DNA of 64,000 nt, taken from assembly GCF_023373525.1 (NCBI RefSeq), contig NZ_CP097218.1, positions 3,906,001-3,970,000 on the forward strand, read 5' to 3'. Source of the DNA: Brachybacterium kimchii. GTDB taxonomy: Bacteria > Actinomycetota > Actinomycetes > Actinomycetales > Dermabacteraceae. Position 1 is the stretch's first letter, and every line of letters begins with the position of its first letter. Positions 1 through 64,000 of this stretch are shown piece after piece. Under the pieces are notes generated by a model. That model searched no databases. It was not told the DNA's origin and worked only from the letters and a program-made list of their open reading frames with translations. The translations under genes were made by a program, and so were the position numbers.

Positions 1-1053
1 GCCTCCCAGTCGGACTTCGAGGACTTCACGCAGGCCGTCGGCGATGCCGCGGAGAAGAACGGCCAGGACCTGCCCTTCGAGTTCACGCGGGTGGACGACC
101 GCTCGGACGCGGTGACGCACATCAAGGAGCGCGAGGCCTACGGCGCCTTCGTGCTGCCCGCCTCGAAGGACGACAAGCTCGAGGTGCTCACCGCCTCGGC
201 GGCGAACACCTCGGTCTCCACGATGCTCGGCCAGACCGGGCGCAGCATCGTCGCCGCACAGACACAGGCCGTTCTCGCCCAGGCGCAGGAGAAGATGTCC
301 GACGGGTCCTCCCAGCAGTCCGGCGACCAGCAGACGCAGCAGGCGAGCGACCCCTCGGCCATGCAGGAGCAGATGCAGAAGCAGCTCGGCTCGATCATCG
401 GCGCCGCGCAGGCGGGTCTCCAGGGTCCGACGATCACCGACGTCGTGCCGCTCTCCGACGACGACCCCCAGGGCGCAGGCCTCGCCGTGGCCTCCCTGCC
501 GCTGACCATCGGCGGCATCGTGGGCGGCTCTCTCATGTCCTTCGGGCTCAAGGGCAGCTGGCGTCGACTGCTCGGCGTCGTGGTCTACGCGGTGGTCGGC
601 GGGCTCGCCATGGTGCTCATCCTCGACGCCTGGTTCGGCTTCGCCCCGGCCCCCGCCTTCGAGCTCTGGGCGGCCGTCACGCTGAGCCTCGCCGGCACGG
701 TCGGGCTCATCGTGGGGCTGAACAGTCTGATCGGCGGTGCGGGGATCGGCGTCGGCGCTCTGATCACGATGCTCATCGGCAACCCGATCTCCGGCGCGCA
801 GTCCCCGAAGGAGTTCCTGCCCGGTCCCTTCGGCGAGATCGGTCAGCTCTTCGTGCCCGGAGCGACCGGGACCCTGGTGCGGGACCTCTCCTACTTCCCC
901 GACGCGAGCCTCGTGCAGCCCTGGCTCGTCCTGGGCGGCTGGGTGGTCGTGGGCCTTCTGCTGATCATCCTCGGTCACCACCGCACGGGAGGGCACGCCC
1001 ACAAGGGCGAGCCGAGCCGGCGCGACGCGCAGCAGGAGCCGGCGGCGGCCTGA
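1..1053 (+). CDS. Integral membrane protein, ABC-2/YhgE-Pip-like (3' part)
   Basis: The reading frame is open from base 1, so the true start lies left of the window; the first ATG/GTG inside (91) is not the start. Visible: an extracytoplasmic-type segment with the motif EAYGAFVLP near 91-170, a Gln-rich stretch, then about six hydrophobic segments (470-975) and a charged His/Lys/Arg tail. This layout (outer domain followed by a C-terminal membrane block) resembles the ABC-2/YhgE-Pip permease-like families. Substrate and partner cannot be read from the sequence. It ends 123 bases before the prophage attachment site and is chromosomal. Family assignment is by resemblance only. Confidence 0.6.
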   Translation, partial: ASQSDFEDFTQAVGDAAEKNGQDLPFEFTRVDDRSDAVTHIKEREAYGAFVLPASKDDKLEVLTASAANTSVSTMLGQTGRSIVAAQTQAVLAQAQEKMSDGSSQQSGDQQTQQASDPSAMQEQMQKQLGSIIGAAQAGLQGPTITDVVPLSDDDPQGAGLAVASLPLTIGGIVGGSLMSFGLKGSWRRLLGVVVYAVVGGLAMVLILDAWFGFAPAPAFELWAAVTLSLAGTVGLIVGLNSLIGGAGIGVGALITMLIGNPISGAQSPKEFLPGPFGEIGQLFVPGATGTLVRDLSYFPDASLVQPWLVLGGWVVVGLLLIILGHHRTGGHAHKGEPSRRDAQQEPAAA

Positions 1054-1064
1054 AGGTGCGGCCC

Positions 1065-1100
1065 GGGCCGCCGGGCCGCCGGGCCGCCGGGCCGCCGGCC
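1065..1100. repeat. Tandem 8-bp GC repeat
   Basis: Four perfect copies of GGGCCGCC followed by a partial copy, directly after the stop codon at 1053. Such a run folds readily and may act as a transcription terminator for the upstream gene. A simple slippage-prone repeat is the alternative. Confidence 0.7.
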
Positions 1101-1176
1101 CCCGGTCGACGGCCCCGGCCTCGCAGCCATCATCCGATAAGGTTTCCTGGCGGCGAGGCCCGTGGGTCCGCCGCCG

Positions 1177-1215
1177 GGAGGGATGACAGAGCGGCCGAAT
1201 GTGGTGGTCTTGAAA
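1177..1215. repeat. attL core (39-bp tRNA-Ser 5' half)
   Basis: Exact 39-bp match to 37380-37418. It covers the tRNA acceptor 5' strand, D arm and anticodon arm to the last base of the anticodon loop; the sequence then diverges into phage DNA, so this copy is a dead tRNA fragment. The integrase gene ends 35 bases to the right. The chromosomal DNA just left (GATAAGG at about 1136) may be the original tRNA promoter, now cut off from the tRNA. Confidence 0.93.
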
Positions 1216-1250
1216 TCCATCCGGACACCGCAGGTCACGGCCGGATCGGG

Positions 1251-2438
1251 TCACCCGTGCAGGGGGACGACCACTCCCGAACCCTCCGAGGCCCCGGCGT
1301 CCTCGCCGTCGCCTGTGTTCAATCCGTGAGCGGCCAGCGCCGCCGTGCGCGCAGCGTCGAGCGACCCCGCCACCGCGTCCAGGTCCGAGTCCCACAGGTC
1401 CGCGTACCGGTCCAACGTCATCGCCGCCGAGCGGTGCCCCAGCATCCGTTGCACCGCTTTCACGTGCGCCCCCGACTGCACGGCGAGGGACGCGGCCGTG
1501 TGCCGCAGGTCGTGGATCCGGAGGTAGTCCACCCCGGCGTCCTCAAGGGCGGCCTGCCACCAGAGCCGGCGGCCCCGGCGCACGCGCCCCGGCGTCCGGA
1601 GGTACTCCCCGCGCGGGGCCGGGAACAGGAGCGCCATGGGGTCGCGGCCCTCGGTCTCGTCCGCGACCATCCGGGCGACGAACCCGGGCAGGTACAGGGT
1701 GCGCCGCTCGTGGGTCTTCGGCGTCCCCACCTTCCACCCGTTCCGCGTGGGCACCACGGCGCGGTCCACCCGCACCCTCGCGCCCTGCACGTCCATCACG
1801 CGCAGCGCGGCAGCCTCACCCCACCGCAGCCCCCCATAGGCGAGGAGGTAGACGAGCGTGCGGTGCTCCCCGGCGCGCTCCGCGACGGAGCGGACCTCCA
1901 GGTGCGACAGGTACCGGTGGGCTGACGAGCGGGCGCGGGGCAGCGTGATCCCGCGCGCCGGGTTCACCGCGATCCGGCGATCCCGCACGGCGGTGTCGAG
2001 CATCTGGGCGAGCACGGCGTGCGCGCGCCGCACGACTGTCGGGGACTTCCCCGCATCCACGAGGTCCGCGATCCACGCCTCCACCTCGGAGGGCAGGATC
2101 CGCGCGACCGAGGTACGGCCGAACCGGGGGCGGACGTGGATCCGCCATGCCCCCTCGATCCCATCGAGCGTGGACGGCTTCACGCGGGTGCGCTTCGCCC
2201 GCAGCCACGGGTCCGCGAGCTCGGCCAGGTGGATCCGGCCGGCGGACACCTCCACGAACTCGCCGCGCCGCTTCGCGCCCTCGGCGTCCGTGAGCCATGC
2301 CTCCGCGTCCCGCTTCGTGGGGAACCCGCGCTTCATGGACTGTCGGCCGTCGGGCTTCCGGTACCGGACGAGATAGCGCGGCTTCCCCGTCCGCGCGTCC
2401 GTGTACTGCTTGACCTTCGGGTTCGCGGTGTCCCTCAT
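1251..2438 (-). CDS. int: Tyrosine recombinase integrase
   Basis: 395 aa. Catalyses site-specific integration at the adjacent tRNA-Ser site. N-terminal Arm-type/SAM-like DNA-binding region, then a catalytic domain with Arg in GGLRWGE (about residue 205), the HDLRHT box (about 310), LGH (about 333) and the nucleophile Tyr in LDRYADLW (about 345). Start chosen at the ATG (2438) that overlaps the stop of the upstream metalloprotease gene as ATGA; a longer open frame exists but reads through that gene. It is the last gene of the leftward repressor operon, beside attL, as usual for phage integrases. The unusual point is co-transcription with the lysogeny repressor. Confidence 0.95.
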   Translation of the reverse strand: MRDTANPKVKQYTDARTGKPRYLVRYRKPDGRQSMKRGFPTKRDAEAWLTDAEGAKRRGEFVEVSAGRIHLAELADPWLRAKRTRVKPSTLDGIEGAWRIHVRPRFGRTSVARILPSEVEAWIADLVDAGKSPTVVRRAHAVLAQMLDTAVRDRRIAVNPARGITLPRARSSAHRYLSHLEVRSVAERAGEHRTLVYLLAYGGLRWGEAAALRVMDVQGARVRVDRAVVPTRNGWKVGTPKTHERRTLYLPGFVARMVADETEGRDPMALLFPAPRGEYLRTPGRVRRGRRLWWQAALEDAGVDYLRIHDLRHTAASLAVQSGAHVKAVQRMLGHRSAAMTLDRYADLWDSDLDAVAGSLDAARTAALAAHGLNTGDGEDAGASEGSGVVVPLHG

Positions 2439-2845
2439 GCGCACATCAACTCCCGATGCTCGAGGACCTCCCGGTAGGCGAGGACGACGGGGCGGGTGAC
2501 GCCGAGCTCGTCCGCGAGGGCGCCGGGATGGCATCCCACGATCGTCTCGGCCTGCTCGTAGGCCATGCCGGGCACGAGGAGGCGGGCGGCGAACCGCCAG
2601 GCGCGCTCCTCAATGTGCGGCGGCTGGGGGCCGTCGTCTCCGTAGGTCGCGTGGCCGAGCTCGTGAGCGAGCACGGAGCGAGACTGCACGGCGGTCATGC
2701 GGGGGTCCAGCCAGATCGACCGGTGGCGCAGTGACCATTGGCCATCCCGGCCGTCCATGGGCCGCCACCAGATGCGGATGCCATGGTCATGAGCGAGGTC
2801 GATCAATCGGACCATCGGCGGTCCCGGCAGCGAGGTCGTAGTCAT
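2435..2845 (-). CDS. ImmA/IrrE-type metallopeptidase
   Basis: 136 aa. Contains the zinc-protease motif HELGH in LAHELGHATYG (about residue 56) and a downstream Glu in EERAWRFAARLLVP, typical of ImmA/IrrE proteases that cleave phage or ICE repressors. Start taken at ATG 2845, which follows a purine-rich stretch; the frame is open further upstream but that part is a shadow of the repressor gene. It overlaps the repressor gene by 59 bases and the integrase by 4, so the three are translationally linked. Likely role: inactivating the neighbouring repressor on induction, by analogy with ImmA-ImmR of ICEBs1. Not shown by sequence alone. Confidence 0.82.
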   Translation of the reverse strand: MTTTSLPGPPMVRLIDLAHDHGIRIWWRPMDGRDGQWSLRHRSIWLDPRMTAVQSRSVLAHELGHATYGDDGPQPPHIEERAWRFAARLLVPGMAYEQAETIVGCHPGALADELGVTRPVVLAYREVLEHRELMCA

Positions 2846-3206
2846 CGGGGGAGGGCTCCTCTCCGTAGTCCGCGGGGGACTGGATTGTGTGTGGGGTGTG
2901 CTCTGCGTGCGCCAGGCGGCGCCCGAGCTCGCGGAGGAGGGCCGGGTACGGGTAGCTGGAGAGCCCCGGGGCATCGGTGACGCGGAGCCGCTTCGCGGTC
3001 TCCTCTGACACGAGACCGGCACGATATAGCGCCTCTGGGACAGGCCGGCCGTAGTGGTGGGCAATGCGGATCACGGCCTCCGGGGAGGGCTTCGCGCCCT
3101 TGCGCCATCGGGAGACGTTGGACTGGTCGAGGTCTGCGACGCGGGCGATGGCTGCCTGGGAGGCGCCGCCGGTGATTTCGGCCAGGTAGTCAGTGAATGA
3201 GTCCAT
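2787..3206 (-). CDS. Phage repressor, Cro/CI-type HTH
   Basis: 139 aa. N-terminal helix-turn-helix: SQAAIARVADLDQSNVSRW (residues about 15-35), then a region with LPVP-like spacing and an acidic C-terminus. First gene of the leftward operon with immA and int, and divergent from the Cro-like gene at 3424. Start placed at ATG 3206 (MDSF); an upstream ATG at 3227 would lie inside the palindromic operator at 3216-3233. The operator right at the start codon suggests autoregulation. It is the best candidate to bind the TGCG-N4-CGCA palindromes in front of the three rightward promoters. Confidence 0.85.
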   Translation of the reverse strand: MDSFTDYLAEITGGASQAAIARVADLDQSNVSRWRKGAKPSPEAVIRIAHHYGRPVPEALYRAGLVSEETAKRLRVTDAPGLSSYPYPALLRELGRRLAHAEHTPHTIQSPADYGEEPSPDDYDLAAGTADGPIDRPRS

Positions 3207-3215
3207 GCGTGGATC

Positions 3216-3233
3216 GTATGCGCGCACTCATAC
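3216..3233. promoter_or_regulatory. Operator palindrome before repressor gene
   Basis: GTATGCGCGCACTCATAC, an imperfect palindrome with outer arms GTATG/CATAC. It matches the TATGCG-N4-CGCATA family found at the phage rightward promoters and lies 10-27 bases upstream of the repressor start, where bound protein would block transcription or initiation. Confidence 0.6.
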
Positions 3234-3343
3234 ATTTGACGTCCCCCAAACGGGCGGCGGGCCGGGGTGAACCGCCAGGGCGGGGCACGTTTCGGCCGAG
3301 GACCAGGCCTCTACCTCTAGGTATGCGCGCACGCACCTATCGC

Positions 3344-3372
3344 TTGCGCGATCGCATCGGAGGCTGTAGCGT
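3344..3372 (+). promoter_or_regulatory. Early rightward promoter PR with embedded operator
   Basis: -35 TTGCGC (3344-3349), 17-bp spacer, -10 TAGCGT (3367-3372). The -35 lies inside the palindrome CTTGCG-CGAT-CGCATC (3343-3358). A weaker TATGCG site is at 3322-3337. Drives the Cro-like gene and the early recombination/replication block. The same architecture recurs at 9817 and 14289. Confidence 0.7.
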
Positions 3373-3387
3373 ATGCGGTGACGCATA
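3372..3387. promoter_or_regulatory. Perfect operator palindrome
   Basis: TATGCGGTGACGCATA: 6-bp perfect inverted arms around 4 bases, overlapping the last base of the -10 box and the start of transcription of the early promoter. Best example of the operator family. A degenerate copy (GATGCG-CACC-AGCATC) follows at 3392-3407. Confidence 0.7.
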
Positions 3388-3423
3388 GCCCGATGCGCAC
3401 CAGCATCCACGAGAGGAGGTGTC

Positions 3424-3639
3424 ATGCCTCGACTTCGCATCAACCGCTCGGTCCTTGACGACTACATGGCCGCGGAGGGGATCCGCTCCCGAAACGCGCT
3501 CGCGAAGCGCATGGGGGTCAACTCGGCCACCGTCTACCGCGTTCTGAGCGGCTCGCAGGCCCCAGGAGAGCGGTTCTACCTCGGCCTCAAGACCGCGTTC
3601 CCCGGTCGATCCATGGACGACCTGCTCGTCAAGCAGTGA
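3424..3639 (+). CDS. Cro-like HTH DNA-binding protein
   Basis: 71 aa, all helix-turn-helix: [19 protein letters not shown] at residues about 22-41. First gene of the rightward early transcript, preceded by a strong ribosome site (GAGAGGAGG). Position divergent from the CI-like repressor and small size fit a Cro-type switch protein that binds the shared operators and favours lytic growth. Function by position and fold only. Confidence 0.8.
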
Positions 3640-3696
3640 CAGCAGAACGCCCCCGGCCAATGACCGAGGGCGCCCCACACACACCAAGGAGTCTAC

Positions 3697-3888
3697 ATGC
3701 CCGCCGTGACAGCACTCATGACCCCCGCCGAGGTCGCCACCTACCTCGGCGTGAAGCCCAAGACACTCGAGGGCTGGCGCTACAAGCGCACCGGCCCCCC
3801 GTTCATCAAGCGGGGCCGCGTCGTCCGCTACCGCGCCGACGCCCTCCAGGAGTGGCTGGACCAGAGCGAGGTGGCCACCAGTGCCTGA
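3697..3888 (+). CDS. HTH_17/excisionase-like DNA-binding protein
   Basis: 63 aa. Winged-helix MerR/excisionase pattern: [22 protein letters not shown] followed by a [14 protein letters not shown] wing and a terminal helix DALQEWLDQ. This fold is shared by phage excisionases (Xis) and small regulators. Preceded by CAAGGAG. It is in the early rightward operon and could direct excision with the integrase; it is not beside int, so a regulatory role is equally open. Confidence 0.75.
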
Positions 3889-3991
3889 CCTCAACGGCTA
3901 CGACGCCGCCTGTGCCATCGCCCTCCTGCTCCTCCTCGGCGCCGCCTGGCGCGAGGTCCTCACCTACTACCGGAAGGGAAACCGGTCATGA
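3881..3991 (+). CDS. Small predicted membrane protein (36 aa)
   Basis: GTG start overlapping the end of the preceding gene by 8 bases and stop overlapping the next start as ATGA. Encodes one hydrophobic segment, [14 protein letters not shown], followed by a basic tail (YYRKGNRS). Tight overlaps on both sides and membrane-like composition argue that it is a real gene. Function unknown. Confidence 0.5.
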
Positions 3992-4932
3992 CCGCCACCG
4001 CCCGCCAGATCCTCCCCGCCGCTGCCGACGGCACCGAGCAGTGGAAGGACCAGCGAACCGCCGGATTCGGAGGCACCAACGCCGCCGATCTGTTCCTCGG
4101 CACCACGTCCCGCTTCCGCCTCTGGCGGGAGAAGCGCGGCCTGGCATCCAAGGAGGAGGTGTCCCCGGCGCTCCAGGCACTGTTCGACCACGGCCACGAG
4201 CGGGAGAAGCCCCTCGCGGACCGCTTCACCCGGGAGACCGGGCTCAAGGTCCGGAACACGGGCACGTGGGCACGGAAGGACCGCCCCTGGGCGCTCGCGA
4301 ACCCGGACCGTCTCGTCGGCACCGACGGCCTCCTGGAAATCAAGACGACCGGGGGCCGCGCCGAGGCCGTGGACTGGTGGACCTCCGGTCGTGTCCACCC
4401 GAAGGCGTGGGTCCAGGCCCATTGGTACGCCTACGTCACCGGCCGCACCGTCCTCTGGTTCATCGCGGAGGTGGACCGGGTGCCGTTCATCCTCGGCCCG
4501 TACGACGCGGACCAGGGACTGATCGAGACCCTCGCGGACCTGGCCGCCGATTTCTGGGCGACCGTGCAGGACGGCAGCGCCCCGGACGACACCCCGGAGC
4601 CGTCCCGGGAGATCGCCTACGTGCCCCCGGCCGACGGCACCGAGGTCGTCATCGACCCGTGGGACGACCTGTCCGAGACCGTGCAGGGCCTCGCGACCCT
4701 CAAGGCCGATGCCAAGTACATCGCGGAGGAGGTCAAGGCCGCCGAGGCGATCGTCCAGGAGGCCATGGGCGGCGCGGAGGTACTCCGCTCCCGCGACGGC
4801 ACGCAGCTCGTCACGTGGAAGCCCACGAAGCCCCGCACGTCGCTCGACAAGGACGCGATGCGCGCCGACGGCATCAACCCCGACGACTACATGAAGGCCG
4901 GCAAGCCCGGCCGCCAGTTCCTCGTGAAGTGA
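3988..4932 (+). CDS. YqaJ-family exonuclease (RecE/lambda Exo-like)
   Basis: 314 aa. PD-(D/E)XK nuclease of the YqaJ viral recombinase family: N-terminal [16 protein letters not shown], acidic residue in [10 protein letters not shown], ExK in LLEIKTT (about residues 106-120) and [12 protein letters not shown], the family Q-motif, near 142-153. It would resect double-strand ends 5' to 3', leaving single strands for the RecT annealing protein encoded 14 bases downstream. C-terminal third is helical with a conserved-looking KPTKPRTS stretch. Together with recT and ssb it forms the phage recombination module. Confidence 0.88.
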
Positions 4933-4946
4933 AGGAGACAGCAGAC

Positions 4947-5753
4947 ATGAGCACCCGAGAGCTCGCCCTCCCCGAGAGTGGGGACCCGAACGACTGGACG
5001 CAGCAGGAGGCCGCCCTCGTGGAGGCCGCCGGGCTGATCACCCGCAACCCACGCGGGGGCATGGACCTCGCCCCGCGCGCGACCGTGGAGTCCTTCCTGG
5101 CGCACTGCCGCCGGACGGGCCTGGATCCCATCGCCCGCCAGATCTACGCGATCTGCCGGAAGGGCCGCTGGGGGATCCAGGTCTCCATCGACGGCGCCCG
5201 CCTGATCGCGGAGCGCTCCGGCCAGTACGAGGGGCAGACCGCCGCCCAGTGGACCGCGGACGGCCGGGAGTGGTTGGACGTGTGGCTGGACCAGGAGGCC
5301 CCTGCGGCTGCCCGCGTCGGCGTGTACCGCACCGGTTTCCGTGAGGCCGTCTACGGCGTCGCCCGGTTCTCCGAGTACAACGCGGGCGGGCCCATGTGGC
5401 AGAAGATGCCCGCCACGATGATCGCGAAGTGCGCCGAGATGCTGGCGCTCCGCAAGGCGTTCCCGCAGGATCTGTCCGGCCTGTACTCCACGGACGAGAT
5501 GGACCAGGCGGGGCAGCCCCAGCAGGCCGCCCAGGTCCACGAGGAGCGCATGGCGGAGCCCGGCGAGGAGGACGCCGTAATCGACGCCGAGGTCGTGGAG
5601 GACTCCCCGCAGTGGCTGGACCGGATCGCGAAGGCCGCGACGGTGCAGGACCTCGGCGCCGTGTGGCAGGACGCCGCCGCCGCGCACGCCGTGGATGAGG
5701 GCCTCCGGGCCGCGTTCGCCCAGCGGGGCGCCGACCTCAAGGCCGCCGCGTGA
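4947..5753 (+). CDS. recT: RecT/Bet-family single-strand annealing protein
   Basis: 268 aa. Contains [20 protein letters not shown] and [16 protein letters not shown] (residues about 55-95), [20 protein letters not shown] (about 150-170) and [15 protein letters not shown], all hallmarks of the RecT/Bet annealing family. Start ATG 4947 with GAAGGAG 12 bases upstream; the open frame extends far left but only as a shadow of other genes. Acidic Gln-rich linker then a helical tail. Works with the upstream YqaJ exonuclease in homologous recombination of phage DNA. Confidence 0.93.
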
Positions 5754-6112
5754 CTCGGCCCCGCGTCCCCCGGGACGTGGCCGAGCTCGTCCGGTGGAGG
5801 GACCGGGACCAGTGCCAGCGGTGCGGCGTCTACACCGCGGGCGGGTCCATCCACCACCGGCAGGGCAGGGGAGGGGACTCGCCGCACAGCCCGGCGAACC
5901 TCGTCCTCCTGTGCGGCTCCGGGACCACGGGTTGCCACGGCTGGGTCCATGCCCACCCGGCGGCGGCCTACGCGGCGGGCCTCATGGTCCGCCGCCTCGG
6001 GATCCTCACCCCTGCGGAGGTCCCGATCACCACGCCGCGCGGGGAGGTCTACCTCCTCCCCGACGGCTCCACCAGCCTCACCACCCACCCCATGAAGGAG
6101 ACCACCGCATGA
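5750..6112 (+). CDS. HNH endonuclease-like protein
   Basis: 120 aa, GTG start overlapping the recT stop as GTGA. Zinc-type CQRCG pair near residues 24-27, HH in SIHHRQGR (about 34-41), then [21 protein letters not shown] carrying the Asn and terminal His of an HNH fold. Probably a structure- or sequence-specific nuclease of the replication/recombination block. It is far from the terminase genes, so a packaging role (as for HK97 gp74) is less likely. Confidence 0.75.
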
Positions 6113-6660
6113 GCAACGAAACGATCGTGACCGTCGTCGGCAACCTGACCGCCGACCCGGAGCTGCGCTTCACCCAGGCCGGCATCGCCGTCGCCGGCTT
6201 CACCATCGCGTCCACCCCGCGCACGTTCAACCGGCAGTCCCAGCAGTGGGAGGACGGGGAAGCCCTGTTCCTGCGCTCGTCCGCGTGGCGCGACGCCGCG
6301 GAGAACGTCGCGGAGTCCCTGGAGAAGGGCTCCCGCGTCATCGCCCAGGGCCACCTCCGCCAGCGGTCGTTCACCGACCGGGAGGGGAACCAGCGCACGT
6401 CCATCGAACTGGACGTGCTGGAGATCGGCCCGTCGCTCCGGTACGCGACCGCGAAGCCGGTCAAGGTCAACCGACAGCAGGGCGGGGGACAGGCGTACGC
6501 GGCGCCGCAGGGTCAGCAGGGCGGGTTCTCCGGCCCCGGGCAGCCCCAGGGCGGGCAGACGTGGCCCGACGCCGCACAGCCCGGCCAGGGCGCACCGCAG
6601 GGCGGCGGCTACGCACCCCAGGGAGGTGGGACCGGTGACTACTCGGAACCTCCTTTCTGA
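6109..6660 (+). CDS. ssb: Single-stranded DNA-binding protein
   Basis: 183 aa. N-terminal OB fold ([54 protein letters not shown]) to about residue 115, a long Gly/Gln/Pro linker, and the acidic C-terminal tip DYSEPPF used by bacterial SSBs to recruit partner proteins. Start overlaps the HNH stop as ATGA. Covers single-stranded phage DNA during replication and RecT-mediated recombination. Confidence 0.95.
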
Positions 6661-7141
6661 GGCCCGCTCCCGGCACGCTCCGGTCACTCGGCACGCGATC
6701 CCGCACGGTGCCGCGATGGCGGCCGCTCACGCCTACGTCGAGGACGAGGACGGGTGCTACGTGTCCACGTACTCGGTCGGCTCCCACGGGTACGCCCAGA
6801 AGTCGTGGGCGTGGCTGGACGACGAGGGCGTGCGGCACTCCGCGACCACGACCGCGCACCGAGCGGCGTGGACGTACTGGCAGGGGCCGATCCCCGGCGG
6901 GCTCACCATCGACCACCTGTGCAAGAACCGCCGGTGCGTCCGCCGCGAGCACCTCCGCATGGTCACGAACCACGAGAACGCCCGGCGCACGGCCGGGAGG
7001 GACTGGCCGCTCGGGGAGTGCCTCCACGGTCACCCGAACTCGGAGCTCGTGCTCCGGTCTGGGCGCCTCCGGTGCCGAGTCTGCGAGCGCGAGAGGCAGC
7101 GCACCTACCGGGCGCGCCGAGCGGCGCGTACCACCACCTGA
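6626..7141 (+). CDS. HNH homing-type endonuclease
   Basis: Up to 171 aa. HNH_3-like core [19 protein letters not shown] followed by VTNHENARR (residues about 92-120), and a C-terminal CLHGH...[10 protein letters not shown] zinc-binding part, the usual make-up of free-standing HNH nucleases in actinophages. The start is uncertain: GTG at 6626 or 6635 lies inside ssb, while ATG 6716 (MAAAHAY) also leaves an intact protein. The frame overlaps the end of ssb by up to 35 bases, which fits insertion of a mobile nuclease gene next to an essential gene. Domain call is firm, exact role is not. Confidence 0.75.
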
Positions 7142-7233
7142 CCCACCGCCCCGGCCCCGCGCAGGGCGGCGACGGCTCACGACCGAGCCGGGGCACGCGA
7201 ACAGCAGCACCCACACGAGAGAAGGAGGACCCC

Positions 7234-7599
7234 ATGGGACGCTCACGAGCGAGCGCGCGCGCCGCCGGCACCAGGTTCGAGCGGTCGGTAGCGGACTACC
7301 TCGCCGCGACCGTGGATGACCGGATCGACCGGCGCGTGAAGCACGGGGCGAAGGACCGCGGCGACGTGGGCGGCGTGCGCGCCGTCCTCGGCGGCCGGGT
7401 CGTCATCGAGTGCAAGGACGTGGCCCGCACCGACCTTGCCGGGTGGGTCCACGAGTCCCACGTGGAGATGGGCAACGACGATGCCGTGGCCGGTCTCGTG
7501 GTCCACAAGCGCCGCGGAACGGCGGACCCGGCCGACCAGTACGTGACCATGACCGTCCGGGACCTCGTGGCCCTGCTCGTCGGCACGAGGCCGGCATGA
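7234..7599 (+). CDS. Holliday-junction resolvase-like PD-(D/E)XK nuclease
   Basis: 121 aa, preceded by GAAGGAGG. Motif order FERSVADYLA, then KHGAKDRGDVGGV and VVIECKD (the D...ExK catalytic pattern, residues about 37-61), basic elsewhere. Similar small proteins in actinophages are annotated as Holliday junction resolvases. It sits between single-strand binding and replication genes, consistent with resolving branched DNA before packaging. A restriction-like nuclease role is the alternative. Confidence 0.72.
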   Translation: MGRSRASARAAGTRFERSVADYLAATVDDRIDRRVKHGAKDRGDVGGVRAVLGGRVVIECKDVARTDLAGWVHESHVEMGNDDAVAGLVVHKRRGTADPADQYVTMTVRDLVALLVGTRPA

Positions 7600-8552
7600 G
7601 CGGCGGCGTGCCATGGGGCAAGGTCTACGGCGATCTCTGGCGACACGAGAAGTGGGTGGGCCTGTCCAAGGGCGGGAAGGCGCTGTGGACGTCCTCGTTC
7701 TCCTGGTCCAAGGAGTCCAAGACGTACGGCCGCATCCCCGGGCACCTGCTCTTCATCTTCGACGGCACGGCCGACGAGGCTGCCGAGCTCGTCTCCTCCG
7801 GCCTCTGGGACCGCGACGGCACCGACTACCTGTTCCACGACTGGGACGAGCGCCAGGAGAGCCTGGCGAAGGACCGCGACGTGTCCGAGAAACGAGCCGA
7901 AGCAGGCCGCAGGTCGGCCGAAAAGCGCAGGTCACAGAAGAAAGCAGGAACAAACGGGAACACCCCCCGAACAAGCGACGAACAAGCGCGAACAACGGGG
8001 GAGCACACCACCCCGGAGACCCCCTCCATGGGCCACGTGCAGCAGCCCGCCGAGACCCCCTCGGACGGACTGTTCCCGCTGGTCCAGGCCGGAAGCAGGA
8101 ACAAACGCGAACTAGAACGAGAACGAGAACGAGACCGAGAGGTCTCTACTACAAGCTCCTCCGCCGGTTCCACGCGGCAGAGCCGCGCGTTCGTGTACCC
8201 GGACGAGTTCGAGACGTGGTGGAGGGCCTACCCCCGCAAGGACGACAAGCGGAAGGCGCTCAGCCCCTGGAAGACGGCGCGCCGGTCCGTGTCCAACGAC
8301 GTCCTGATCGAAGGCGCCGAGCGGTACCGGGATGACCCGAACCGCTCCGACGCCTACACGAAGCTCCCCGCCACGTGGCTCAGCGGCCACTGCTGGGAGA
8401 ACGGACCACTCCCGTCCCGAGGCGGGCCCGCACCGCGTGACGGCTTCGCCCAGTCCCTCTCCGTCGTCCAGCAGTTCCGCGCGGCCCGTGCCGCCGAGGA
8501 CACCCAGCAGCTCCCCACCCAGCCCTACCCCGAAGCCAGGAGGCTCGCATGA
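7596..8552 (+). CDS. Phage replication protein, helicase-loader/initiator type
   Basis: 318 aa. ATG overlaps the resolvase-like stop. N-terminal part has winged-helix character (VYGDLWRHEKWVGLSKGGKALW) as in phage replisome organisers; a low-complexity basic middle rich in Arg/Glu/Thr contains an ERERERDRE stretch from a hexanucleotide repeat; the C-terminal part FETWWRAYPRKDDKRKALSPW is shared by many phage replication proteins of the DnaD/O type. Probably recognises the phage origin and recruits the host helicase together with the next gene. No helicase or polymerase motifs are present, so the phage depends on the host replisome. Confidence 0.7.
   Translation: MSGGVPWGKVYGDLWRHEKWVGLSKGGKALWTSSFSWSKESKTYGRIPGHLLFIFDGTADEAAELVSSGLWDRDGTDYLFHDWDERQESLAKDRDVSEKRAEAGRRSAEKRRSQKKAGTNGNTPRTSDEQARTTGEHTTPETPSMGHVQQPAETPSDGLFPLVQAGSRNKRELERERERDREVSTTSSSAGSTRQSRAFVYPDEFETWWRAYPRKDDKRKALSPWKTARRSVSNDVLIEGAERYRDDPNRSDAYTKLPATWLSGHCWENGPLPSRGGPAPRDGFAQSLSVVQQFRAARAAEDTQQLPTQPYPEARRLA
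8115..8138 (+). repeat. Hexanucleotide repeat inside replication gene
   Basis: Three perfect GAACGA units followed by a degenerate copy, encoding alternating Glu-Arg. Phage replication-initiator genes often contain the origin as short direct repeats, so this may mark the origin. It may also be just a flexible linker. Confidence 0.5.
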
Positions 8553-9058
8553 TCCGCATCGACCAGATGGCCGAACTCCTCACCATCGCCGCCGGCGCCG
8601 ACACCCGGTTCCCCGGGCTCTCGTCCATGCAGGACCCGCGCCTGGCGGCGTGGGTGCAGATCCTGGGGGAGACCCGCTACGAGGACGCCGAGGCGGCTGT
8701 TCTGCGCATCGTCCGCCGTCCCCAGCTCCAGGTCCTCCAGCCCGGCCACGTCATCGCGGAGGTGAAGGTCCTCCGCGAGGAGCGCGTGAAGGCCGCCGGG
8801 GACCACGCCCTCACCCCGCCGGATGGTCTGCCGCCCGGCCGGTGGCCGGAGTGGCTCCGGTCCGCGAAGCACGCGATCGGGGACGGGTGCACGCCGGAGC
8901 AGGCGATGGATCTGGCGGACCACCAGATCTCCGCGGCGTATCCCAACGCCAAGCTGGAGCGGCGCGAGCTGCCCGCCAGCCGTCGCCCCCTCGTCATCGA
9001 GGAGCACCAGCCGCGCGGCATGTCCTCCGGTCGCGAGCAGATCGGGAGGACGGCATGA
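8549..9058 (+). CDS. Putative replicative-helicase loader/inhibitor-like protein
   Basis: 169 aa, ATG overlapping the upstream stop. The N-terminal 80 residues (MAELLTIAAGADTRFPG, AWVQILGETRYEDAEAAVL, VIAEVKVLREERVK) follow the helical pattern of the G39P-like family found after phage initiators. The C-terminal half has no motif I recognise. Position directly after the initiator gene supports a role in loading or controlling the host DnaB helicase. Moderate certainty. Confidence 0.5.
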   Translation: MIRIDQMAELLTIAAGADTRFPGLSSMQDPRLAAWVQILGETRYEDAEAAVLRIVRRPQLQVLQPGHVIAEVKVLREERVKAAGDHALTPPDGLPPGRWPEWLRSAKHAIGDGCTPEQAMDLADHQISAAYPNAKLERRELPASRRPLVIEEHQPRGMSSGREQIGRTA

Positions 9059-9621
9059 GCGCCCCCAGGTGCGGGTACTGCGGTGCCCCGACGATGAACG
9101 GCACCCTGTGCCTCAAGGGCAAGAACGGTGACCCCCGATGCTGGCCCCGACTCCTGGACCTCCTCGGCCGGTGCGACGGCCTGGAGGCGGACCTGGAGTC
9201 CGCGATCGGGAAGCGCGGCCGCTACGGCGAGCAGGTCCGCGGGACCACCGCCCCGGGGCTGCCGATCAACCCCGCGGCCGTGGAGGTCCGCGGCGAGCTC
9301 TACACGGCGCTGGCCGACGCCCTCCGCGGCCTCGGCACCCCCAGGCTGCCCGTGACGATCGACGGGACCGCCCGCGCACTCCTGGACACCCAGGACGCCC
9401 TCCGCCGCTCGTACCGGGCGCCGGTCCTCCTCGGAGACCTGGAGGCGCTCGTGCACCGCGCGGTCGCGATCACGGACATTCCGAAGGGCACGCCGGGCGT
9501 ACGGGCGATGATCTGCCCCGCCTGCCACCGCCGGCAGTTCCTCCGCTCTGTGGGCGGGACACTGGAGTGCACCCGGTGCGGTGAGCGTTCGACGGTCGAG
9601 GCGGTGCGTCATGCCTCGTGA
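9055..9621 (+). CDS. Zinc-ribbon protein of unknown function
   Basis: 188 aa. Four-Cys ribbons at both ends: CGYCGAPTMNGTLC near the N-terminus and CPACHRRQFLRSVGGTLECTRCG near the C-terminus, separated by a helical region. Overlaps its neighbours at both ends (ATGA start; 11-base overlap with the next gene). Probably a nucleic-acid or protein adaptor of the replication block. Not recognised beyond that. Confidence 0.65.
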   Translation: MSAPRCGYCGAPTMNGTLCLKGKNGDPRCWPRLLDLLGRCDGLEADLESAIGKRGRYGEQVRGTTAPGLPINPAAVEVRGELYTALADALRGLGTPRLPVTIDGTARALLDTQDALRRSYRAPVLLGDLEALVHRAVAITDIPKGTPGVRAMICPACHRRQFLRSVGGTLECTRCGERSTVEAVRHAS

Positions 9622-9799
9622 CCTCGTGGACACCGCGACGGCGGGGGAGGCGGTGGGCCGGTCGGCGTGGACGATCGGCCAGTGGGTCCGTGACGGGCGG
9701 CTGTGCGCGTACGGGACGGCCCGTCGGCGGCGGGTGTCGCTGGGGGAGGTGCTGGAGCTGGCGAGGGTGCTGGGGGTCTCCTCGCCGTACGGGCTCTAG
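9611..9799 (+). CDS. Small excisionase/MerR-like HTH protein
   Basis: 62 aa from ATG 9611. LVDTATAGEAVGRSAWTIGQWVRDGRL followed by YGTARRRRVSLGEVLELARVLG matches the short winged-helix HTH_17 pattern. Last gene of the first early unit, followed by the next promoter region. A second Xis-like candidate besides 3697-3888; either could be the excisionase or a regulator of the next unit. Confidence 0.68.
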   Translation: MPRDLVDTATAGEAVGRSAWTIGQWVRDGRLCAYGTARRRRVSLGEVLELARVLGVSSPYGL

Positions 9800-9816
9800 C
9801 GTCCACGCATGCAGAC

Positions 9817-9845
9817 TTGCGCGAGCGCATGGACTGCCCTAGAGT
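9817..9845 (+). promoter_or_regulatory. Middle promoter with embedded operator
   Basis: -35 TTGCGC (9817-9822), 17-bp spacer, -10 TAGAGT (9840-9845). The -35 is inside CTTGCG-CGAG-CGCATG (9816-9831). Drives the run of small genes from 9897. Nearly superimposable on the early promoter at 3344. Confidence 0.7.
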
Positions 9846-9860
9846 ATGCGTAGACGCATG
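9845..9860. promoter_or_regulatory. Operator palindrome at middle promoter
   Basis: TATGCGTAGACGCATG, directly downstream of the -10 box, same family as 3372-3387. Placement over the transcription start mirrors the early promoter. Confidence 0.68.
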
Positions 9861-9896
9861 AAGAAGATGCGCCCGCACACACAACGAGGAGCCCTC

Positions 9897-10043
9897 ATGC
9901 ACCACCACGCCCGATGCGCCCGCTACTGCTGCCGCGCCCGCCGCGTCGCCTACGGCCTGTGCTCCACGCACTGGTTCGAGCTCTGCGACCGCGCCCACGT
10001 GACCACCTACCAGGCCGCCGCGATGTTCGAGGAGGCGGCATGA
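9897..10043 (+). CDS. Small Cys/His-rich protein
   Basis: 48 aa from ATG 9897, chosen because GAGGAG lies 6-11 bases upstream; the frame is open further left only as an untranslated leader. Contains CARYCCRARR and GLCSTHWFELC, a probable zinc-binding knuckle. First gene after the middle promoter. Function unknown. Confidence 0.6.
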   Translation: MHHHARCARYCCRARRVAYGLCSTHWFELCDRAHVTTYQAAAMFEEAA

Positions 10044-10477
10044 GCACCATCCCGCCCCTGCTCGCACCCAAGGCCGGCCAGATATGCCAGATCGACGGCC
10101 ACCCCGGCACCTGGCAGATCAGCGCCCAGTCCCCGAAGCTCCGCCTCTGGTGGGCCATGCCCTGGAGCGACGACGCGCGCACGGACCCCGACCTGTGGCA
10201 GGGCCACATCAAGGCCCATGTCATCGACATCAAGAACCCCACGTTCCTGCCAGGAGGGGCCATGGCCATACTCCGCATCACCGGACCCCAGGGCGAGCGC
10301 ACCCGCCGCTTCACGGACCTGGAGGAGGCCGCGAAGTTCGGGGTCGCCTACTACCTCACCGACAACGGCTACGCCTCCCGGGCGAAGGCCAAGACGGCCG
10401 CGGACAAGATCCGCACGAAGGGCGCGGCCACCGTCGAGGGCGACGCCGGGACGTTCGCGTTCGAGGTGCTCTCGTGA
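10040..10477 (+). CDS. Phage protein of unknown function
   Basis: 145 aa, start overlapping the previous stop as ATGA. Trp-rich N-terminal half (GTWQISAQSPKLRLWWAMPW) and a helical middle FTDLEEAAKFGVAYYLTDNGY; C-terminus alternates Lys-rich helix and strand. No motif recognised. Part of the tightly packed middle-gene run. Confidence 0.55.
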   Translation: MSTIPPLLAPKAGQICQIDGHPGTWQISAQSPKLRLWWAMPWSDDARTDPDLWQGHIKAHVIDIKNPTFLPGGAMAILRITGPQGERTRRFTDLEEAAKFGVAYYLTDNGYASRAKAKTAADKIRTKGAATVEGDAGTFAFEVLS

Positions 10478-10767
10478 TGGCGCGCAAGCTCCGCGGGCGC
10501 GATACGGGCGTCGATCCAGTGGACTCAATCGAGGACCTGCGTCTCCTCGCAGCTAACGCCGGCCGCTACGGAGTCATCACCGTCCCCGCGGCCGCGATCC
10601 TCGACCTCATCCCCGAGGGTGCCGTCAGTCTCGACGAGCTCGGGGAGGCAATCTCCGACGCCGAGGAGGCCGCCGGCCGGGCGAGCTCCGCCGCGTACGA
10701 CGCGGAGGCGGCGGCCGACGACCTGGAGTCGCTCATCGACAAGCTCAGGAAGGGGGCGAGGTCATGA
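10477..10767 (+). CDS. Small acidic helical protein, unknown
   Basis: 96 aa from ATG 10477 (GTG at 10474 is also possible, in frame). N-terminal basic stretch, then long acidic Ala-rich helices (DELGEAISDAEEAAGRASSA) likely forming a coiled coil. One-base overlap with the previous stop. Function unknown. Confidence 0.55.
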   Translation: MARKLRGRDTGVDPVDSIEDLRLLAANAGRYGVITVPAAAILDLIPEGAVSLDELGEAISDAEEAAGRASSAAYDAEAAADDLESLIDKLRKGARS

Positions 10768-10946
10768 CCCCGATCCCTGACCTCATCACCTACCAAGACC
10801 CGGAAGTCCTCACCCCACCGGAGCCGCCGGCGGACGCGTGCCCGTACTGCGACCGCATCGAGGGCCACGAGCCCGACTGCTCCGAGGCCGCTGATTGGAC
10901 CCCCTCCCGGTTCACCCCGGGCCGCTGGAACGAGGAGCACCCGTGA
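10764..10946 (+). CDS. Small protein with one Cys pair, unknown
   Basis: 60 aa, ATGA overlap. Pro-rich N-terminus, then ACPYCDRIEGHEPDC with three Cys and a His that could bind zinc. Not recognised. Confidence 0.5.
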   Translation: MTPIPDLITYQDPEVLTPPEPPADACPYCDRIEGHEPDCSEAADWTPSRFTPGRWNEEHP

Positions 10947-11056
10947 GCGTCCTGACCGCCCTGGTCTACGCGTTCGGGATCTTCCCGATCGTCGGGGGCC
11001 TGATCGTGATGGTCCTCGTGGCCGCCGATCACATCATCACCAGGAGGAAGAAATGA
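10943..11056 (+). CDS. Small predicted membrane protein (37 aa)
   Basis: GTG start overlapping the previous stop (GTGA) and stop overlapping the next start (ATGA). Encodes a single membrane helix FPIVGGLIVMVLVAA ending in a basic ITRRKK tail. The tight overlaps support reality. A role in membrane exclusion or regulation is possible, but nothing in the sequence shows it. Confidence 0.5.
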   Translation: MSVLTALVYAFGIFPIVGGLIVMVLVAADHIITRRKK

Positions 11057-12153
11057 CCCACACCGCAGACGACTTCCGCACTGCCCGCTTCGCGACTCAC
11101 CCGGACGGGAGGATCGCCGCGCGCGCCGGGGGCGATTCCGTCCAGTGGAGGACGAGCGGGTACCCGGTCTGGGAGTCCGACGAGAGCATGGCTGCCGCTG
11201 GCTGGTCCCCGCTCTCCGAGTCCCTGCCGTCCACGGTCACCGACAAGATGGTGCAGGCCGCAATGGACGCAGCCGGGCAGTCCATGCCAGCCCCCTGGTG
11301 GGGCGGCACCGAGTGGCGGAGCTACACAGGGGAGATCCTCACCGCCGCCCTGTCTGCCGCCCCGGCCCCAACGGGCGACGAGGCCGAAGCGCTCGGACTT
11401 GCGCGCGCTGGCGAGGCTCACGCGGAGCGTCTGCGCGCTGAATGGCAGGAAGCCGCCGAGCGTGAGCGCACCCGCGCGGCGGAGGCCGAAGCCGCGCTCG
11501 AAGATCTGCGCGAGCAGTACGGCACCGCCGTCCGTGAGAAGGACGAGTGGGAGGCCAACGAGCAGGAGCAGGCCCGTCGCGCGGATGACGCCGAGGCGTC
11601 CGCGGCCCTATGGAAGGAGACCGCGCGACACCTCACCCGGAAGATCCACGACGAGGACGGACTCGTCATGCGGGCGATCCGCGGCGGGCAGCACTGCAAC
11701 GACGTTGCGGCGGGCTGGAAGGCCCGCGCGGTTAAGACCGAGCTTGAGCGCGCGCGGCTACAGGCCGAACTGAACGCAGTGCTCTGGGGGTCGAAGGACC
11801 GCACCGCAGCCATGACCGCCCGCGACCATCTGGACGCCGCGTGGGAGGCCGCGCACGTGCCCGCTGATGGGACCATCCCCGAGGGTGCGGAGTACCTGGA
11901 GCGCGTCGCGGATGGGCCGTACATGCGGCGCACGGCGGCGGGTCCGCTGAGCTGCGAGGTGCGAATCCCCGGGGGCGCCATCGAGCGTCGTCTCCTGGAC
12001 CCGCCGACCCCGAAGCGACCCGAGGGAGCCGAGGCCATCCAGGTCGTCCTGGATGAGTGGTTCGCGACCGATCAGGAAGACCGGGGCAAGTTCGCCGAAT
12101 TCCTGGCCGAGCGTGGCGTCCGCGCACCCGAGGACGGTGAGGGCGAGCGATGA
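11053..12153 (+). CDS. Coiled-coil phage protein, unknown
   Basis: 366 aa, preceded by AGGAGGAAG. Three regions: an N-terminal part with repeated aromatic segments (AAGWSPLSESLP, WWGGTEWRSYTGEIL), a long central coiled coil (about residues 115-245, rich in Glu/Arg/Ala), and a C-terminal part ending in a short acidic helix (DEWFATDQEDRGKF). Largest protein of the middle block. No enzymatic motif visible. Confidence 0.55.
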   Translation: MTHTADDFRTARFATHPDGRIAARAGGDSVQWRTSGYPVWESDESMAAAGWSPLSESLPSTVTDKMVQAAMDAAGQSMPAPWWGGTEWRSYTGEILTAALSAAPAPTGDEAEALGLARAGEAHAERLRAEWQEAAERERTRAAEAEAALEDLREQYGTAVREKDEWEANEQEQARRADDAEASAALWKETARHLTRKIHDEDGLVMRAIRGGQHCNDVAAGWKARAVKTELERARLQAELNAVLWGSKDRTAAMTARDHLDAAWEAAHVPADGTIPEGAEYLERVADGPYMRRTAAGPLSCEVRIPGGAIERRLLDPPTPKRPEGAEAIQVVLDEWFATDQEDRGKFAEFLAERGVRAPEDGEGER

Positions 12154-12353
12154 CCCGGACGCACACCACCCGACCCGTCTGGACGTGGATCTGTGACCGT
12201 TGCGGGGCCACCAGCGGCGACCTCGCATACCAGCAGTCCCTGCTCCCGTCTCCTGCCGCGATGCGTGAGCGGGGATGGTTCATCGCGGACAAGTGGGGCG
12301 ACCTGTGCTCACGGTGCAGGGAAACCCCTCCGATCGAGGACGGTGCATCGTGA
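12150..12353 (+). CDS. Small zinc-ribbon protein
   Basis: 67 aa. Two Cys pairs, WICDRCGATSGDL and DLCSRCRE, framing RERGWFIADKWGD: a typical treble-clef/zinc ribbon. ATGA overlap with the coiled-coil gene. Function unknown. Confidence 0.6.
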   Translation: MTRTHTTRPVWTWICDRCGATSGDLAYQQSLLPSPAAMRERGWFIADKWGDLCSRCRETPPIEDGAS

Positions 12354-12523
12354 AGCGCGCCGAGAGGGTGGAGGTCAGGAAGTGCCGGAACTACTTCGGT
12401 TGGCAGACGATCCGGCACCACGGACCTCGAACCAACCGCACGTTCTCCTGGCACCCCACCCACGCCGAGGCCCTGGCGCACGCCCTGGCCGCTGTGGGAC
12501 TCGCACCCGAGGAGGAGCGATGA
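12350..12523 (+). CDS. Small basic protein, unknown
   Basis: 57 aa from a GTG overlapping the previous stop. Basic N-terminus (RAERVEVRKCRNYF), then HATHAEALAHALA-like helical end (THAEALAHALAAVG). Presence rests on the overlap pattern of the operon; function unknown. Confidence 0.5.
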   Translation: MKRAERVEVRKCRNYFGWQTIRHHGPRTNRTFSWHPTHAEALAHALAAVGLAPEEER

Positions 12524-12708
12524 GCGAGCAGTGTGCTCACTGCGGCGTGACGCCGTACCACTACATGACCCACGTCTGCGCGGACTGCACGTGCCACGTC
12601 ACCGAGGTCCGCATCCCAGGTGAGCCGCACATCCCGGCGTACCTCGACATGGAACCGAACCCCGAGTGCCCAGTGCACCGGAACACCGAGAAGGAGAACG
12701 AACGATGA
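12520..12708 (+). CDS. Small Cys/His-rich protein, unknown
   Basis: 62 aa. CAHCG, VCADCTCH and CPVH give at least six Cys and several His, suggesting one or two zinc sites. Start preceded by GAGGAG and overlapping the upstream stop. Third zinc-knuckle type protein in this run. Confidence 0.55.
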   Translation: MSEQCAHCGVTPYHYMTHVCADCTCHVTEVRIPGEPHIPAYLDMEPNPECPVHRNTEKENER

Positions 12709-13172
12709 ACCCGACCCACGATTGGCAGATCGACACGCACTCTATGGAACTCGTGATCCGACGCGACGAGGAGGACAGCATCGGCGTCCATCTCGGCCAC
12801 GACAACATGGACGACGCCCACGCCACGACCATCCTCACCTCGCGACTCCTTGAAATGATCGAGACCGTTCAGCCCGGCGCAGTGCGCGCGTGGGCCGCGT
12901 CCCTCCCGCCGACCGACGCCGAGCGCATCGTTCGCGACCTCCACCGCGAGGTCATCGTCTACGAGCTGGACAGCGCGAACGGCACGTGGGTGTACGGCGA
13001 CGACGATGAGCGCATAGTGCTCCGCCGGTTCTGCGCCGAGTGCTCATCGGAGGACGTGATCCACGCCGTGGAGGACCAGGACTGGATGGAGGACTGGGGG
13101 TACGCCCACGAGGTGGACTACCCCTGCGACACGATCCGTGCCCTGACCGCCGCGAGGGAGGCCCAGCGATGA
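12705..13172 (+). CDS. Phage protein of unknown function
   Basis: 155 aa, AAGGAG ribosome site. Acidic, with RLLEMIETVQPGAVRAWAASL and LPPTDAERIVRDLH helices, then a beta-rich C-terminus with a single CAEC pair and a very acidic WMEDWGYAHEVDYPC end. Not recognised. Confidence 0.5.
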   Translation: MNPTHDWQIDTHSMELVIRRDEEDSIGVHLGHDNMDDAHATTILTSRLLEMIETVQPGAVRAWAASLPPTDAERIVRDLHREVIVYELDSANGTWVYGDDDERIVLRRFCAECSSEDVIHAVEDQDWMEDWGYAHEVDYPCDTIRALTAAREAQR

Positions 13173-13465
13173 CCGACGAGACGAGGAGAAGCGAGATGAC
13201 TGACAGCCCGTTCAAGACCTACGAGGTGACGACGGTCAGGACCGTCACCGTCGCCACGATCACCAAGGAGAACATCGGCCAGATCGCCGCGCTCATCAAG
13301 GGCAAGGTCGACTACTCCGATGAGGGCCCGACGCTCATCGAGCCGGGCCGGGGCGGCATGATCTGGCGACTCGGCATGACCGTGGGCCTGCTGGGCAAGA
13401 GTCTCACGAACCAGAGCGGCGTCCTCACCGGACGCGACGTGACCAACGTGAGGGAGACCGAGTGA
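13169..13465 (+). CDS. Phage protein of unknown function
   Basis: 98 aa from ATG 13169 (ATGA overlap). An in-frame ATG at 13196 has its own GAGGAG and could be the real start. Beta-rich; EVTTVRTVTVATITKENIGQI suggests a small sheet followed by a helix. Not recognised. Confidence 0.5.
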   Translation: MTDETRRSEMTDSPFKTYEVTTVRTVTVATITKENIGQIAALIKGKVDYSDEGPTLIEPGRGGMIWRLGMTVGLLGKSLTNQSGVLTGRDVTNVRETE

Positions 13466-13743
13466 TGACCACAGAACCGACCGACCTGCGCGGGAGGATC
13501 GCGGCCCGAATCCAGCCGTTCCTGGCGATGAACTACCCGTGCAGGTGCGCGCCGGATGACCCGACGTGCGACCGCGAGTGGTCCGAGGCAGAGGAGTTGG
13601 CCGATGCTGTCCTGCCCATCGTGCGGGAGGCGCAGGCCGAGGCGTGGGGGAAGGGCCACAGCGCAGGCTGGCACGACCACGCACTCGACGCCCCATACGC
13701 GCCCCTCACCTTCACCCCGAACCCCTACAAGCCGACCACCTGA
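13465..13743 (+). CDS. Phage protein of unknown function
   Basis: 92 aa from ATG 13465; GTG 13462 directly before it is in frame too. Cys-containing NYPCRCAPDDPTCDREW, then an acidic helix and KGHSAGWHDHALDAP. Similar short proteins with a His-Ala-Gly-Trp stretch occur in actinophages without known function. Last gene of the overlap-linked run. Confidence 0.5.
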   Translation: MTTEPTDLRGRIAARIQPFLAMNYPCRCAPDDPTCDREWSEAEELADAVLPIVREAQAEAWGKGHSAGWHDHALDAPYAPLTFTPNPYKPTT

Positions 13744-13823
13744 CGACGGGACGCAATGCGGCGGGACACCGCAACGCGATCGTGACCCCGCCAGCCCTCG
13801 TGCGTCCCACCCACCTGGCACCC

Positions 13824-13846
13824 TGGAAAGTCGCTGTGACTTCCCA
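13824..13846. other. Inverted repeat before lipoprotein gene
   Basis: TGGAAAGTC-GCTGT-GACTTCCCA, 9-bp arms with one mismatch, 26 bases before the lipoprotein start. Could be a weak terminator, an mRNA hairpin or an operator; no T-run follows. Confidence 0.4.
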
Positions 13847-13871
13847 GCATCACCCCCTCAAGGAGCACCCC

Positions 13872-14261
13872 ATGCACACCATCCGCCGAATCGCCGCCAC
13901 CGCCGCCGTCCTCACCGCCACCGCAGCCCTCGCAGCCTGTGGGGGAGAGGAGCCCTACGACCACCTCGGCGTGTCCGAGGACTACCAGCAGAAGATCACC
14001 GACGCCGGCGCCGAGTGCGACTGGGAGACCAACTCCGATGGCGACTACACCGGGTCCGTGTGCAACGTGGACGGGGACGCCCAGCTCGTCATGGTCGTGG
14101 CAGGCGACTCGGACGTCCTCAAGGAGCAGGGCGACGAGCTCAAGGACGCCATGGAGCACGGGATCGCCGCGGAGGGGGATGACTTCGTGGCGGTGACGAC
14201 GGACCTGGACATGTCCGCGACGGTGGACAAGGCGCTGGGGTCGGACTCCAAGAAGTTCTGA
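13872..14261 (+). CDS. Phage-encoded small lipoprotein
   Basis: 129 aa, AAGGAG ribosome site 7 bases before ATG 13872. Sec signal with basic start, hydrophobic core and lipobox LAAC (Cys23), so lipid-anchored outside the cell membrane. Mature part is acidic with two Cys (AECDWETNSDGDYTGSVC). Lipoproteins expressed from prophages often block superinfection, as with TP-J34 Ltp; here that is inference. It lies after the middle block and before the third operator promoter. Confidence 0.75.
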   Translation: MHTIRRIAATAAVLTATAALAACGGEEPYDHLGVSEDYQQKITDAGAECDWETNSDGDYTGSVCNVDGDAQLVMVVAGDSDVLKEQGDELKDAMEHGIAAEGDDFVAVTTDLDMSATVDKALGSDSKKF

Positions 14262-14288
14262 CCACGCCGTGCGGGTGCGCATGACGAC

Positions 14289-14317
14289 TTGCGTAGACGC
14301 ACGATCACCTGTAGATT
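14289..14317 (+). promoter_or_regulatory. Third operator-type promoter upstream of packaging genes
   Basis: -35 TTGCGT (14289-14294), 17-bp spacer, -10 TAGATT (14312-14317), with CTTGCG-TAGA-CGCACG (14288-14303) over the -35. Same design as 3344 and 9817. Transcription would start near 14324 and meet a strong hairpin at 14381-14424. Confidence 0.68.
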
Positions 14318-14380
14318 CTGATCGACTGGTCACTACTGGGTCGAGCACCTCGGCGGGCGCTCCCCGGCACGACACCAGCA

Positions 14381-14424
14381 GGCCGCCCGGCCCGCCTATC
14401 TCTCGGGGCACGGGCCGGGCGGCC
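14381..14424 (+). terminator. Strong hairpin before terminase genes
   Basis: Perfect 14-bp stem, GGCCGCCCGGCCCG and its complement, around a 16-base loop. No T-run follows, as is common in high-GC actinobacteria. With the promoter at 14289 it would bound a transcript of about 100 bases; late genes would then need readthrough. Confidence 0.6.
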
Positions 14425-14458
14425 GCACCAACCCCATGAGCGGCCAGGCGCCGCACAC

Positions 14459-14489
14459 GAGCCCATCACCCCACCCGGGTGGTGGGCTC
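14459..14489. terminator. Second hairpin before terminase small subunit
   Basis: GAGCCCATCACC pairs with GGTGGTGGGCTC (one G-U pair). 28 bases before the terminase gene start. Either a second terminator or a leader element; a cos/pac-linked structure is also possible at this location. Confidence 0.5.
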
Positions 14490-14517
14490 CAGTCATTCCT
14501 AGACGGAGAACGCACCC

Positions 14518-14904
14518 ATGGCCACACGACGATCCATCGAACGCGAGGACCGCGACCTCCGCGTCTACCAGCTCGCAGCCTCCGGCCTCGCCTACGCGAA
14601 GGTCGCGGAGCAGATGCACCTGTCCAAGTCCACGGTGGCGAGGATCGTCAACAAGCAGGCCCTGGAACACAAGGACGAGAACCTCAAGCTGGCGCGAGAC
14701 ATGATCCTCCAGCGCGGCCAGATGATCGTCCGCGCCCACATGGAGACGATCCGTGACCCCCGCTCGGCGGACGTGATCCTCAAGGCCAACGACCAGCAGG
14801 CCAAGCTCCTCGGCCTGTACACGCCCCAGCAGGGCGCCGGGGTCGCTGAGGCCGCGTCGCTCCTGTCCACCCTCATCCAGCGCGAGGAGGCCCCGGATGC
14901 GTGA
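14518..14904 (+). CDS. Putative terminase small subunit
   Basis: 128 aa. N-terminal HTH (LRVYQLAASGLAYAKVAEQM, LSKSTVARIVNKQALEH) followed by a helical oligomerisation-type region (QRGQMIVRAHMETIRDPRSA and KANDQQAKLLGLY). DNA-binding HTH plus helical bundle, placement at the head of the packaging genes and size all fit TerS, which recognises the packaging site and stimulates the large subunit. Start ATG 14518 after ACGGAGAA. Confidence 0.7.
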   Translation: MATRRSIEREDRDLRVYQLAASGLAYAKVAEQMHLSKSTVARIVNKQALEHKDENLKLARDMILQRGQMIVRAHMETIRDPRSADVILKANDQQAKLLGLYTPQQGAGVAEAASLLSTLIQREEAPDA

Positions 14905-15217
14905 GCACGTCGAGACTCCCGTGATCATCGAGTACCGGGTGCGGATCCCCCGCGTGGGCCGTGGCCTGTTCGGCCGGCGTGACGTCCTCGCGGAGGGCAC
15001 CATGCACGTCCCGTTCCCCCTGCCCGTGGAGACGACCATCGCGTCGGTCAACGACCAAGGCGAGGCGATCATGGACCGCACGCCCGTGCCGCGGGCCGTG
15101 GACGCCGAGCTCAGGCAGCGCCTCGCCGCGATGGCCGACGGCTTCACCGCCCCCCTCACTTCCCGGGAGGAGGCAGCAGGTGCACGACCTCACCATCCAC
15201 CACGTACCAGTCGCTGA
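14897..15217 (+). CDS. Phage protein of unknown function
   Basis: 106 aa, 8-base overlap with the TerS-like gene. Beta-rich first half (VIIEYRVRIPRVGRGLFGRRDV), Arg-rich end. Its last 38 bases overlap the next gene. Function unknown. Confidence 0.5.
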   Translation: MREHVETPVIIEYRVRIPRVGRGLFGRRDVLAEGTMHVPFPLPVETTIASVNDQGEAIMDRTPVPRAVDAELRQRLAAMADGFTAPLTSREEAAGARPHHPPRTSR

Positions 15218-15674
15218 CCTCGCGCTCCTCCCGGGCAACCCCCGCCAGGGCGACGTCGGCGCCGTCGTGGAGTCCATGCGGACCAACGGCGTGTACCAGC
15301 CGATCATCGTCAACCAGGGCACGCTCACGGGCCGGCCGCTGGAGGTCATCGCCGGGAACCACCGGGCGCAGGCCGCCCAGCAGCTCGGCATGGCCACGGT
15401 CCCCGCGATCCTCCTGGACCTGGACGATGACGCCGCCACCCGTATCGCCCTCGCGGACAACCGCACCAGCGACCTCGCGGACTACGACACGGCCGCGCTC
15501 GTGGTCATGCTCCAGTCTCTCGACGGGTACGCGGGCACCGGCTACGACGGCGACGACCTGGACGACCTCCTCCGCGACCTCGCCGGCCCACCGGAGAAGC
15601 CGACCCCCACACCGTCCGGCCCGACGGAGCGCCTCTGCCCGTCGTGCGGCTACGACCTGAACCAGGGGGACTGA
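15180..15674 (+). CDS. ParB/Srx-like nuclease-domain protein
   Basis: 164 aa from GTG 15180, chosen for the GGGAGGAGG 7-14 bases upstream. ParB-type fold: LLPGNPRQGDVGAVVESMRTN, GVYQPIIVN and LEVIAGNHRAQAAQQLG (residues about 15-70), then ALADNRTSDLADYD, and a C-terminal zinc ribbon SCGYDL. Such ParB-like proteins next to phage terminases are common and may nick DNA or bind the packaging site, or act with DNA methylation; no methylase gene is present here. Domain is clear, role is not. Confidence 0.78.
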   Translation: MHDLTIHHVPVADLALLPGNPRQGDVGAVVESMRTNGVYQPIIVNQGTLTGRPLEVIAGNHRAQAAQQLGMATVPAILLDLDDDAATRIALADNRTSDLADYDTAALVVMLQSLDGYAGTGYDGDDLDDLLRDLAGPPEKPTPTPSGPTERLCPSCGYDLNQGD

Positions 15675-15689
15675 CCGGAGGGGGACGCG

Positions 15690-16949
15690 ATGCCTGGCCT
15701 GTCCACGGCCCAGCGGGCATCCATCCTCGAGTCCACCGGCGCCGTCAACGGCTGGGAGGGCTCCATCCGGTCGGGCAAGACCATCGCCTCCCTGATCCGG
15801 TTCTCCGAGTACGCGATGGCCTCCCCGGAGGGGCATCTGGCGATCCTCGGATGGACCCTGACGACGATCCAGCGGAACGTCCTGGACCCCCTCGTGAACC
15901 TGCACCCGTCGATCGTCCGCCACACCCGCGGGTCCAACGTCGCGTGGATCATGGGCCGCGAGGTCCAGCTCGTCGGGTTCTCCGACAAGCGCTCGGAGGC
16001 CGTGATCCGTGGCCTCACCCTCGCCGGCGCCTACGTGGACGAGGCGACGCTCATGCCGGAACAGACGTTCGTGCAGCTCCTCGGCCGCCTGTCCATCCCG
16101 GGCGCCACCCTGTTCTTCACCACGAACCCGGACAGCCAGTCCCACTGGCTCCGCCGCCGCTACCTCAACCGCCTGGACGCACTACCAGACTGGCGGATCT
16201 TCCACTTCACGATGGACGACAACCCCGCCCTGTCGGCGGAGTACGTGGAGGCGAAGAAGCGGGAGTTCACGGGCCTCTGGTACCGCCGGTTCATCCTCGG
16301 GGAGTGGGTCAGCGCGGAGGGCGCGATCTACGACTCCTGGGACCCTGCCCAGCACGTCATCCCCTGGGAGACGCTGCCGCGGATGCGGCGCCTCCTCGCC
16401 GCCGGCATGGACTACGGCACCACCAACCCGTCCTCGGCCGTACTCCTCGGCCTGGGGGAGGACGACACGCTCTACCTCGTGGACGAGTGGCGGCACGACC
16501 CATCCGTGACCGGCCGTCGCCTCACCGACGCGCAAATCTCGGCGCAGGTCCGCGACTGGCTCCACGAGCCCCACCTACCCGATCAGCCCGACCTCACCCC
16601 CGAGTGGCTGATCCTCGACCCCGCCGCCGCCTCCCTCAAGGTCCAGATGCGACTGGACGGGGAACGCCGCGTCATGGACGGCAACAACCACGTGGCCTAC
16701 GGCATCCGCACCGTCGCCTCCCTCCTCACCCTCGGCGCCCTCCACATCAGCGACCGGTGCACGGGCGTGATCGAGGAGGCCCCCTCCTACGCGTGGGACC
16801 CGAAGGCCACCGAAAAGGGCGAGGACAAGCCCCTCAAGGTCGCGGACCACTCGCTGGACGCGATGCGGTACGCGATCACGACCACGGAGACCGTCTGGCG
16901 GCCGTGGATAGACGAATGGACCAGGAGGTCACAAGATGCCGCAGCGTGA
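15690..16949 (+). CDS. Terminase large subunit
   Basis: 419 aa. ATPase: Walker A GSIRSGKT (residues about 25-32), Walker B AYVDEAT (about 113-119), coupling motif TTNPDS. Nuclease domain: Asp in GMDYGTTNPSS (about 242), LDPAAASL (about 308), and DHSLDAMRYA near the C-terminus. Length and motif set fit the PBSX/Terminase_6 group. Translocates phage DNA into the prohead and cuts it. Followed by portal with a 14-base overlap. Confidence 0.95.
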   Translation: MPGLSTAQRASILESTGAVNGWEGSIRSGKTIASLIRFSEYAMASPEGHLAILGWTLTTIQRNVLDPLVNLHPSIVRHTRGSNVAWIMGREVQLVGFSDKRSEAVIRGLTLAGAYVDEATLMPEQTFVQLLGRLSIPGATLFFTTNPDSQSHWLRRRYLNRLDALPDWRIFHFTMDDNPALSAEYVEAKKREFTGLWYRRFILGEWVSAEGAIYDSWDPAQHVIPWETLPRMRRLLAAGMDYGTTNPSSAVLLGLGEDDTLYLVDEWRHDPSVTGRRLTDAQISAQVRDWLHEPHLPDQPDLTPEWLILDPAAASLKVQMRLDGERRVMDGNNHVAYGIRTVASLLTLGALHISDRCTGVIEEAPSYAWDPKATEKGEDKPLKVADHSLDAMRYAITTTETVWRPWIDEWTRRSQDAAA

Positions 16950-18525
16950 CGCGTGGCCCCCGGAGGAGCTCGCGGAGATTCTTCCGGCGATGGCCCGCTG
17001 GTCTGCCTGGTACTCGGGCGATACCGCGAAGCTGTCCACCCTGTACACGCAGGACACCACGCAGTCCCCGTTCCGCCGGCAGGGCGTGTTCGGTGCTGTG
17101 GCGGGTGCGGTGCGCCGCTGGTTCTGGGGACAGACCCAGGAGGAGACCTCCCGGCCCCAGACGAAGATCCACGTCCCCGTCGCCTCGGAGCTGTGCCAGG
17201 CATCGGCCGACCTCCTGTTCGGCAAGCCCCCCATGCTCACCGTGGACGACGACACGACCCAGGAGCGCCTGGAGCTCATCATGGGCGAGGGCGCGCACAA
17301 CGTCCTCGCGGCGGCCGCAGAGCTCGCGGCGGCGCTCGGTGGCGTGTACCTCCGCGTCGCCTGGGACCAGAGCATCGCACAGCACCCGTTCATCACCCGA
17401 GTGGACGCGGACCGTGCGATCCCGGAGTTCCGGTGGGGCCGCCTGGTCGCTGTCACGTTCTGGGCCACGGTGAAGCGCGATGGCGGCACCGTGTGGCGAC
17501 ACCTCGAACGACACGAGACCGACCAGGACGGCATCGGCATCGTCCGCCACGAGCTCTACCAGGGCACCGACGTCGCCCTGGGGCGCGTCGTCCCCCTCAC
17601 CGAGGCCAACGCAACCGCCGGGTTCGCGGACGTCGTGGATGCCGACTCCCAGGTCTCTACCCTCACCCCCGGCCTCGCCGTCGTGTACGTCCCCAACCAG
17701 ATCCCCAACCGGGACTGGCGGGAGCACCCGATCGGCGCGAACCTCGGCCGCTCCGACCTGGACGGCGTGGAAGATCTCCTCGACCAGTACGACGAGGCGT
17801 GGTCGTCGTGGATGCGGGACCTCCGTATCGGCAAGGCCCGCATCGTCGCCTCCCAGGCTCTCCTGGACGACAACGGCCCCGGGCAGGGCGCGACCCTCGA
17901 CCTGGACCGTGAGGTCTACGAGGGCGTGAACACGCCCCCGTCCGCGATGGATTCCGATGGTGGCCTGCCGATCAAGGCCGTGCAGTTCGACATTCGAGTG
18001 GAGCAGCACGAGCGGACCGTGGCTGGCCTGTATAAGCAGATCATCGCGGGCGCCGGCTACTCCGCGCAGACGTTCGGGGAGAACAGCGACGGCGGCGCAC
18101 TGACGGCTACGGAGGTCCGCTCCCGTGAGTCCCGGACCTACACGACCCGCGACCGGAAGATCCGGGCATGGCAGGAGGCGTTGACGGCCCTGGCCGACAA
18201 GAGCCTGGCGATTGACCGGGCGGTGTTCCGGTCGAACGTCAAGACGGACCTGCCGGTCTCCGTGCAGTTCGGGAACACCATCCAGGACTCGCAGGAGACC
18301 CTGGCGCGCACGGCGCAACTCCTCTCGCAGGCCATGGCCGCGTCGGTCAAGACGCGCGTGCAGATGGTCCACCCGGACTGGTCGGACACCGAGGTGGACG
18401 AGGAGGTGGCCCGCATCCAGGAGGAGGCGGGCGAGCCGGCCCCGGATCCCGAGTACCTCGGCGCGTTCGGCGCCGGCCTCCCCACGGCAGACGAGCCCGA
18501 CGAGGAGCCGACCGGCGAGGAGTGA
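16936..18525 (+). CDS. Portal protein
   Basis: 529 aa, overlapping the terminase end. Features of SPP1 gp6-type portals: N-terminal WSAWYSGDTAKLSTLY, VPVASELCQASADLLFGKPP, a central ISSTSTT-like stem region, and DLDGVEDLLDQYDEAWSSWM; acidic C-terminal tail (ADEPDEEPTGEE). Forms the dodecameric ring through which DNA enters, docking the terminase before it and head-tail connectors later. Confidence 0.92.
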   Translation: MPQRDAWPPEELAEILPAMARWSAWYSGDTAKLSTLYTQDTTQSPFRRQGVFGAVAGAVRRWFWGQTQEETSRPQTKIHVPVASELCQASADLLFGKPPMLTVDDDTTQERLELIMGEGAHNVLAAAAELAAALGGVYLRVAWDQSIAQHPFITRVDADRAIPEFRWGRLVAVTFWATVKRDGGTVWRHLERHETDQDGIGIVRHELYQGTDVALGRVVPLTEANATAGFADVVDADSQVSTLTPGLAVVYVPNQIPNRDWREHPIGANLGRSDLDGVEDLLDQYDEAWSSWMRDLRIGKARIVASQALLDDNGPGQGATLDLDREVYEGVNTPPSAMDSDGGLPIKAVQFDIRVEQHERTVAGLYKQIIAGAGYSAQTFGENSDGGALTATEVRSRESRTYTTRDRKIRAWQEALTALADKSLAIDRAVFRSNVKTDLPVSVQFGNTIQDSQETLARTAQLLSQAMAASVKTRVQMVHPDWSDTEVDEEVARIQEEAGEPAPDPEYLGAFGAGLPTADEPDEEPTGEE

Positions 18526-18528
18526 CCC

Positions 18529-19620
18529 ATGCCCGCGTCTCCCGACATGGCCCGCGAGGTCGCCCAGCGCGTCCGCCTCATCTACGAGGCAGCGGAGGAC
18601 CACGCGGTCCGCGTGATCACCCGGCGTCTCGCGGATGGGCTGGACGCCCCGGATTGGGCGCAGCAGAAGGCGGCCGAGCTCCCCGGTGTCCTCCAGGAGC
18701 TGGACCGGTACATGCGGCGCCTGGACGAGGCCGCACCGGCCCTGTTCGAGCGCGTGATCGCGGAGGCCTACCAGCAGGGCCTCACGGCGGCGCACCTCGA
18801 CGTGAAGGGCCTGGGGATCGTCCCGGAGCCCCTCGGCGGGATCAACGCCTCCCAGGCGGTGCAGGCGCTCGTGGAGTCCCTCGTGGCGACGCAGGCGGGC
18901 GCTGCCCCGCGCGTGGTCCGCGCCGTCTCGGACATGTACCAGGACGTCACCGCGGAGACCGCCGCGCAGGTCCTCACCGGCACGGCATCCCGTCGGGAGG
19001 CGGCACGCTCCGCCCTCGGCAAGTACGCGGACCGGGGCGTGCGGGCGTTCCGTGACCGGTCCGGCCGCCGCTGGGACCTCGCGTCCTACGCGGAGATGGC
19101 GACTCGCACCACGGCCGGGCAGGCCGCGATCGCCGGGCACACGGACCAGCTCAAGGACCTCGGGCAGGACCTCGTGAAGGTCTCCACGTCCCCGGAGTCC
19201 TGCCCGGAGTGCTCGCCGTGGCAAGGCCGCGTCCTGTCCCTCACGGGACGCACGAGCGGCCGCCTCTCGGATGGGGTGCGCGTCGCCGGGACGATCGACC
19301 GGGCGCGCGCGGCAGGGTTCCAGCACCCGAACTGCACGCACACCGTGGGCCTGTACCTGCCCGGGCACTCGTCTCGGGCGAAGGCGGCGCCGGCTGACCC
19401 GAAGGTCTACGAGACCCGGCAGCGGCAGCGCTCCTACGAGCGGCAGGTGCGCGGGTGGAAGCGGCGCGCCGACATGGACGCCGCGTTCTACGGGCCGGAC
19501 TCGCCGGAGGCGAAGCGGACCCGTACCAAGCTCCGTGCCCGCCAGTCGCAGTTCAAGGCGTGGCGCGAGGAGAACGGCCGGAAGTCGCTCTCGTACCGGA
19601 CGAGCCTCACGGCTCGCTGA
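18529..19620 (+). CDS. Minor capsid protein 2 / MuF-like
   Basis: 363 aa. C-terminal half matches phage minor capsid protein 2: CPECSPWQGRVLSLTG, then GFQHPNCTHTVGLYLPG with conserved Cys/His. N-terminal half helical with AWRRLDE-like repeats. Follows portal by 3 bases as usual in SPP1-like head operons. Believed to be ejected with DNA or to join portal and capsid. C-terminal 80 residues are strongly basic. Confidence 0.87.
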   Translation: MPASPDMAREVAQRVRLIYEAAEDHAVRVITRRLADGLDAPDWAQQKAAELPGVLQELDRYMRRLDEAAPALFERVIAEAYQQGLTAAHLDVKGLGIVPEPLGGINASQAVQALVESLVATQAGAAPRVVRAVSDMYQDVTAETAAQVLTGTASRREAARSALGKYADRGVRAFRDRSGRRWDLASYAEMATRTTAGQAAIAGHTDQLKDLGQDLVKVSTSPESCPECSPWQGRVLSLTGRTSGRLSDGVRVAGTIDRARAAGFQHPNCTHTVGLYLPGHSSRAKAAPADPKVYETRQRQRSYERQVRGWKRRADMDAAFYGPDSPEAKRTRTKLRARQSQFKAWREENGRKSLSYRTSLTAR

Positions 19621-19671
19621 CCGACAACACCATCCCCGCCAGGCGCGGGGCGATCACCCCAGGAGGGTCCT

Positions 19672-20367
19672 ATGGCTACCGAGGCCAGCACCACCGAAAG
19701 CGGCACCACCGATGGGGCGCAGAGCGCGCCCCAGGACGCGCAGGCGTCCACCCAGGCGACGAACACGCCCCCGACCACCCCGACCCCCGCCGACCTCCGC
19801 AAGACGCAGGAGGCGCAGGACAAGGCGGCCGAGCAGGAGCAGGCCGAGGAGAGCCCCTGGAGGGACCCGCAGAAGGCGCACGTGGAAATCGAGCGTCTCC
19901 GCCGGGAGAACGCGAAGCACCGCACCTCCCGGGAGGCAGAGCGGCAGGAGGCTGATGCGAAGCTCCGCGCCGTCCTCAAGGCCGCTGGCATCGACACGGG
20001 CGAGGACGCCGACGAGGACCCACTCAAGGCAGCATCCGCTGCCCGCGAGAAGGCTGAGACCGAGGCCCGCCAGGCCCGCGTCGAGCTCGCCGTGCATCGC
20101 GCCGCACCTGCCGTCGGCGGTGACGCCGCCGCGCTCCTCGACTCCCGGTCCTTCCTGGACCGGCTCACCGACCTGGACCCGTCCGACCAGGACGCGATCA
20201 CCGGAGCGATCCGGGACGCGATCAAGGACACCCCCCGACTCGCGTCCACCCAGGCGGCGGCACGCAGCAGCGCTGACTTCACCGGCGGGACCGGTGACAG
20301 CGCACCCAGCAAGTACAAGCCCGGCATGAGCATCGCGGACGGCCTCGCCGCCGACGGTGCCCACTGA
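19672..20367 (+). CDS. Capsid scaffolding protein
   Basis: 231 aa, AGGAGG ribosome site. Thr/Gln/Ala-rich N-terminus, central coiled coil (ENAKHRTSREAERQEADAKL, then REKAETEARQARVEL) and a short C-terminal tail. Composition and location between the MuF-like and capsid genes identify it as a scaffold that is absent from the mature head. No protease gene is visible, so it probably leaves intact. Confidence 0.85.
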   Translation: MATEASTTESGTTDGAQSAPQDAQASTQATNTPPTTPTPADLRKTQEAQDKAAEQEQAEESPWRDPQKAHVEIERLRRENAKHRTSREAERQEADAKLRAVLKAAGIDTGEDADEDPLKAASAAREKAETEARQARVELAVHRAAPAVGGDAAALLDSRSFLDRLTDLDPSDQDAITGAIRDAIKDTPRLASTQAAARSSADFTGGTGDSAPSKYKPGMSIADGLAADGAH

Positions 20368-20391
20368 CCCACCCTCACGAAGGAGAACCCC

Positions 20392-21354
20392 ATGCCTGTC
20401 ACTCTGGAGCAGGCCGCACAGAACGCCACCAGCGCGTACTCGGCCGCCGTCATCGACGAGTTCCGTACCAACCCCCTCCTGGACCAGATCGTGTTCGATG
20501 ACGTGGTGAACCCCGCCGGAGGCGGAGCCACCCTGTCCTACTCGTACCGTCGCCTGGTCACCGCCCCGTCGGCGCAGTTCCGCGCGCTCAACACCGAGTA
20601 CGCGCCCGACGAGGTGACCACCGAGCAGAAGTCCACGCAGCTGGCCGTCCTCGGTGGCGCCTACCAGATCGACCGTGTGCTGTCGCGCGTCGGCGCGTCC
20701 GCCACTGGCGAGGTCGCTCTCCAGTCCAGCCAGAAGGTCAAGGCCGCGCAGGCCCTGTTCGGTGACGCCGTGATCAACGGTGACGCCGCCGCGACCACCG
20801 GCACCTACAAGGACTCGTTCGACGGGCTCAAGAAGTCCCTCACCGGGACCAGCACCGAGGACACCTCGGTGCACAACTGGTCCGGCGCGATGGACCAGGC
20901 CAAGGCGTTCCAGATCCTCACCGACGTGGACGAGCTCCTCTCGCTCCTCGACGGTGAGGCCGGCGTCATCCTGTCCAACCGCAAGGCCATCAACATGATC
21001 AAGGCCGCGTCCCGGTTCGCGAACCAGTACGTGGAGAAGGTCGGCCCGCGCGGTACGTCCCTCGCCACCTACGGGAACGCCGTCCTCATGGATGCCGGCT
21101 TCAAGGCCGGCTCCGCGGAGGCCGTGATCCCCGAGTCGTCCAAGCAGGTGGCGCTGTACGCCGTCCGCATGGGCCTCGACGGCTTCCACGGTGTCTCCAC
21201 CGTCGGCTCCTCCGTCATCCAGGCGTACGCCCCGGACTTCACGACCGCGGGCGCCGTCAAGACGGGCGAGGTCGAGATGGGGCCGGTCGGCGTCGCTCTC
21301 AAGGCGACGAAGGCCGCGGCGGTGTTCACCAAGGTCCAGGTGACCGCCTCGTGA
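20392..21354 (+). CDS. Major capsid protein, HK97 fold
   Basis: 320 aa. Starts MPVTLEQAAQNAT; contains VVNPAGGGATLSYSYRRL, the spine helix region LQSSQKVKAAQALFGDAVING, and A-domain type sequence AGVILSNRKAINMIKAA. Length and position (scaffold before, head-tail connectors after) match siphophage capsid proteins of the P22-coat/HK97 superfamily without a delta domain. High confidence. Confidence 0.92.
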   Translation: MPVTLEQAAQNATSAYSAAVIDEFRTNPLLDQIVFDDVVNPAGGGATLSYSYRRLVTAPSAQFRALNTEYAPDEVTTEQKSTQLAVLGGAYQIDRVLSRVGASATGEVALQSSQKVKAAQALFGDAVINGDAAATTGTYKDSFDGLKKSLTGTSTEDTSVHNWSGAMDQAKAFQILTDVDELLSLLDGEAGVILSNRKAINMIKAASRFANQYVEKVGPRGTSLATYGNAVLMDAGFKAGSAEAVIPESSKQVALYAVRMGLDGFHGVSTVGSSVIQAYAPDFTTAGAVKTGEVEMGPVGVALKATKAAAVFTKVQVTAS

Positions 21355-21665
21355 GCGCGGACCCGCGGGACTACCCGCTCACCCTGCCGGCGCTGCCCCG
21401 TGACGGGTCCGTGGATCCGTCGGAGGGCGACTACCTGGGGCCGACCAACGCGGGGGAGCCGGGCGAGCTCGGCAACCCGCACGGTCCCTCGGTCGTCTCC
21501 CCGGGGATCCACGGCCGGCAGGACGTCCGCCCGATCCGGCCCGGCGAGGTGTCCTCGGACGCTGCCGAGCAGGACTCGGCGGAGAAGGCCCACACGGCCG
21601 AGTGGCAGCCGGGAACGGTGCCGCCCGAGACCGAGGAGCCCGACCCGGAGGCCACCGAGGCCTGA
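21351..21665 (+). CDS. Phage head-region protein, unknown
   Basis: 104 aa, GTG start overlapping the capsid stop. Pro/Glu/Gly-rich and probably disordered, with GPSVVSPGIHGRQDVRPIRPG. Occupies the place where decoration or head-completion proteins are found, but no family is recognised. Confidence 0.55.
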   Translation: MSADPRDYPLTLPALPRDGSVDPSEGDYLGPTNAGEPGELGNPHGPSVVSPGIHGRQDVRPIRPGEVSSDAAEQDSAEKAHTAEWQPGTVPPETEEPDPEATEA

Positions 21666-21790
21666 CCCTCAGACCGGACGGCGGGGCGCGGGAGCGGACC
21701 CGTGAAGGCGCAACCGGCCAGGACCCCTCCCTGGCTGCCATGGCGGCGCCTGCCAGCCCCGCCGTCCACCCTCCACAGAACGGAGCACCC

Positions 21791-22207
21791 ATGCGCATCT
21801 ACGCGACCAAGGACGACCTGCCCCAGGGCCTCGAGCCCCAGGGCGACGTGGACGCCCAGCTGGTCTACGCCTCCGCGCTCGTGGAGGGCTACACCCGCAC
21901 CGCGCTCTACGCGACCGACTCCGACGGCTACCCGCTGGACGAGGCGATCGCGGACGCGTTCAAGGTGGCCGTGGTGACCCAGGTGGCCGCGTGGTCCGCT
22001 CTCGGTATCGACCCCTCGGCTGGTGTCGCGGGCACGAGCACCGGCGGCGTCGTCGCCTCCAAGTCCATCGGCTCCGCGTCCCTGTCCTACCAGGCATCGG
22101 CCCGGGCGGCCGACGACAAGGCGGCCGCGGTCTCGACGCTCACGCCCACGGCGGCATCCCTCCTGGACGCCGCTGTCCGGCACCGACGCGTGTGGGTGAC
22201 GGGATGA
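21791..22207 (+). CDS. Head-tail connector / adaptor
   Basis: 138 aa from ATG 21791 (ACGGAGCACCC upstream). Helical, with VDAQLVYASALVEGYTRTALY and FKVAVVTQVAAWSALGID, similar in layout to gp6/gp15-type connector proteins that bind portal. Placement after the capsid supports it. The 125 bases before it hold no convincing gene. Confidence 0.72.
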   Translation: MRIYATKDDLPQGLEPQGDVDAQLVYASALVEGYTRTALYATDSDGYPLDEAIADAFKVAVVTQVAAWSALGIDPSAGVAGTSTGGVVASKSIGSASLSYQASARAADDKAAAVSTLTPTAASLLDAAVRHRRVWVTG

Positions 22208-22524
22208 GCGAGCTCTCGTCCATGTTCATTCACCAGGTCACCGTGGACACGTTCCAGGGGGCCGGCGCGTGGGGCGACACGTACGCCCCGACGTCGGACC
22301 CGATCGCGTGCTTCGTGGACGACACCCTCCAGCTCGTGCGCGACACGGAGGGCACCGAAGTCGTCTCCTCCACCACGGTCTACGCGCCGCTGGACGCGGC
22401 GGACCTGTTCACCGTCGGCACCGTCGTGCACCTCCGTAAGCGTGACGCCCAGGTGATCGGCGCGAACCGGCGGGATGGCGAAGCCCTCGGCCTCCCCTCC
22501 CATGTGGAGGCCACCCTCACCTGA
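22204..22524 (+). CDS. Head-tail stopper-like protein
   Basis: 106 aa, ATGA overlap. Beta-rich (MFIHQVTVDTFQGAG, FVDDTLQLVRDTEGTEVVSS, TVVHLRKRDAQVIG) as expected for gp16/gpFII-type stoppers that close the head after packaging. Family call from fold pattern and gene order. Confidence 0.65.
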   Translation: MSELSSMFIHQVTVDTFQGAGAWGDTYAPTSDPIACFVDDTLQLVRDTEGTEVVSSTTVYAPLDAADLFTVGTVVHLRKRDAQVIGANRRDGEALGLPSHVEATLT

Positions 22525-22537
22525 TCGGAGGCACACC

Positions 22538-22882
22538 GTGTCCAAGGACTTCACGTTCTCGGCTGGTGACCCGGTGGACGAGGCGGTGCGCGCGGCTGCC
22601 GCGCGTGGTCTCGCCCTCGCGGCGGAGGCGGTCCTCGCCGAGGCGAACGACAAGGTTCCCCACGAGGAGGGCACCCTCCAGCGGTCTGGCCGGGCGTCGG
22701 CCGACGAGGGGGAGCTCCGCGCGGTCATCTCCTACGACACCCCGTACGCCGTCCGGCAGCACGAGGACATGACCCTCCACCACAAGGACGGCAGGACCGC
22801 GAAGTGGCTGGAGAACGCCCTGGCATCGAACCAGGAGATGGTCCGCCGGATCATCGCGGACGCGATCAAGGGGGCGCTGTGA
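22538..22882 (+). CDS. HK97 gp10-like tail/neck protein
   Basis: 114 aa from GTG 22538 after CGGAGG. LAAEAVLAEANDKVPHEEGTL resembles the conserved core of HK97 gp10/minor capsid completion proteins (a long helix followed by VPxxTGxL-like loop). Role: neck assembly or tail attachment. Confidence 0.72.
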   Translation: MSKDFTFSAGDPVDEAVRAAAARGLALAAEAVLAEANDKVPHEEGTLQRSGRASADEGELRAVISYDTPYAVRQHEDMTLHHKDGRTAKWLENALASNQEMVRRIIADAIKGAL

Positions 22883-23313
22883 CCACGACCCACGAGGCGA
22901 TCGTGACCGGCCTCGCCGTCCTCCTCGACGGGGAGGGCATCGCGTCCTGGTCGCCGTCCGGTGCCCTCACCGGTCCCGGCCCCGTGATCGCCATGGCCGC
23001 CGTCCCCGAGGCCCCTGACCGCGTGGTCACCCTCACCGCCTACACGGTGACCGACGACCCCGCGTTCTCGGACTCCACCATCGCGGTCCAGGTCCGGGTG
23101 CGCGGCACCACGGACCCCCGCACGACGTGGGCGACCTCCGGCGCCGTGTTCGACGTCCTCCAGGCGTGGACGGGCGACCTCGGCGGCGTGCCCGTCATCG
23201 AATGCCACCGCCAGGTCTCGGCCCCCCTCGGGCAGGACGGGAACCGGCGCTGGGAGCAAGCCGACACCTACTACATGCAGACCCACACCCCGACACGGCA
23301 CAGGCCGTTCTGA
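22879..23313 (+). CDS. Tail completion/terminator protein
   Basis: 144 aa, GTG overlapping the previous stop. N-terminal helix VTGLAVLLDGEGIASW, then strands RVVTLTAYTVTDDP and IAVQVRVRGTTDP, closing with a C-terminal strand. This is the usual make-up of the tail terminator encoded just before the tail tube gene. Confidence 0.7.
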   Translation: MTTTHEAIVTGLAVLLDGEGIASWSPSGALTGPGPVIAMAAVPEAPDRVVTLTAYTVTDDPAFSDSTIAVQVRVRGTTDPRTTWATSGAVFDVLQAWTGDLGGVPVIECHRQVSAPLGQDGNRRWEQADTYYMQTHTPTRHRPF

Positions 23314-23333
23314 CACACGAAGGAGAGCCACCC

Positions 23334-23837
23334 ATGGCTACCACCGCAGACAAGGTGAGCACGCTCGCCCGCAAGTTCAAGGTCGATGTTCTCCCCGGCT
23401 CCGCTGACCCGGAGACCGAGGAGTGGATCAGCCTCCGCGGCGTCCAGGAGCTGACCCCCGGCAAGGAGGACAACCTGGAGGACGACTCGGACTACGACTC
23501 GGACGGCTGGACCTCGCAGGTTCGCACCGGGCAGTCCTGGTCCCTGGAGGTCAAGGCCCTCCGCAAGATGTCCGCGGACAAGGCCTACGACCCGGGCCAG
23601 GAGGTCGTGCGCACCGCCTCCGACCAGTTCGGCATCGACGGCACCGTGCTCGTCCGCTGGTACAACCGCGACGGCGGCGACGAGGCCTACCAGGGCCGCG
23701 CGCAGGCCGGGTTCTCGGACGACGGCGGATCGGTCACGGACCTGTCCACCGCGACGATCACCCTGACCGGCACCGGCAAGCGGGAGACCATCGCGAACCC
23801 CGCGGAGACCGCCGAGGAGCCCCCGACGGGCGAGTGA
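23334..23837 (+). CDS. Major tail tube protein
   Basis: 167 aa, AAGGAG site. Beta-rich with LEDDSDYDSDGWTSQVRTGQ, QSWSLEVKALRK, GTVLVRWYNRDGGDEAYQGRAQ and ITLTGTGKRE, matching the phage major tail protein pattern. Precedes the G/GT chaperone pair and tape measure as in all long-tailed siphophages. A terminator-like hairpin directly follows (23845-23874), as expected for a highly expressed structural gene. Confidence 0.85.
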   Translation: MATTADKVSTLARKFKVDVLPGSADPETEEWISLRGVQELTPGKEDNLEDDSDYDSDGWTSQVRTGQSWSLEVKALRKMSADKAYDPGQEVVRTASDQFGIDGTVLVRWYNRDGGDEAYQGRAQAGFSDDGGSVTDLSTATITLTGTGKRETIANPAETAEEPPTGE

Positions 23838-23844
23838 CCCCTGA

Positions 23845-23874
23845 CCGCGCGGCCCCCTCGTCGGGGCCGCGCGG
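23845..23874 (+). terminator. Terminator after tail tube gene
   Basis: CCGCGCGGCCCC and its complement around a short loop: 12-bp perfect stem. Likely a partial terminator lowering expression of the downstream tail genes. Confidence 0.7.
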
Positions 23875-23913
23875 CACCCCACCATCCGCAGCACCACGAA
23901 GGGACCGCACCCC

Positions 23914-24408
23914 ATGTCCGCATTCAAGGACCTAGACCAGTTCCTGGACGACTCGCTCGTCCTCCCCATCAATGGCAAGGACTACCGCATCCCCGCGGTG
24001 TCCGCCCAGCTCGGCCTCAAGCTCCAGCGAATCCTGGAGGTCACCGAGGACGCCCAGAACAACCGCGCCTCGGACGAGGACGTGCAGGAGCTCATCTCCG
24101 ACGCCGAGGAACTGGAGCTGTACCCCGACGTCCTGGGCGACGCGTACGACGAGATGCTGTCGGACGGCATCTCCTACCCGCGGCTGCGCCTGGCCGCCAT
24201 CACCGCGATCCTCTGGAACGTCCACGGCGAGGACATGGCCGCCGAGTTCTGGGCCGCGGGGGGAAAAGCACCGGAGCCCAACCGGGCGCAGCGTCGGGCG
24301 CCCAAGACCCGTACGGGCGGGGCGAGTACGACGAAGCGACCGGCCTCTGGGAGTGGTACGAGTACCCGTCGCAAGCCGAGCGGGAGCGCGCGCAAGGCCG
24401 CGGGCTGA
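23914..24408 (+). CDS. Tail assembly chaperone gpG-type
   Basis: 164 aa product without frameshift. Helical core (FKDLDQFLDDSLVLPINGKDY, LQRILEVTEDAQNNR, LRLAAITAILWNVHGEDMA) then a basic low-complexity tail after the slippery site. Lies between tail tube and tape measure, where lambda gpG homologues sit. Binds and keeps the tape measure protein soluble during tail assembly. Confidence 0.87.
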   Translation: MSAFKDLDQFLDDSLVLPINGKDYRIPAVSAQLGLKLQRILEVTEDAQNNRASDEDVQELISDAEELELYPDVLGDAYDEMLSDGISYPRLRLAAITAILWNVHGEDMAAEFWAAGGKAPEPNRAQRRAPKTRTGGASTTKRPASGSGTSTRRKPSGSARKAAG

Positions 24409-24611
24409 CCTGGGGTCGCCTCCTGGAGCACTGGCCGCTGATCGAGGCGGACATGCACCAGGTCTACGGGGCCGACCTCGGCGGACCGATCATCCATGAG
24501 CGCACCTGGCGCTGGCTGTCCGTCCGCATAGTCCAGCTCCTCACCGAGTCCACCACCCGGCTCCACCGGGCCATCTACGGAGACAACACCCGAGGCACCT
24601 CGGGGACATAG
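23914..24611 (+). CDS. Tail assembly chaperone gpGT (-1 frameshift product)
   Basis: Translation to base 24267, then -1 slip and reading from 24267 to the stop at 24609-24611, giving 232 aa. The added domain (DPYGRGEYDEATGLWEWYEY, LTWGRLLEHWPLIEAD, TWRWLSVRIVQLL) is Trp-rich and well conserved in type, and has no start codon of its own near the overlap. It is the T part of lambda-like gpGT. Coordinates here cover both parts; the join is 23914..24267 and 24267..24611. Confidence 0.88.
24261..24267 (+). other. Programmed -1 slippery site GGGAAAA
   Basis: Canonical X-XXY-YYZ heptamer G-GGA-AAA in the correct phase: zero-frame codons GGA (24262-24264) and AAA (24265-24267). The -1 frame is open from here to 24611. 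Same heptamer is used in several siphophage G/GT pairs. Confidence 0.88.
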
Positions 24612-24647
24612 CGAACGGGCTGCCGCCCGAGGACGGAGGGCGGCCGT

Positions 24648-27600
24648 ATGGCGCTGTCGATCGGTGAGCTGAACGGGTACCTGGGCCTGGACATCGCCGG
24701 GTTCTCGGACAACGTGAAGGACGCGCTTGGGCAGCTCAAGTCCAAGGACTGGAAGAAGGCGGGAGCGATCGCCGGGGGCCTCTCCGGTGCCGCTCTCGCC
24801 GCCGGCTTCAAGTCGAGCATGGACCTCCAGTCCGCGAACGCGCAGACTGCCGCCCAGCTCGGCCTCACCGAGGACCAGGCGGCCGTGTCCGGCAAGGTCG
24901 CCGGGAAGCTCTACAGCGAGGGCCTGGGCGAGTCCATGGAGGACGTGTCCAACGCGACCGGCTCCGTGATGGGCGCGTTCTCGGACCTCCGCAACGCCTC
25001 CCAGTCCGATATCGAGGCCGCGTCCCGGTCCGCCCTCCAGTTCTCCAAGGTCATGGGCACCGACGTCGGGGACTCCGCCAAGACCGCCGGGATCCTCGTC
25101 AAGAACGGGCTGGCGAAGGACCCGCAGGAGGCGTTCGACCTCCTCACCGCCGCATCGCAGAAGGCCGGCCCGCAGATGGTCGAGCCCCTCATGGACGCGG
25201 TGGACGAATACTCCAAGCACTTCGCCATGGTCGGCATGGACGGCAAGGACGCCATGTCGATCCTGTCCGAGGCCGCTGCCGGCGGTGAAATCTCGATCGA
25301 CAAGGCCGGCGACGCGATCAAGGAGTTCGGGATCCGCGCGACGGACCTGGGCGACAAGGGCGCCCAGGACGCTCTCAAGGCGCTCGGCCTCGACGGGGAG
25401 CAGGTCGCGAACGACCTCCTGGCCGGTGGGGACAAGGCGAAGAAGGCCACCCAGACGATCGCGGACTCCCTCCTGGACGTGAAGGACCCCGCCAAGCAGG
25501 CGTCCCTCGCCTCCGGCCTGTTCGGCACGCAGATCGAGGACATTGGCAAGGACCAGCTGCCCGGGTTCCTCGGAGCCCTGTCCGGCGCCCAGGACTCCCT
25601 GGGGGACACGGCCGGGGCGACCGACAAGGCCGCCAAGACGATGAGCGACACCGCCGGCGCGAAGCTCAAGAAGTTCGGCCGGCAGATCCAGACCACGCTC
25701 ATGGAGATGGCCGCCCCCGCGGTCGAGTGGATCACTCCGCTGCTCAACGGCCTGGGCGCGATCGCTCCGCTCGTCGGCCCGATCGTCGTGGCCCTCGGTG
25801 CGCTCGCGGGCATCATCGGCCTGGTCAACCTGGCCACGTCAGCATGGGCCGCGATCACGACGATCGCCGCGGGCGCGCAGAAGGTCGCGGCGGCCGCCTC
25901 GTGGCTGTGGAACGCCGCCCTCACGGCGAACCCCATCGGCATCGTCATCGCGGCGATCGCCGCGCTCGTCGGGGGCCTGATCCTGTTCTTCACCAAGACG
26001 GAGACGGGCCGGAAGATCTGGGCGTCCGTGTGGGGCGGCATCAAGGCCGCCGCCGCCGCGGTCGCGGACTGGTTCACCGGGACCCTCGTCCCGATCCTCC
26101 AGGCCGCCTGGGACGGCATCTCGGCCGCCGCGATCTGGCTCTGGCAGTCCGTGTTCGTCCCAGTCTGGCAGGGCATCCGCGCCGCGGTCGGCGCCGTGGC
26201 GGGCTGGGTGACCGGGACCCTAGTCCCTGCGCTCGCGGCCGCCTGGCAGGCCATCGCCACCGCCGCGCAGTGGCTGTACACCAACGTGATCCAGCCAGTG
26301 TGGACCGGAATCAAGGTCGCAATCGCCGTCGTCGTCGCGGTCGTCATGACCTACATCGACATGTGGGTGGCCGTTTTCCGGAACGTCCTGGCGCCTGTTT
26401 TCACCTGGCTCTACCGGTCGGTAATCCTGCCCGTCTGGAATGCGATCAAGTCCGCCATCGGCGCGGTCGTCTCCTGGTTCCAGAACACGGCGTGGCCTCT
26501 CCTGCAGAAGGTCATCGGGTACGTCCAGGGCCGCTTCATCCTCCTCCGGCGGAAGCTGCTGGAGACGTGGTCCGCGATCCGGGACAAGATCATCGCTCCA
26601 GTGGTGGCCTGGTTCCGGGACACGGTGGCTCCCCTGTTCGAGCGGGTTATCGGCTACATCAAGGGCCGATTCGTCATCTTCCACCGGAAGCTCAGCGAGG
26701 TCTGGGGCGCCATCAAGAACAACGTGATCGCGCCCGTCTACTCGTGGTTCAAGAATACGGTGGTCGCGGGGTTCAAGACCGCGGTGGACAACGTTAAGGC
26801 CGGGTTCGAGTTCCTCAAGTCGAAGCTTTCCGCGGTTTGGAAGGCCGTCCGGAATACGATCATTTCCCCGGTCTATTCTTGGTTCAAGAATACCGTGGTC
26901 GCCGGGTTCACCACCGCCCTCGGGAAGGTGCGCTCCAAGTTCCAGGCGATGAAGGACAAACTGTCCAGCATCTGGAAGGCCGTCCGGTCCAACGTGATCC
27001 AGCCCGTCTACTCGTGGTTCAAGGACACCGTGGTCGGCGGCCTCAAGTCGGCCGCGGACAAGATCGGGTCCGCGTTCAAGACCATGAAGTCCGCGGTCGG
27101 CAAGGCCTGGGACGGCGTGAAGGCCAAGGCGAAGGCCCCTATCAAGTTCGTCGTGGACACGGTGATCAATAAGGGCATCGTCAAGAACTTCAACAAGATC
27201 GCCGGGAAGTTCGGCGTGGGCAAGCTGTCCGAGGTGTCCGCCGGGTTCGCATCCGGTGGTGTCCTCCCCGGGTACACGCCGGGCCGCGACGTCCATTCGT
27301 TCTACTCCCCGAGCCTGGGCCGCCTGGACCTGTCCGGTGGCGAGGCGATCATGCGCCCCGAGTTCACCCGCGCAGTCGGTGGCCCGAGGGGCGTGGCACG
27401 CCTCAACGCTGCCGCGGTCAACGGGCAGACGTTCTCGGACGCGTTCTCCACCGGAGGCGTGTACGGGGCAGCGAGCGCGGGCCGTCACGCGTACGCGGGC
27501 GGCGGCGTCCTCTCGTGGATCAAGGACAAGGCGTCCAAGGGCGCGAACTGGCTCAAGGACAAGGCCTCCTGGGTGAAGGACGTGGTGTCCGACCCGCTGG

Positions 27601-28367
27601 GCGTGTTCAAGACGTTCGCGAAGGACCTCCTGGGCGGCACTCCCGCGGCCGGGCTCATGACCGACCTCGGGAAGGCCGCGATCAACAAGGTTGCGTCCGG
27701 CATCGGGAACTTCCTCAAGGGGAAGAACGACGAGACCCCCGGCGGGGTCCCGGCGGGGACCGGCAAGGGCGGGTCCCTCGGGTGGGCGTCGTCCGTGGCC
27801 AAGCGGTTCGGGCTGACGATGACCTCCGGCTACCGGCCGGGCGCCAGGACGTCCTCCGGGTCGCTGTCCATGCACGCGCAGAACCGTGCCCGGGACTACT
27901 CGAACGGCTGGGAGACCCCGCAGGAGATGCGGTTCTTCAACTACATCCTGGCCAACTCCAAGCCGACCGAGCTGCTCTACACCCCGGCGGGTGCCCGGAA
28001 CGTCCACCGTGGCGGCCGGCAGTACGCGAACAGCGGCACCCTCGCCCGGATCCACCACAACCACGTGCACGTCGCGTACAAGCGCGGCGGCGTCCTCGGG
28101 GACCTCATGGGCCGCGGGTACGCCTCGGGGACGCTCAACGCGACCCCGGGCTGGCACATGGTCGGGGAGCAGGGGCCCGAGCTCGTCCGCTTCCGTGGCG
28201 GCGAGCAGGTGAAGAACGCCCGCGACACCCGGGACCACGTGGCCCAGTCCGGCGCCGTCTCGGTGACCAACCACTTCCACGAGGTGGGCGGTGAGGCCGC
28301 GGAGGTCGCCGCGCAGCGCGTGCAGAACAGGATGATCCGATCCATGCGAGAGGCGGTCCGAGGATGA
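24648..28367 (+). CDS. Tape measure protein with M15-like peptidase domain
   Basis: 1239 aa. N-terminal tape-measure region (NGYLGLDIAGFSDNVKDALG) with TP901-like helices; central membrane-like segments (residues about 370-450), then about five 45-residue repeats with core PVYSWFKNTVVAGF (about 590-840); Gly/Ser linkers; and near the C-terminus a D-Ala-D-Ala carboxypeptidase-like module with SGYRPG (about 1060), SMHAQNRARDYS and HHNHVHV (about 1136-1142). Sets tail length and probably locally opens peptidoglycan during DNA injection. The C-terminal stop overlaps the next start. Confidence 0.93.
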   Translation: MALSIGELNGYLGLDIAGFSDNVKDALGQLKSKDWKKAGAIAGGLSGAALAAGFKSSMDLQSANAQTAAQLGLTEDQAAVSGKVAGKLYSEGLGESMEDVSNATGSVMGAFSDLRNASQSDIEAASRSALQFSKVMGTDVGDSAKTAGILVKNGLAKDPQEAFDLLTAASQKAGPQMVEPLMDAVDEYSKHFAMVGMDGKDAMSILSEAAAGGEISIDKAGDAIKEFGIRATDLGDKGAQDALKALGLDGEQVANDLLAGGDKAKKATQTIADSLLDVKDPAKQASLASGLFGTQIEDIGKDQLPGFLGALSGAQDSLGDTAGATDKAAKTMSDTAGAKLKKFGRQIQTTLMEMAAPAVEWITPLLNGLGAIAPLVGPIVVALGALAGIIGLVNLATSAWAAITTIAAGAQKVAAAASWLWNAALTANPIGIVIAAIAALVGGLILFFTKTETGRKIWASVWGGIKAAAAAVADWFTGTLVPILQAAWDGISAAAIWLWQSVFVPVWQGIRAAVGAVAGWVTGTLVPALAAAWQAIATAAQWLYTNVIQPVWTGIKVAIAVVVAVVMTYIDMWVAVFRNVLAPVFTWLYRSVILPVWNAIKSAIGAVVSWFQNTAWPLLQKVIGYVQGRFILLRRKLLETWSAIRDKIIAPVVAWFRDTVAPLFERVIGYIKGRFVIFHRKLSEVWGAIKNNVIAPVYSWFKNTVVAGFKTAVDNVKAGFEFLKSKLSAVWKAVRNTIISPVYSWFKNTVVAGFTTALGKVRSKFQAMKDKLSSIWKAVRSNVIQPVYSWFKDTVVGGLKSAADKIGSAFKTMKSAVGKAWDGVKAKAKAPIKFVVDTVINKGIVKNFNKIAGKFGVGKLSEVSAGFASGGVLPGYTPGRDVHSFYSPSLGRLDLSGGEAIMRPEFTRAVGGPRGVARLNAAAVNGQTFSDAFSTGGVYGAASAGRHAYAGGGVLSWIKDKASKGANWLKDKASWVKDVVSDPLGVFKTFAKDLLGGTPAAGLMTDLGKAAINKVASGIGNFLKGKNDETPGGVPAGTGKGGSLGWASSVAKRFGLTMTSGYRPGARTSSGSLSMHAQNRARDYSNGWETPQEMRFFNYILANSKPTELLYTPAGARNVHRGGRQYANSGTLARIHHNHVHVAYKRGGVLGDLMGRGYASGTLNATPGWHMVGEQGPELVRFRGGEQVKNARDTRDHVAQSGAVSVTNHFHEVGGEAAEVAAQRVQNRMIRSMREAVRG

Positions 28368-29170
28368 AGGCGACCATCGGCGGGATGCCCCTCAACGGGG
28401 GCGCCTGGAAGGTGCTGGGCACGGAGGGCCTCCTGGACTCGCCCGGGTTCCAGGTGCCCTCCGTGGAGCGGCTCCGCCACGGCGCGCTCGGCGGGAAGGG
28501 CCGCGCGCAGGGTCGCACGGTCAAGGTCACGGGCCGCGTGGAGACGACCTCCGCCGCGGAGCAGATGCAGGCCAGGAACACCCTGGCAGGTCTGTTCCGC
28601 GACGGCGGGTCGTCCACTGCCGTGATCGAGAACGGCGGGTTTGAGCTGTCCTCCGAGGTGCAGCTCATTGACCAGGTGACGTTCAGGCCCATGTCCGTGT
28701 TCTATGCGTCCTGGGAGCTGTCCCTCTACTCGGTGGATCCGTTCCTGTATGGCCCGGACCGGGTGTCCTACTCCTTCCCGGGCGGCATCGGTGTCGGCCT
28801 CGCGTTCCCCCTGTTCGGGGCTCCTGGGGTCCTCACCTACGGGACGGCGGTGGACGCGGACCAGCCGGTCACGAATCAGGGCACGCAGATGTCCTATCCG
28901 ACCATGTACATCGTCGGGGACTTCCCCGGGGGCGTGCAGATCACCGCGGCCGGCCGGACGATCCTCTGGCCGTGGCCCACGGATGCCCGGCAGCCCGTGC
29001 GGATCGAGCAGACCGGCACCGTCTGGGTCGGCGCCTCGAACCTCACGAACCAGGCCCGCACCCGGCAGTGGATGCCTCTAGAGCCGGGCGACACCTACAC
29101 CCCCCGCCTGTCCGCCCTCCAGGGCGGCACGGGCTACTTGGAGACCCACCAGCGGGATCCCTACGTCTAA
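28364..29170 (+). CDS. Distal tail (Dit-like) minor tail protein
   Basis: 268 aa, ATGA overlap with the tape measure gene. N-terminal half beta-rich (GRTVKVTGRVETTSAAEQMQ, NGGFELSSEVQLID, FYASWELSLYSVDPF) as in siphophage Dit proteins, with a galectin-like C-terminal half. Forms the hub at the tail tip to which the next proteins attach. Confidence 0.82.
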   Translation: MKATIGGMPLNGGAWKVLGTEGLLDSPGFQVPSVERLRHGALGGKGRAQGRTVKVTGRVETTSAAEQMQARNTLAGLFRDGGSSTAVIENGGFELSSEVQLIDQVTFRPMSVFYASWELSLYSVDPFLYGPDRVSYSFPGGIGVGLAFPLFGAPGVLTYGTAVDADQPVTNQGTQMSYPTMYIVGDFPGGVQITAAGRTILWPWPTDARQPVRIEQTGTVWVGASNLTNQARTRQWMPLEPGDTYTPRLSALQGGTGYLETHQRDPYV

Positions 29171-29182
29171 GGAGACAGCCTC

Positions 29183-30088
29183 ATGACTCACGGCATCGGC
29201 AAGCCCCCGATCCAGGTGGGGGAAGAGCCCACACCGGAGACCATGCCCATCTTCGAGGGCTCGACTCCGGAGGACATGCAGCGGTGGATCTGGTCGCTGT
29301 ACCGGTCGCAGGGTCCCGCGCTGGTGCGCGGCGCCGTCGTTTCCGGCACCTCCAGCATGGAGTACGCCGTGGAGGACGGCGTGGCGATCTTCCCGGGCGG
29401 GGAGGCACAGACCATCGCTGTCCCGTTCGCGGCGACGACCGTGGCGACACCGGACGCGCCCACGTCGGGCACCCGCGACGACTACATCTACGTGACCGAC
29501 GAAGGTGCCGTGCAGGTCCGGGCGGGCTCCAAGCCGGCCGGCACCGCACTCCTAGACGTGTACCGGGTGCCGGCGAACGCGACGGCGACGACAGCGGCCG
29601 CGTCCACCCTCGGGAACCGGACCTATGCGCCCCTGTTCGGGGCGTCCATGGGCCTGGTCGCGTACTGGAAGCAGTCGGCGGCGGACAGGGCGAAGCAGAC
29701 CGACCCGCGGAAGCTCATGGGGACGCTCACGTTCACCCTGGAGTCCGATCGGCGCGTGGATATGGGCCTCCAGGTCTGCTACGAGATGAAGCGTTTTGCG
29801 AACCGTGGTGAGGACGTCGGCAAGCGGGCGTCCTACATCTGGGAGTTCGAGATCGACTCCGAGCTGGCCCGCACGATCGTCCTCGGCGTGGAGGACTACG
29901 CCGAGGTGAAGCAGAACCGGGCGACGTTCAACCTCCGCGCCGGCACCCACAGGATCAAGCTGTACCGGACCCGCGGCCTCGTCGGCACCTCGCACCCTGA
30001 CGAGGACTATCCGGTGATCCGGTACCAGGGCAAGGAGAACTGGCCGGCGACGTCCCTGTCCGTGATGGACGTGGGGGCGATCGAGTGA
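29183..30088 (+). CDS. Minor tail protein
   Basis: 301 aa. Mixed domains: EAYAVEDGVAIFPGG-like strand region (MEYAVEDGVAIFPGGEA), linker, and a C-terminal half with VDMGLQVCYEMKRFANRGED and TFNLRAGTHRIKLYRTRG that looks like a beta-sandwich. Between Dit and the tail hub gene, so part of the baseplate; exact role not recognisable. Confidence 0.68.
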   Translation: MTHGIGKPPIQVGEEPTPETMPIFEGSTPEDMQRWIWSLYRSQGPALVRGAVVSGTSSMEYAVEDGVAIFPGGEAQTIAVPFAATTVATPDAPTSGTRDDYIYVTDEGAVQVRAGSKPAGTALLDVYRVPANATATTAAASTLGNRTYAPLFGASMGLVAYWKQSAADRAKQTDPRKLMGTLTFTLESDRRVDMGLQVCYEMKRFANRGEDVGKRASYIWEFEIDSELARTIVLGVEDYAEVKQNRATFNLRAGTHRIKLYRTRGLVGTSHPDEDYPVIRYQGKENWPATSLSVMDVGAIE

Positions 30089-31260
30089 GCGGCGGGGAGT
30101 GGCGCGCGTACCTCGGGCACACCATGTCCGGCGCCCGCGGGACCCCTCTCACGGTGTCCGCCGGGACCCTGACCCACACCCTGAACGGGCACGACGAGCT
30201 GGACATCACGTTCGCTCGGTCCGACCTCGCGGGCGTGGACGAGTCCTGGTGGCAGTACCTGTCCGGCACCGTCCTCGTCACGTACACGGATGCGTCCATG
30301 GAGGAGCGGATCGTCTCGGCGTGCCCCATCACGTCGGCCCACCCGGAGGAGGACCTGGAAAACGACACCCTCACCCTCCAGGCCAAGGGCGTGTCCTGGC
30401 TCCTCGAGCCTCGCGTGGTCCTCACGAAGGACTACACGGCGGAGGACGCCGCAGACATGCGCGCCACGAACGTCGCCGTATCGGACCGGTCGTTCCGGGC
30501 GATCGCCGCAGAGGTCGTCTACCGGGCCACGGACATCAAGCGCTCCGGGCACCTCCCCATCGTCCTCCCGTCCCGCACGGAGCGGGGCGACCACGAGCGC
30601 ACCTACGAGGGCTTCAACGTCGCGAACAACGGGGCGTGGAAGCGCCTCCAGGAGCTGACCGAGGTCATCGGCGGCCCGGACCTCCAGTTCCGCCCGGAGT
30701 GGGCGGACGAGGAGCACACCCGGTTCCAGTGGCGGCTGATCGTCGGCACGGACGCCCAGCAGACCCTCCCGCAGACCCGGAGCATCCAGTGGGACGCGAC
30801 CTCGGCACGGACCGACGTGTCCTCGGTCTCCGTCACCTCCGATGCCACGCAGCTCGCGCATCGCGTGTACGCGACCGGCGCGGGGGAGGGTGCGGGGATC
30901 ACCCTCGCGCAGGCGGACGTGGCGACCATCCCCCAGTGGATGCCGCTGGTGGAGTCGGTCATCTCCGACACGGACGCGGAGGACGAGACCGGGACGGCGC
31001 TCCTCGCGTCGAAGGCGAAGGGCGCCCTGTCGGATCGGTCCCTGGACCAGGTGTCCCTTACGGTCCGCGCGGACCCGCTCCGGCAGCCCATCGGCTCCTG
31101 GTGGTGCGGGGAGCTCGCACAGGTCACCACGGGCGGTCTCATGTCCGTACCGGACGGGGACCACTGGCTCCGCCTCATCTCCTGCAAGTACGACCTGGGC
31201 TCGGACGTGGTGGACGTGGAGTGCCAGGAGGACCAGCTCACGGAGGCATACGAATGGTGA
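30085..31260 (+). CDS. Tail hub / Gp37-like tail protein
   Basis: 391 aa, GTG overlapping the previous stop. N-terminal LTVSAGTLTHTLNGHDELDI and later VVLTKDYTAEDAADM, then VDVECQEDQLTEAYEW at the end. This organisation fits the Siphovirus ReqiPepy6 Gp37-like tail proteins (Tal/hub) of actinophages. Would close the tail tube and contact the cell surface. Confidence 0.78.
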   Translation: MSGGEWRAYLGHTMSGARGTPLTVSAGTLTHTLNGHDELDITFARSDLAGVDESWWQYLSGTVLVTYTDASMEERIVSACPITSAHPEEDLENDTLTLQAKGVSWLLEPRVVLTKDYTAEDAADMRATNVAVSDRSFRAIAAEVVYRATDIKRSGHLPIVLPSRTERGDHERTYEGFNVANNGAWKRLQELTEVIGGPDLQFRPEWADEEHTRFQWRLIVGTDAQQTLPQTRSIQWDATSARTDVSSVSVTSDATQLAHRVYATGAGEGAGITLAQADVATIPQWMPLVESVISDTDAEDETGTALLASKAKGALSDRSLDQVSLTVRADPLRQPIGSWWCGELAQVTTGGLMSVPDGDHWLRLISCKYDLGSDVVDVECQEDQLTEAYEW

Positions 31261-32786
31261 AGCGGCTCAACCTGAACCCGGACCAGGCGACGGCCATGGC
31301 CGACCTGATGGCGAAGCTCTCGGCCGCGGCGCGCGCGAAGAACACCCCGACAGCTGGTGTGAAGGACCTCGGCACCGCCGGGAACGTCACGTGGACGCGC
31401 GGGGACGGCATAGCGGTCGTGTCGATCCGCGACGTGGACGCCGACCTGGCGGACGCACGTGGGCGGCTGGACGACGCGGAGGGCACCCTCGCGGATGCCG
31501 CCGAGCGCATCGAGGACGCCCAGGAGACGGCAGACGAGACGAAGGCGCGGTTGGACGACCCGTCTGCCGACCTCGCGGAGGCCATCGTCCAGGCTATGAC
31601 GACGGAGACTAAGTTTCTGGTGGTCACGGATGAGGCGATCCTGAACCATGCCACGCTCCTCGGGGAGACCGTGGTCGACCAGATCAACGTGAAGGGTAAG
31701 CTCGTCGGCACAGACGGTGTGTTCACGGGTACAGTCGACTTCGCGAACGTCAACGTCACCGGGGAGGTGCTGGCGCAGGAGGTGTCTGGTAACCGGATCA
31801 CGGGATCGGACATCATCGGCGGCATCGTCCGCACCTCGGAGACCGCGGTGGGCGGAGCCATCCGTATCGACCAGGCCAACGGCATCCGCGGCTGGGACAA
31901 GAGCGGCAACAAGACGTTCCAGCTGAACTCGAACGACGGATCGGTGGACATCGCCGCCCCGCTCCGAGCGATGGACGACAACAACCGAGGCGTGTTCATC
32001 GAGCCCACCACGGCGCTCGGGGCCGGGGGAGTGTTCTTCACCGACGATGGCAGGCACACCTCGGACACGGCCGGCATCTACCGCGACTCCTACGCGAATG
32101 TGCGTGAGCCGATACATATTCGCGGCGCACACCATTCGGGAGTCATCGCCGATGACGGGCTGACCGTGACGAATGGCTCCCTGGACGTCGCGCAGGGAGT
32201 CGTCGCCGGATCGGAGATCGCCACCCCAGGCATCGTGTACTGGGGCAATGGCGGCCTGAACCTCCGCGGCGAGAACGCGACCATGGCCCTCCGCAACGAC
32301 TCCAAAGGCTCCGGGTGCGTGGTCGCCCCACCGATCTACCACCGCACCTACTCGGGCACGTCCTCGAACGTGTACGTCACTTCGGCGGGCACCCTCGGCC
32401 GGTCCACGTCCTCCCGCCGGTACAAGAAGCACGTCTCGGACTGGGCGCCGGACCCGGACACGGTGCTCGCGCTCCAGCCCCGCCGTTGGAAGCCCCGCGT
32501 GGGCAACGGCGACGGGCTGATCGACGGTGAGCCGAACGGTGACTACTACGTCGGGTTCATCGCGGAGGAGGTGGACGAGCTCGGCCTCACGGAGCTGGTC
32601 GTCTACTCCGAGGACGAGGACGGGAACGCCCGCCCGGAGTCCCTCGCGTATGACCGGTTCTGTGCCGCGCAGCAGGTCGTGATCCAGCGGCAGGAGGCCC
32701 AGCTCCGGGAGCAGGCCGAGCAGCTCGCCGCGCAGGACGCCCGCATGGACGCCCTGGAGGCCCGCCTCACGGCCCTGGAGGCCTGA
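31254..32786 (+). CDS. Tail fibre with S74 intramolecular chaperone
   Basis: 510 aa from ATG 31254. N-terminal coiled coil (DARGRLDDAEGTLADAAERI), beta-helical shaft (KGKLVGTDGVFTGTVDF, DVAQGVVAGSEIATPGIVYW), and C-terminal peptidase S74-type domain: Ser in STSSRRYKKHVSDW (residue about 383), GFIAEEVDELG and DRFCAAQQVVIQRQEAQLRE, the self-cleaving trimerisation chaperone of endosialidase-type fibres, then a long coiled coil. Probable host-recognition protein. Confidence 0.9.
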   Translation: MVKRLNLNPDQATAMADLMAKLSAAARAKNTPTAGVKDLGTAGNVTWTRGDGIAVVSIRDVDADLADARGRLDDAEGTLADAAERIEDAQETADETKARLDDPSADLAEAIVQAMTTETKFLVVTDEAILNHATLLGETVVDQINVKGKLVGTDGVFTGTVDFANVNVTGEVLAQEVSGNRITGSDIIGGIVRTSETAVGGAIRIDQANGIRGWDKSGNKTFQLNSNDGSVDIAAPLRAMDDNNRGVFIEPTTALGAGGVFFTDDGRHTSDTAGIYRDSYANVREPIHIRGAHHSGVIADDGLTVTNGSLDVAQGVVAGSEIATPGIVYWGNGGLNLRGENATMALRNDSKGSGCVVAPPIYHRTYSGTSSNVYVTSAGTLGRSTSSRRYKKHVSDWAPDPDTVLALQPRRWKPRVGNGDGLIDGEPNGDYYVGFIAEEVDELGLTELVVYSEDEDGNARPESLAYDRFCAAQQVVIQRQEAQLREQAEQLAAQDARMDALEARLTALEA

Positions 32787-32806
32787 CCCCGCCTCACCCC
32801 ACACCC

Positions 32807-32832
32807 GAGCCCTCACCATCCGGTGGGGGCTC
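32807..32832 (+). terminator. Terminator after tail fibre gene
   Basis: GAGCCCTCACC and GGTGGGGGCTC flank a 4-base loop; 11-bp stem with one mismatch. Separates tail from lysis genes; partial readthrough likely. Confidence 0.65.
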
Positions 32833-32868
32833 TACTCATGCCCGCGTGCGGGCGGAATGGAGACCCCC

Positions 32869-34566
32869 ATGGCATACGCGAACGGGCAACTGCCCACGTC
32901 CGCGCTCACCGCCCTCCCCACCTCATGGTCCAACGCCGGCCGGCAGGAGTACCTGGAGGACGGCGCCGCCGCCTCGCTCGGCCGGATGCTGATCCGCGCC
33001 GTGGCGCACACCGGCCAGAACTTCCAGCTGTATGACGCCTACCGGCCCCTCTCGGAGCAGGTGGCGATCCTCAAGCGCTACTACCGGCGGGTGCACCGCG
33101 GACGCTCCCTCTCGACGGATCGGTCCTGGGACGGGTCCACGTGGGCGAAGCGGGCCGGCTTCCCGGCGGCCGCGTCACCGGGCCACTCGAACCACGGGAC
33201 CGGGCACGCGATTGACCTGTACCCGTCGAAGATCCAGGCGTGGGTCCAGAAGAACGGGCGCGCGTACGGGTGGACGTGGGATGAGGGCCGGAAGCTGGGC
33301 GAGGGCTGGCACTTCGTCTACCAGCCCAGCCTGGACCGGTTCAAGGCCGAGGGCACGGTGCCGATGGAGAAGCTCCAGAAGGCCCTGGGCGTCACCGCGG
33401 ACGGGAAGTTCGGGACCGGGACGTGCGCGAAGGTGAAGGCGTGGCAGAAGGCCCACGGGCTCACCGCGGACGGGATCCCCGGCCCCGACACCCAGGCGGC
33501 GATCCTGGCGGGAAAAGCTGAGGCCGCCCCGGAGGCGGCTGCCCCTGCCGAGTCCGTGACCGCGGAGTCCTCCACCCCCGTCCAGGACGCCGCAGCGACC
33601 CCGGGCTGGATGCCCGGCGCCGACACCTCCCAGACCTGGGACGGGAACCCGCACAAGGAGACCGTCGGGAAGCTCGTCCTGCACACCACGGAGGGCTCCG
33701 GCTTCACCGACTACTCCGGCGGCTCCATGGCCCCCCACTTCACCGTGAAGCCCGGCCCCGCGGACTCGGACCACATCCGGCAGCACATCCCCACCACCGA
33801 GGCGTCCAAGGCCCTCGCGCACCCCTCCGGGACGGTGGAGACGAACAACGCCGGGGTCGTGCAGATCGAGTTCGTGGGCTCCTGTGATGCGGACTACGCG
33901 GAGAAGCACGGCCTGTTCTTCACGGAGGACGCGGACGACGACGACCTGGAGGCCCTCGCCGCCGTCGTCGCCTGGGTCCACGCCGCCCACGGCATCCCCC
34001 TGGAGACCGGCCTCCTCTCGTGGCCCACCACGAACGCCGCGTACGCGACCGCGCCGCAGCGCCTCACGGATCACGAATGGGAGGAGTACCGGGGCGTCCT
34101 CGGCCACACCCACGTGCCCCACAACGAGCACTGGGACCCGGGCGCGTTCCCCGTCGCCCGGCTCCTCGAGCTCGCCGGGGGCGCGGCACCGAAGGCCACC
34201 ACCACACCCACCACGTCCTCGGTCACCCTGCCCGAGGGGAAGGACCTCCTGATGAAGCTCAAGGACCTGCCCGACTTCCCGCTCCTCCGCACCGCCGAGC
34301 ACCTGTGCTACTACGGCGACGAGGACAAGATGGAGTCCGTCTCCGGGAAGATGCCGAACTCCCTGAACCCGGGGGACATCACCGGCACCGGCACCTCCTC
34401 CGGCGCGCGCGGTCTCAAGGCCTGGCAGAAGAAGGTGGGCCTCAAGGCCGACGGACGGTTCGGCCCCGTCACCGACCAGGCCGCCCGGAAGATCCAGCAG
34501 GCCGCCGGGCTGACCGTGGACGGCAAGATCGGCCCCGCCACGTTCTATGCGGCATGGCTGATCTGA
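32869..34566 (+). CDS. Endolysin: M15 peptidase plus amidase, two cell-wall repeats
   Basis: 565 aa. Domain order: (1) VanY/M15 peptidase, SPGHSNHGTGHAIDLYP (about 103-120) and WHFVYQP; (2) PG_binding_1 repeat, LQKALGVTADGKFGTGT; (3) T7/AmpD-type amidase, GKLVLHTTEGSG (about 265-276), MAPHFTVKPG, VVQIEFVG and PHNEHWDPGAFPVARLLELA; (4) a second PG_binding repeat, KKVGLKADGRFGPVT. Cuts both peptide cross-links and the Mur-NAc-alanine bond. Start at 32869 after GGAG; ATG 32857 in frame is possible. Confidence 0.93.
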   Translation: MAYANGQLPTSALTALPTSWSNAGRQEYLEDGAAASLGRMLIRAVAHTGQNFQLYDAYRPLSEQVAILKRYYRRVHRGRSLSTDRSWDGSTWAKRAGFPAAASPGHSNHGTGHAIDLYPSKIQAWVQKNGRAYGWTWDEGRKLGEGWHFVYQPSLDRFKAEGTVPMEKLQKALGVTADGKFGTGTCAKVKAWQKAHGLTADGIPGPDTQAAILAGKAEAAPEAAAPAESVTAESSTPVQDAAATPGWMPGADTSQTWDGNPHKETVGKLVLHTTEGSGFTDYSGGSMAPHFTVKPGPADSDHIRQHIPTTEASKALAHPSGTVETNNAGVVQIEFVGSCDADYAEKHGLFFTEDADDDDLEALAAVVAWVHAAHGIPLETGLLSWPTTNAAYATAPQRLTDHEWEEYRGVLGHTHVPHNEHWDPGAFPVARLLELAGGAAPKATTTPTTSSVTLPEGKDLLMKLKDLPDFPLLRTAEHLCYYGDEDKMESVSGKMPNSLNPGDITGTGTSSGARGLKAWQKKVGLKADGRFGPVTDQAARKIQQAAGLTVDGKIGPATFYAAWLI

Positions 34567-34605
34567 CGAGGACGCCGTGCGTCGGCAGGAGGTGAGGAGC
34601 GTGGC

Positions 34606-34902
34606 ATGGACTGGGACTCCCTCGGCCCGCTCGGCGTGTTCCTGTCCACGCTCGCTGGGGGAGTGGTGTGGGTCATGAACCGGATCGACAAGGGCAAGCG
34701 GGCACGCCGGGACGATGCCCTCAAGGCCGCCGACGAGCGGCTGGAGGAGAAGAAGAAGGACGTCCAGGAGCGGGACGCGAAGATCGCGCTCCTGGAGGAG
34801 GAGCTCCGCCTCGCGAACGGCGAGCGGCACTCCTACTACTGGCAGCTCAAGGACAACGGCATCAAGCCGGTCCCCGGATGGCGGGAGGCCCGCTATGTCT
34901 GA
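34606..34902 (+). CDS. Small membrane-anchored coiled-coil protein (lysis)
   Basis: 98 aa, preceded by AGGAGG. One N-terminal membrane helix (PLGVFLSTLAGGVVWVM), then a strongly charged coiled coil (residues about 30-70) rich in Lys/Glu. Lies between endolysin and holin, so may be a spanin-like or holin-modulating protein. Function inferred from place only. Confidence 0.6.
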   Translation: MDWDSLGPLGVFLSTLAGGVVWVMNRIDKGKRARRDDALKAADERLEEKKKDVQERDAKIALLEEELRLANGERHSYYWQLKDNGIKPVPGWREARYV

Positions 34903-35845
34903 CCCTCATTCGATCCGAGACCCCGAGCTCCGCTCGGTTGCGGAGGAGGATCACCGGTCCGATCGGCGCGCCGCGATCGTCCGGGCCGTCGCGATCACGG
35001 CGGCGGTCGTGGCCCTGGTCGTGTCGGGCCTGTCGTTCTGGCAGGCCCGCGAGGCCCGCGCAGAGAACGCCCAGGCGCAGACGGTCGCGGCGGACGCGAC
35101 GCAGGAGAAGAAGGACACGGCCCGGTCCGTGTCCGAGCTCTGCCGATCCGGGGAAGTGGACCAGTCCACGGCCCGCGGGAAGCGCGTCTGCGCGGACGCC
35201 TCGGAGGATGCGACCTCGCAGCCGTCGGAGCCCGTCCAGGGAGAGCAGGGAGCGCCGGGCGCGCAGAGGCCGCAGGGCATCCCCGGCGCGGACGGGGCCG
35301 ACGGCCGACCGGGCCGCGACGGGACCGACGGAGCAGACGGTGAGTCCATCCAGGGCGTGCCGGGGCCGAAGGGTGACCCGGGCGTCAACGGGGCCGCGGG
35401 CTCCGTCGGGGCGACGGGTCCGATCGGGCCGAAGGGCGAGGACTCCACAGTCCCCGGACCGAAGGGCGACGACGGTGCCGACTCCACGGTGGCTGGCCCG
35501 AAGGGCGACACCGGAGCGGCGGGTGCCGACGGGAAGTCCATCACCGGACCGAAGGGTGACAAGGGCGATTCCGTGACCGGCCCGAAGGGCGACACGGGAG
35601 CGACCGGACCCGCCGGCAAGGACGGGAAGGACTCGACGGTCCCCGGGCCCAAGGGCGACACGGGGGCAACCGGAAAGACCGGCCGCGGCATCGCCTCCGT
35701 CGCGTGCGGCGAGTCCGACGACTGGACCGTGACGTACACCGACGGCACGACGAAGACCGTCACCGGCCCGTGCCGCGTCGAGCAGACCGAGGCCCCGACG
35801 GCCTCACCCACCGAAGCACCCACCGAACAGGAGAACACCCCATGA
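34895..35845 (+). CDS. Membrane-anchored collagen-like protein
   Basis: 316 aa, 8-base overlap with the previous gene. Cytoplasmic basic N-terminus, one membrane helix (VAITAAVVALVVSGLSFW, residues about 32-49), a CRSG...CAD region with two Cys, then some 45 collagen-type Gly-X-X triplets (about 115-270) with many PKGD repeats, and a small C-terminal domain with ESDDWTVTYTDGTTKTV. Collagen repeats form trimers. Such proteins are usual in tail fibres but rare inside a lysis cassette; role unknown. Confidence 0.8.
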   Translation: MSDPHSIRDPELRSVAEEDHRSDRRAAIVRAVAITAAVVALVVSGLSFWQAREARAENAQAQTVAADATQEKKDTARSVSELCRSGEVDQSTARGKRVCADASEDATSQPSEPVQGEQGAPGAQRPQGIPGADGADGRPGRDGTDGADGESIQGVPGPKGDPGVNGAAGSVGATGPIGPKGEDSTVPGPKGDDGADSTVAGPKGDTGAAGADGKSITGPKGDKGDSVTGPKGDTGATGPAGKDGKDSTVPGPKGDTGATGKTGRGIASVACGESDDWTVTYTDGTTKTVTGPCRVEQTEAPTASPTEAPTEQENTP

Positions 35846-36210
35846 GCGAAGCGCTCGCGTCCCTCGCGGACATGTCCCCCATCGGCGCGGTCGTCGTCAT
35901 CCTCGGCGTCGTCGCGTCCGTCCTCACCCAGATCGCGAAGCGCGCGCACTGGTCCTCCGGGGCCACGCAGCTCGTCGCTGTCGGCATCGCGGTCGTCCTC
36001 GGCCTCGTGGCCGTGATCGTGTCGGGTGTCGTCGTCGGCATCCCGGGCGGCCTCGCGGACGTGGTGTCCACCGGCGTCGTCATCGTGGCGGCGGTCGCGG
36101 TCGCCTCGCGCGCCGCGTACGCGATCATCGGGAAGGCCGTCCCGGACGGGACAGCCTCGTCCGGCAGTGCCGGTGAGAACAGCCAGGAGCACACGCACCT
36201 CGCGGAGTGA
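35842..36210 (+). CDS. Holin
   Basis: 122 aa. Three hydrophobic segments (IGAVVVILGVVASVLTQIA; ATQLVAVGIAVVLGLVAVIV; VVSTGVVIVAAVAVASRAAY) and a short charged C-terminus. Size, topology and position at the end of the lysis cassette fit a class I holin that opens the membrane for the endolysin. ATGA overlap with the collagen-like gene. Confidence 0.8.
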   Translation: MSEALASLADMSPIGAVVVILGVVASVLTQIAKRAHWSSGATQLVAVGIAVVLGLVAVIVSGVVVGIPGGLADVVSTGVVIVAAVAVASRAAYAIIGKAVPDGTASSGSAGENSQEHTHLAE

Positions 36211-36224
36211 CCCCGCACATGAAT

Positions 36225-36272
36225 GCGCCCCCACCCTCGGCCTACGGGCTGGGGAGTGGGGGCGCTTTCTTA
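36225..36272. terminator. Bidirectional terminator after holin
   Basis: GCGCCCCCAC and GTGGGGGCGC form a 10-bp perfect stem, followed by TTTCTTA on the + strand. Ends the late transcript and overlaps the stop of the leftward gene at 36270. Confidence 0.75.
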
Positions 36273-36506
36273 CGTCCGGGGTCGTGCGTCGATCGTCCGG
36301 GCGCGGTCGCGGATCTTCGCCACGGCCTGCTCGGAGAGGCCCGTCCGCTTCGCGATCGCGTACATGGTGACGCCGTGGGTGATGGCGGAGCGGATCTGCT
36401 CGTCACGCTCCTGGCGAGCCTCGTCCAGATCCTTCTGGGCTTCCTCGACTTCGGCGGCGCAGGCCTCGAGTTGGTTTAGGAAGTCCTCGGTGGTGTAGGT
36501 CGACAC
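36270..36506 (-). CDS. Small coiled-coil/HTH protein in leftward accessory operon
   Basis: 78 aa from GTG 36506, chosen because AAGGAG lies 5 bases before it. N-terminal acidic coiled coil (ACAAEVEEAQKDLDEARQE) and C-terminal resolvase-type HTH GVTMYAIAKRTGLSEQAVAKI. Downstream of 36520-36774 with a 13-base gap, so co-transcribed. Possibly a regulator; no target can be seen. Confidence 0.68.
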   Translation of the reverse strand: MSTYTTEDFLNQLEACAAEVEEAQKDLDEARQERDEQIRSAITHGVTMYAIAKRTGLSEQAVAKIRDRARTIDARPRT

Positions 36507-36519
36507 GTCGACTCCTTGT

Positions 36520-36774
36520 TCAGATGGTCTTGTAGGCGTCGCTGAGGCTCTCGAGGATCCAGTCGCGCTCCTGGGCGCTGACCGTGTCGTCGAGCGCGTT
36601 CTCGATGGCGGCGGCGAGATCTCGTGCAGCGCGGTGAGCCTCGTCGGCCTCGTGGGTGGCGAGGTGTCGAAGGATCGCGGGGGCGTACTTCTCGGAGAGG
36701 GTGCGACCGGTGGGGAGGATGTCAATCGCGACGGCGAGGTGCTGGTATGCGGTGAGGATGGCTGTGGTGGTCAT
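36520..36774 (-). CDS. Small helical protein of accessory operon, unknown
   Basis: 84 aa from ATG 36774 (AAGGAG upstream). All-helical: AILTAYQHLAVAIDILPTGR, RAARDLAAAIENALDD and RDWILESLSDAYKTI. No known family. First gene of the leftward two-gene operon between lysis genes and attR, a place where temperate phages carry lysogeny-expressed accessory (often defence or exclusion) genes. Confidence 0.62.
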   Translation of the reverse strand: MTTTAILTAYQHLAVAIDILPTGRTLSEKYAPAILRHLATHEADEAHRAARDLAAAIENALDDTVSAQERDWILESLSDAYKTI

Positions 36775-36808
36775 CGTGTGCTCCTTGGTGGTGCGGCTGA
36801 TGTAGACC

Positions 36809-36837
36809 ACGATACACACCCGCAGTTGGGTACGCAA
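36809..36837 (-). promoter_or_regulatory. Promoter of leftward accessory operon
   Basis: On the - strand: -35 TTGCGT (36837-36832), 17-bp spacer, -10 TATCGT (36814-36809). Two ACCCAAC direct repeats flank the -35 (from 36825-36831 and 36842-36848), a possible operator different from the TATGCG family; it would allow expression in the lysogen. Confidence 0.6.
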
Positions 36838-36850
36838 CCCCGTTGGGTAA

Positions 36851-37210
36851 CTATCTCCGCCCCGGATTCGCCTCCCGCAGAGCGTCCTTCCAGTACGGAT
36901 CCGGCCGCCCCCGCGAGGTGGTGAGCCGAGCGCCCGCAAGGTGCACCCGGGCGCTCACCCACGCGAGGACGTACGGCTCCGCGGAGTCGAGCTGCCCGAT
37001 CCACGCGTCCACGGTGAGGTCCAGGTGCTCCCCGTCCACGGTGACGCGCACCGTCTCCTCGGGAAGCGAGGCGTCCCGGTGGCTGTGCGTGAACTCGACG
37101 GGCGTCCCGCCGTCCACGGTCCGCCGGTAGCCCGAGACGACGCGCTCCGCGGCGGACAGCAGATCCTCATACGCGAAGTAGCGGGGGTAGCGGGCGCGCA
37201 GTGGGTCCAT
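36851..37210 (-). CDS. Accessory protein near attR, unknown
   Basis: 119 aa from ATG 37210 (or 125 aa from 37228). Mixed fold; basic C-terminus GRPDPYWKDALREANPGRR, and central VRVTVDGEHLDLTVDAW with VLAWVSARVHLAGARL. Not recognised. Neither possible start has a clear ribosome site. Leftward, between the accessory promoter and attR. A moron gene expressed from its own promoter is likely. Confidence 0.55.
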   Translation of the reverse strand: MDPLRARYPRYFAYEDLLSAAERVVSGYRRTVDGGTPVEFTHSHRDASLPEETVRVTVDGEHLDLTVDAWIGQLDSAEPYVLAWVSARVHLAGARLTTSRGRPDPYWKDALREANPGRR

Positions 37211-37379
37211 GGGGAGAGTGTGGCCCATCGGGCCGACGGGTGGGCGTCTCCGGCCGGGGTCGCGGTACCCTCGTGCGGGGCCGACCCGGAGGGGTCATGT
37301 GTTCATCTCGTGATCAACTCGGGGCGGTCGGGACCCGGCGCTGGTACGGAAATGCCCGTGACCAGCACCGGGACCCACT

Positions 37380-37418
37380 GGAGGGATGACAGAGCGGCCG
37401 AATGTGGTGGTCTTGAAA
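37380..37418. repeat. attR core (39 bp)
   Basis: Exact copy of 1177-1215. Here it continues without a break into the chromosomal 3' half of tRNA-Ser. The core ends exactly at the last base of the anticodon loop. Just left (37211-37379) is phage DNA without a visible gene, including the attP arm. Confidence 0.93.
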
Positions 37419-37467
37419 ACCACTGTGCAGTGACCCTGTACCGCGGGTTCGAATCCCGCTCCCTCCG
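37380..37467 (+). tRNA. tRNA-Ser(UGA)
   Basis: 88 nt class II tRNA. Acceptor stem GGAGGGA/TCCCTCC, anticodon stem GTGGT/ACCAC with anticodon TGA at 37414-37416, long variable arm, T arm GCGGG-TTCGAAT-CCCGC, discriminator G at 37467, CCA not encoded. The 5' half and everything upstream are phage-borne, so its present promoter must be phage DNA. Confidence 0.97.
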
Positions 37468-37529
37468 CCGTGGTGATGTCTCGGGGCATCGTGCGCGGAT
37501 CCCGTGCGAGATCGTTCGCGGGACATGAA

Positions 37530-37564
37530 GCGGCCCCGCCGCCCGTGATGGGCGGCGGGGCCGC
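37530..37564. terminator. Bidirectional hairpin terminator
   Basis: GCGGCCCCGCCGCCC and its perfect complement around a 5-base loop; 15-bp stem. Separates the tRNA gene from the end of the leftward exported-protein gene and can end transcription from both sides. Confidence 0.8.
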
Positions 37565-37631
37565 TCCGCTTCCGAGATCGGCAGTCCCCCTCGATGCCGG
37601 TCGGAAGATCAGTGCCCGCCGGTCGATGTGC

Positions 37632-38513
37632 TCAGTGCAGCGCACCGTCCGTGCGCACCTTGCCGAACAGGTACGACCAGCCGCCGTCGCCGCCGATCGC
37701 GGTGCCGTACCACAGGGTCCATTCCGGATCCGTGGCGCCGTTGGTGAGGGTCCAGCCGGAGATGCCGTCCCCGCCGTCGACGATCTTCACGTGCTTGATC
37801 GTCGTCTCGAAGGCGCCGTCGTCCTCCTCGGCGTAGCCCATGGAGACCGCGTTCCAGAGCGCCTGCTCCGCGTTGTCCTGGGTGACCAGCGCGGGCGAGT
37901 CGACCTGCACCAAGTCCCAGGCGAAGTCGGTGTGCTCCGGCAGGCGGATCGACCAGTGCTTCGTGCCGAGCACGTGCAGCAGGATCCCGGGATTCTCCGG
38001 ATCGGTGCCGAGCACGTAGTGGGCCTCGGCCATGAGCTCCGAGTTGTCGGAGCCCGTGAACAGGATCTCGACGGGATCGCCGCCGACGGAGATGCCCGAG
38101 CTCGCCGACGGCGTGTATGTGGGGCCGCTCCCGTCGTCGTCGCCGTAGGCGCGGAAGTTGACGATGCCGTCGGCCTCCTCGAGCTCCTTCTTCGTGAGGT
38201 CCACGGGCGCGTGGCCGTACAGCGTCGTGAAGCTCGCGATGTAGCCCTGGTCCTCGGTGGGAAGGGGCTCGAAGTACACCGTGTCCTCCCACGACTCCGG
38301 GAGCTCGAGCTCCCCGGTCTCACTCGCCGGAGTCGCGCCGGCGGTCCCCGCGGCCTGTGCGGAGGTCGCGAGGCCTCCCAGGCCCACGAGGCCCCCGGTC
38401 GCCACGATCGCGGAGCGCAGGAACGTGCCTCGCGTGACGACGGATGGCGTGCCGTCGTGGGCTGCGGTGCTGGATCGCGTGCTGCTGGCACGCGTGCTGC
38501 GGATGGTGGTCAT
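37632..38513 (-). CDS. Exported protein, five-member tandem family, copy 1
   Basis: 293 aa from ATG 38513 (GAGGAG 9 bases upstream). Signal-like N-terminus TRGTFLRSAIVATGGLVGLGG then TSAQAAG, a plausible AxA cleavage site. Family signatures: QGYIASFTTLYGHAP, HVLGTKHWSIRLP, DFAWDLVQVDSPALV and C-terminal GGWSYLFGKVR. Unknown family; similar to the next four genes at about the same positions. Own promoter-like block at 38581-38619. Probable secreted or wall-associated protein, with function unknown. Confidence 0.78.
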   Translation of the reverse strand: MTTIRSTRASSTRSSTAAHDGTPSVVTRGTFLRSAIVATGGLVGLGGLATSAQAAGTAGATPASETGELELPESWEDTVYFEPLPTEDQGYIASFTTLYGHAPVDLTKKELEEADGIVNFRAYGDDDGSGPTYTPSASSGISVGGDPVEILFTGSDNSELMAEAHYVLGTDPENPGILLHVLGTKHWSIRLPEHTDFAWDLVQVDSPALVTQDNAEQALWNAVSMGYAEEDDGAFETTIKHVKIVDGGDGISGWTLTNGATDPEWTLWYGTAIGGDGGWSYLFGKVRTDGALH

Positions 38514-38580
38514 CGAGAACCACTCCTCGGTCTCGGACTCCGGTGCGGCGGACCCTCCGTCCCGGAGACCCGCCCTGTGC

Positions 38581-38619
38581 ATGACTCAGGCTTTACCAAC
38601 GCTTGACCGGACGTCAAGG
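38581..38619 (-). promoter_or_regulatory. Shared promoter block, copy 1
   Basis: On the - strand TTGACG, 16 bases, TAAAGC, the weakest of four similar blocks; also an inverted repeat CTTGAC...GTCAAG. Starts 68 bases before the gene start at 38513, the same distance as in copy 2. Confidence 0.6.
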
Positions 38620-38729
38620 GGTGAATCGGGGCCACAGGGTAAACCTGCAGGCCATAGGTAAGAAATTTGTTTTGCAATCGCCGTGGCAAAACGAGCTTAC
38701 TTCTGCGTAAGGAGACGCCACGGGGAAGA

Positions 38730-38786
38730 GTCGTGCCCGGCTCCTCCCTCTCGCCCCCCCGACGGTGGGCAGGAACCGGGCACGAC
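38730..38786 (-). terminator. Hairpin downstream of copy 2
   Basis: GTCGTGCCCGG at 38730 and CCGGGCACGAC at 38776: 11-bp perfect stem around a 35-base loop, after the stop at 38835. Acts for the leftward copy-2 transcript. The rest of 38620-38729 is the AT-richer leader of copy 1. Confidence 0.55.
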
Positions 38787-38834
38787 GATCATGGGCCGGG
38801 CGCGTGGGCGCCTCGGCGGTCTGCGGCGGGGCCG

Positions 38835-39677
38835 TCAGCTCTTCGGCAGCTCGGCGACCAGGTAGGTCCAGCCGCCGTCCGCGCGCACCGCGGCGCCGAA
38901 CCACCGGCGCGTCACGCGGGTGCCGTGCGTCGGGAAGCGGACGCTCCCCACGATGTGCCGACCGCCGTCGAGCACGGTCGCGCCGCTCGCGTGCGCGGGG
39001 TTCGGGCCGTCCTCGCCGAAGCTGAAGCCGACGCCCTGCTCCAGCACCTCGCGGACGTCGGCCGTCGTCACCTTCGACAGCGACGCGGCCGGGGGAGTGC
39101 CCCAGACGATCGGCGTCCCCTTCGGCAGCACGAGCGAGGTCGCGCTCTTGCCGAGCACGTGCAGCAGCAGCGCCGGCGACTTCGGGTCCGCGGAGCGCAA
39201 CAGGTGCACCTCGGCCGTGAACTTCCTGCCCTTGTTCCCGACGAAGCGGATCCGCACGGGGCCGCCGTCGAGGCGGACGGTGCCGGCGACGTGCGGGGTG
39301 AAGCGCTCCTTCTGCTCGTACTCGCCGTAGGGCAGGAAGTTCGAGATGCCATCCGCCTGTGCGACCTTCTTCGCGCTCAGCGACGTGAGGGGGCCCGCCC
39401 CGTACAGCGCCGTCCAGCTCGAGATGTATCCGTCGTGCGTGGAGGGCAGGGGTGCGGTGAAGGCGGTGCTCTTCCAGCTCGTGGGCAGCTGGACGGGCGA
39501 TGCGGCCTTCGCCGGTGCGGCGGATGCGCCCGCGCCCGACGTGGCGGCCTCGGCGTCCGTCGCGCCGAGCGGTCCGCTGCCGAGTGCGGTGGCGCCCAGG
39601 ACGCCGCCTGCGAGAGCGAGGCCCGAGCGGAGGAAGGTGCCGCGGGAGATGGCGCGGGTGCGGAGTTCGGTGGGCAT
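38835..39677 (-). CDS. Exported protein, five-member tandem family, copy 2
   Basis: 280 aa from ATG 39677 (an ATG at 39683 is also in frame; GAGAGG precedes both). N-terminus SRGTFLRSGLALAGGVLG, then TDAEAATS, a likely cleavage site. Family signatures: DGYISSWTALYGAGP, LHVLGKSATSLVLPKGTP and GGWTYLVAELP. Closest to copy 3 in the central part. No lipobox and no cell-wall anchor. Function unknown. Confidence 0.78.
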   Translation of the reverse strand: MPTELRTRAISRGTFLRSGLALAGGVLGATALGSGPLGATDAEAATSGAGASAAPAKAASPVQLPTSWKSTAFTAPLPSTHDGYISSWTALYGAGPLTSLSAKKVAQADGISNFLPYGEYEQKERFTPHVAGTVRLDGGPVRIRFVGNKGRKFTAEVHLLRSADPKSPALLLHVLGKSATSLVLPKGTPIVWGTPPAASLSKVTTADVREVLEQGVGFSFGEDGPNPAHASGATVLDGGRHIVGSVRFPTHGTRVTRRWFGAAVRADGGWTYLVAELPKS

Positions 39678-39744
39678 GACCATGCCTCTCATGTCGTGGG
39701 GGATGGAATCATCGGCCGGGCCGGGTGCGACCCGCGTCGTGAAC

Positions 39745-39780
39745 ATGACCAACCCTTTACTAGGGCTTGACTCTCGTCAA
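39745..39780 (-). promoter_or_regulatory. Shared promoter block, copy 2
   Basis: On the - strand TTGACG, 15 bases, TAAAGG, then GTTGGTCAT. Contains the palindrome TTGAC-GAGA-GTCAA. Begins 68 bases before the gene start. Upstream, GCTCGGCGTGTCGC (39838-39851, + strand) is shared with copies 3 and 5. Confidence 0.65.
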
Positions 39781-39837
39781 CCCGCCTCGCGGTGGAATCC
39801 GCGTCGTTGCAGGTCAGAGATACAAAATTAGTTCCAT

Positions 39838-39851
39838 GCTCGGCGTGTCGC
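39838..39851. promoter_or_regulatory. Shared upstream motif, copy 2
   Basis: GCTCGGCGTGTCGC, identical to 41151-41164 and 43201-43214. Sits about 60 bases upstream of the promoter block of its gene. Possible activator/repressor site or remnant of duplication. Confidence 0.6.
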
Positions 39852-39933
39852 ATCGAACAGACTTGCGCAGGAACGTGTCTGCTGCGTGGCTCGCCCGAGG
39901 GTCCGGGGTGTCCCACGACGGGTGCCGCAGCGG

Positions 39934-39971
39934 AGCGCGCGGGCGCCCGAGTGGTCGGGTGCCCGCGCGCT
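39934..39971 (-). terminator. Hairpin downstream of copy 3
   Basis: AGCGCGCGGGCGCCCGA, loop GTGG, then TCGGGTGCCCGCGCGCT: 17-bp stem with one mismatch, 46 bases after the copy-3 stop. Confidence 0.75.
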
Positions 39972-40016
39972 CGAGGGAGGGTCGGCGCGTGCGGGATGAC
40001 GCGCTGGGGCGACGCC

Positions 40017-40979
40017 TCAGCTCTCGTCGGGCAGCTGCGCGCAGAGGTAGAACCATCCGCCGTCGCCGCCGACCGCCGCGCCGTACCAGTCGTGGTGCAC
40101 ACGGTCCCCGCTCACCGGATGGCTCACGCCGCCGGTGATGTGCTGGCCGCCGTCCAGGACCTGCACGTGGTCCATGCGGGCCGGGTTGTCGCCGTCGGGG
40201 TGGAAGCTCATCGAGACGCCGTCGGCGAGCGCGCCGCGCGCATCCTTCTTCGACACCAGTCCGGGGGAGTCCTTCTGGATGAGATCGCCGACGATCGGGG
40301 TCCCCTTCGGCAGAGCGATCGACCAGCCCGAGGAGCCGAGCACGTGCAGCAGCAGGGCGCGGGCTCCGGGGTTCGCGGTGCGCACCAGCTGGACCTCGGC
40401 CCAGACCTCGGAGCCGGCATCGCCGAGGAGGAGAAGGACCACCGGGCCTCCGTCCAGACGCGCCGGTCCGGAGACATGCGGCGTGAAGCCCTCGGACTGG
40501 CTGCCGGTGCCCTGCGACATGAAGTTCGCGATGCCGTCGGCCCCGGCGATGCGCTTCGCGCTGACCGACTTCACGGGGCCGTCGATGTAGAGCGTCGTGA
40601 AGCACGCGATGTAGCCGTCCTGCTCGGAGGGGAGGTCCTGGGTGAGGACGGTGTCCTTCCATTCCTCCGGAAGGGCGGGTCGGGCGGCCGGCGCCAGGGG
40701 CGCGGGTCCGACGGGGGCTGCTCCCGCGTCGGACCCGATCGCATGGGTGCCGACGGCGCCGCTGCCGACGATCGCGGCGCCCACGGCTCCGGCGCCGAGG
40801 GCGAGGCCCGAGCGCAGGAGCGAGCTGCGGGGAATGCTGGGGGCGCCATGGACGCCGGTCGAGGCGGGAGGTGCATTCGAGGCGAGGGGCGCGGACGGAT
40901 CGTGCTGCGTGGGATGCGTGCGCGGGGCGGGGTCGGTGGGCTCTGTGGGCTCGAGGGGCCGAGTGGGCTGGGTGGACAT
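40017..40979 (-). CDS. Exported protein, five-member tandem family, copy 3
   Basis: 320 aa, GAGAGG 7 bases before ATG 40979. Longest member because of a Pro/Thr-rich N-terminal extension (about 45 aa) before PRSSLLRSGLALGAGAVG. Signatures: DGYIACFTTLYIDGP, HVLGSSGWSIALPKGTP, KDSPGLVSKKDARGAL and GGWFYLCAQLP. Last part has one extra Cys, found in neither copy 1 nor 2. Function unknown. Confidence 0.78.
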   Translation of the reverse strand: MSTQPTRPLEPTEPTDPAPRTHPTQHDPSAPLASNAPPASTGVHGAPSIPRSSLLRSGLALGAGAVGAAIVGSGAVGTHAIGSDAGAAPVGPAPLAPAARPALPEEWKDTVLTQDLPSEQDGYIACFTTLYIDGPVKSVSAKRIAGADGIANFMSQGTGSQSEGFTPHVSGPARLDGGPVVLLLLGDAGSEVWAEVQLVRTANPGARALLLHVLGSSGWSIALPKGTPIVGDLIQKDSPGLVSKKDARGALADGVSMSFHPDGDNPARMDHVQVLDGGQHITGGVSHPVSGDRVHHDWYGAAVGGDGGWFYLCAQLPDES

Positions 40980-41057
40980 GGTGGGACCTCTCCGGGAATG
41001 GGGAAGAGCGTCGGCCGCGCCCGCCGGGTGGTCCGACGCCGCGCTGTGCCATGAACG

Positions 41058-41092
41058 TGACCAACCCTTTACCTGTGCTTTACTGCCGTCAA
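41058..41092 (-). promoter_or_regulatory. Shared promoter block, copy 3
   Basis: On the - strand TTGACG, 15 bases, TAAAGG, then GTTGGTCA. Lies 79 bases before the copy-3 start. The inner palindrome is lost here (GTAAAG instead of GTCAA), which suggests the -35/-10-like parts are what is conserved. Confidence 0.62.
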
Positions 41093-41150
41093 CCCCTCAA
41101 TGTGGGCTCGAGTCGGTTCTCGCAGGCCAGAGGTGCGAAATGAGTTCCAC

Positions 41151-41164
41151 GCTCGGCGTGTCGC
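41151..41164. promoter_or_regulatory. Shared upstream motif, copy 3
   Basis: GCTCGGCGTGTCGC, as in copies 2 and 5; flanking GTTCCA and ATCGAA are also kept in copies 2 and 3, a sign of recent duplication of the whole intergenic region. Confidence 0.6.
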
Positions 41165-41194
41165 ATCGAAGTGACTTACATAAGCGCCGCGACA

Positions 41195-41226
41195 CGGGCG
41201 CCCCTCCCGCAGGGAAGGGGCGCCCG
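41195..41226 (-). terminator. Hairpin downstream of copies 4-5
   Basis: CGGGCGCCCCT and AGGGGCGCCCG around a 10-base loop; 11-bp perfect stem after the copy-4 stop. Confidence 0.75.
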
Positions 41227-41280
41227 GTCGGTCTTGCGCGGCGCCGGGGTGTCGCGCGATGCGGGGTGCCGGCGGGGTCC

Positions 41281-42144
41281 TCAGCCCTTCGGGACCATGC
41301 CGAACAGGTAGCTCCAGCCGTCCTCGCCCGGGTGTGCGGCGCCAGGGTCGGCCGGGAGCGCGACGCCGAGCCACGTGGTCCACGGACCGCTCGTGCCGTA
41401 GCGGGCCTCGCCCCGGATGTGCAGGCCGTCGTCGAAGACCTTCACGGAGCGCGTCCTGGTGGGGTTCGTCCCCTCCTCGGCGAAGCTGAAGCCGTATGCG
41501 TTCTCGAGCATCTCCGTCGCCGCCGCGGTGGAGACGCCCTTCGGCGACTTCGCGTCCAGGAATCTGGTCCAGCACAGGCGGGCGCCGGCCGGGTACTCGA
41601 ACGGCTCATGGCCGCGCGGCGTCATGGTGAGCAGGACGCCGCTGGAGCGGTCGTTCGCGGTGCGCGTCAGGCGTGCGCTGCCGACGCGCTCCGACCCCTG
41701 GTCGCCGACGAAGCGCACGGCCGTGGCCTCATCGAGGCCGATGCCCTCGGCGACCTTCGGGGTGAACGTCTCGCCGCTCTCGTTGTCCGCGGGCTCGAAC
41801 ATCCGGATGCTCATGATGCCGGCGAGCTCCTTCGCGCTGAGCGAGGTCACCCGGCCCGTCCTCCCCTCGACGTTCTCGTTCTCCGGGTAGAGGTCCTCGA
41901 AGCTCGCGATGTAGCCGTCCGCGCGATCGTGCAGGGCGTCGCCGAACACGCTGCCCTCGAAGAACGGGGGCACGGGGGAGGAATCCCCGGCCGCTGATGC
42001 GCTCGCGAGTCCTCCGGATCGGCTGCCGGTGGCGGTCGCCAGGCCGGCCGTGCCGATCGCGCCGCCGGCCGCGAGGGCCGCGCCGCGCAGGAAGGCGCCC
42101 CGGCTGATGGTGTGGTGGGTGGTGGTGCTCCGGGTGATGGACAT
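41281..42144 (-). CDS. Exported protein, five-member tandem family, copy 4
   Basis: 287 aa, AAGGAG 9 bases before ATG 42144. N-terminus ISRGAFLRGAALAAGGAIGTAG, then SASAAGD. Most divergent centre: DGYIASFEDLYPENENVEGR, VLLTMTPRGHEPFEYP, KSPKGVSTAAATEMLENAYG and DGWSYLFGMVP. No promoter block in the 97 bases to copy 5, so probably transcribed from it. Function unknown. Confidence 0.75.
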   Translation of the reverse strand: MSITRSTTTHHTISRGAFLRGAALAAGGAIGTAGLATATGSRSGGLASASAAGDSSPVPPFFEGSVFGDALHDRADGYIASFEDLYPENENVEGRTGRVTSLSAKELAGIMSIRMFEPADNESGETFTPKVAEGIGLDEATAVRFVGDQGSERVGSARLTRTANDRSSGVLLTMTPRGHEPFEYPAGARLCWTRFLDAKSPKGVSTAAATEMLENAYGFSFAEEGTNPTRTRSVKVFDDGLHIRGEARYGTSGPWTTWLGVALPADPGAAHPGEDGWSYLFGMVPKG

Positions 42145-42241
42145 GGTCCTCAGCTCCTTGAACTGGTCCGAATGCGTGTCGCCGGATGGTGTGGGAGGTG
42201 GGGAAGGTCGACGGGCTGCCGTCGTGGCGCCCGCCCGGGGA

Positions 42242-43042
42242 TCACTTGCCGGGCAGCCTGCTGAACAGGTAGCTCCAGCCGGATGCCGTCGGCAGCGCGA
42301 TGCCGTAGTAGGGCTGGAAGCCCAGGCCGATGTCCGGGATCCAGCGCGCGTAGCCGGTGATGTGCACGCCGTCGTCGAAGACCTTGACGTCCTTCGTGTC
42401 GACCTGCGGCTCCCCGTTCGTCTGGTAGCACCAGGCGAGGGCGTTCCCGAGCTGCTCGCGGGCGTCCTTGGTCGAGACCGAGGCGGGATCGTCGATCCGC
42501 GTCGTGCTCCATGCCAGGTGCGCCTTCTGCGGGAGGTAGAGGGGCGTGACGTGGGGGACGTCGATCTTCGTGATCACGCCGTGGGCCTTCGGGTTCGCCG
42601 TGCGCACGAGGTACGCCTCGGCGTCGACCCGCGTGCCCTTGTCCCCGTTGAGGCGCACGAGGATCGACCCCCCGTCGAGGTCGAGCGATCCCGTGGACTT
42701 CGCCGTGAACATCTCGCCCTCCTTCGCGCCGCGGGGGAGGGTGCCGGCGAACTGGGCCTCGACCTCCTTCGCGCTCAGGGTGGTGGGCGTGCCCTCCTGG
42801 TAGAGGACGCTCAGGCCGTCGATGTAGACCTTCTTGCCGTTCCCGAGCCCCGTGCCGAACACGGTCTGGTCCCAGCTCGCGGGAACCGTGAAGTCGCCGT
42901 CGGCCTTCGCGGGCGACGTCCCGGCGGGGGCGGCGCCCGCTGCCGTGGCCGCGCCGATCCCGGCGATGCCGCCGGCTGCCGCGAGTGCCCCGCGGAGGAA
43001 GGATCCGCGACTGATGTCGTGCTGCGTGGTGTCGGTGGACAA
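42242..43042 (-). CDS. Exported protein, five-member tandem family, copy 5
   Basis: 266 aa. TTG start at 43042 preferred: GAGGAG is 9 bases upstream, the same spacing as in copies 1 and 4; a TTG at 43051 abuts the ribosome site. N-terminus ISRGSFLRGALAAAGGIAG. Signatures: VYIDGLSVLYQEGT, LDLDGGSILVRLNGDKGT, VTPLYLPQKAHLAWSTTRI, VFDDGVHITGYARW and GWSYLFSRLP. Own promoter block at 43106-43143. Function unknown. Confidence 0.76.
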   Translation of the reverse strand: MSTDTTQHDISRGSFLRGALAAAGGIAGIGAATAAGAAPAGTSPAKADGDFTVPASWDQTVFGTGLGNGKKVYIDGLSVLYQEGTPTTLSAKEVEAQFAGTLPRGAKEGEMFTAKSTGSLDLDGGSILVRLNGDKGTRVDAEAYLVRTANPKAHGVITKIDVPHVTPLYLPQKAHLAWSTTRIDDPASVSTKDAREQLGNALAWCYQTNGEPQVDTKDVKVFDDGVHITGYARWIPDIGLGFQPYYGIALPTASGWSYLFSRLPGK

Positions 43043-43105
43043 GGAACTCAACTCCTCGTTCTGGTCCGGTGTCGACGGGAGCGATCCGCCCGTGCCGCCG
43101 CTTCC

Positions 43106-43143
43106 ATGACCAACCCTTTGCCAAAGCGTGACCGAGGGTCAAG
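43106..43143 (-). promoter_or_regulatory. Shared promoter block, copy 5
   Basis: On the - strand TTGACC, 16 bases, CAAAGG, then GTTGGTCAT. Lies 64 bases before the copy-5 start. The GCTCGGCGTGTCGC motif follows at 43201-43214. Confidence 0.6.
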
Positions 43144-43200
43144 ACCGAGCGAGTGAACATTCCGGAAACCGGCCGGTCAACGTAAGAAACTTTCTTTTGT

Positions 43201-43214
43201 GCTCGGCGTGTCGC
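43201..43214. promoter_or_regulatory. Shared upstream motif, copy 5
   Basis: GCTCGGCGTGTCGC, third exact copy; here it is followed by GCGGAA rather than ATCGAA. Lies directly after the end of the GH92 gene (43258). Confidence 0.55.
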
Positions 43215-43257
43215 GCGGAAGGAGTCGACGGCGGGGCCGACGCCGCGGCGCTGGACC

Positions 43258-46200
43258 TCAGCGCAGCGGCGCAGGGGCCAGCAGCTCGATCTGCGCGAGA
43301 GCGATGGGGGAGCGCGCGCCCGTGAGCACCAGCCGGAAGCGCACGGGACCCGAGAGGGGCGAACCGTCGGCGCCTCGCACGTCGGGCAGGGCGAAGGGGC
43401 GGGTCTGTCGGCGCCACCGGAACGTCTCGCCCGAGCGCTCGTCGACGACCCGCCAGGCCGCGGACGCTCGAGCGTCCCCGTCTCCCGGAGCATCCGCCGA
43501 CGCCTCCTCGGTTCCGGGTTTCTCGTCGTCCTCGCACACCTCGAGGCGCCAGGAGGACGGATCCTGACCCTCGTGGGCACCGGAGGTGAGTGTGAGGAAG
43601 CGCGGGAAGGGGCGACCCGGCGACGGAGCCGTCAGCGGAAGGTCGATGATGATCTCGCCGTCGACGGGCTCGAGCACGGTCTCCGTGCGGGAGTCGTCGT
43701 CCAGGAGCGGATCCTCCGGGTCCCGGGCGAGCAGGTCGACGAGAGGGCGTGGGGCCTCGCCGGGCGGCGTCGGGGAGTCGGGCGGGGCATCGGACGGTCC
43801 CGGCTCGGCGCCCAGCTGCACGCGGATCTCGCCGCGCAGGTCGCCGTGGCGCAGGAAGGAGGTCGAGCGCAGCGTGCCCTCGCGCCGCACCGCCTGGATG
43901 TACGGATGGTCCATCGCCTGGTCCTCGACGCGGATCGTGAACTCCTCGCCGCCCAGGGGCCGCACGTGCGCGACGTCGAACAGCGGTGCGACCAGGTGGT
44001 ACACGTCGGTGCCGAGCTGCAGCGGGTAGAGCCCGAGCGCCGTCAGCAGCCACCAGGCGCTCATCTCGCCGTTGTCCTCGTCGCCCGGGTACCCCTGCCC
44101 GATCTGCTCCCCGGTGAACAGGCGCCGGTGCACCTCCCGCACCACCTCCTGCGCGCGATGGGGCGCGCCGGCGTGGTGGAACAGGAACGGGATGTGATGG
44201 CTGGGCTGGTTGGACATGCCGAACTGACCCATGCGCACCGCGCGCGCCTCGTGCATCTCGTGGATGACACCGCCGTAGGTGCCGGGGCGTCGGCCCGTCT
44301 CGGGCGTCGCGAAGAACTCCTCGAGCTTCGCGCGGAGCTGCTCACGGCCCCCGTAGAGCGCGGCCAGACCCGCGCCGTCGTGCGGCACGTGGAAGGCGAA
44401 GTTCCAGCCGTCGGTCTCCGTGAAGTCGCCGCCCCAGTCGCGAGGGTCGAACTGCTCGGGGCTCTGCGCGAAGGCGCCGTCGGACCGTCGGCCCTGGAAG
44501 AAGCCGATCGCCGGATCGAACAGCAGCGCGTAGCCGGCGCTGCGCGCCTCGAGGTAATCCGCTTCCTCACGCAGGGCGCGGCGCCGCTGCTCGGACAGCC
44601 CGTGCGACCCGGAGTCCGCCGAGGCCTCGGAGATCTCGGGGGCCTCGGCGAGGAGTCTCGCCTGGCGGGCGAGACCCTGGTCGTTGATGTGGGCCTCGAG
44701 CGTCCAGGACACCGACTCGGGGGTGTCGGTGTCGACGTACCCGGTGAACATCGCCCGCTCCGCCCCCTTGCGGCCCACCAGCGGATCCGGGGAGGCGACG
44801 GTCGCATTGCGCAGGCCCGCCTCGTAGGTCGCGAGCGGATCGCGCAGAGCGACGCCCTTGACCTGCGCGTCGGCGAAGGCGACGTCCGAGCTCGTGCCGG
44901 TCATGCAGTCCGCATAGCCGGGGGAGGACCAGCGCGGGATCCAGCCGCCCTCGCGGTAGTGCTGGACGAAGCCGTCGACGAGCCGCGGCGCGAGCTGCGG
45001 GTACAGCAGCGCAAAAGCCGGCCAGCAGGTGCGGTAGGTGTCCCAGAAACCATGATTGACGAACAGCTCACCGGCGATCACCTGGGCGTTCGTGCGCGTG
45101 TCGGTGACCTCGCCGCGCGTGGGCGCCACCGGTGAGGCGTGCATAGGCCGGGGATCGCGGGCCGAGCCCGTGTTCTCGTGCTGGGAGTTCGGGTAGAGGT
45201 TCAGGCGGTAGAGGCTCCCGTACAGGGTGCGGCGCTGCGGGGCCGTCGCGCCCTCGACGCCGATCACCCCGAGGCGCTCGGTCCATGCGGCATGGGCCGC
45301 GCGCTGGATCGTGCGCAGGTCGCGGCCCGCGAGCTCGAGGTCGAGGGTGTGCCGGGCCTGCTCGACGCCGATGAAGCTGGTCGCCAGGCGCACGGTCACC
45401 GTGCGGACGTCGTCGGCGAAGGTCGCGACGCGCGCGCTCGCGAAGTCCCCGCCGGCGGGCCCGACGTGCTCGGGCAGCGGGTCGAGGGTTCCGGCGACGA
45501 ACATCCGCGAGCGTCCCGCGGAGCGCTCCTCGCCGTCGGTGCCGTTGTCGACCCAGCCCGCGAAGGTCCCGTCGAACACCGCGCCCGCGAGATCGAGGCG
45601 CGTGCTCTCGTCGGCCCCCTCGAGGAGCAGGCCGCGGCGGCGGCCCGCCTCGGGGAAGGTCACCTCGAGCACGGCGCCGTGGTCGCTCGGGGCGAGGCGC
45701 AGCCGCGTGCCGTCCTCGAGGGCGACCGCGTAGAGGTCGGGCCGGGCGGTCTCGTCCTCGTGGGTGAAGGCGCGGGAGCGCCCGGCGGGAGTCGCGTCGG
45801 AACCCGTCAGCGGCATCATGATCAGCTGATTGCGGTCGCCCATCCACGGGCTCGGCTGGTGCGAGACGGCGAGCCCCTGCAGCCGCGGACGGTTCTGCGC
45901 ATCGTTCGCGCGCTGGTACTGGTACGGCCATCGCAGGGAGCGTGCGTCGGTCATCGGTGTGAAGAACGCGAAGCCGTTCGGCCAGGCCGTGATCGGCAGG
46001 TTGTTCCCGCGCGAGAAGTCGCCCGAGGCGTTCGTGCCGCGGCGGGTGTCCACCCAGGCCACGGGATCGTCGACGGGCGGGTCGGTGGGGATCGGCTCGA
46101 TGCGCGGCGGGTCGAACCAGGCGGTGAGGGCGGCCCCGGCCCCGGCCCCGGCGGGCGGATCGGCGACCACCAGCACGCCCACGATCGTGCGGCCGACGGC

Positions 46201-46590
46201 GGGGGCGAGATCGACCTGCACGTCGTTCCACTGGTCGGCGTACAGGATCTTCGCCGCGCCCTGCGCGGCGGCGTCGATCGGGGTCCCGTACTGATCGGGT
46301 GCGCCGAGCTCGGAGAGGCGGGTGCCGTCGGAGAGCTCCAGGTCCACCGCCACATGCGTCGCGCCCCAGGTGAGGGCGTCGTCGAGCTCCGGATACACGA
46401 AGACGTGCAGGCGCTCGCCGGGCGCGACCACGTGGAGCACGGGGTCGAGGGCGCGGTCGGTGAACGGGAAGGGGGCCTCGCTGCGCTCGCCGGCGGGGAA
46501 CTGCGCACGCACCGCCTCGGGGGCGAGGAGACCTGCGGCATCGCGACTGGTGGGGCCGCCGACGGGCCCGCCTCCGGGGGTGAGGATCAT
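43258..46590 (-). CDS. GH92 alpha-mannosidase
   Basis: 1110 aa. GH92 hallmarks: RGTNASGDFSRGNNLPI and TAWPNGFAFFTP (N-terminal domain), NHGFWDTYRTCWPAFALLYP (about 515-535), GWIPRWSSPGYADCMTG, then GEMSAWWLLTALGLYPL (about 845-862). These calcium-dependent exo-enzymes remove alpha-linked mannose from glycans. C-terminal beta-domains with Asp/Pro-rich linkers follow. No signal peptide is visible, so it is likely cytoplasmic or its start is misjudged. Leftward, ahead of the exported tandem family. Confidence 0.92.
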   Translation of the reverse strand: MILTPGGGPVGGPTSRDAAGLLAPEAVRAQFPAGERSEAPFPFTDRALDPVLHVVAPGERLHVFVYPELDDALTWGATHVAVDLELSDGTRLSELGAPDQYGTPIDAAAQGAAKILYADQWNDVQVDLAPAVGRTIVGVLVVADPPAGAGAGAALTAWFDPPRIEPIPTDPPVDDPVAWVDTRRGTNASGDFSRGNNLPITAWPNGFAFFTPMTDARSLRWPYQYQRANDAQNRPRLQGLAVSHQPSPWMGDRNQLIMMPLTGSDATPAGRSRAFTHEDETARPDLYAVALEDGTRLRLAPSDHGAVLEVTFPEAGRRRGLLLEGADESTRLDLAGAVFDGTFAGWVDNGTDGEERSAGRSRMFVAGTLDPLPEHVGPAGGDFASARVATFADDVRTVTVRLATSFIGVEQARHTLDLELAGRDLRTIQRAAHAAWTERLGVIGVEGATAPQRRTLYGSLYRLNLYPNSQHENTGSARDPRPMHASPVAPTRGEVTDTRTNAQVIAGELFVNHGFWDTYRTCWPAFALLYPQLAPRLVDGFVQHYREGGWIPRWSSPGYADCMTGTSSDVAFADAQVKGVALRDPLATYEAGLRNATVASPDPLVGRKGAERAMFTGYVDTDTPESVSWTLEAHINDQGLARQARLLAEAPEISEASADSGSHGLSEQRRRALREEADYLEARSAGYALLFDPAIGFFQGRRSDGAFAQSPEQFDPRDWGGDFTETDGWNFAFHVPHDGAGLAALYGGREQLRAKLEEFFATPETGRRPGTYGGVIHEMHEARAVRMGQFGMSNQPSHHIPFLFHHAGAPHRAQEVVREVHRRLFTGEQIGQGYPGDEDNGEMSAWWLLTALGLYPLQLGTDVYHLVAPLFDVAHVRPLGGEEFTIRVEDQAMDHPYIQAVRREGTLRSTSFLRHGDLRGEIRVQLGAEPGPSDAPPDSPTPPGEAPRPLVDLLARDPEDPLLDDDSRTETVLEPVDGEIIIDLPLTAPSPGRPFPRFLTLTSGAHEGQDPSSWRLEVCEDDEKPGTEEASADAPGDGDARASAAWRVVDERSGETFRWRRQTRPFALPDVRGADGSPLSGPVRFRLVLTGARSPIALAQIELLAPAPLR

Positions 46591-46733
46591 CCCGCCATGC
46601 TACGCAGGTCACACCCTCCTGCCTGCGTCCTCCCACGCGCTGGTCGGCGCGCCGAGGAGGACTCCGGTCCCGCGGTCAGCCCCTGCGGCCGTGCGGTCAG
46701 CCCGGGCGACGCGCGCTCGGGGATTCTCGGGAC

Positions 46734-47942
46734 ATGACCTGTTCGACCCATGACCGCCGTGACGTCACCGAGCCCCTCGAACCCCGAGCCGATGCCGAGC
46801 CCCGGGTCGCGCGGCGGCGCGCCCTGATCACGGCGCTCGCGCTCTCGACGGGCACCGCCGCGCTCGTCGGCTCGGAGTTCGTGCCCGCCGGGGTGCTCCC
46901 GCAGATGGCGTCGGACCTCCGCGTCACCGAGGGGCGCGCGGGACTGGCCGTGGCCGCGACGGCCCTCGCGGGCGCGTTCACCGCCCCGACGATCGCCGCG
47001 ATCCTTCCCCGCGCCGAGCGCCGCGCCGTGCTGCTCGCCCTGCTCGCCCTCGCGACGGTCTCGAACCTCGTGGTGGTCGTCGCACCGGGGCTCCCTCTCG
47101 TGCTGCTGGCCCGGGTGCTGCTCGGGGTCGCGATCGCGGGGTACTGGTCCTTCACCTTCTCCATCGGCGTGCGGGTGACGGGGCGGCCCGCCCTGATCTC
47201 GACCGCCCTCGCCCTCGGCACGAGCGCGGCGACCATCGTGGGCGTGCCGCTGGCCTCGGTGCTCGGCGACCTGGTGGGGTGGCGCGCCGTGTTCGCGATC
47301 ATCGCCGCCGTCAGCGTGCTCTCCGCGCTCGTGCTGCGTGCCGTGCTGCCACCGGTGCCGGCGCTGCCCGGAGCGGGGATCGCGATGATGAAACAGGTGC
47401 TGCGCAGCAGGCTCCTGATGGCCGGGATCGTGGGCGTGGGCCTCGCGGCGCTCGCGAACTTCACGGCCTACCCCTACATCCGTCTCGCGATCGCCGAGGT
47501 CGCGCCCGCGTCCGTCGCGATGATCCTGCTCGCCTGGGGCATCGGCGGACTGGTCGGGAACCTCGTCGGCGGATACCTCTCGCGCTGGCTGCGCTGGGCC
47601 ACGGCGGCGGCCCCGGCGATCCTCGCGGTGTCCCTGTTCACGGTGGCCTCCGCCGACCATGCGCCGCTGCTCGTCCTCGGGGCGGTCGCCTGGGGCGTCG
47701 GTTTCAACATGATCCCCGTGACCACCCAGCTGTGGGTGACGGCGGTCGAGCCGCACAGTGCGGAGGCCGCGGTCTCGCTGCAGGTCACGGCCTTCCAGAC
47801 GGCCATCACGGTGGGTGCGGTGCTCGGTGGCGCCCTCGTCGACGGCGCGGGCTATCCGGCGGCGCTGCGGCTCGGCGCGGTTGCGGCCGTGCTCGCCGCG
47901 CTCGTGTTCACCGTGCTCCCGGTGCGGCCCCGGATTGACTGA
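46734..47942 (+). CDS. MFS transporter, DHA1-like efflux family
   Basis: 402 aa, 12 hydrophobic segments. Basic loop RALITALALSTGTAALVGSE, motif-B-like LLARVLLGVAIAGYWSF, antiporter-type region VGWRAVFAIIAAVSVLSALV. Similar to NepI/PbuE/arabinose-efflux type proteins. Divergent from GH92, and tail-to-tail with an AraC regulator with a 91-base overlap, so the regulator may control it. Substrate unknown. Confidence 0.85.
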   Translation: MTCSTHDRRDVTEPLEPRADAEPRVARRRALITALALSTGTAALVGSEFVPAGVLPQMASDLRVTEGRAGLAVAATALAGAFTAPTIAAILPRAERRAVLLALLALATVSNLVVVVAPGLPLVLLARVLLGVAIAGYWSFTFSIGVRVTGRPALISTALALGTSAATIVGVPLASVLGDLVGWRAVFAIIAAVSVLSALVLRAVLPPVPALPGAGIAMMKQVLRSRLLMAGIVGVGLAALANFTAYPYIRLAIAEVAPASVAMILLAWGIGGLVGNLVGGYLSRWLRWATAAAPAILAVSLFTVASADHAPLLVLGAVAWGVGFNMIPVTTQLWVTAVEPHSAEAAVSLQVTAFQTAITVGAVLGGALVDGAGYPAALRLGAVAAVLAALVFTVLPVRPRID

Positions 47943-48703
47943 CGCCAGCGGCCCGGCGTGCAGCCCGTGTGCGCGCGGAAGGCCCGCACGAAGGCCTCGA
48001 CGGACCCGTATCCCGCCGTGCTCGCGACGCGTGCGAGCGGGGCGTCGGTCCGGCCCAGCTCGTCCATGGCCTGCTCGAGGCGCAGTCGACGCAGGTACTG
48101 CATCGGGCTGAGTCCCGTGGCGCGCCGGAAGCGCTCCACGAGGACGGTCGTGCCCACGTGCGCGAGGGCGGCGATCTCGGCGAGCGTCCAGCCGTGGAGC
48201 GGGTCGCTGTCCATCGCTCCCGCCGCGCGGTGGACGATCGGGTCCGCCGCGGTCGACGGCACGGCGCCGCCGGCCTCGGTGAGCATCGCCGAACCGAGGA
48301 TCTCGCCGTATGCGGTGGTCATCCGAGGTCGGACGGCGGCCGTCTCCGGTCGCATCGGGCACAGGTCCAGGAGGGCGACGGCGCCGTTCTGACGGGCGGC
48401 GAAGTCGCGTGCGATCAGCGGGGCGGCCGGTGGGTTCCTCCCGAGGCGGCGGAGGTCGGCGACGGCGAGGGAGGTGGCGGAGAGGGCGCGGACGGGGTGG
48501 AGGCGGGCATGGTGGAGGTAGGCGGCGTCCCCGCGCTCCAGGCGCTGGGGCCCCGTGCGTCCGGCGACCTCGACTGCGCCCTCGCGCACGAGCAGCCACA
48601 GGGAGGTGCGGTGAGGAGGCAGGACCTCGCTCGGGGCGAGCCGCACCGTGCGCGAGGCGGCGAGGACCCAGGCTTCCGCCGTCGAACCATCGGACACGTC
48701 CAT
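47852..48703 (-). CDS. AraC-family regulator
   Basis: 283 aa from ATG 48703; a much longer open frame runs upstream only as a shadow. N-terminal cupin-like part (VRLAPSEVLPPHRTSLWLLV, RLERGDAAYLHHARLHPVRA), C-terminal two-HTH domain: WTLAEIAALAHVGTTVLVERF and LARVASTAGYGSVEAFVRAF. Extends 30 residues beyond the domain, so its end lies in the MFS gene. Typical of the AraC pairs that control neighbouring MFS exporters. Confidence 0.88.
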   Translation of the reverse strand: MDVSDGSTAEAWVLAASRTVRLAPSEVLPPHRTSLWLLVREGAVEVAGRTGPQRLERGDAAYLHHARLHPVRALSATSLAVADLRRLGRNPPAAPLIARDFAARQNGAVALLDLCPMRPETAAVRPRMTTAYGEILGSAMLTEAGGAVPSTAADPIVHRAAGAMDSDPLHGWTLAEIAALAHVGTTVLVERFRRATGLSPMQYLRRLRLEQAMDELGRTDAPLARVASTAGYGSVEAFVRAFRAHTGCTPGRWRQSIRGRTGSTVNTSAASTAATAPSRSAAG

Positions 48704-48786
48704 GGCATGACGAACGAGGGGGAGGCGGCGAGAATTCCCCGGGGCCTCGGCCCGCGTCCCTCCCCGGCTCCCGTCGTCGGCGCCGC

Positions 48787-49839
48787 TCAGGCGCTGAGCC
48801 GCTTGAGCCGCAGGAGGCGGCGCATGCCCGCGGCGCTGGGATGCGCGCACGGGGCGAGCGCGGCGGCGAGCCGGGCGCGGACCGCGACCTCGTCGAGGTG
48901 CATGCCGATCGCGACCAGCCCCTCGGGATGCTCGCCCTCCGGCGGCGCCGTCGCCACATGCATCCGTCGGCCCACGAGGTTCAGTGCGAAGCGCCGCGGT
49001 TCGCGCGGCCCGGCGACGGCGATGATGCCCTTGAGGCGGAAGACCCCCTCGGGCGGGTCCTCGAGCAGATCGGCCAGGGCCGACGGGTCCACCGGGCCCT
49101 GGGCATGCACCGTGACGGCATCCGTGTGCTCGTGGACGTGCCGGGCGCGCTCCTCCCGCGCGAGTGCTGCGAGCGGAAGCTGGTCCGGAGGGTCCTCCGA
49201 CCGGGCGACGTCCAGGAGCAGCGCCGGGTCGAGCCCTCCGTGGGGGACGGCCAGGACGTGCGCGTCCTCGCTCCGTTCGCGGACGCGGGCCGTGATCGCC
49301 TCGATCCGCCGTGCGGCGAGCTGCGCGGGCAGCAGGTCGGTCTTGGTGAGGAGCACGAGCGAGGGGGCGGCGTACCGGGCGGGCGCGGGGCGCGGGTGCG
49401 GTCCGTCCCCACCGGGGTCGATGGTCTCCAAGCACGTCTCGGCGTCGACCACCTCGACCACGCCCGCCAGTCGCGTGCGCTCGGCGGAGGAGAAGCGGAT
49501 CATGCGCCCCAGCGCGAGCGGCTCGGCGGCTCCGCTCGCCTCGATGACGATGGCGTCGAGGGCCAGTCGGGGTCGGGACAGGCTCTCCAGGGCATCGTCC
49601 AGCGGCGTCGAGTCCGGCAGGCAGCACAGGCAGCCGCCGGCGATCGAGGCGGCGTCGTCGACCTGGCCGGTGACCATCGCCGCGTCCACGTTGATCTCGC
49701 CGAGGTCGTTGACGATCACGCCGAGGCGCGCGCCCGGCGCCGCCAGCAGAGCGTTGAGCACCGTCGTCTTCCCCGCTCCGAGGTGCCCGGTCAGGGCGAT
49801 CACGGGAACGGGCTGCGGGGCCGACGGGCCGACGGGCAC
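48787..49839 (-). CDS. COG0523 (CobW/ZagA-type) GTPase metallochaperone
   Basis: 350 aa from GTG 49839 (AGGAGG 7 bases upstream). Walker A GHLGAGKTT (about residues 18-26), the metal-binding CxCC motif GGCLCCLPDS (about 66-75), Walker B-like IVIEASGAAEP, TKTD (guanine specificity, about 175) and the CobW_C domain FRLKGIIAVAGPREPRRFAL. Members pass zinc or cobalt to metalloenzymes. A Zur-like box at 49960-49979 suggests zinc-starvation induction. Confidence 0.9.
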   Translation of the reverse strand: MPVGPSAPQPVPVIALTGHLGAGKTTVLNALLAAPGARLGVIVNDLGEINVDAAMVTGQVDDAASIAGGCLCCLPDSTPLDDALESLSRPRLALDAIVIEASGAAEPLALGRMIRFSSAERTRLAGVVEVVDAETCLETIDPGGDGPHPRPAPARYAAPSLVLLTKTDLLPAQLAARRIEAITARVRERSEDAHVLAVPHGGLDPALLLDVARSEDPPDQLPLAALAREERARHVHEHTDAVTVHAQGPVDPSALADLLEDPPEGVFRLKGIIAVAGPREPRRFALNLVGRRMHVATAPPEGEHPEGLVAIGMHLDEVAVRARLAAALAPCAHPSAAGMRRLLRLKRLSA

Positions 49840-49959
49840 GGGCGTCCTCCTGGTGCGGGGTGGGCGGAGTGGAACGGGTGGTGTGGTGCGGGTGCGATGC
49901 GGGCCGGGACGGGGCCGCGTCCGCAGGTGCGGGTGCGTACGGACCGGCGCGACCGCTCT

Positions 49960-49979
49960 TTGATGAGAAACATTATCAA
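49960..49979. promoter_or_regulatory. Zur-like palindrome over promoter
   Basis: TTGATGAGAAACATTATCAA, imperfect palindrome with TTGATRA arms. On the - strand it contains GATAAT, a -10-like hexamer, so a bound repressor would shut the COG0523 gene. AT-rich patch in a GC-rich region. Similar to zinc-repressor (Zur) sites of actinobacteria. Confidence 0.55.
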
Positions 49980-50004
49980 CAAGATGGGTGGCCCTGAGAC
50001 GCAC

Positions 50005-50034
50005 GAGGCCCCGCGGGCGAACCCGCGGGGCCTC
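50005..50034 (-). terminator. Terminator of bioY
   Basis: GAGGCCCCGCGGG, loop CGAA, CCCGCGGGGCCTC: perfect 13-bp stem with a tetraloop, 39 bases after the bioY stop. Confidence 0.85.
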
Positions 50035-50072
50035 GGAATCCGGCGCGGCGCAGGGCCGCGGCGCGGAGATGA

Positions 50073-50696
50073 TCAGTCGCGCTGCGAACGATCGATCGCG
50101 CGCACGCCGCGCCAGGCGAGCGGGATCGCGACCGCGGCGATCGCGGCCTTCACGACGCCGCCCGCGATGAAGGGCGTGACGCCCAGGGCCAGGATCTGGC
50201 CGAGGTCGGTGCTCGCGCCCATCACGGCGTTCAGGATCCAGGCCATGTAGGGCACGCCCACGAGGAAGGGCACGACGCTCGCGGCGGCGAAGCCGGCGAA
50301 GGCCTTCCAGGAGCGGCGGTCCCACGAGCGCTCGGCGAACCAGCCCGCGAGGTACGCGGCGGGGATGAAGCCCAGGATGAACCCGAAGCTCGGGGTCATC
50401 ACGGCGGCGAGGGAGCCGCTGAAGCCCGCGAACACCGGGGCTCCGGCGAGGCCGGCGACCATGTACGCGGTCAGCGCTGCGGCTCCGCGGCGCGCGCCGA
50501 GTGCCGCGCCCACGAGGAGCACGCCCAGGGTCTGGCCCGTGATCGGGACGACGGGCAGCGGGATCTCGACCTGGGCCAGCAGCGCGACGATCGCGGCTCC
50601 GGCGATGACCAGTGCGGCATCGACCCCCAGCGAGCGATGTCGGTTCAGAGCATCGGCGAGGACGGGGTGCCGGGGGGAGAGGGCTGCGGCGGTCAC
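50073..50696 (-). CDS. bioY: Biotin transporter substrate-binding subunit BioY
   Basis: 207 aa from GTG 50696, chosen for GAAGAAGGAG 5 bases upstream. Six hydrophobic segments; BioY signature PLPVVPITGQTLGVLLVGAALG (residues about 48-68) and GFILGFIPAAYLAGW. S-component of an ECF-type vitamin transporter; no ECF ATPase/T subunit gene is adjacent, so it works with subunits encoded elsewhere or alone. Confidence 0.93.
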   Translation of the reverse strand: MTAAALSPRHPVLADALNRHRSLGVDAALVIAGAAIVALLAQVEIPLPVVPITGQTLGVLLVGAALGARRGAAALTAYMVAGLAGAPVFAGFSGSLAAVMTPSFGFILGFIPAAYLAGWFAERSWDRRSWKAFAGFAAASVVPFLVGVPYMAWILNAVMGASTDLGQILALGVTPFIAGGVVKAAIAAVAIPLAWRGVRAIDRSQRD

Positions 50697-50819
50697 GGGA
50701 CTCCTTCTTCCGGGAAACGGACGAGCGGCCATGGTAGTGCGACCGGCCCCTCGCGCGGGCCGCGCGTTCACGTGGGGCCGCGGGTGCGGTCAGTCGCGAT
50801 CAGTCGCGATCAGGCGTGG

Positions 50820-52094
50820 TCAGGGGCGGGCGGGCGTGAGCAGGGCGGCGAGCTCCTCGACCATCGCGGGCTGCCACCAGGCCCAGTCGTGGCCTCCGCG
50901 ATGCATGCGCACGGGGATCGTGGCGCCGGTCCCGTCGGACACGGCGTCCGCGAGCTCGCGCGCCGCCTCGCCCATCGTCCCCTCGAAGTGTCCGGCGTGG
51001 AGGCGGATGCGCACGCTCCCGGGGGCCGTGCTGCGGAGTGCTGCGCGCAGGGGAGCTGCGAGTGCCAGGTGGGGATAGCGCCAGAGCGAGACCGACTGCG
51101 CGATGGCGGCGCCGATCCTGTGCGGTGCCCGAGCGAGGGCGAAGAGCGAGGTCAGACCCCCGAAGCTCGATCCTGTGACCACGGTGCGCCGCGGATCGGG
51201 CGTGGGGCGCAGGCGCGGCACCAGGGTGTCCGCGATCCATGCGGCCTGTCCGCCGGGCACGCCCAGGTCCCGGGCGCGCTCGGGCCACGCGTCGATGAAC
51301 ACGGCGCGCAGCGGCGGCAGCTCGCCGGCCCGGACGGCCTCGGCGAGCACGCCCGGGGTGTCCAGGCGATCGAGATGCGCCTCCCCGTCGGTGACGACGA
51401 GCAGGGGCAGGACCGACGGCGGGAGCGCGCCGTCCGCGCCCTCCTCGCCGTCCTCGCCCTCCTCGCCGTTCCCTCTGTCGACGCCGATCGTGCACCAGCG
51501 CGTGCGCGGCTCGCCCGCGGCCGTCGCCAGCTCGTGCACGGGGAGGCTGGAGGGAGCGTGCGAGTCGCCGACCCGGTCGCGGACCAGGTCCAGGACCAGG
51601 GAGCCGGAAGGCCGCGCCTGTGGTCGCGACGGCGCCCCGGTCCGCTTCCCCTTGAGGCCGTCGCTCCACCACGGCGGCTCGGCCGATGCTCCGTCGTCCC
51701 CCTGGTGCTCGAGGAAGGAGATCGTGGCGCAGAGGTCCCCGGGGACGGAGAGCACGCCCGTGAACCATCCGTCCCCCTGGGAAATGAGGTCGAGGCCGTC
51801 GGGGGGATCGGGGTGCCACCAGCCGTTGATCTGCGCGGCCACCGCCCGTGCGCCGGGCGCTCGGTGCTGCAGGCGGACGATCGCGCGATCGTCCTCGCGT
51901 GCGAGGACCTCGACGGCCGCGCCGCCGGGCGCGGACGCCGCGGGATGCTGCTCGGCCCGCACGACGCGCACGCGCTGGACGGGGGCGTCCGTCGGCCGGG
52001 GGAGCGGCTCCCACTCGGGCCCGGACAGCAGGGCCGCGAGTTCGGAGCGCTGGGCGTCGCCGGCGGGACGGAGCGCCGGCTCCTGCGCGTTCAC
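50820..52094 (-). CDS. Ferric-siderophore esterase (Fes/IroE-like)
   Basis: 424 aa, GTG overlapping the ATPase stop. N-terminal beta domain with NGWWHPDPPDGLDLI, then alpha/beta hydrolase core: nucleophile GSSFGG (about 320), and RGGHDWAWW with catalytic His near the end. Enterobactin-esterase-type hydrolases release iron from imported siderophore in the cytoplasm. Fits the operon of an iron-complex ABC importer. An acidic insertion (GEEGEDGEEGADG) is unusual. Confidence 0.85.
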   Translation of the reverse strand: MNAQEPALRPAGDAQRSELAALLSGPEWEPLPRPTDAPVQRVRVVRAEQHPAASAPGGAAVEVLAREDDRAIVRLQHRAPGARAVAAQINGWWHPDPPDGLDLISQGDGWFTGVLSVPGDLCATISFLEHQGDDGASAEPPWWSDGLKGKRTGAPSRPQARPSGSLVLDLVRDRVGDSHAPSSLPVHELATAAGEPRTRWCTIGVDRGNGEEGEDGEEGADGALPPSVLPLLVVTDGEAHLDRLDTPGVLAEAVRAGELPPLRAVFIDAWPERARDLGVPGGQAAWIADTLVPRLRPTPDPRRTVVTGSSFGGLTSLFALARAPHRIGAAIAQSVSLWRYPHLALAAPLRAALRSTAPGSVRIRLHAGHFEGTMGEAARELADAVSDGTGATIPVRMHRGGHDWAWWQPAMVEELAALLTPARP

Positions 52095-52903
52095 AGCGGC
52101 ACCACCAGGGGCCGGCCGGAGGTCGGATGCTCGAGCACAGCGACCTCGTGGCGGTAGACCTCGCGGATCCGGTCGGGGGTGAGCACGTCCTCGGGCGGTC
52201 CGAGCGCGACCAGGCGCCCGCCGTCGAACATGGCGATGCGGTCGCTGCAGCGCGCGGCGAGGGTGAGGTCGTGGAGGACCACGAGCACGCAGCGGCCCTC
52301 CTGCGCGAGCTCGCGCGCCCGGGCCATGAGCACCTCCTGGTGATGGAGGTCCAGAGCGGCCGTCGGCTCGTCGAGCAGCACCACCTGGGCGTCCTGGGCG
52401 AGGACGCGGGCGAACACGGTCCGCGCGAGCTCGCCGCCCGAGAGCGTCGTGACGTCCCGCCCGGCGAGGGCGTCGACGTCCGCCTCGCGCAGGCAGCGCT
52501 CGATGAGGGCGTCGTCATCCGGGCCGATGGGATGCGGGGCGCGGCCCATCGCCGCGGCCTCGCGCACGGTGAAGGAGAAGGCCTGGCTGTGGTGCTGTGT
52601 CATCACCGAACGGCGCCGGGCCAGGGCCTTGGCCGGCCAGTCCGCCGTCGGCGTGCCGTCCAGGAGCACCTGGCCGCTCGTCGGCCGCTGATCGCCCGAG
52701 AGCAGGGAGAGGAGCGTCGACTTCCCGGCGCCGTTGGGGCCGACGAGCGCCACGAGCTCGCCTCCGCTCGCCGAGAACTCGACGTCCCGCAGCAGCACCG
52801 CGCCCCCGATGGCGAAGCCGGCCTGCTCGACGCGGATCCACGGCTCGGTCGCGGGAGCACCGGCCGTCGAGGCACCGGCGTGCGTCCCCGTCTGCGCGCT
52901 CAC
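52091..52903 (-). CDS. hmuV: Heme/siderophore ABC transporter ATPase (HmuV-like)
   Basis: 270 aa, GTG overlapping the permease stop. Walker A GPNGAGKSTL (about residue 55), signature LSGGELART, Walker B VVLLDEPTAALDLHHQ with its Glu. HmuV-type features: HTVREAAAMGRAPHP-like region. Energises uptake through the FecCD permease next door. Confidence 0.9.
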   Translation of the reverse strand: MSAQTGTHAGASTAGAPATEPWIRVEQAGFAIGGAVLLRDVEFSASGGELVALVGPNGAGKSTLLSLLSGDQRPTSGQVLLDGTPTADWPAKALARRRSVMTQHHSQAFSFTVREAAAMGRAPHPIGPDDDALIERCLREADVDALAGRDVTTLSGGELARTVFARVLAQDAQVVLLDEPTAALDLHHQEVLMARARELAQEGRCVLVVLHDLTLAARCSDRIAMFDGGRLVALGPPEDVLTPDRIREVYRHEVAVLEHPTSGRPLVVPL

Positions 52904-53988
52904 AGCCGCACCGTCCGCGAGCGCAGCACGAGCATGAGGAAGAACGGGGCGCCCATGATCGCCGTGAACAGGCCGATCGGCACCTCGGCGGGAGGAGCGA
53001 CGGTGCGCGAGAGCGTGTCCGCGACGACGATCAGCAGCGCGCCGATCACGGCCGACATCGGCAGCACCCCGCGGTGCGCGGGGCCGCAGATGAGGCGCAC
53101 GATGTGCGGGACGACGAGGCCGATGAAGCCGATCGTGCCCGCGAAGGCGACGCTCGTGCCGGTCAGCAGGGCCGTCGTGCCGATGACGATCTTCCGGGTC
53201 GTGGACACGTCCAGACCCAGATGGTGGGCCTGACGGTCGCCGAGCGTGAGCAGGTCCAGGCGTCGCGAGAGCAGGATCATCACCACCACGCCGACGAGGA
53301 TCACGGGCGTGCCGATCGCGAGCTTCATCCAGTCCAGATCGCCCAGCGAGCCCATCTGCCAGAACACCACGGTCTGCAGATCGTCGTCGTCGGCCGCGAA
53401 GGTGAGGAACCCGGTGACGGCCGCGAAGGCGGAGCCGATCGCGATGCCCACGAGGAGCAGCCGCGCGGTGCCCGAGTCCATGCCCGGGCGGGCGAGCGCG
53501 TAGATGAGGGTCGTGGCGAGGATGTCGCCCGCGAAGGCCGCAGCGGGCACCACCCAGGCGACCGCCGCACCGGTCAGCGGAGGCAGCAGCACGATCGCGG
53601 CGACCGCGCCCGTGGAGGCGCCGCCGCTGACGCCGATGATGCCGGGATCGGCCAGCGGGTTGCGGAACAGGCTCTGCAGCGCCGCACCCGAGACCGCGAG
53701 CGCCGCCCCGGAGAGCGCCCCGAACAGCACGCGCGGCATCCGCAGGTCCATCACCACGGTGGTCTCGAGCGGCGGGCGCGCGGCGCCCTGCCCGAGGATC
53801 TCGTGCCAGACGACGCCGAGGACCGTGCTCGGACTGAGCTGGATGGGGCCCGTCCCGATCGAGACGACGATCGCGACCAGCAGCACCGCGCCGCCGATCG
53901 GGAGGCCGATCGCGAGCGGCAGGCGCCGGGTCCGCTCGCGCGCCGCGCGGCGCGGGGCGGACCCGGCGGTGTCCTCGGCGGCGGTCAC
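52900..53988 (-). CDS. hmuU: FecCD-family permease (HmuU-like)
   Basis: 362 aa from GTG 53988 (GTGA overlap). About ten membrane segments; family signatures RMPRVLFGALSGAALAVSGA, LQSLFRNPLADPGIIGVSGG and GFIGLVVPHIVRLICGP. Pairs with the HmuV-like ATPase and the binding lipoprotein to import iron complexes. Confidence 0.92.
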   Translation of the reverse strand: MTAAEDTAGSAPRRAARERTRRLPLAIGLPIGGAVLLVAIVVSIGTGPIQLSPSTVLGVVWHEILGQGAARPPLETTVVMDLRMPRVLFGALSGAALAVSGAALQSLFRNPLADPGIIGVSGGASTGAVAAIVLLPPLTGAAVAWVVPAAAFAGDILATTLIYALARPGMDSGTARLLLVGIAIGSAFAAVTGFLTFAADDDDLQTVVFWQMGSLGDLDWMKLAIGTPVILVGVVVMILLSRRLDLLTLGDRQAHHLGLDVSTTRKIVIGTTALLTGTSVAFAGTIGFIGLVVPHIVRLICGPAHRGVLPMSAVIGALLIVVADTLSRTVAPPAEVPIGLFTAIMGAPFFLMLVLRSRTVRL

Positions 53989-55115
53989 TTCGCGACGGCG
54001 GCGAGGGCCTTCACCAGCGCGATCGCACCGGCGCCGACGCCCACGCCGCTGACCTTGATCTGCTCGCTGGGCATGAGGAAGAACGTGTTCGAGGTGCCCG
54101 CGGGGGTCTGCGCGAGGGTGGGGAAGGCGGAGAGGAAGCCCTCGAGCCCGCCCCACTCCTCGAGATCGCCGTCGCCCGTGAGGATGACGTCGGGCTTCGT
54201 GTCCAGCAGGCCCTCGTCGCTGTACTTCACGGAGTAGCCGCGCAGGCCCTCCTCGACGCCGACGCTCGTCGCGCCCGCGGCCTCGATGATGTCTGCGGCG
54301 GCCGTGCCGGTGCCGACCACGGCGTTCGCGCCGCCCGCGCCGCTCGAGGTCACCGCGAGGATGCGCAGGCCGTCGATGCCGGTGCCCTTCGCGTCGGACG
54401 CGGCCTGGTCGAGCTGGTCCTCGACGGTGCTCGCGAGCTCCTCGCCCGCGTCCTTCGCCCCCACGTACTCGGCGACGGCGCGGATCTTGTCGGCGATGGG
54501 CTGCTGGTCGTCGACCACGACGGCGTCCACGCCGGCTTCCCGGAACTGGGCCGCGGGCTTGCCGTGGCGCTTGACGTTGTTGCCGATGAAGAGTGTCCCC
54601 TTGACGCTGAGCAGGCCCTCGACGCCGGTCTTCTGGCTGAACTCGTAGTGCTCGGGCGCATCGAGGGCGGCCTGGGCGACAGAGTTCGTGGGGGCCGCAT
54701 AGATGTTCTTCTGCAGGCCCAGCGCCGCGAGGATGTCGGCGACGTCCTCGCCGCCGACGATGATCTTCGAGATGTCCTTGACCTCGACCTTCTCGCCCGT
54801 GCCGTCGGTGACCGTCACCGGCAGCTCCGGGGTCGCCGACGCCGAGGGCAGATCCGTGCCCTCCACCCAGGTCCAGCCCTCGGGCAGGTCCGACGGAGCG
54901 CCCTGCGCGCCGCCGGCCGCGGAGCCGGAGCCGCCGTCGGAGGAGCCGCCGTCCGAGGCCGCGTCCTCGGCGGACTGGCTGCCCGCACCGCATGCGGTGA
55001 GCGCGGCGAGGACCGCGGCCGACGGGGCGATCCCGAGCAGGGAGCGCCGTGCGAGCGGACGACGGACGGAGGTCTCGGGGGAGGAGGTGCGGGGGAGCGG
55101 GCGCGACGAGGTCAC
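53985..55115 (-). CDS. hmuT: Heme/siderophore-binding lipoprotein (HmuT-like)
   Basis: 376 aa, GTG start with GAAGGAC upstream. Tat-type signal (ARRSLLGIAPSAAV) and lipobox LTAC (Cys42), so exported folded and lipid-anchored. Periplasmic-binding domain with QPIADKIRAVAEYVGAKDAG and VVGTGTAAADIIEAAGATSV; the GTGTAADIIEAAG motif is typical of heme binders. First gene of a four-gene operon. A siderophore ligand is also possible given the esterase. Confidence 0.88.
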   Translation of the reverse strand: MTSSRPLPRTSSPETSVRRPLARRSLLGIAPSAAVLAALTACGAGSQSAEDAASDGGSSDGGSGSAAGGAQGAPSDLPEGWTWVEGTDLPSASATPELPVTVTDGTGEKVEVKDISKIIVGGEDVADILAALGLQKNIYAAPTNSVAQAALDAPEHYEFSQKTGVEGLLSVKGTLFIGNNVKRHGKPAAQFREAGVDAVVVDDQQPIADKIRAVAEYVGAKDAGEELASTVEDQLDQAASDAKGTGIDGLRILAVTSSGAGGANAVVGTGTAAADIIEAAGATSVGVEEGLRGYSVKYSDEGLLDTKPDVILTGDGDLEEWGGLEGFLSAFPTLAQTPAGTSNTFFLMPSEQIKVSGVGVGAGAIALVKALAAVAK

Positions 55116-55147
55116 AGAACGGTCCTTCGGGTGAACTAGGCGGATAC

Positions 55148-55166
55148 TCAGGTACGCCTAAGTAGG
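55148..55166. promoter_or_regulatory. DtxR/IdeR-like iron box
   Basis: TCAGGTACGCCTAAGTAGG matches 12 of 19 positions of the IdeR/DtxR consensus, with the left arm (AGGTnnGCCTAA) strongest. It overlaps a perfect palindrome, ACGCCTA-AG-TAGGCGT (55154-55169). Placed 33 bases before the hmuT start; would repress the operon in iron-replete cells. Confidence 0.6.
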
Positions 55167-55206
55167 CGTGCAGGGTCTACTAGATCACGATATGAGGGGA
55201 GCGTCA

Positions 55207-55246
55207 CCCGGCGGCGGCAGGGGTCACACCCCGGGCCGCCGCCGGG
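55207..55246 (-). terminator. Terminator after DUF1684 gene
   Basis: CCCGGCGGCGGC and GCCGCCGCCGGG around a 16-base loop; perfect 12-bp stem, 13 bases after the stop. Confidence 0.75.
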
Positions 55247-55258
55247 CCGACGGCTCGC

Positions 55259-56170
55259 TCACGCCGCGCTCGCGCGGGCGGCGGGCACCTTCTCCCCGGC
55301 GTCCACGCAGAAGGGGAGCGTGTTCTCCCGCGGCGGCACCGGGCAGGTCGAGAAATCGGTGTAGGCGCACGGGAGGTTCACCGCGCGATTGAAGTCGAGC
55401 ACCGCGGAGCCGTCGGCCGACGGGGCGGGGACGGTGAGGGATCTGCTCGCCGCATAGGTCGTGATCCCGCTGGTCGCGTCCCGGAACAGGACCGTCAGCG
55501 CGCCGTCCGCGCCCGCGAATGCCGTGAGGTGGTGGGTGCGCCCGTCGCGCTCGAACTCGAGACGGCCCGGGCTCGAGAAGGTGTGCTGGATGCCCGGCAG
55601 CACGGCCTCGACCCGGCGTGCGGCGGGCGCAGGATCGGCGACGAAGCGAGCGTCGATCGCCCACTGCGGGTCGGCGGGATAGGCCTTCGTCCCGGTGAAG
55701 GAGGCGAGGTAGGGGCTGTCCGCGCGACGGGGTCGCAGCATGACGCCGCTGCCGCGCCGGGAGACCTCCGCGAGTCCGTCGACGCCGCCGTCATTCGCCC
55801 CACCGCCACTCGTGCCGCTGTCGCCCGCGCCGCCCGACCGATCGACGAAGCGCAGCAGGACGGTGCCGTCGTGCATGAGCGGTGCGAGCTGCCGGGTGCC
55901 GCGCAGCTCCTCGTCCCCTGCCGTGAGGACCTCGCCCTCGGCGAGCTCGACCAGCGGGCCCTGGGGGCCGACGGACCAGGCGCCCGGGACGCCGGGCGCG
56001 CGCAGTCGCGTGCGGCCAAGCCAGTGCAGTCCGGTGGCGGCGAGGATCCCGAGCGGCTCCGTGCGCGAGCTCTCGTGCGCCTCGTGCCAGGCGGTCCACT
56101 CCTGCGTGAAGGCCGCGGTGGCGGCGGGCCCGGATGCGGTCCGGGCGGCGGTCCTGGGTGCGGCGCTCAT
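55259..56170 (-). CDS. DUF1684 protein
   Basis: 303 aa, ATGA overlap with the ATP-grasp gene. DUF1684 core: VLDFNRAVNLPCAYTDFSTC followed by PPRENTLPF, plus an N-terminal SWHEAH-like WTAWHEAHES motif and GLHWLGR. Family has no established function. Contains a Gly/Asn-rich insert (GGAGDSGTSGGGANDGG). Co-transcribed with the ATP-grasp enzyme, which suggests a joint pathway. Confidence 0.85.
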   Translation of the reverse strand: MSAAPRTAARTASGPAATAAFTQEWTAWHEAHESSRTEPLGILAATGLHWLGRTRLRAPGVPGAWSVGPQGPLVELAEGEVLTAGDEELRGTRQLAPLMHDGTVLLRFVDRSGGAGDSGTSGGGANDGGVDGLAEVSRRGSGVMLRPRRADSPYLASFTGTKAYPADPQWAIDARFVADPAPAARRVEAVLPGIQHTFSSPGRLEFERDGRTHHLTAFAGADGALTVLFRDATSGITTYAASRSLTVPAPSADGSAVLDFNRAVNLPCAYTDFSTCPVPPRENTLPFCVDAGEKVPAARASAA

Positions 56171-57180
56171 GCGGCGCCCCGCACGACGTCCAGCGGCACC
56201 GTGCCGCGCTCGGCGTCCAGGAGCTCCCCGAACCAGCGCGCGACCTGCCGCACGGCGGGCGTCGGCGCTTCGCGCTCGACCTCCGCGTTGTAGTTGGAGT
56301 TCGTGTTGAGGTCGTAGGTGACGGTGCGGCCATCGGTCGTGGTGAGGAACTCGATGCCCGCGATCTCGATCCCGAGGTCCGCCAGCAGCTCCTCGTAGCG
56401 CCGGATCAGGGGCGTGCTCGCGGCGATCGACCGATCGAGCCGGAAGCTCGGGGGCGTCGGGGTCCCGGGCAGGGCGCAGGCGTCGGACGGGCAGAGCTCG
56501 AATCCGCCGGAGGTGTCCACGCGCACCGCGTACACGAAGCGGCCGCCCACGAACTCCGCGCGCGTGATCACGGGCTCGGGGGCCACCAGCAGCTCCTGCA
56601 GCAGGGTGATGCCGTCGGCGCTCTCCTCGAAGTCCGCGCCCCGCACGTAGTCCTCGAAGGACTCGTGGTCCTCGAAGCGGCGCACCCCCAGGCCCTTGCC
56701 GCCCTGGTCGTGCTTGGTGATGAAGGGTGCGGGAAGGGTGCGTGCGGCATCGGCGAGCGAGTCGCGGTCGTGCACGGCGATCGTGCGCGGCACGTCGAAG
56801 CCCGCGTGGCGCAGCGCCGCGTGCTGCTGGATCTTCGAGACCTCGAGGTCGGCGACGCGGGAGCCTCCCACCACCCGTCGCCCCCAGGACTCGAGCCAGG
56901 TGAGGGCGCCGCGCGCGACGTCCTTCGCGTGCGGCGCGCCGCGGGTGTGGGACGAGGCGCTCAGACGGGACCAGAACACGCCCTGGGGAGGTTCGGCGTC
57001 GAGATCGAGCACCCCGCCGTCGAGCGGCCACTCGATCAGCGGCACGCCGACGGCCTCGAAGGCCGCGGTGAACGGGGCGATCCACTCCGGGTTGTCGTGC
57101 AGCACGTGGACCGCCGGAGCGGCCGGCACCACGGGCAGGGACGGGGCCGCGGATGCGGTCGGGAATGCGGGGTCGGACAT
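56167..57180 (-). CDS. ATP-grasp enzyme, RimK-like
   Basis: 337 aa. ATP-grasp motifs: lysine loop APFITKHDQGGKGLGV (about 145-160), central QELLVAPEPVITRAEF, and metal-binding end EFLTTTDGRTVTYDLNTNSN. N-terminal segment VHVLHDNPEWIAPF. Substrate is unknown: such enzymes join amino acids to carboxylates, e.g. in peptide modification. Forms a two-gene operon with DUF1684. Region 57181-57455 upstream has no gene but carries a 19-bp palindrome. Confidence 0.85.
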   Translation of the reverse strand: MSDPAFPTASAAPSLPVVPAAPAVHVLHDNPEWIAPFTAAFEAVGVPLIEWPLDGGVLDLDAEPPQGVFWSRLSASSHTRGAPHAKDVARGALTWLESWGRRVVGGSRVADLEVSKIQQHAALRHAGFDVPRTIAVHDRDSLADAARTLPAPFITKHDQGGKGLGVRRFEDHESFEDYVRGADFEESADGITLLQELLVAPEPVITRAEFVGGRFVYAVRVDTSGGFELCPSDACALPGTPTPPSFRLDRSIAASTPLIRRYEELLADLGIEIAGIEFLTTTDGRTVTYDLNTNSNYNAEVEREAPTPAVRQVARWFGELLDAERGTVPLDVVRGAA

Positions 57181-57381
57181 CGGGCCTCCTGGACGTCGAG
57201 CTCTGGACCTGCCGGAGCAACGGGTGGGCCGACGCTAGCCCTCCCTCGGGTCGCGCGGTGGATCACGGACATCCCGCGTCATCTGCGGACGCCCCGGTCC
57301 ACGCGCACACGATCGGTGCGTGGATGCGCCTGCCCGCGCCCGGACGTGCCGGGGCGGCAGTGATCGTGTTCTCCGAACTTA

Positions 57382-57400
57382 GCTTATGGGTGCCATAAGC
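57382..57400. promoter_or_regulatory. Palindrome upstream of ATP-grasp/DUF1684 operon
   Basis: GCTTATGG-GTG-CCATAAGC, perfect 8-bp arms, 202 bases before the ATP-grasp start and 56 bases past the ku stop. Typical size for a dimeric regulator site, but distance leaves its target open. Confidence 0.5.
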
Positions 57401-57455
57401 AGAGCGCAGGGGTTGAAGAATGTGGGGTTCCTCGCGCGGCGCACCGCGCCACCGA

Positions 57456-58445
57456 TCACGAGGACTTCCGCTTCTTCCCGGAGGCCGATGCGCTCTTCGA
57501 GGAGGACGTCTTCGACGTCCCCGCCGATCTCTTCGATCCTCCTGCGGGCTTCTTCGACCCTGCGGCGGACTTCTTCGAGGCCCCGGCGGGCTTCTTCGAA
57601 CCGCCAGTGGACTTCTTCGCTCCCGACGACGAGCCCTCCGATCCCGTGGACCCGCGCTTCTGGAGGCTGCGCTCGAGCGCGTCCATCAGGCTGATGACCT
57701 TGCCGCCCTGCTCCTTCTCGGCGTGCTCCTCCCGCTCGCGGCCGAAGGTCTCGTCGGTGTCCACGGACTCCCCCTGCTCGAGCTTGTCCTCGATGAGCTC
57801 GTGCAGCTGCTCCTGGTACTCGTCGGAGTACTTCTCGGGCTCGAAGTCGCCGCTGAACCGGTCGACGAGAGCACCGGCCATGTCCAGCTCCTTCTCGGTG
57901 ATCTTCGGCCGTTTGCGGGCGGCGGGGAAGTCCACGTCCTGCACGTCCTCGGGCCAGCGCATGGTCTGGAGCGTCAGCAGGCGCCCGCGGGAGCGCAGCA
58001 CCCCCAGGCGCGTCTTCGTACGCAGCGTGAAGGTGACGATCGCGGTGCGCTCGCTGTGCTCGAGCGTCCGGCGCAGCAGCACGTACGACTTCGGCGATCT
58101 GCCGACCGGCTCGAGCACGTAGGCCGTGCCCAGCAGGAGCGGATCGACCTGTTCCCGCGGGATGAACTGCACGACGTCGATCTCGTCGTCCTCCTCCGCC
58201 GGGAGGGCATCGAGCTCCTCGTCGGTGAGGACGACGGTCTTGTCGCCCTCCGCATAGGCCTTCTCGATGTGGTCGTAGTCGATCACGCGGCCGCAGACCT
58301 CGCAGCGCCGCTCGTACCTGATGCGCCCGTCGTCCTCGTCGTGCACCTGATGGAAGGAGACGTCGTGCGACCGGGTGGCGCTGTACAGCTTCACCGGCAC
58401 GTTCACGAGCCCGAACGTGATCTCACCGCTCCATATCGCGCGCAT
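57456..58445 (-). CDS. ku: Non-homologous end-joining protein Ku
   Basis: 329 aa. Bacterial Ku core: MRAIWSGEITFGLVNVPVKLY, RYERRCEVCGRVIDYDHIEK, DVVQFIPREQVDPLLLGTAY and EYQEQLHELIEDKLEQGE (core to about residue 255). The rest is a Lys/Ser/Gly-rich tail with SKKPAG-type repeats that resemble eukaryotic-like DNA-binding extensions of actinobacterial Ku. Divergent from ligD. Binds broken DNA ends and recruits LigD. Confidence 0.97.
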   Translation of the reverse strand: MRAIWSGEITFGLVNVPVKLYSATRSHDVSFHQVHDEDDGRIRYERRCEVCGRVIDYDHIEKAYAEGDKTVVLTDEELDALPAEEDDEIDVVQFIPREQVDPLLLGTAYVLEPVGRSPKSYVLLRRTLEHSERTAIVTFTLRTKTRLGVLRSRGRLLTLQTMRWPEDVQDVDFPAARKRPKITEKELDMAGALVDRFSGDFEPEKYSDEYQEQLHELIEDKLEQGESVDTDETFGREREEHAEKEQGGKVISLMDALERSLQKRGSTGSEGSSSGAKKSTGGSKKPAGASKKSAAGSKKPAGGSKRSAGTSKTSSSKSASASGKKRKSS

Positions 58446-58549
58446 CGCACCATCACAGCACTCCCGGGCGCCCACGGCCAGAGGCCCTTCGCGCAGCGGC
58501 GGCCGGGCTCGCCCGTGACAGGGCGGGTGATCCGCGCAACAGTGGAGCC

Positions 58550-61090
58550 ATGTCGGCACGGGAGCAGAAGTCCGCACGGGAGCAGAAGGTGGAGGTCGAC
58601 GGCCGCACGCTGCGGCTCACGCACCTCGACAAGGTCATGTATCCCTCGACCGGGACCACCAAGGGCGAGGTCATCGACTACTACCGGCGTGCCGCCGGGG
58701 TGATGGTGCCGCAGGCCGCCCGCCGACCGGCGACGCGGAAGCGATGGGTCGACGGGGTCGGCACCGCTGAGCATCCGGGCAAGGTCTTCTTCCGCAAGGA
58801 CCTCGAGGACTCCGCGCCCGACTGGGTGCCGCGAGCGGACCTCGAGCACCACGACGGCATCTCCACCTACCCCCTGGTGGACGAGGCGGCCGTGCTGGTG
58901 TGGCTCGCCCAGCTCGCGGCCCTCGAGATCCACACCCCCCAGTGGCGGTTCGACGCCGAGGGCGAGCCGGCCCGCCCCGACCGGCTCGTGCTCGATCTCG
59001 ATCCGGGAGAGGGCGCCGGTCTCGGCGACTGCGCCCAGGTGGCGCTGTGGTGCCGCGAGCTCCTGGACGAGATGGGACTCGACTCCTATCCCGTGACGTC
59101 CGGCTCGAAGGGGATCCACCTCTACGCCCCGCTGGACGGGACCTCCGCCGCCGACGAGGTCGCCGAGGTCGCGCACCGTCTCGCGCGAGCCCTCGAGGAC
59201 GAGCACCCCGACCAAGTGGTCAGCGACATGAAAAGGTCCCTGCGCCGAGGGAAGGTCCTGGTCGACTGGTCGCAGAACAACGGGCACAAGACCACGGTGT
59301 GCCCGTACTCCCTGCGCGGCAGGGAGCGTCCCACGGTCGCCGCGCCCCGCACCTGGGACGAGATCGAGGGCTCCTCGCTCGCCCAGCTCGGGTTCGAGGA
59401 GGTCCTCGCGCGCATCGAGGACGGCACCGATCCCCTCGCGGCGCTCGGCCTCGAGCAGCACGACTCGTCGGCCGGGGGAGAGGCGCCGGCCGACGACGAG
59501 GCGTCGGCCGGGGCCGCGGACGATCGACTGCGCACATACCGCTCCAAGCGCGACGCGCGCCGCACTCCGGAGCCCGTCCCCGATGCGGCAGGGGAAGGGC
59601 CGCAGGGGCGGGCCGATGCCGTGCGGCGCGCGCTCGAGGCGGAGGACCCGATGTTCGTGATCCAGGAGCACCACGCCTCGAGCCTGCACTGGGACTTCCG
59701 GCTCCAGCACGACGGGGTGCTCGTCTCCTGGGCCGTCCCCAAGGGACCGCCGCTCGAGACGGACGTGAACCGGCTGGCGGTGCAGACGGAGGACCATCCG
59801 CTCGAGTACGGCACCTTCGAGGGGAGCATCCCGGAGGACGAGTACGGCGGGGGAGAGGTGACCATCTGGGACAGCGGCCTCGTCGAGATCGAGAAGTGGC
59901 GCGAGGGGCGCGAGGTCATCGCCGTCTGCCGCGGACGCGAGGACGGAGGGCTCGGAGGCGTGCCGCGCCGCTTCGCGTTCATCCACACGGGAGGCATGGG
60001 CCGCGGTGCCAGGAGCGCGGCCGCGAAGGAGAAGGCGAAGGCCGACTGGCTCCTGCACCTCATGAAGGACCAGCCCGAGGAGGGATCGGCAGGTGCCCAC
60101 GAGGAGACCGACGCCGACGACCGGATCAGCCCGATGCTCGCGACGCTCGGCGCGCGCGAGGACATCGACGAGGACGACTGGGCCTTCGAGATGAAATGGG
60201 ACGGTGTGCGCGCGATCGCCACGATCACCCCGGCCGGTGTGCGCCTGACCAGCCGCGGCGGCAAGGACGTCACCGCCGCCTTCCCCGAGCTCGGAGAGCT
60301 CGCCGACGCGGTGGGCGGCGCCGGCTCCGGGACGGGACGCATCGTCCTGGACGGTGAGATCGTCGCCCTGGACTCCCACGACCGGCCCTCGTTCTCGCGC
60401 CTCCAGCGACGTCTGGGACTGACGTCCCGGCGCGACGTGGAGCGGGCGCAGAAGGAGACGGAGGTCCACCTGATGGTCTTCGACCTGCTCGAGGCCGACG
60501 GCAGGTCGCTGCTGCGCACGCCGTACAGGGAACGGCGCGAGGCCCTCTTCGCGGCCGTCGACCCCACCGAGCACGTGAAGCTCCCGCACGCGGACCATGG
60601 GGACGTCGACCACGCGATCGCCGTCTCCCAGGAGCTCCAGCTCGAGGGCGTGATGGCGAAGAAGGAATCGAGCGTCTACCAGCCCGGGCGCCGTGCCCGC
60701 ACCTGGATCAAGATCAAGAACGCCCACCACCAGGAGGTCGTCGTCGTGGGCTGGCGCGAAGGCCGGGGCGCACGCGCAGGCGGGATCGGCTCCCTGCTGC
60801 TGGCCGTCCCGGACGAGGACGGGAATCTGCACTACGTCGGCCGCGTGGGCACCGGGTTCAGCGAGGACGACCTCGAGCACGCGCGAGAGCGCCTCCGCTC
60901 GCGCGCGCGGAAGACGCCGCCGGTGAGCGGCGTCCCGAGCGCCGACGCCCGCGATGCCCACTGGGTGCGCGCCGACCTCGTGGGCGAGGTGCGCCATGCC
61001 GAGCGCACCCCCGACGACAGGCTGCGCCAGCCCGTGTGGAGGGGGTGGCGTCCCGACAAGGACGCCGACGAGGTGCGCTGGGAGTCCTGA
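58550..61090 (+). CDS. ligD: Multidomain DNA ligase LigD
   Basis: 846 aa, mycobacterial-type order: polymerase (LVLDLDPGEG, metal Asp residues, about 145; SGSKGIHLY), 3'-phosphoesterase (HHASSLHWDFRLQHDG about 372; EDEYGGGEVTIW) and ligase (catalytic Lys in FEMKWDGVR, about 549; AKKESSVYQPGRR). Repairs double-strand breaks with Ku. The 104-base divergent gap with ku probably holds both promoters. Linkers between domains are acidic and Ala/Gly-rich. Confidence 0.97.
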   Translation: MSAREQKSAREQKVEVDGRTLRLTHLDKVMYPSTGTTKGEVIDYYRRAAGVMVPQAARRPATRKRWVDGVGTAEHPGKVFFRKDLEDSAPDWVPRADLEHHDGISTYPLVDEAAVLVWLAQLAALEIHTPQWRFDAEGEPARPDRLVLDLDPGEGAGLGDCAQVALWCRELLDEMGLDSYPVTSGSKGIHLYAPLDGTSAADEVAEVAHRLARALEDEHPDQVVSDMKRSLRRGKVLVDWSQNNGHKTTVCPYSLRGRERPTVAAPRTWDEIEGSSLAQLGFEEVLARIEDGTDPLAALGLEQHDSSAGGEAPADDEASAGAADDRLRTYRSKRDARRTPEPVPDAAGEGPQGRADAVRRALEAEDPMFVIQEHHASSLHWDFRLQHDGVLVSWAVPKGPPLETDVNRLAVQTEDHPLEYGTFEGSIPEDEYGGGEVTIWDSGLVEIEKWREGREVIAVCRGREDGGLGGVPRRFAFIHTGGMGRGARSAAAKEKAKADWLLHLMKDQPEEGSAGAHEETDADDRISPMLATLGAREDIDEDDWAFEMKWDGVRAIATITPAGVRLTSRGGKDVTAAFPELGELADAVGGAGSGTGRIVLDGEIVALDSHDRPSFSRLQRRLGLTSRRDVERAQKETEVHLMVFDLLEADGRSLLRTPYRERREALFAAVDPTEHVKLPHADHGDVDHAIAVSQELQLEGVMAKKESSVYQPGRRARTWIKIKNAHHQEVVVVGWREGRGARAGGIGSLLLAVPDEDGNLHYVGRVGTGFSEDDLEHARERLRSRARKTPPVSGVPSADARDAHWVRADLVGEVRHAERTPDDRLRQPVWRGWRPDKDADEVRWES

Positions 61091-61262
61091 TCCCTGCGCG
61101 GGATCCTGCGAAAGGGCCCCTGCGCACGCCTTGCTATGGTGCACGTGCTGTACGACACGTCACGACAACATCGCACGTGCCGCCTTCGTCGGGCTCGCAG
61201 CCGTGCGGGCCCCCACGGGGCACCGATGCCCGGGCGGCGCCGCGAGGTCCGAGGAGGAACCG

Positions 61263-62828
61263 GTGTCGCCCCTTTCCCCGCCCGCCCCAGGCATCCCGCC
61301 TGCGTCACCCGAAGCGGCTCCGCCGCGCACCGCATCGGCCGCCCTCGCGCCTCCGCCCGCCGGAGCCCGGCCCCCCGCGCTGCGCTGGATCGCACTGCTC
61401 GCGGTCCTGCTCATGGCCGCGCTCACCGCCGCGGTGAGCGCGCAGCCCGCCCACGCGGAGCCGAAGGAGAAGTACGTCGTCGGCACCGACACGACGTACG
61501 CGCCCTTCGAGTACACCGGCTCCGACGGCGACCTCGAGGGCATCGACATCGACCTGCTCCACGCGATCGCGAAGGACCAGGGTTTCGAGGTCGAGATCCG
61601 CCCGCTCGGCTTCGACGCGGCGGTCCAGGCGCTGTCCTCGAACCAGGTCGACGCCGTGATGGCGGGCATGACCATCACGGACGAGCGCAAGGAGTCCTTC
61701 GACTTCACCGACACCTACTTCGTGGGCGGCGTGCAGTTCGCGGTGCCCGAGAGCAGCGACATCTCCTCCCTCGACCAGCTGAAGGGCGAGACGGTCGCGG
61801 TCAAGAACGGCACCACCGGCAAGGACTTCGCCGAGGAGAACAAGGACAAGTACGGCTACACGGTCGACACCTACCAGGAGACCACCGACGTGGTCGACGC
61901 GGTGAAGTCCGGGCACGCGGTCGGCTACTTCGACGACTACCCGGTGATCGCCTACGGCATCACCCAGGGATCCGGCTTCAAGCAGGTCGGTGACCCGCAG
62001 GGCGGCGGCGACTTCGGCGCCGCCGTGAACAAGGGCAAGAACGCGGAGTTCCGCGAGAAGTTCAACGCGGGGCTGAAGAACCTCAAGAAGAGCGGCGAGT
62101 ACGACAAGATCGTCGAGAAGTACGTCGGTGCCCAGGGCAGCGACGGCGGCGGTGAGCAGGCGCAGAAGCCCGACCGCTCCGTGCTCACGGTGATCACGGA
62201 CTACTGGCCGCAGCTGCTGCACGGCGTGTGGCTCACATTCCTGTCCACGGTGGTCGCGCTCGTGCTGGCCTTCGTGCTCGGCATCATCTTCGGCTTCGCC
62301 CGCCTCGCGCGCTTCGCTCCCTTCCGCTGGGTCGCGACCGCGTATGTGTACGTGTTCCGCGGGACACCGATCCTGGTGCAGGCGTTCTTCATCTTCTTCG
62401 CGATCCCGCAGATGTTCCCCGAGCTCAAGATGGGGCCGTTCGTCGCCGGTGCGATCACGCTGACGCTGAACACCGGCGCCTACATGACCGAGATCATCCG
62501 CGGCGGCATCCAGGCCGTCGACTCCGGGCAGACGGAGGCCGCCCGATCGCTGGGCCTGGGCCACCGCAAGACCATGCAGAAGGTCGTGCTCCCGCAGGCC
62601 TTCCGGATCATGATCCCGACCTTCGTGAACCAGGGCATCATCACGCTGAAGGACACCTCGCTGCTGAGCGTCATCGGGCTCGCAGAGCTCACCTACCAGT
62701 CCCGGCAGATCATCGCGACGACCTACATGTCCTCGCAGGTGCTGGTCGTGGTGGCGTTCCTGTACTTCGCGGTGATCACGGTGCTCACCCTGCTGTCGCA
62801 GCGACTCGAGAGGAAGTACGCGGTATGA
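61263..62828 (+). CDS. Fused amino-acid-binding and permease protein (GlnP-type)
   Basis: 521 aa from GTG 61263 (AGGAGGAACCG). Pro/Ala-rich start, one signal/membrane helix ([19 protein letters not shown]), an extracellular binding domain ([17 protein letters not shown] to about residue 300), then a membrane domain with the EAA loop [20 protein letters not shown]. Binding protein and permease in one chain as in GlnP of Gram-positives. Imports polar amino acids (Gln/Glu-type) with the adjacent ATPase. Confidence 0.93.
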
Positions 62829-63640
62829 GCGAGCAGACGAGTCCGAGCGGGCAGACGGGCGCCCGCGACGGCGCGGGTGCCTCCGGCGCGACGAAGGATG
62901 CGGGCGAGCGTCCCGAGAAGATCGTCGTCGAGGGGCTGCGCAAGAGCTTCGGCGACAACGAGGTGCTCACCGGCATCGACCTCACGGTAAAGGAGCGCGA
63001 GGTGGTCGCGATCATCGGCCCCTCGGGGTCGGGCAAGTCCACCTTCCTTCGCTGCCTGAACCGTCTCGAGGACCCCACGGGCGGGTCGATCGTGATCGAC
63101 GGCGCCGACCTCTCGGGGCGGAAGGTGAAGATCGACGAGGTGCGCCAGAGGATCGGCATGGTCTTCCAGCACTTCAATCTCTTCCCGCACATGACCGTGC
63201 TCGAGAACATCACGCTCGCGCCGATCCAGCTGGGCAAGTGCTCCGCGAAGGAGGCCGACCAGCGCGCCCGCACCCTCCTGGACCGGGTGGGGCTCGCCGA
63301 GAAGGCCGACGCCAAGCCGGCCTCGCTCTCCGGCGGGCAGAAGCAGCGCGTCGCGATCGCGCGTGCGCTCGCGATGGAGCCCGAGGTGATGCTCTTCGAC
63401 GAGGCCACGAGCGCGCTCGACCCCGAGATGGTGGGCGAGGTGCTCCAGGTGATCCGCGACCTCGCCGAGAACGGGATGACCATGATCCTGGTGACCCACG
63501 AGATGGGCTTCGCCCGCGAGGTCTCCAACCGCACGATCTTCATGGACGGCGGCGTGATCGTCGAGGCCGGGACGCCCGAGGAGATCTTCGGCGATCCGCA
63601 GAGCGAGAGGCTCAAGGACTTCCTGGCCAAGGTGCTCTGA
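62825..63640 (+). CDS. glnQ: Amino-acid ABC transporter ATPase (GlnQ-type)
   Basis: 271 aa, ATGA overlap. Walker [10 protein letters not shown] (about residue 62), [17 protein letters not shown], Walker [18 protein letters not shown], His switch TLVTHEM-like [10 protein letters not shown]. About 35-residue Gly/Ala-rich N-terminal extension is unusual. Completes the GlnPQ-type importer. Confidence 0.95.
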
Positions 63641-63676
63641 GCACACGGCGACCTCCGCACCGACCCGGTGCACGAG

Positions 63677-63710
63677 CGCGGCCCCCGCACCCACCGGTGC
63701 GGGGGCCGCG
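63677..63710 (+). terminator. Terminator after glnQ-type gene
   Basis: CGCGGCCCCCGCACC, 4-base loop, GGTGCGGGGGCCGCG: perfect 15-bp stem. Confidence 0.85.
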
Positions 63711-63751
63711 GTGCGTCCGGTGCCTCTTGCACACTCACCGTCTACCGTTTA

Positions 63752-63765
63752 CCGTTAACGAACGG
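63752..63765. promoter_or_regulatory. Operator-like palindrome before MFS gene
   Basis: CCGTTAACGAACGG with 5-bp arms, and two TACCGTT direct repeats (63743-63755 region), 29 bases before the MFS start. Probable site of a GntR/LacI-type regulator. Confidence 0.45.
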
Positions 63766-63793
63766 GATACCGACGAACAAGGGAGTGACCGGT

Positions 63794-64000
63794 ATGGCAT
63801 CCGTGGCCACGGAAGACGATGCGCGCGGTGCGCGCCGAGCGGGGCGCCCGAAAGTCGGCGTATACCGATATGCGGTGCTCGCTCTCGTGACGCTCGGCGT
63901 CTCGGTGAACTACCTGGATCGAGCGACGATCAGCGTCGCCCTCCCGGACATCCAGCACGACCTGGGGTTGGCAGAGGCTGCAACGGGTGTCGCGCTGTCT
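63794..64000 (+). CDS. MFS transporter, 5' part (ACS-like)
   Basis: First 69 codons only; the frame runs off the window. Basic N-terminus, then membrane helix YRYAVLALVTLGVSVNYLDR, with the NYLDRATISVALP motif usual in organic-anion/cation symporters of the MFS (hexuronate, glucarate or phthalate type). Start ATG 63794, with GGGAGTGACC upstream. Substrate cannot be told. Confidence 0.75.
   Translation, partial: MASVATEDDARGARRAGRPKVGVYRYAVLALVTLGVSVNYLDRATISVALPDIQHDLGLAEAATGVALS

Follow-up and report, generated by a model that had tools for sequence, protein, structure and literature searches.

A tandemly expanded, lineage-restricted family of exported proteins in Brachybacterium with a putative MtrA-type promoter element

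Five adjacent genes of Brachybacterium kimchii encode members of a real, undescribed and lineage-restricted family of exported proteins that has undergone tandem expansion. The best explanation of the array, to which a probability of about 40% is given, is that in some Brachybacterium an envelope-protein family has expanded in tandem under an MtrA-type regulator, its products probably being released and, as is proposed, acting as binding modules in envelope homeostasis. New here are a contrast in cysteines and lipobox that goes with a Tat-like signal, a 17-bp promoter box, and a confidently predicted fold with no credible match in the PDB.

The array and its surroundings

Coordinates refer to the window, the 64,000-nt stretch of B. 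kimchii DNA that was analysed (the genome is of 4.35 Mb in two contigs), and ORF lengths are given from the longest possible start codons. Genomes of relatives are denoted by handles such as G029.

P1, 37632 to 38582, minus strand: exported protein, array copy, 316 aa; ORF, homology to the other four, orthologues in G029 and G017
P2, 38835 to 39752, minus strand: exported protein, array copy, 305 aa; ORF, homology, orthologues in G029 and G017
P3, 40017 to 40979, minus strand: exported protein, array copy, 320 aa; ORF, homology, orthologue in G017, AlphaFold2 model of the mature part
P4, 41281 to 42144, minus strand: exported protein, array copy, 287 aa; ORF, homology, no orthologue among 29 tree rows
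P5, 42242 to 43051, minus strand: exported protein, array copy, 269 aa, TTG or later start; ORF, homology, orthologue in G029

The original prediction described five leftward tandem genes with the same order of motifs, and both the ORFs and the alignment bear this out; the end of the array, placed there at 43042, lies here at 43051 through the choice of start codon alone (span 37632-43051, all five genes leftward). The motifs of P1-P5 align in order, with 29-38% identity to P1, and codon use is gene-like throughout, third-position GC being 0.90-0.96. When signal and linker were removed the mature parts alone were homologous in 10/10 pairs (E 2.9e-21 to 5.5e-75), with 214-234 residues aligned at 26-52% identity, and homology between P1-P5 therefore extends beyond the signal. 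To judge from these alignments the five are true homologues, old duplicates within a single family of exported proteins that have since diverged strongly, as had been proposed; an array with nothing alignable past the signal region, the outcome named as counting against that proposal, is not what was found. The genome encodes no full-length member besides P1-P5, and one further match in it is confined to the signal region. The true starts of P1 and P2 are probably at about 38513 and 39677, downstream of the longest starts, because the latter abut a conserved promoter box (see below).

A probable prophage (1177-37418) ends beside the array. It is delimited by a 39-bp exact repeat at 1177-1215 and 37380-37418, the latter copy being the 5' part of a tRNA-Ser gene, and contains a tyrosine integrase gene (1251-2534). 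A prophage origin of the array was considered and rejected because in G029 and G017 too the array is flanked by this tRNA-Ser and by the same hydrolase gene. This hydrolase (cluster F9; GH92 by Pfam for the B. kimchii copy) adjoins the array in all four multi-copy genomes, and tRNA-Ser(TGA) lies on the other side in three of the four, being about 5 kb away in G035. In B. kimchii the right flank (43258-46590 and 50820-55115) carries the GH92 glycoside hydrolase, followed by genes for an esterase and for an ABC importer of FecCD type, its ATPase and its binding protein.

Family identity and predicted fold

None of P1-P5 reaches the curated cut-off of any family in Pfam or NCBIfam, and in Pfam the same is true of all ten relatives searched (one from the array clade) and of all 14 relative domains. 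The family thus remains unrecognised in these profile databases, as it was in the original prediction, and no single characterised family in Pfam or NCBIfam takes in all five. No paper on the exported family was found among the literature matches listed, which falls short of proving that none exists.

Structure prediction, suggested with the original prediction, was run on P3 and on one relative and gave a confident fold with no credible PDB match. AlphaFold2 modelled the mature part of P3 with a mean pLDDT of 92.7 (29 sequences) and a cysteine-bearing relative with a mean pLDDT of 89.9 (14 sequences). By our reading of the secondary structure both models are two-lobed alpha/beta proteins in which each lobe is predicted to comprise a helix and antiparallel strands. 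Foldseek returned no match at E<=0.001 in the PDB for either model or in BFVD for the first, and a sequence search against solved structures gave two chance-level matches (E 0.14 and 0.21). An internal duplication of the two lobes was also considered; the order of elements is the same, and a profile comparison was non-significant (probability 0.7-2.0%), leaving it a suggestion only. Foldseek saw a weak resemblance to domains that bind ligands or only bind, namely DynU16, Cache and PAS sensors and a T6SS immunity protein, which speaks for secreted modules that would bind small ligands or inhibit proteins and have no part in envelope control. With TM-scores <0.3 and an rmsd near 15 A for the best match, and E >0.001 throughout, such modules seem improbable.

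Distribution and history of the array

The host of these genes, Brachybacterium, belongs to the family Dermabacteraceae, and in the scans reported here the protein family was found almost only in Dermabacteraceae. A scan of 38 genomes of the genus at E<=0.001 gave a match in 25, some of them to the signal only; signal-only matches were excluded from family counts, and matches including the mature domain were present in 17/38 genomes, with G026 and G031 added by a broader profile. Across the order at least 19 of 396 genomes matched, comprising 16 of the genus, two from other genera of the family and one weak 51-position match outside it. Across the phylum a non-array profile matched at least one of 296 genomes, which among the matches listed is that of B. 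kimchii itself. Absence outside the lineage is provisional, because the order and phylum scans scored 7-10 candidates per genome.

Array-clade genes occur in five of the 38 genus genomes, and in a 29-row tree the 15 array-clade rows form one side of a branch with 100/100 support. B. kimchii has five copies, G029 three and a remnant, G017 three, G035 three and a frameshifted copy, and G013 one, so that copy number does differ among relatives, a point that the original prediction had left to be checked. The nearest named records in which the array is present are those of Brachybacterium halotolerans MASK1Z-5 and B. subflavum CFH 10395, with coordinates that agree with those in G029 and G017. Among the tree rows P1 and P2 are each matched by orthologues from two other species and P3 and P5 by one from a single other species, and P4 has none. 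Of seven comparisons between orthologues, six gave a dN/dS of 0.37-0.59, indicating fast change under purifying selection, while the seventh (W5-h5) gave 1.01 on too few changes; four paralogue pairs gave 0.70-1.21, too near saturation to be interpreted.

This history has features in common with that of diversifying contact or competition proteins, a role suggested in the original prediction, in which secreted variants facing phages, rivals or a host would be kept as a changing set. Copies have been born and lost in tandem, they are 26-52% identical to one another, and the ortholog dN/dS of the six comparisons (0.37-0.59) is rather high. However, no toxin, immunity or adhesion family was matched in Pfam or NCBIfam, there was no match in a phage collection (P3 as query) or a plasmid collection (P1 as query), and the promoter box described below is common to the array and to cell-wall genes. 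A surface, competition or contact role is therefore unsupported, and we regard it as an unlikely but conceivable account of the array, with perhaps one chance in five.

Non-array members of the family are present as one or two genes per genome, and their product is usually a lipoprotein. A 502-aa protein of G011 (L050 9214-10719) is a fusion of two copies of the domain. At L046-L050, L052, L053 and L055 the non-array gene is clustered with fatty-acid oxidation genes, and the same loci encode several membrane-anchored proteins that form one sequence group (F3) with no Pfam family.

Absence of cysteines and lipobox from the array clade, and the export signal

The clearest difference between the array clade and the rest of the family concerns cysteines and anchoring. 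Outside the array clade four cysteines, in two pairs, are invariant in 14/14 domains (13 proteins), whereas none of the four is present in any of the 15 array-clade rows, in all of which the corresponding columns are occupied by V, A, S, L, I, T or G. Stray cysteines occur elsewhere in six of these rows, P3 having two and five others one each. A lipobox could be recognised by eye in 11 of 13 non-array proteins and in none of the 15 multi-copy array signals.

All 15 multi-copy array signals carry the motif [STAP]R[GS]x[FL]LR, which is Tat-like with the second arginine absent. Paired arginines are found in none of these 15 and only in the single-copy G013 protein, the signal of which is SRRTALI. 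In the B. kimchii genome a whole-family profile picked up a signal of this kind in one unrelated protein (PRSSVLR), and a signal-only profile gave no further strong match. The presence of a signal on the array copies agrees with the earlier description of the products as exported, in so far as this can be predicted from their sequences. Twin arginines have been reported to be essential for efficient Tat transport, even lysine being poorly tolerated (PMC7317946), although a single arginine can serve when the signal is made more hydrophobic (PMC5539426).

The array proteins are probably released past the membrane rather than lipid-anchored, since the lipobox and the conserved cysteines are absent and the signal is Tat-like, and they appear to descend from a membrane-anchored ancestor. 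The loss of cysteines may have accompanied export in the folded state. A stronger version of this idea is that a disulfide-bonded Sec lipoprotein switched export route, becoming a protein without those pairs that is folded and exported via Tat with a single-arginine S-R-[GS]-x-[FL]-L-R signal, and was then duplicated into a set dosed by MtrA. We consider this a long shot; if true it would define a naturally occurring class of Tat signals that lack twin arginines. The single-arginine array signals are in any case a natural test of whether Tat accepts them.

A 17-bp promoter box shared with cell-wall genes

Upstream of most array genes lies a 17-bp direct repeat with the core GTMAAG-n5-GTAAAG.

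Box of P1, 38591 to 38607, minus strand: GTCAAG-n5-GTAAAG, exact match
Box of P2, 39755 to 39771, minus strand: GTCAAG-n5-GTAAAG, exact match
Box of P3, 41067 to 41083, minus strand: GTAAAG-n5-GTAAAG, exact match, with an extra half-site GTCACG 11 bp on
Box of P5, 43116 to 43132, minus strand: GTCACG-n5-GCAAAG, degenerate with two mismatches, found by site scan

No box was found upstream of P4, which lies 97 bases behind P5 without its own promoter box. In an alignment of the regions upstream of P1, P2, P3 and P5 the box windows are 67-74% identical, against 38-52% in most other windows; higher values outside the box were seen in another conserved block, some 60 bp farther upstream (57-67%), in a window with few filled positions (67%, 24 pairs) and in the window over the start codon (79%, 66 pairs). 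When the 800 bases preceding the mature domain were scanned for 30 family genes, the exact core was found for 19 (9/16 array-clade genes and 10/14 others), the array-clade genes without it being P4 and six others. A longer, 34-base consensus scored above shuffles for 14 of the 16 array-clade genes (one narrowly, 22 vs 20); it was rejected as a family-wide box, the 14 other relatives scoring 16-21 against 18-19 for shuffles, and it is the shorter 17-bp core that is shared.

The 38 genus genomes contain 57 exact sites, distributed over 32 of them, and a single site for the reversed pattern. B. kimchii has four, three of them in the array. Of the 47 sites that were classified, 28 precede one small protein, nine precede family genes and ten precede or adjoin others; the remaining ten were placed by coordinates, nine before family genes and one with a 17-mer identical to two of the small-protein sites. 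The small protein (L088 930-1490 and orthologues at 28 sites) has no Pfam family and a conserved LLRRC[TA][AS]LA.[RM]AR core, and with its box it sits in most Brachybacterium genomes behind a gene pair that we take to be mltG-aroE. The ten other sites comprise three at genes for L,D-transpeptidases with peptidoglycan-binding domains (by Pfam; two of the three boxes are on the strand opposite to the gene), three at genes of phosphoesterase or 5'-nucleotidase type (two of these checked in Pfam), two at sodium:alanine symporters (one checked in Pfam), one beside what is presumably smpB and one without assignment. The protein beside smpB, near the box site (L134 481-1191), has a sub-threshold match to DUF4333 (E 0.003, 18.2 bits of 27). 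The candidate regulatory element links the family to peptidoglycan enzymes across the genus.

MtrA as a candidate regulator

The MtrAB system exerts osmotic and cell-wall control in other actinobacteria, and it is proposed as the regulator of the array because most of the genes keep a box with the layout of an MtrA site. A GTnA-type direct repeat lies upstream of P1, P2 and P3 (exact) and P5 (degenerate), but not P4, and from the sequence of these putative sites MtrA may be the regulator of the array boxes. B. kimchii has an MtrA orthologue (NF040689, 379 bits against a cut-off of 300). A relaxed form of the site matches five times in the window, four of the matches being in three array boxes, and its reversed pattern not at all. 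An Rpf-type transglycosylase gene (PF06737) of B. kimchii has GTCACG-n5-GTAACG about 195 bp upstream, and rpf2 is a described MtrA target in Corynebacterium glutamicum (PMC3353115). In Streptomyces mtrA is bound by its own product (PMC13189361); no relaxed site was found within 1.5 kb of B. kimchii mtrA. Four exact sites in the genome is a small number if the regulator is a global one, the half-site GTMAAG/GTAAAG departs from the GTnAC core of the literature, and about half of the 57 box sites belong to one small protein, all of which tells against the preferred explanation.

The NCBIfam profile finds nine full-length MtrA-like regulators in the genome, one of them over the MtrA cut-off, and three box sites precede 5'-nucleotidase or phosphoesterase-type genes. 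The box may accordingly belong to another OmpR/PhoB-type regulator, such as a phosphate regulator, the array then being part of a response to nutrient starvation. But the published MtrA repeats of C. glutamicum and Streptomyces, which were the repeats compared, share the period of the box and come closer to it in their GTnA core, and another regulator is judged a minority prospect, on a par with the contact role.

On the preferred explanation the ancestral form would have been a tethered lipoprotein whose two-lobed alpha/beta domain bore two cysteine pairs. The lineage leading to the array clade would then have lost its lipobox and all four conserved cysteines and acquired a Tat-like signal, after which most array-clade genes would have been duplicated. 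Through the promoter element of most of these genes MtrAB would set the dose of the array proteins, which may act as soluble binding modules in envelope homeostasis by binding an envelope component. It is because of the promoter element that envelope homeostasis is preferred to a contact role, and this reading, although the best supported, leans on that element. The family itself has a confidently predicted fold, and its two forms are cleanly distinct: one is anchored and has paired cysteines, and the other, that of the array, has neither anchor nor cysteine pairs.

Comparison with known systems

DynU16 (PDB 6v04, START-like) came first in both Foldseek searches of the PDB (probability 0.89 and 0.93) and is likewise a two-lobed alpha/beta protein. 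However, a TM-score of 0.27-0.29, an rmsd of about 15 A and 12% identity amount to no real superposition.

DUF4333 (PF14230), an exported actinobacterial domain, resembles a single lobe in having a helix followed by strands and a C...G...C pair, and its profile matches each lobe in register but weakly (profile-profile probability 10.5% and 1.7%). The present family differs in having two lobes, and its array clade lacks the cysteines. Membership of DUF4333 was rejected, hmmscan finding no member at E<=1 (cut-off 27 bits) and the profile-profile probability being 10.5% at best.

The array signals share with Tat signals the [STAP]R..[FL]LR pattern and a Gly/Ala-rich core, but have Gly or Ser in place of the second arginine in 15/15 multi-copy signals.

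The MtrA site is given as GtnAcC-n5-GTnAcn in Streptomyces (PMC13189361) and as (A/G)TAACAAT-ttn-(A/G)TAACAAT in C. glutamicum (PMC3353115). Although the array box has AAG after GTn rather than the ACC/AC of these published sites, it has the same 11-bp period as the sites of the MtrAB-LpqB system in both organisms and, like that of Streptomyces, is a 17-bp direct repeat in which 5 bp separate two half-sites that both contain GTnA.
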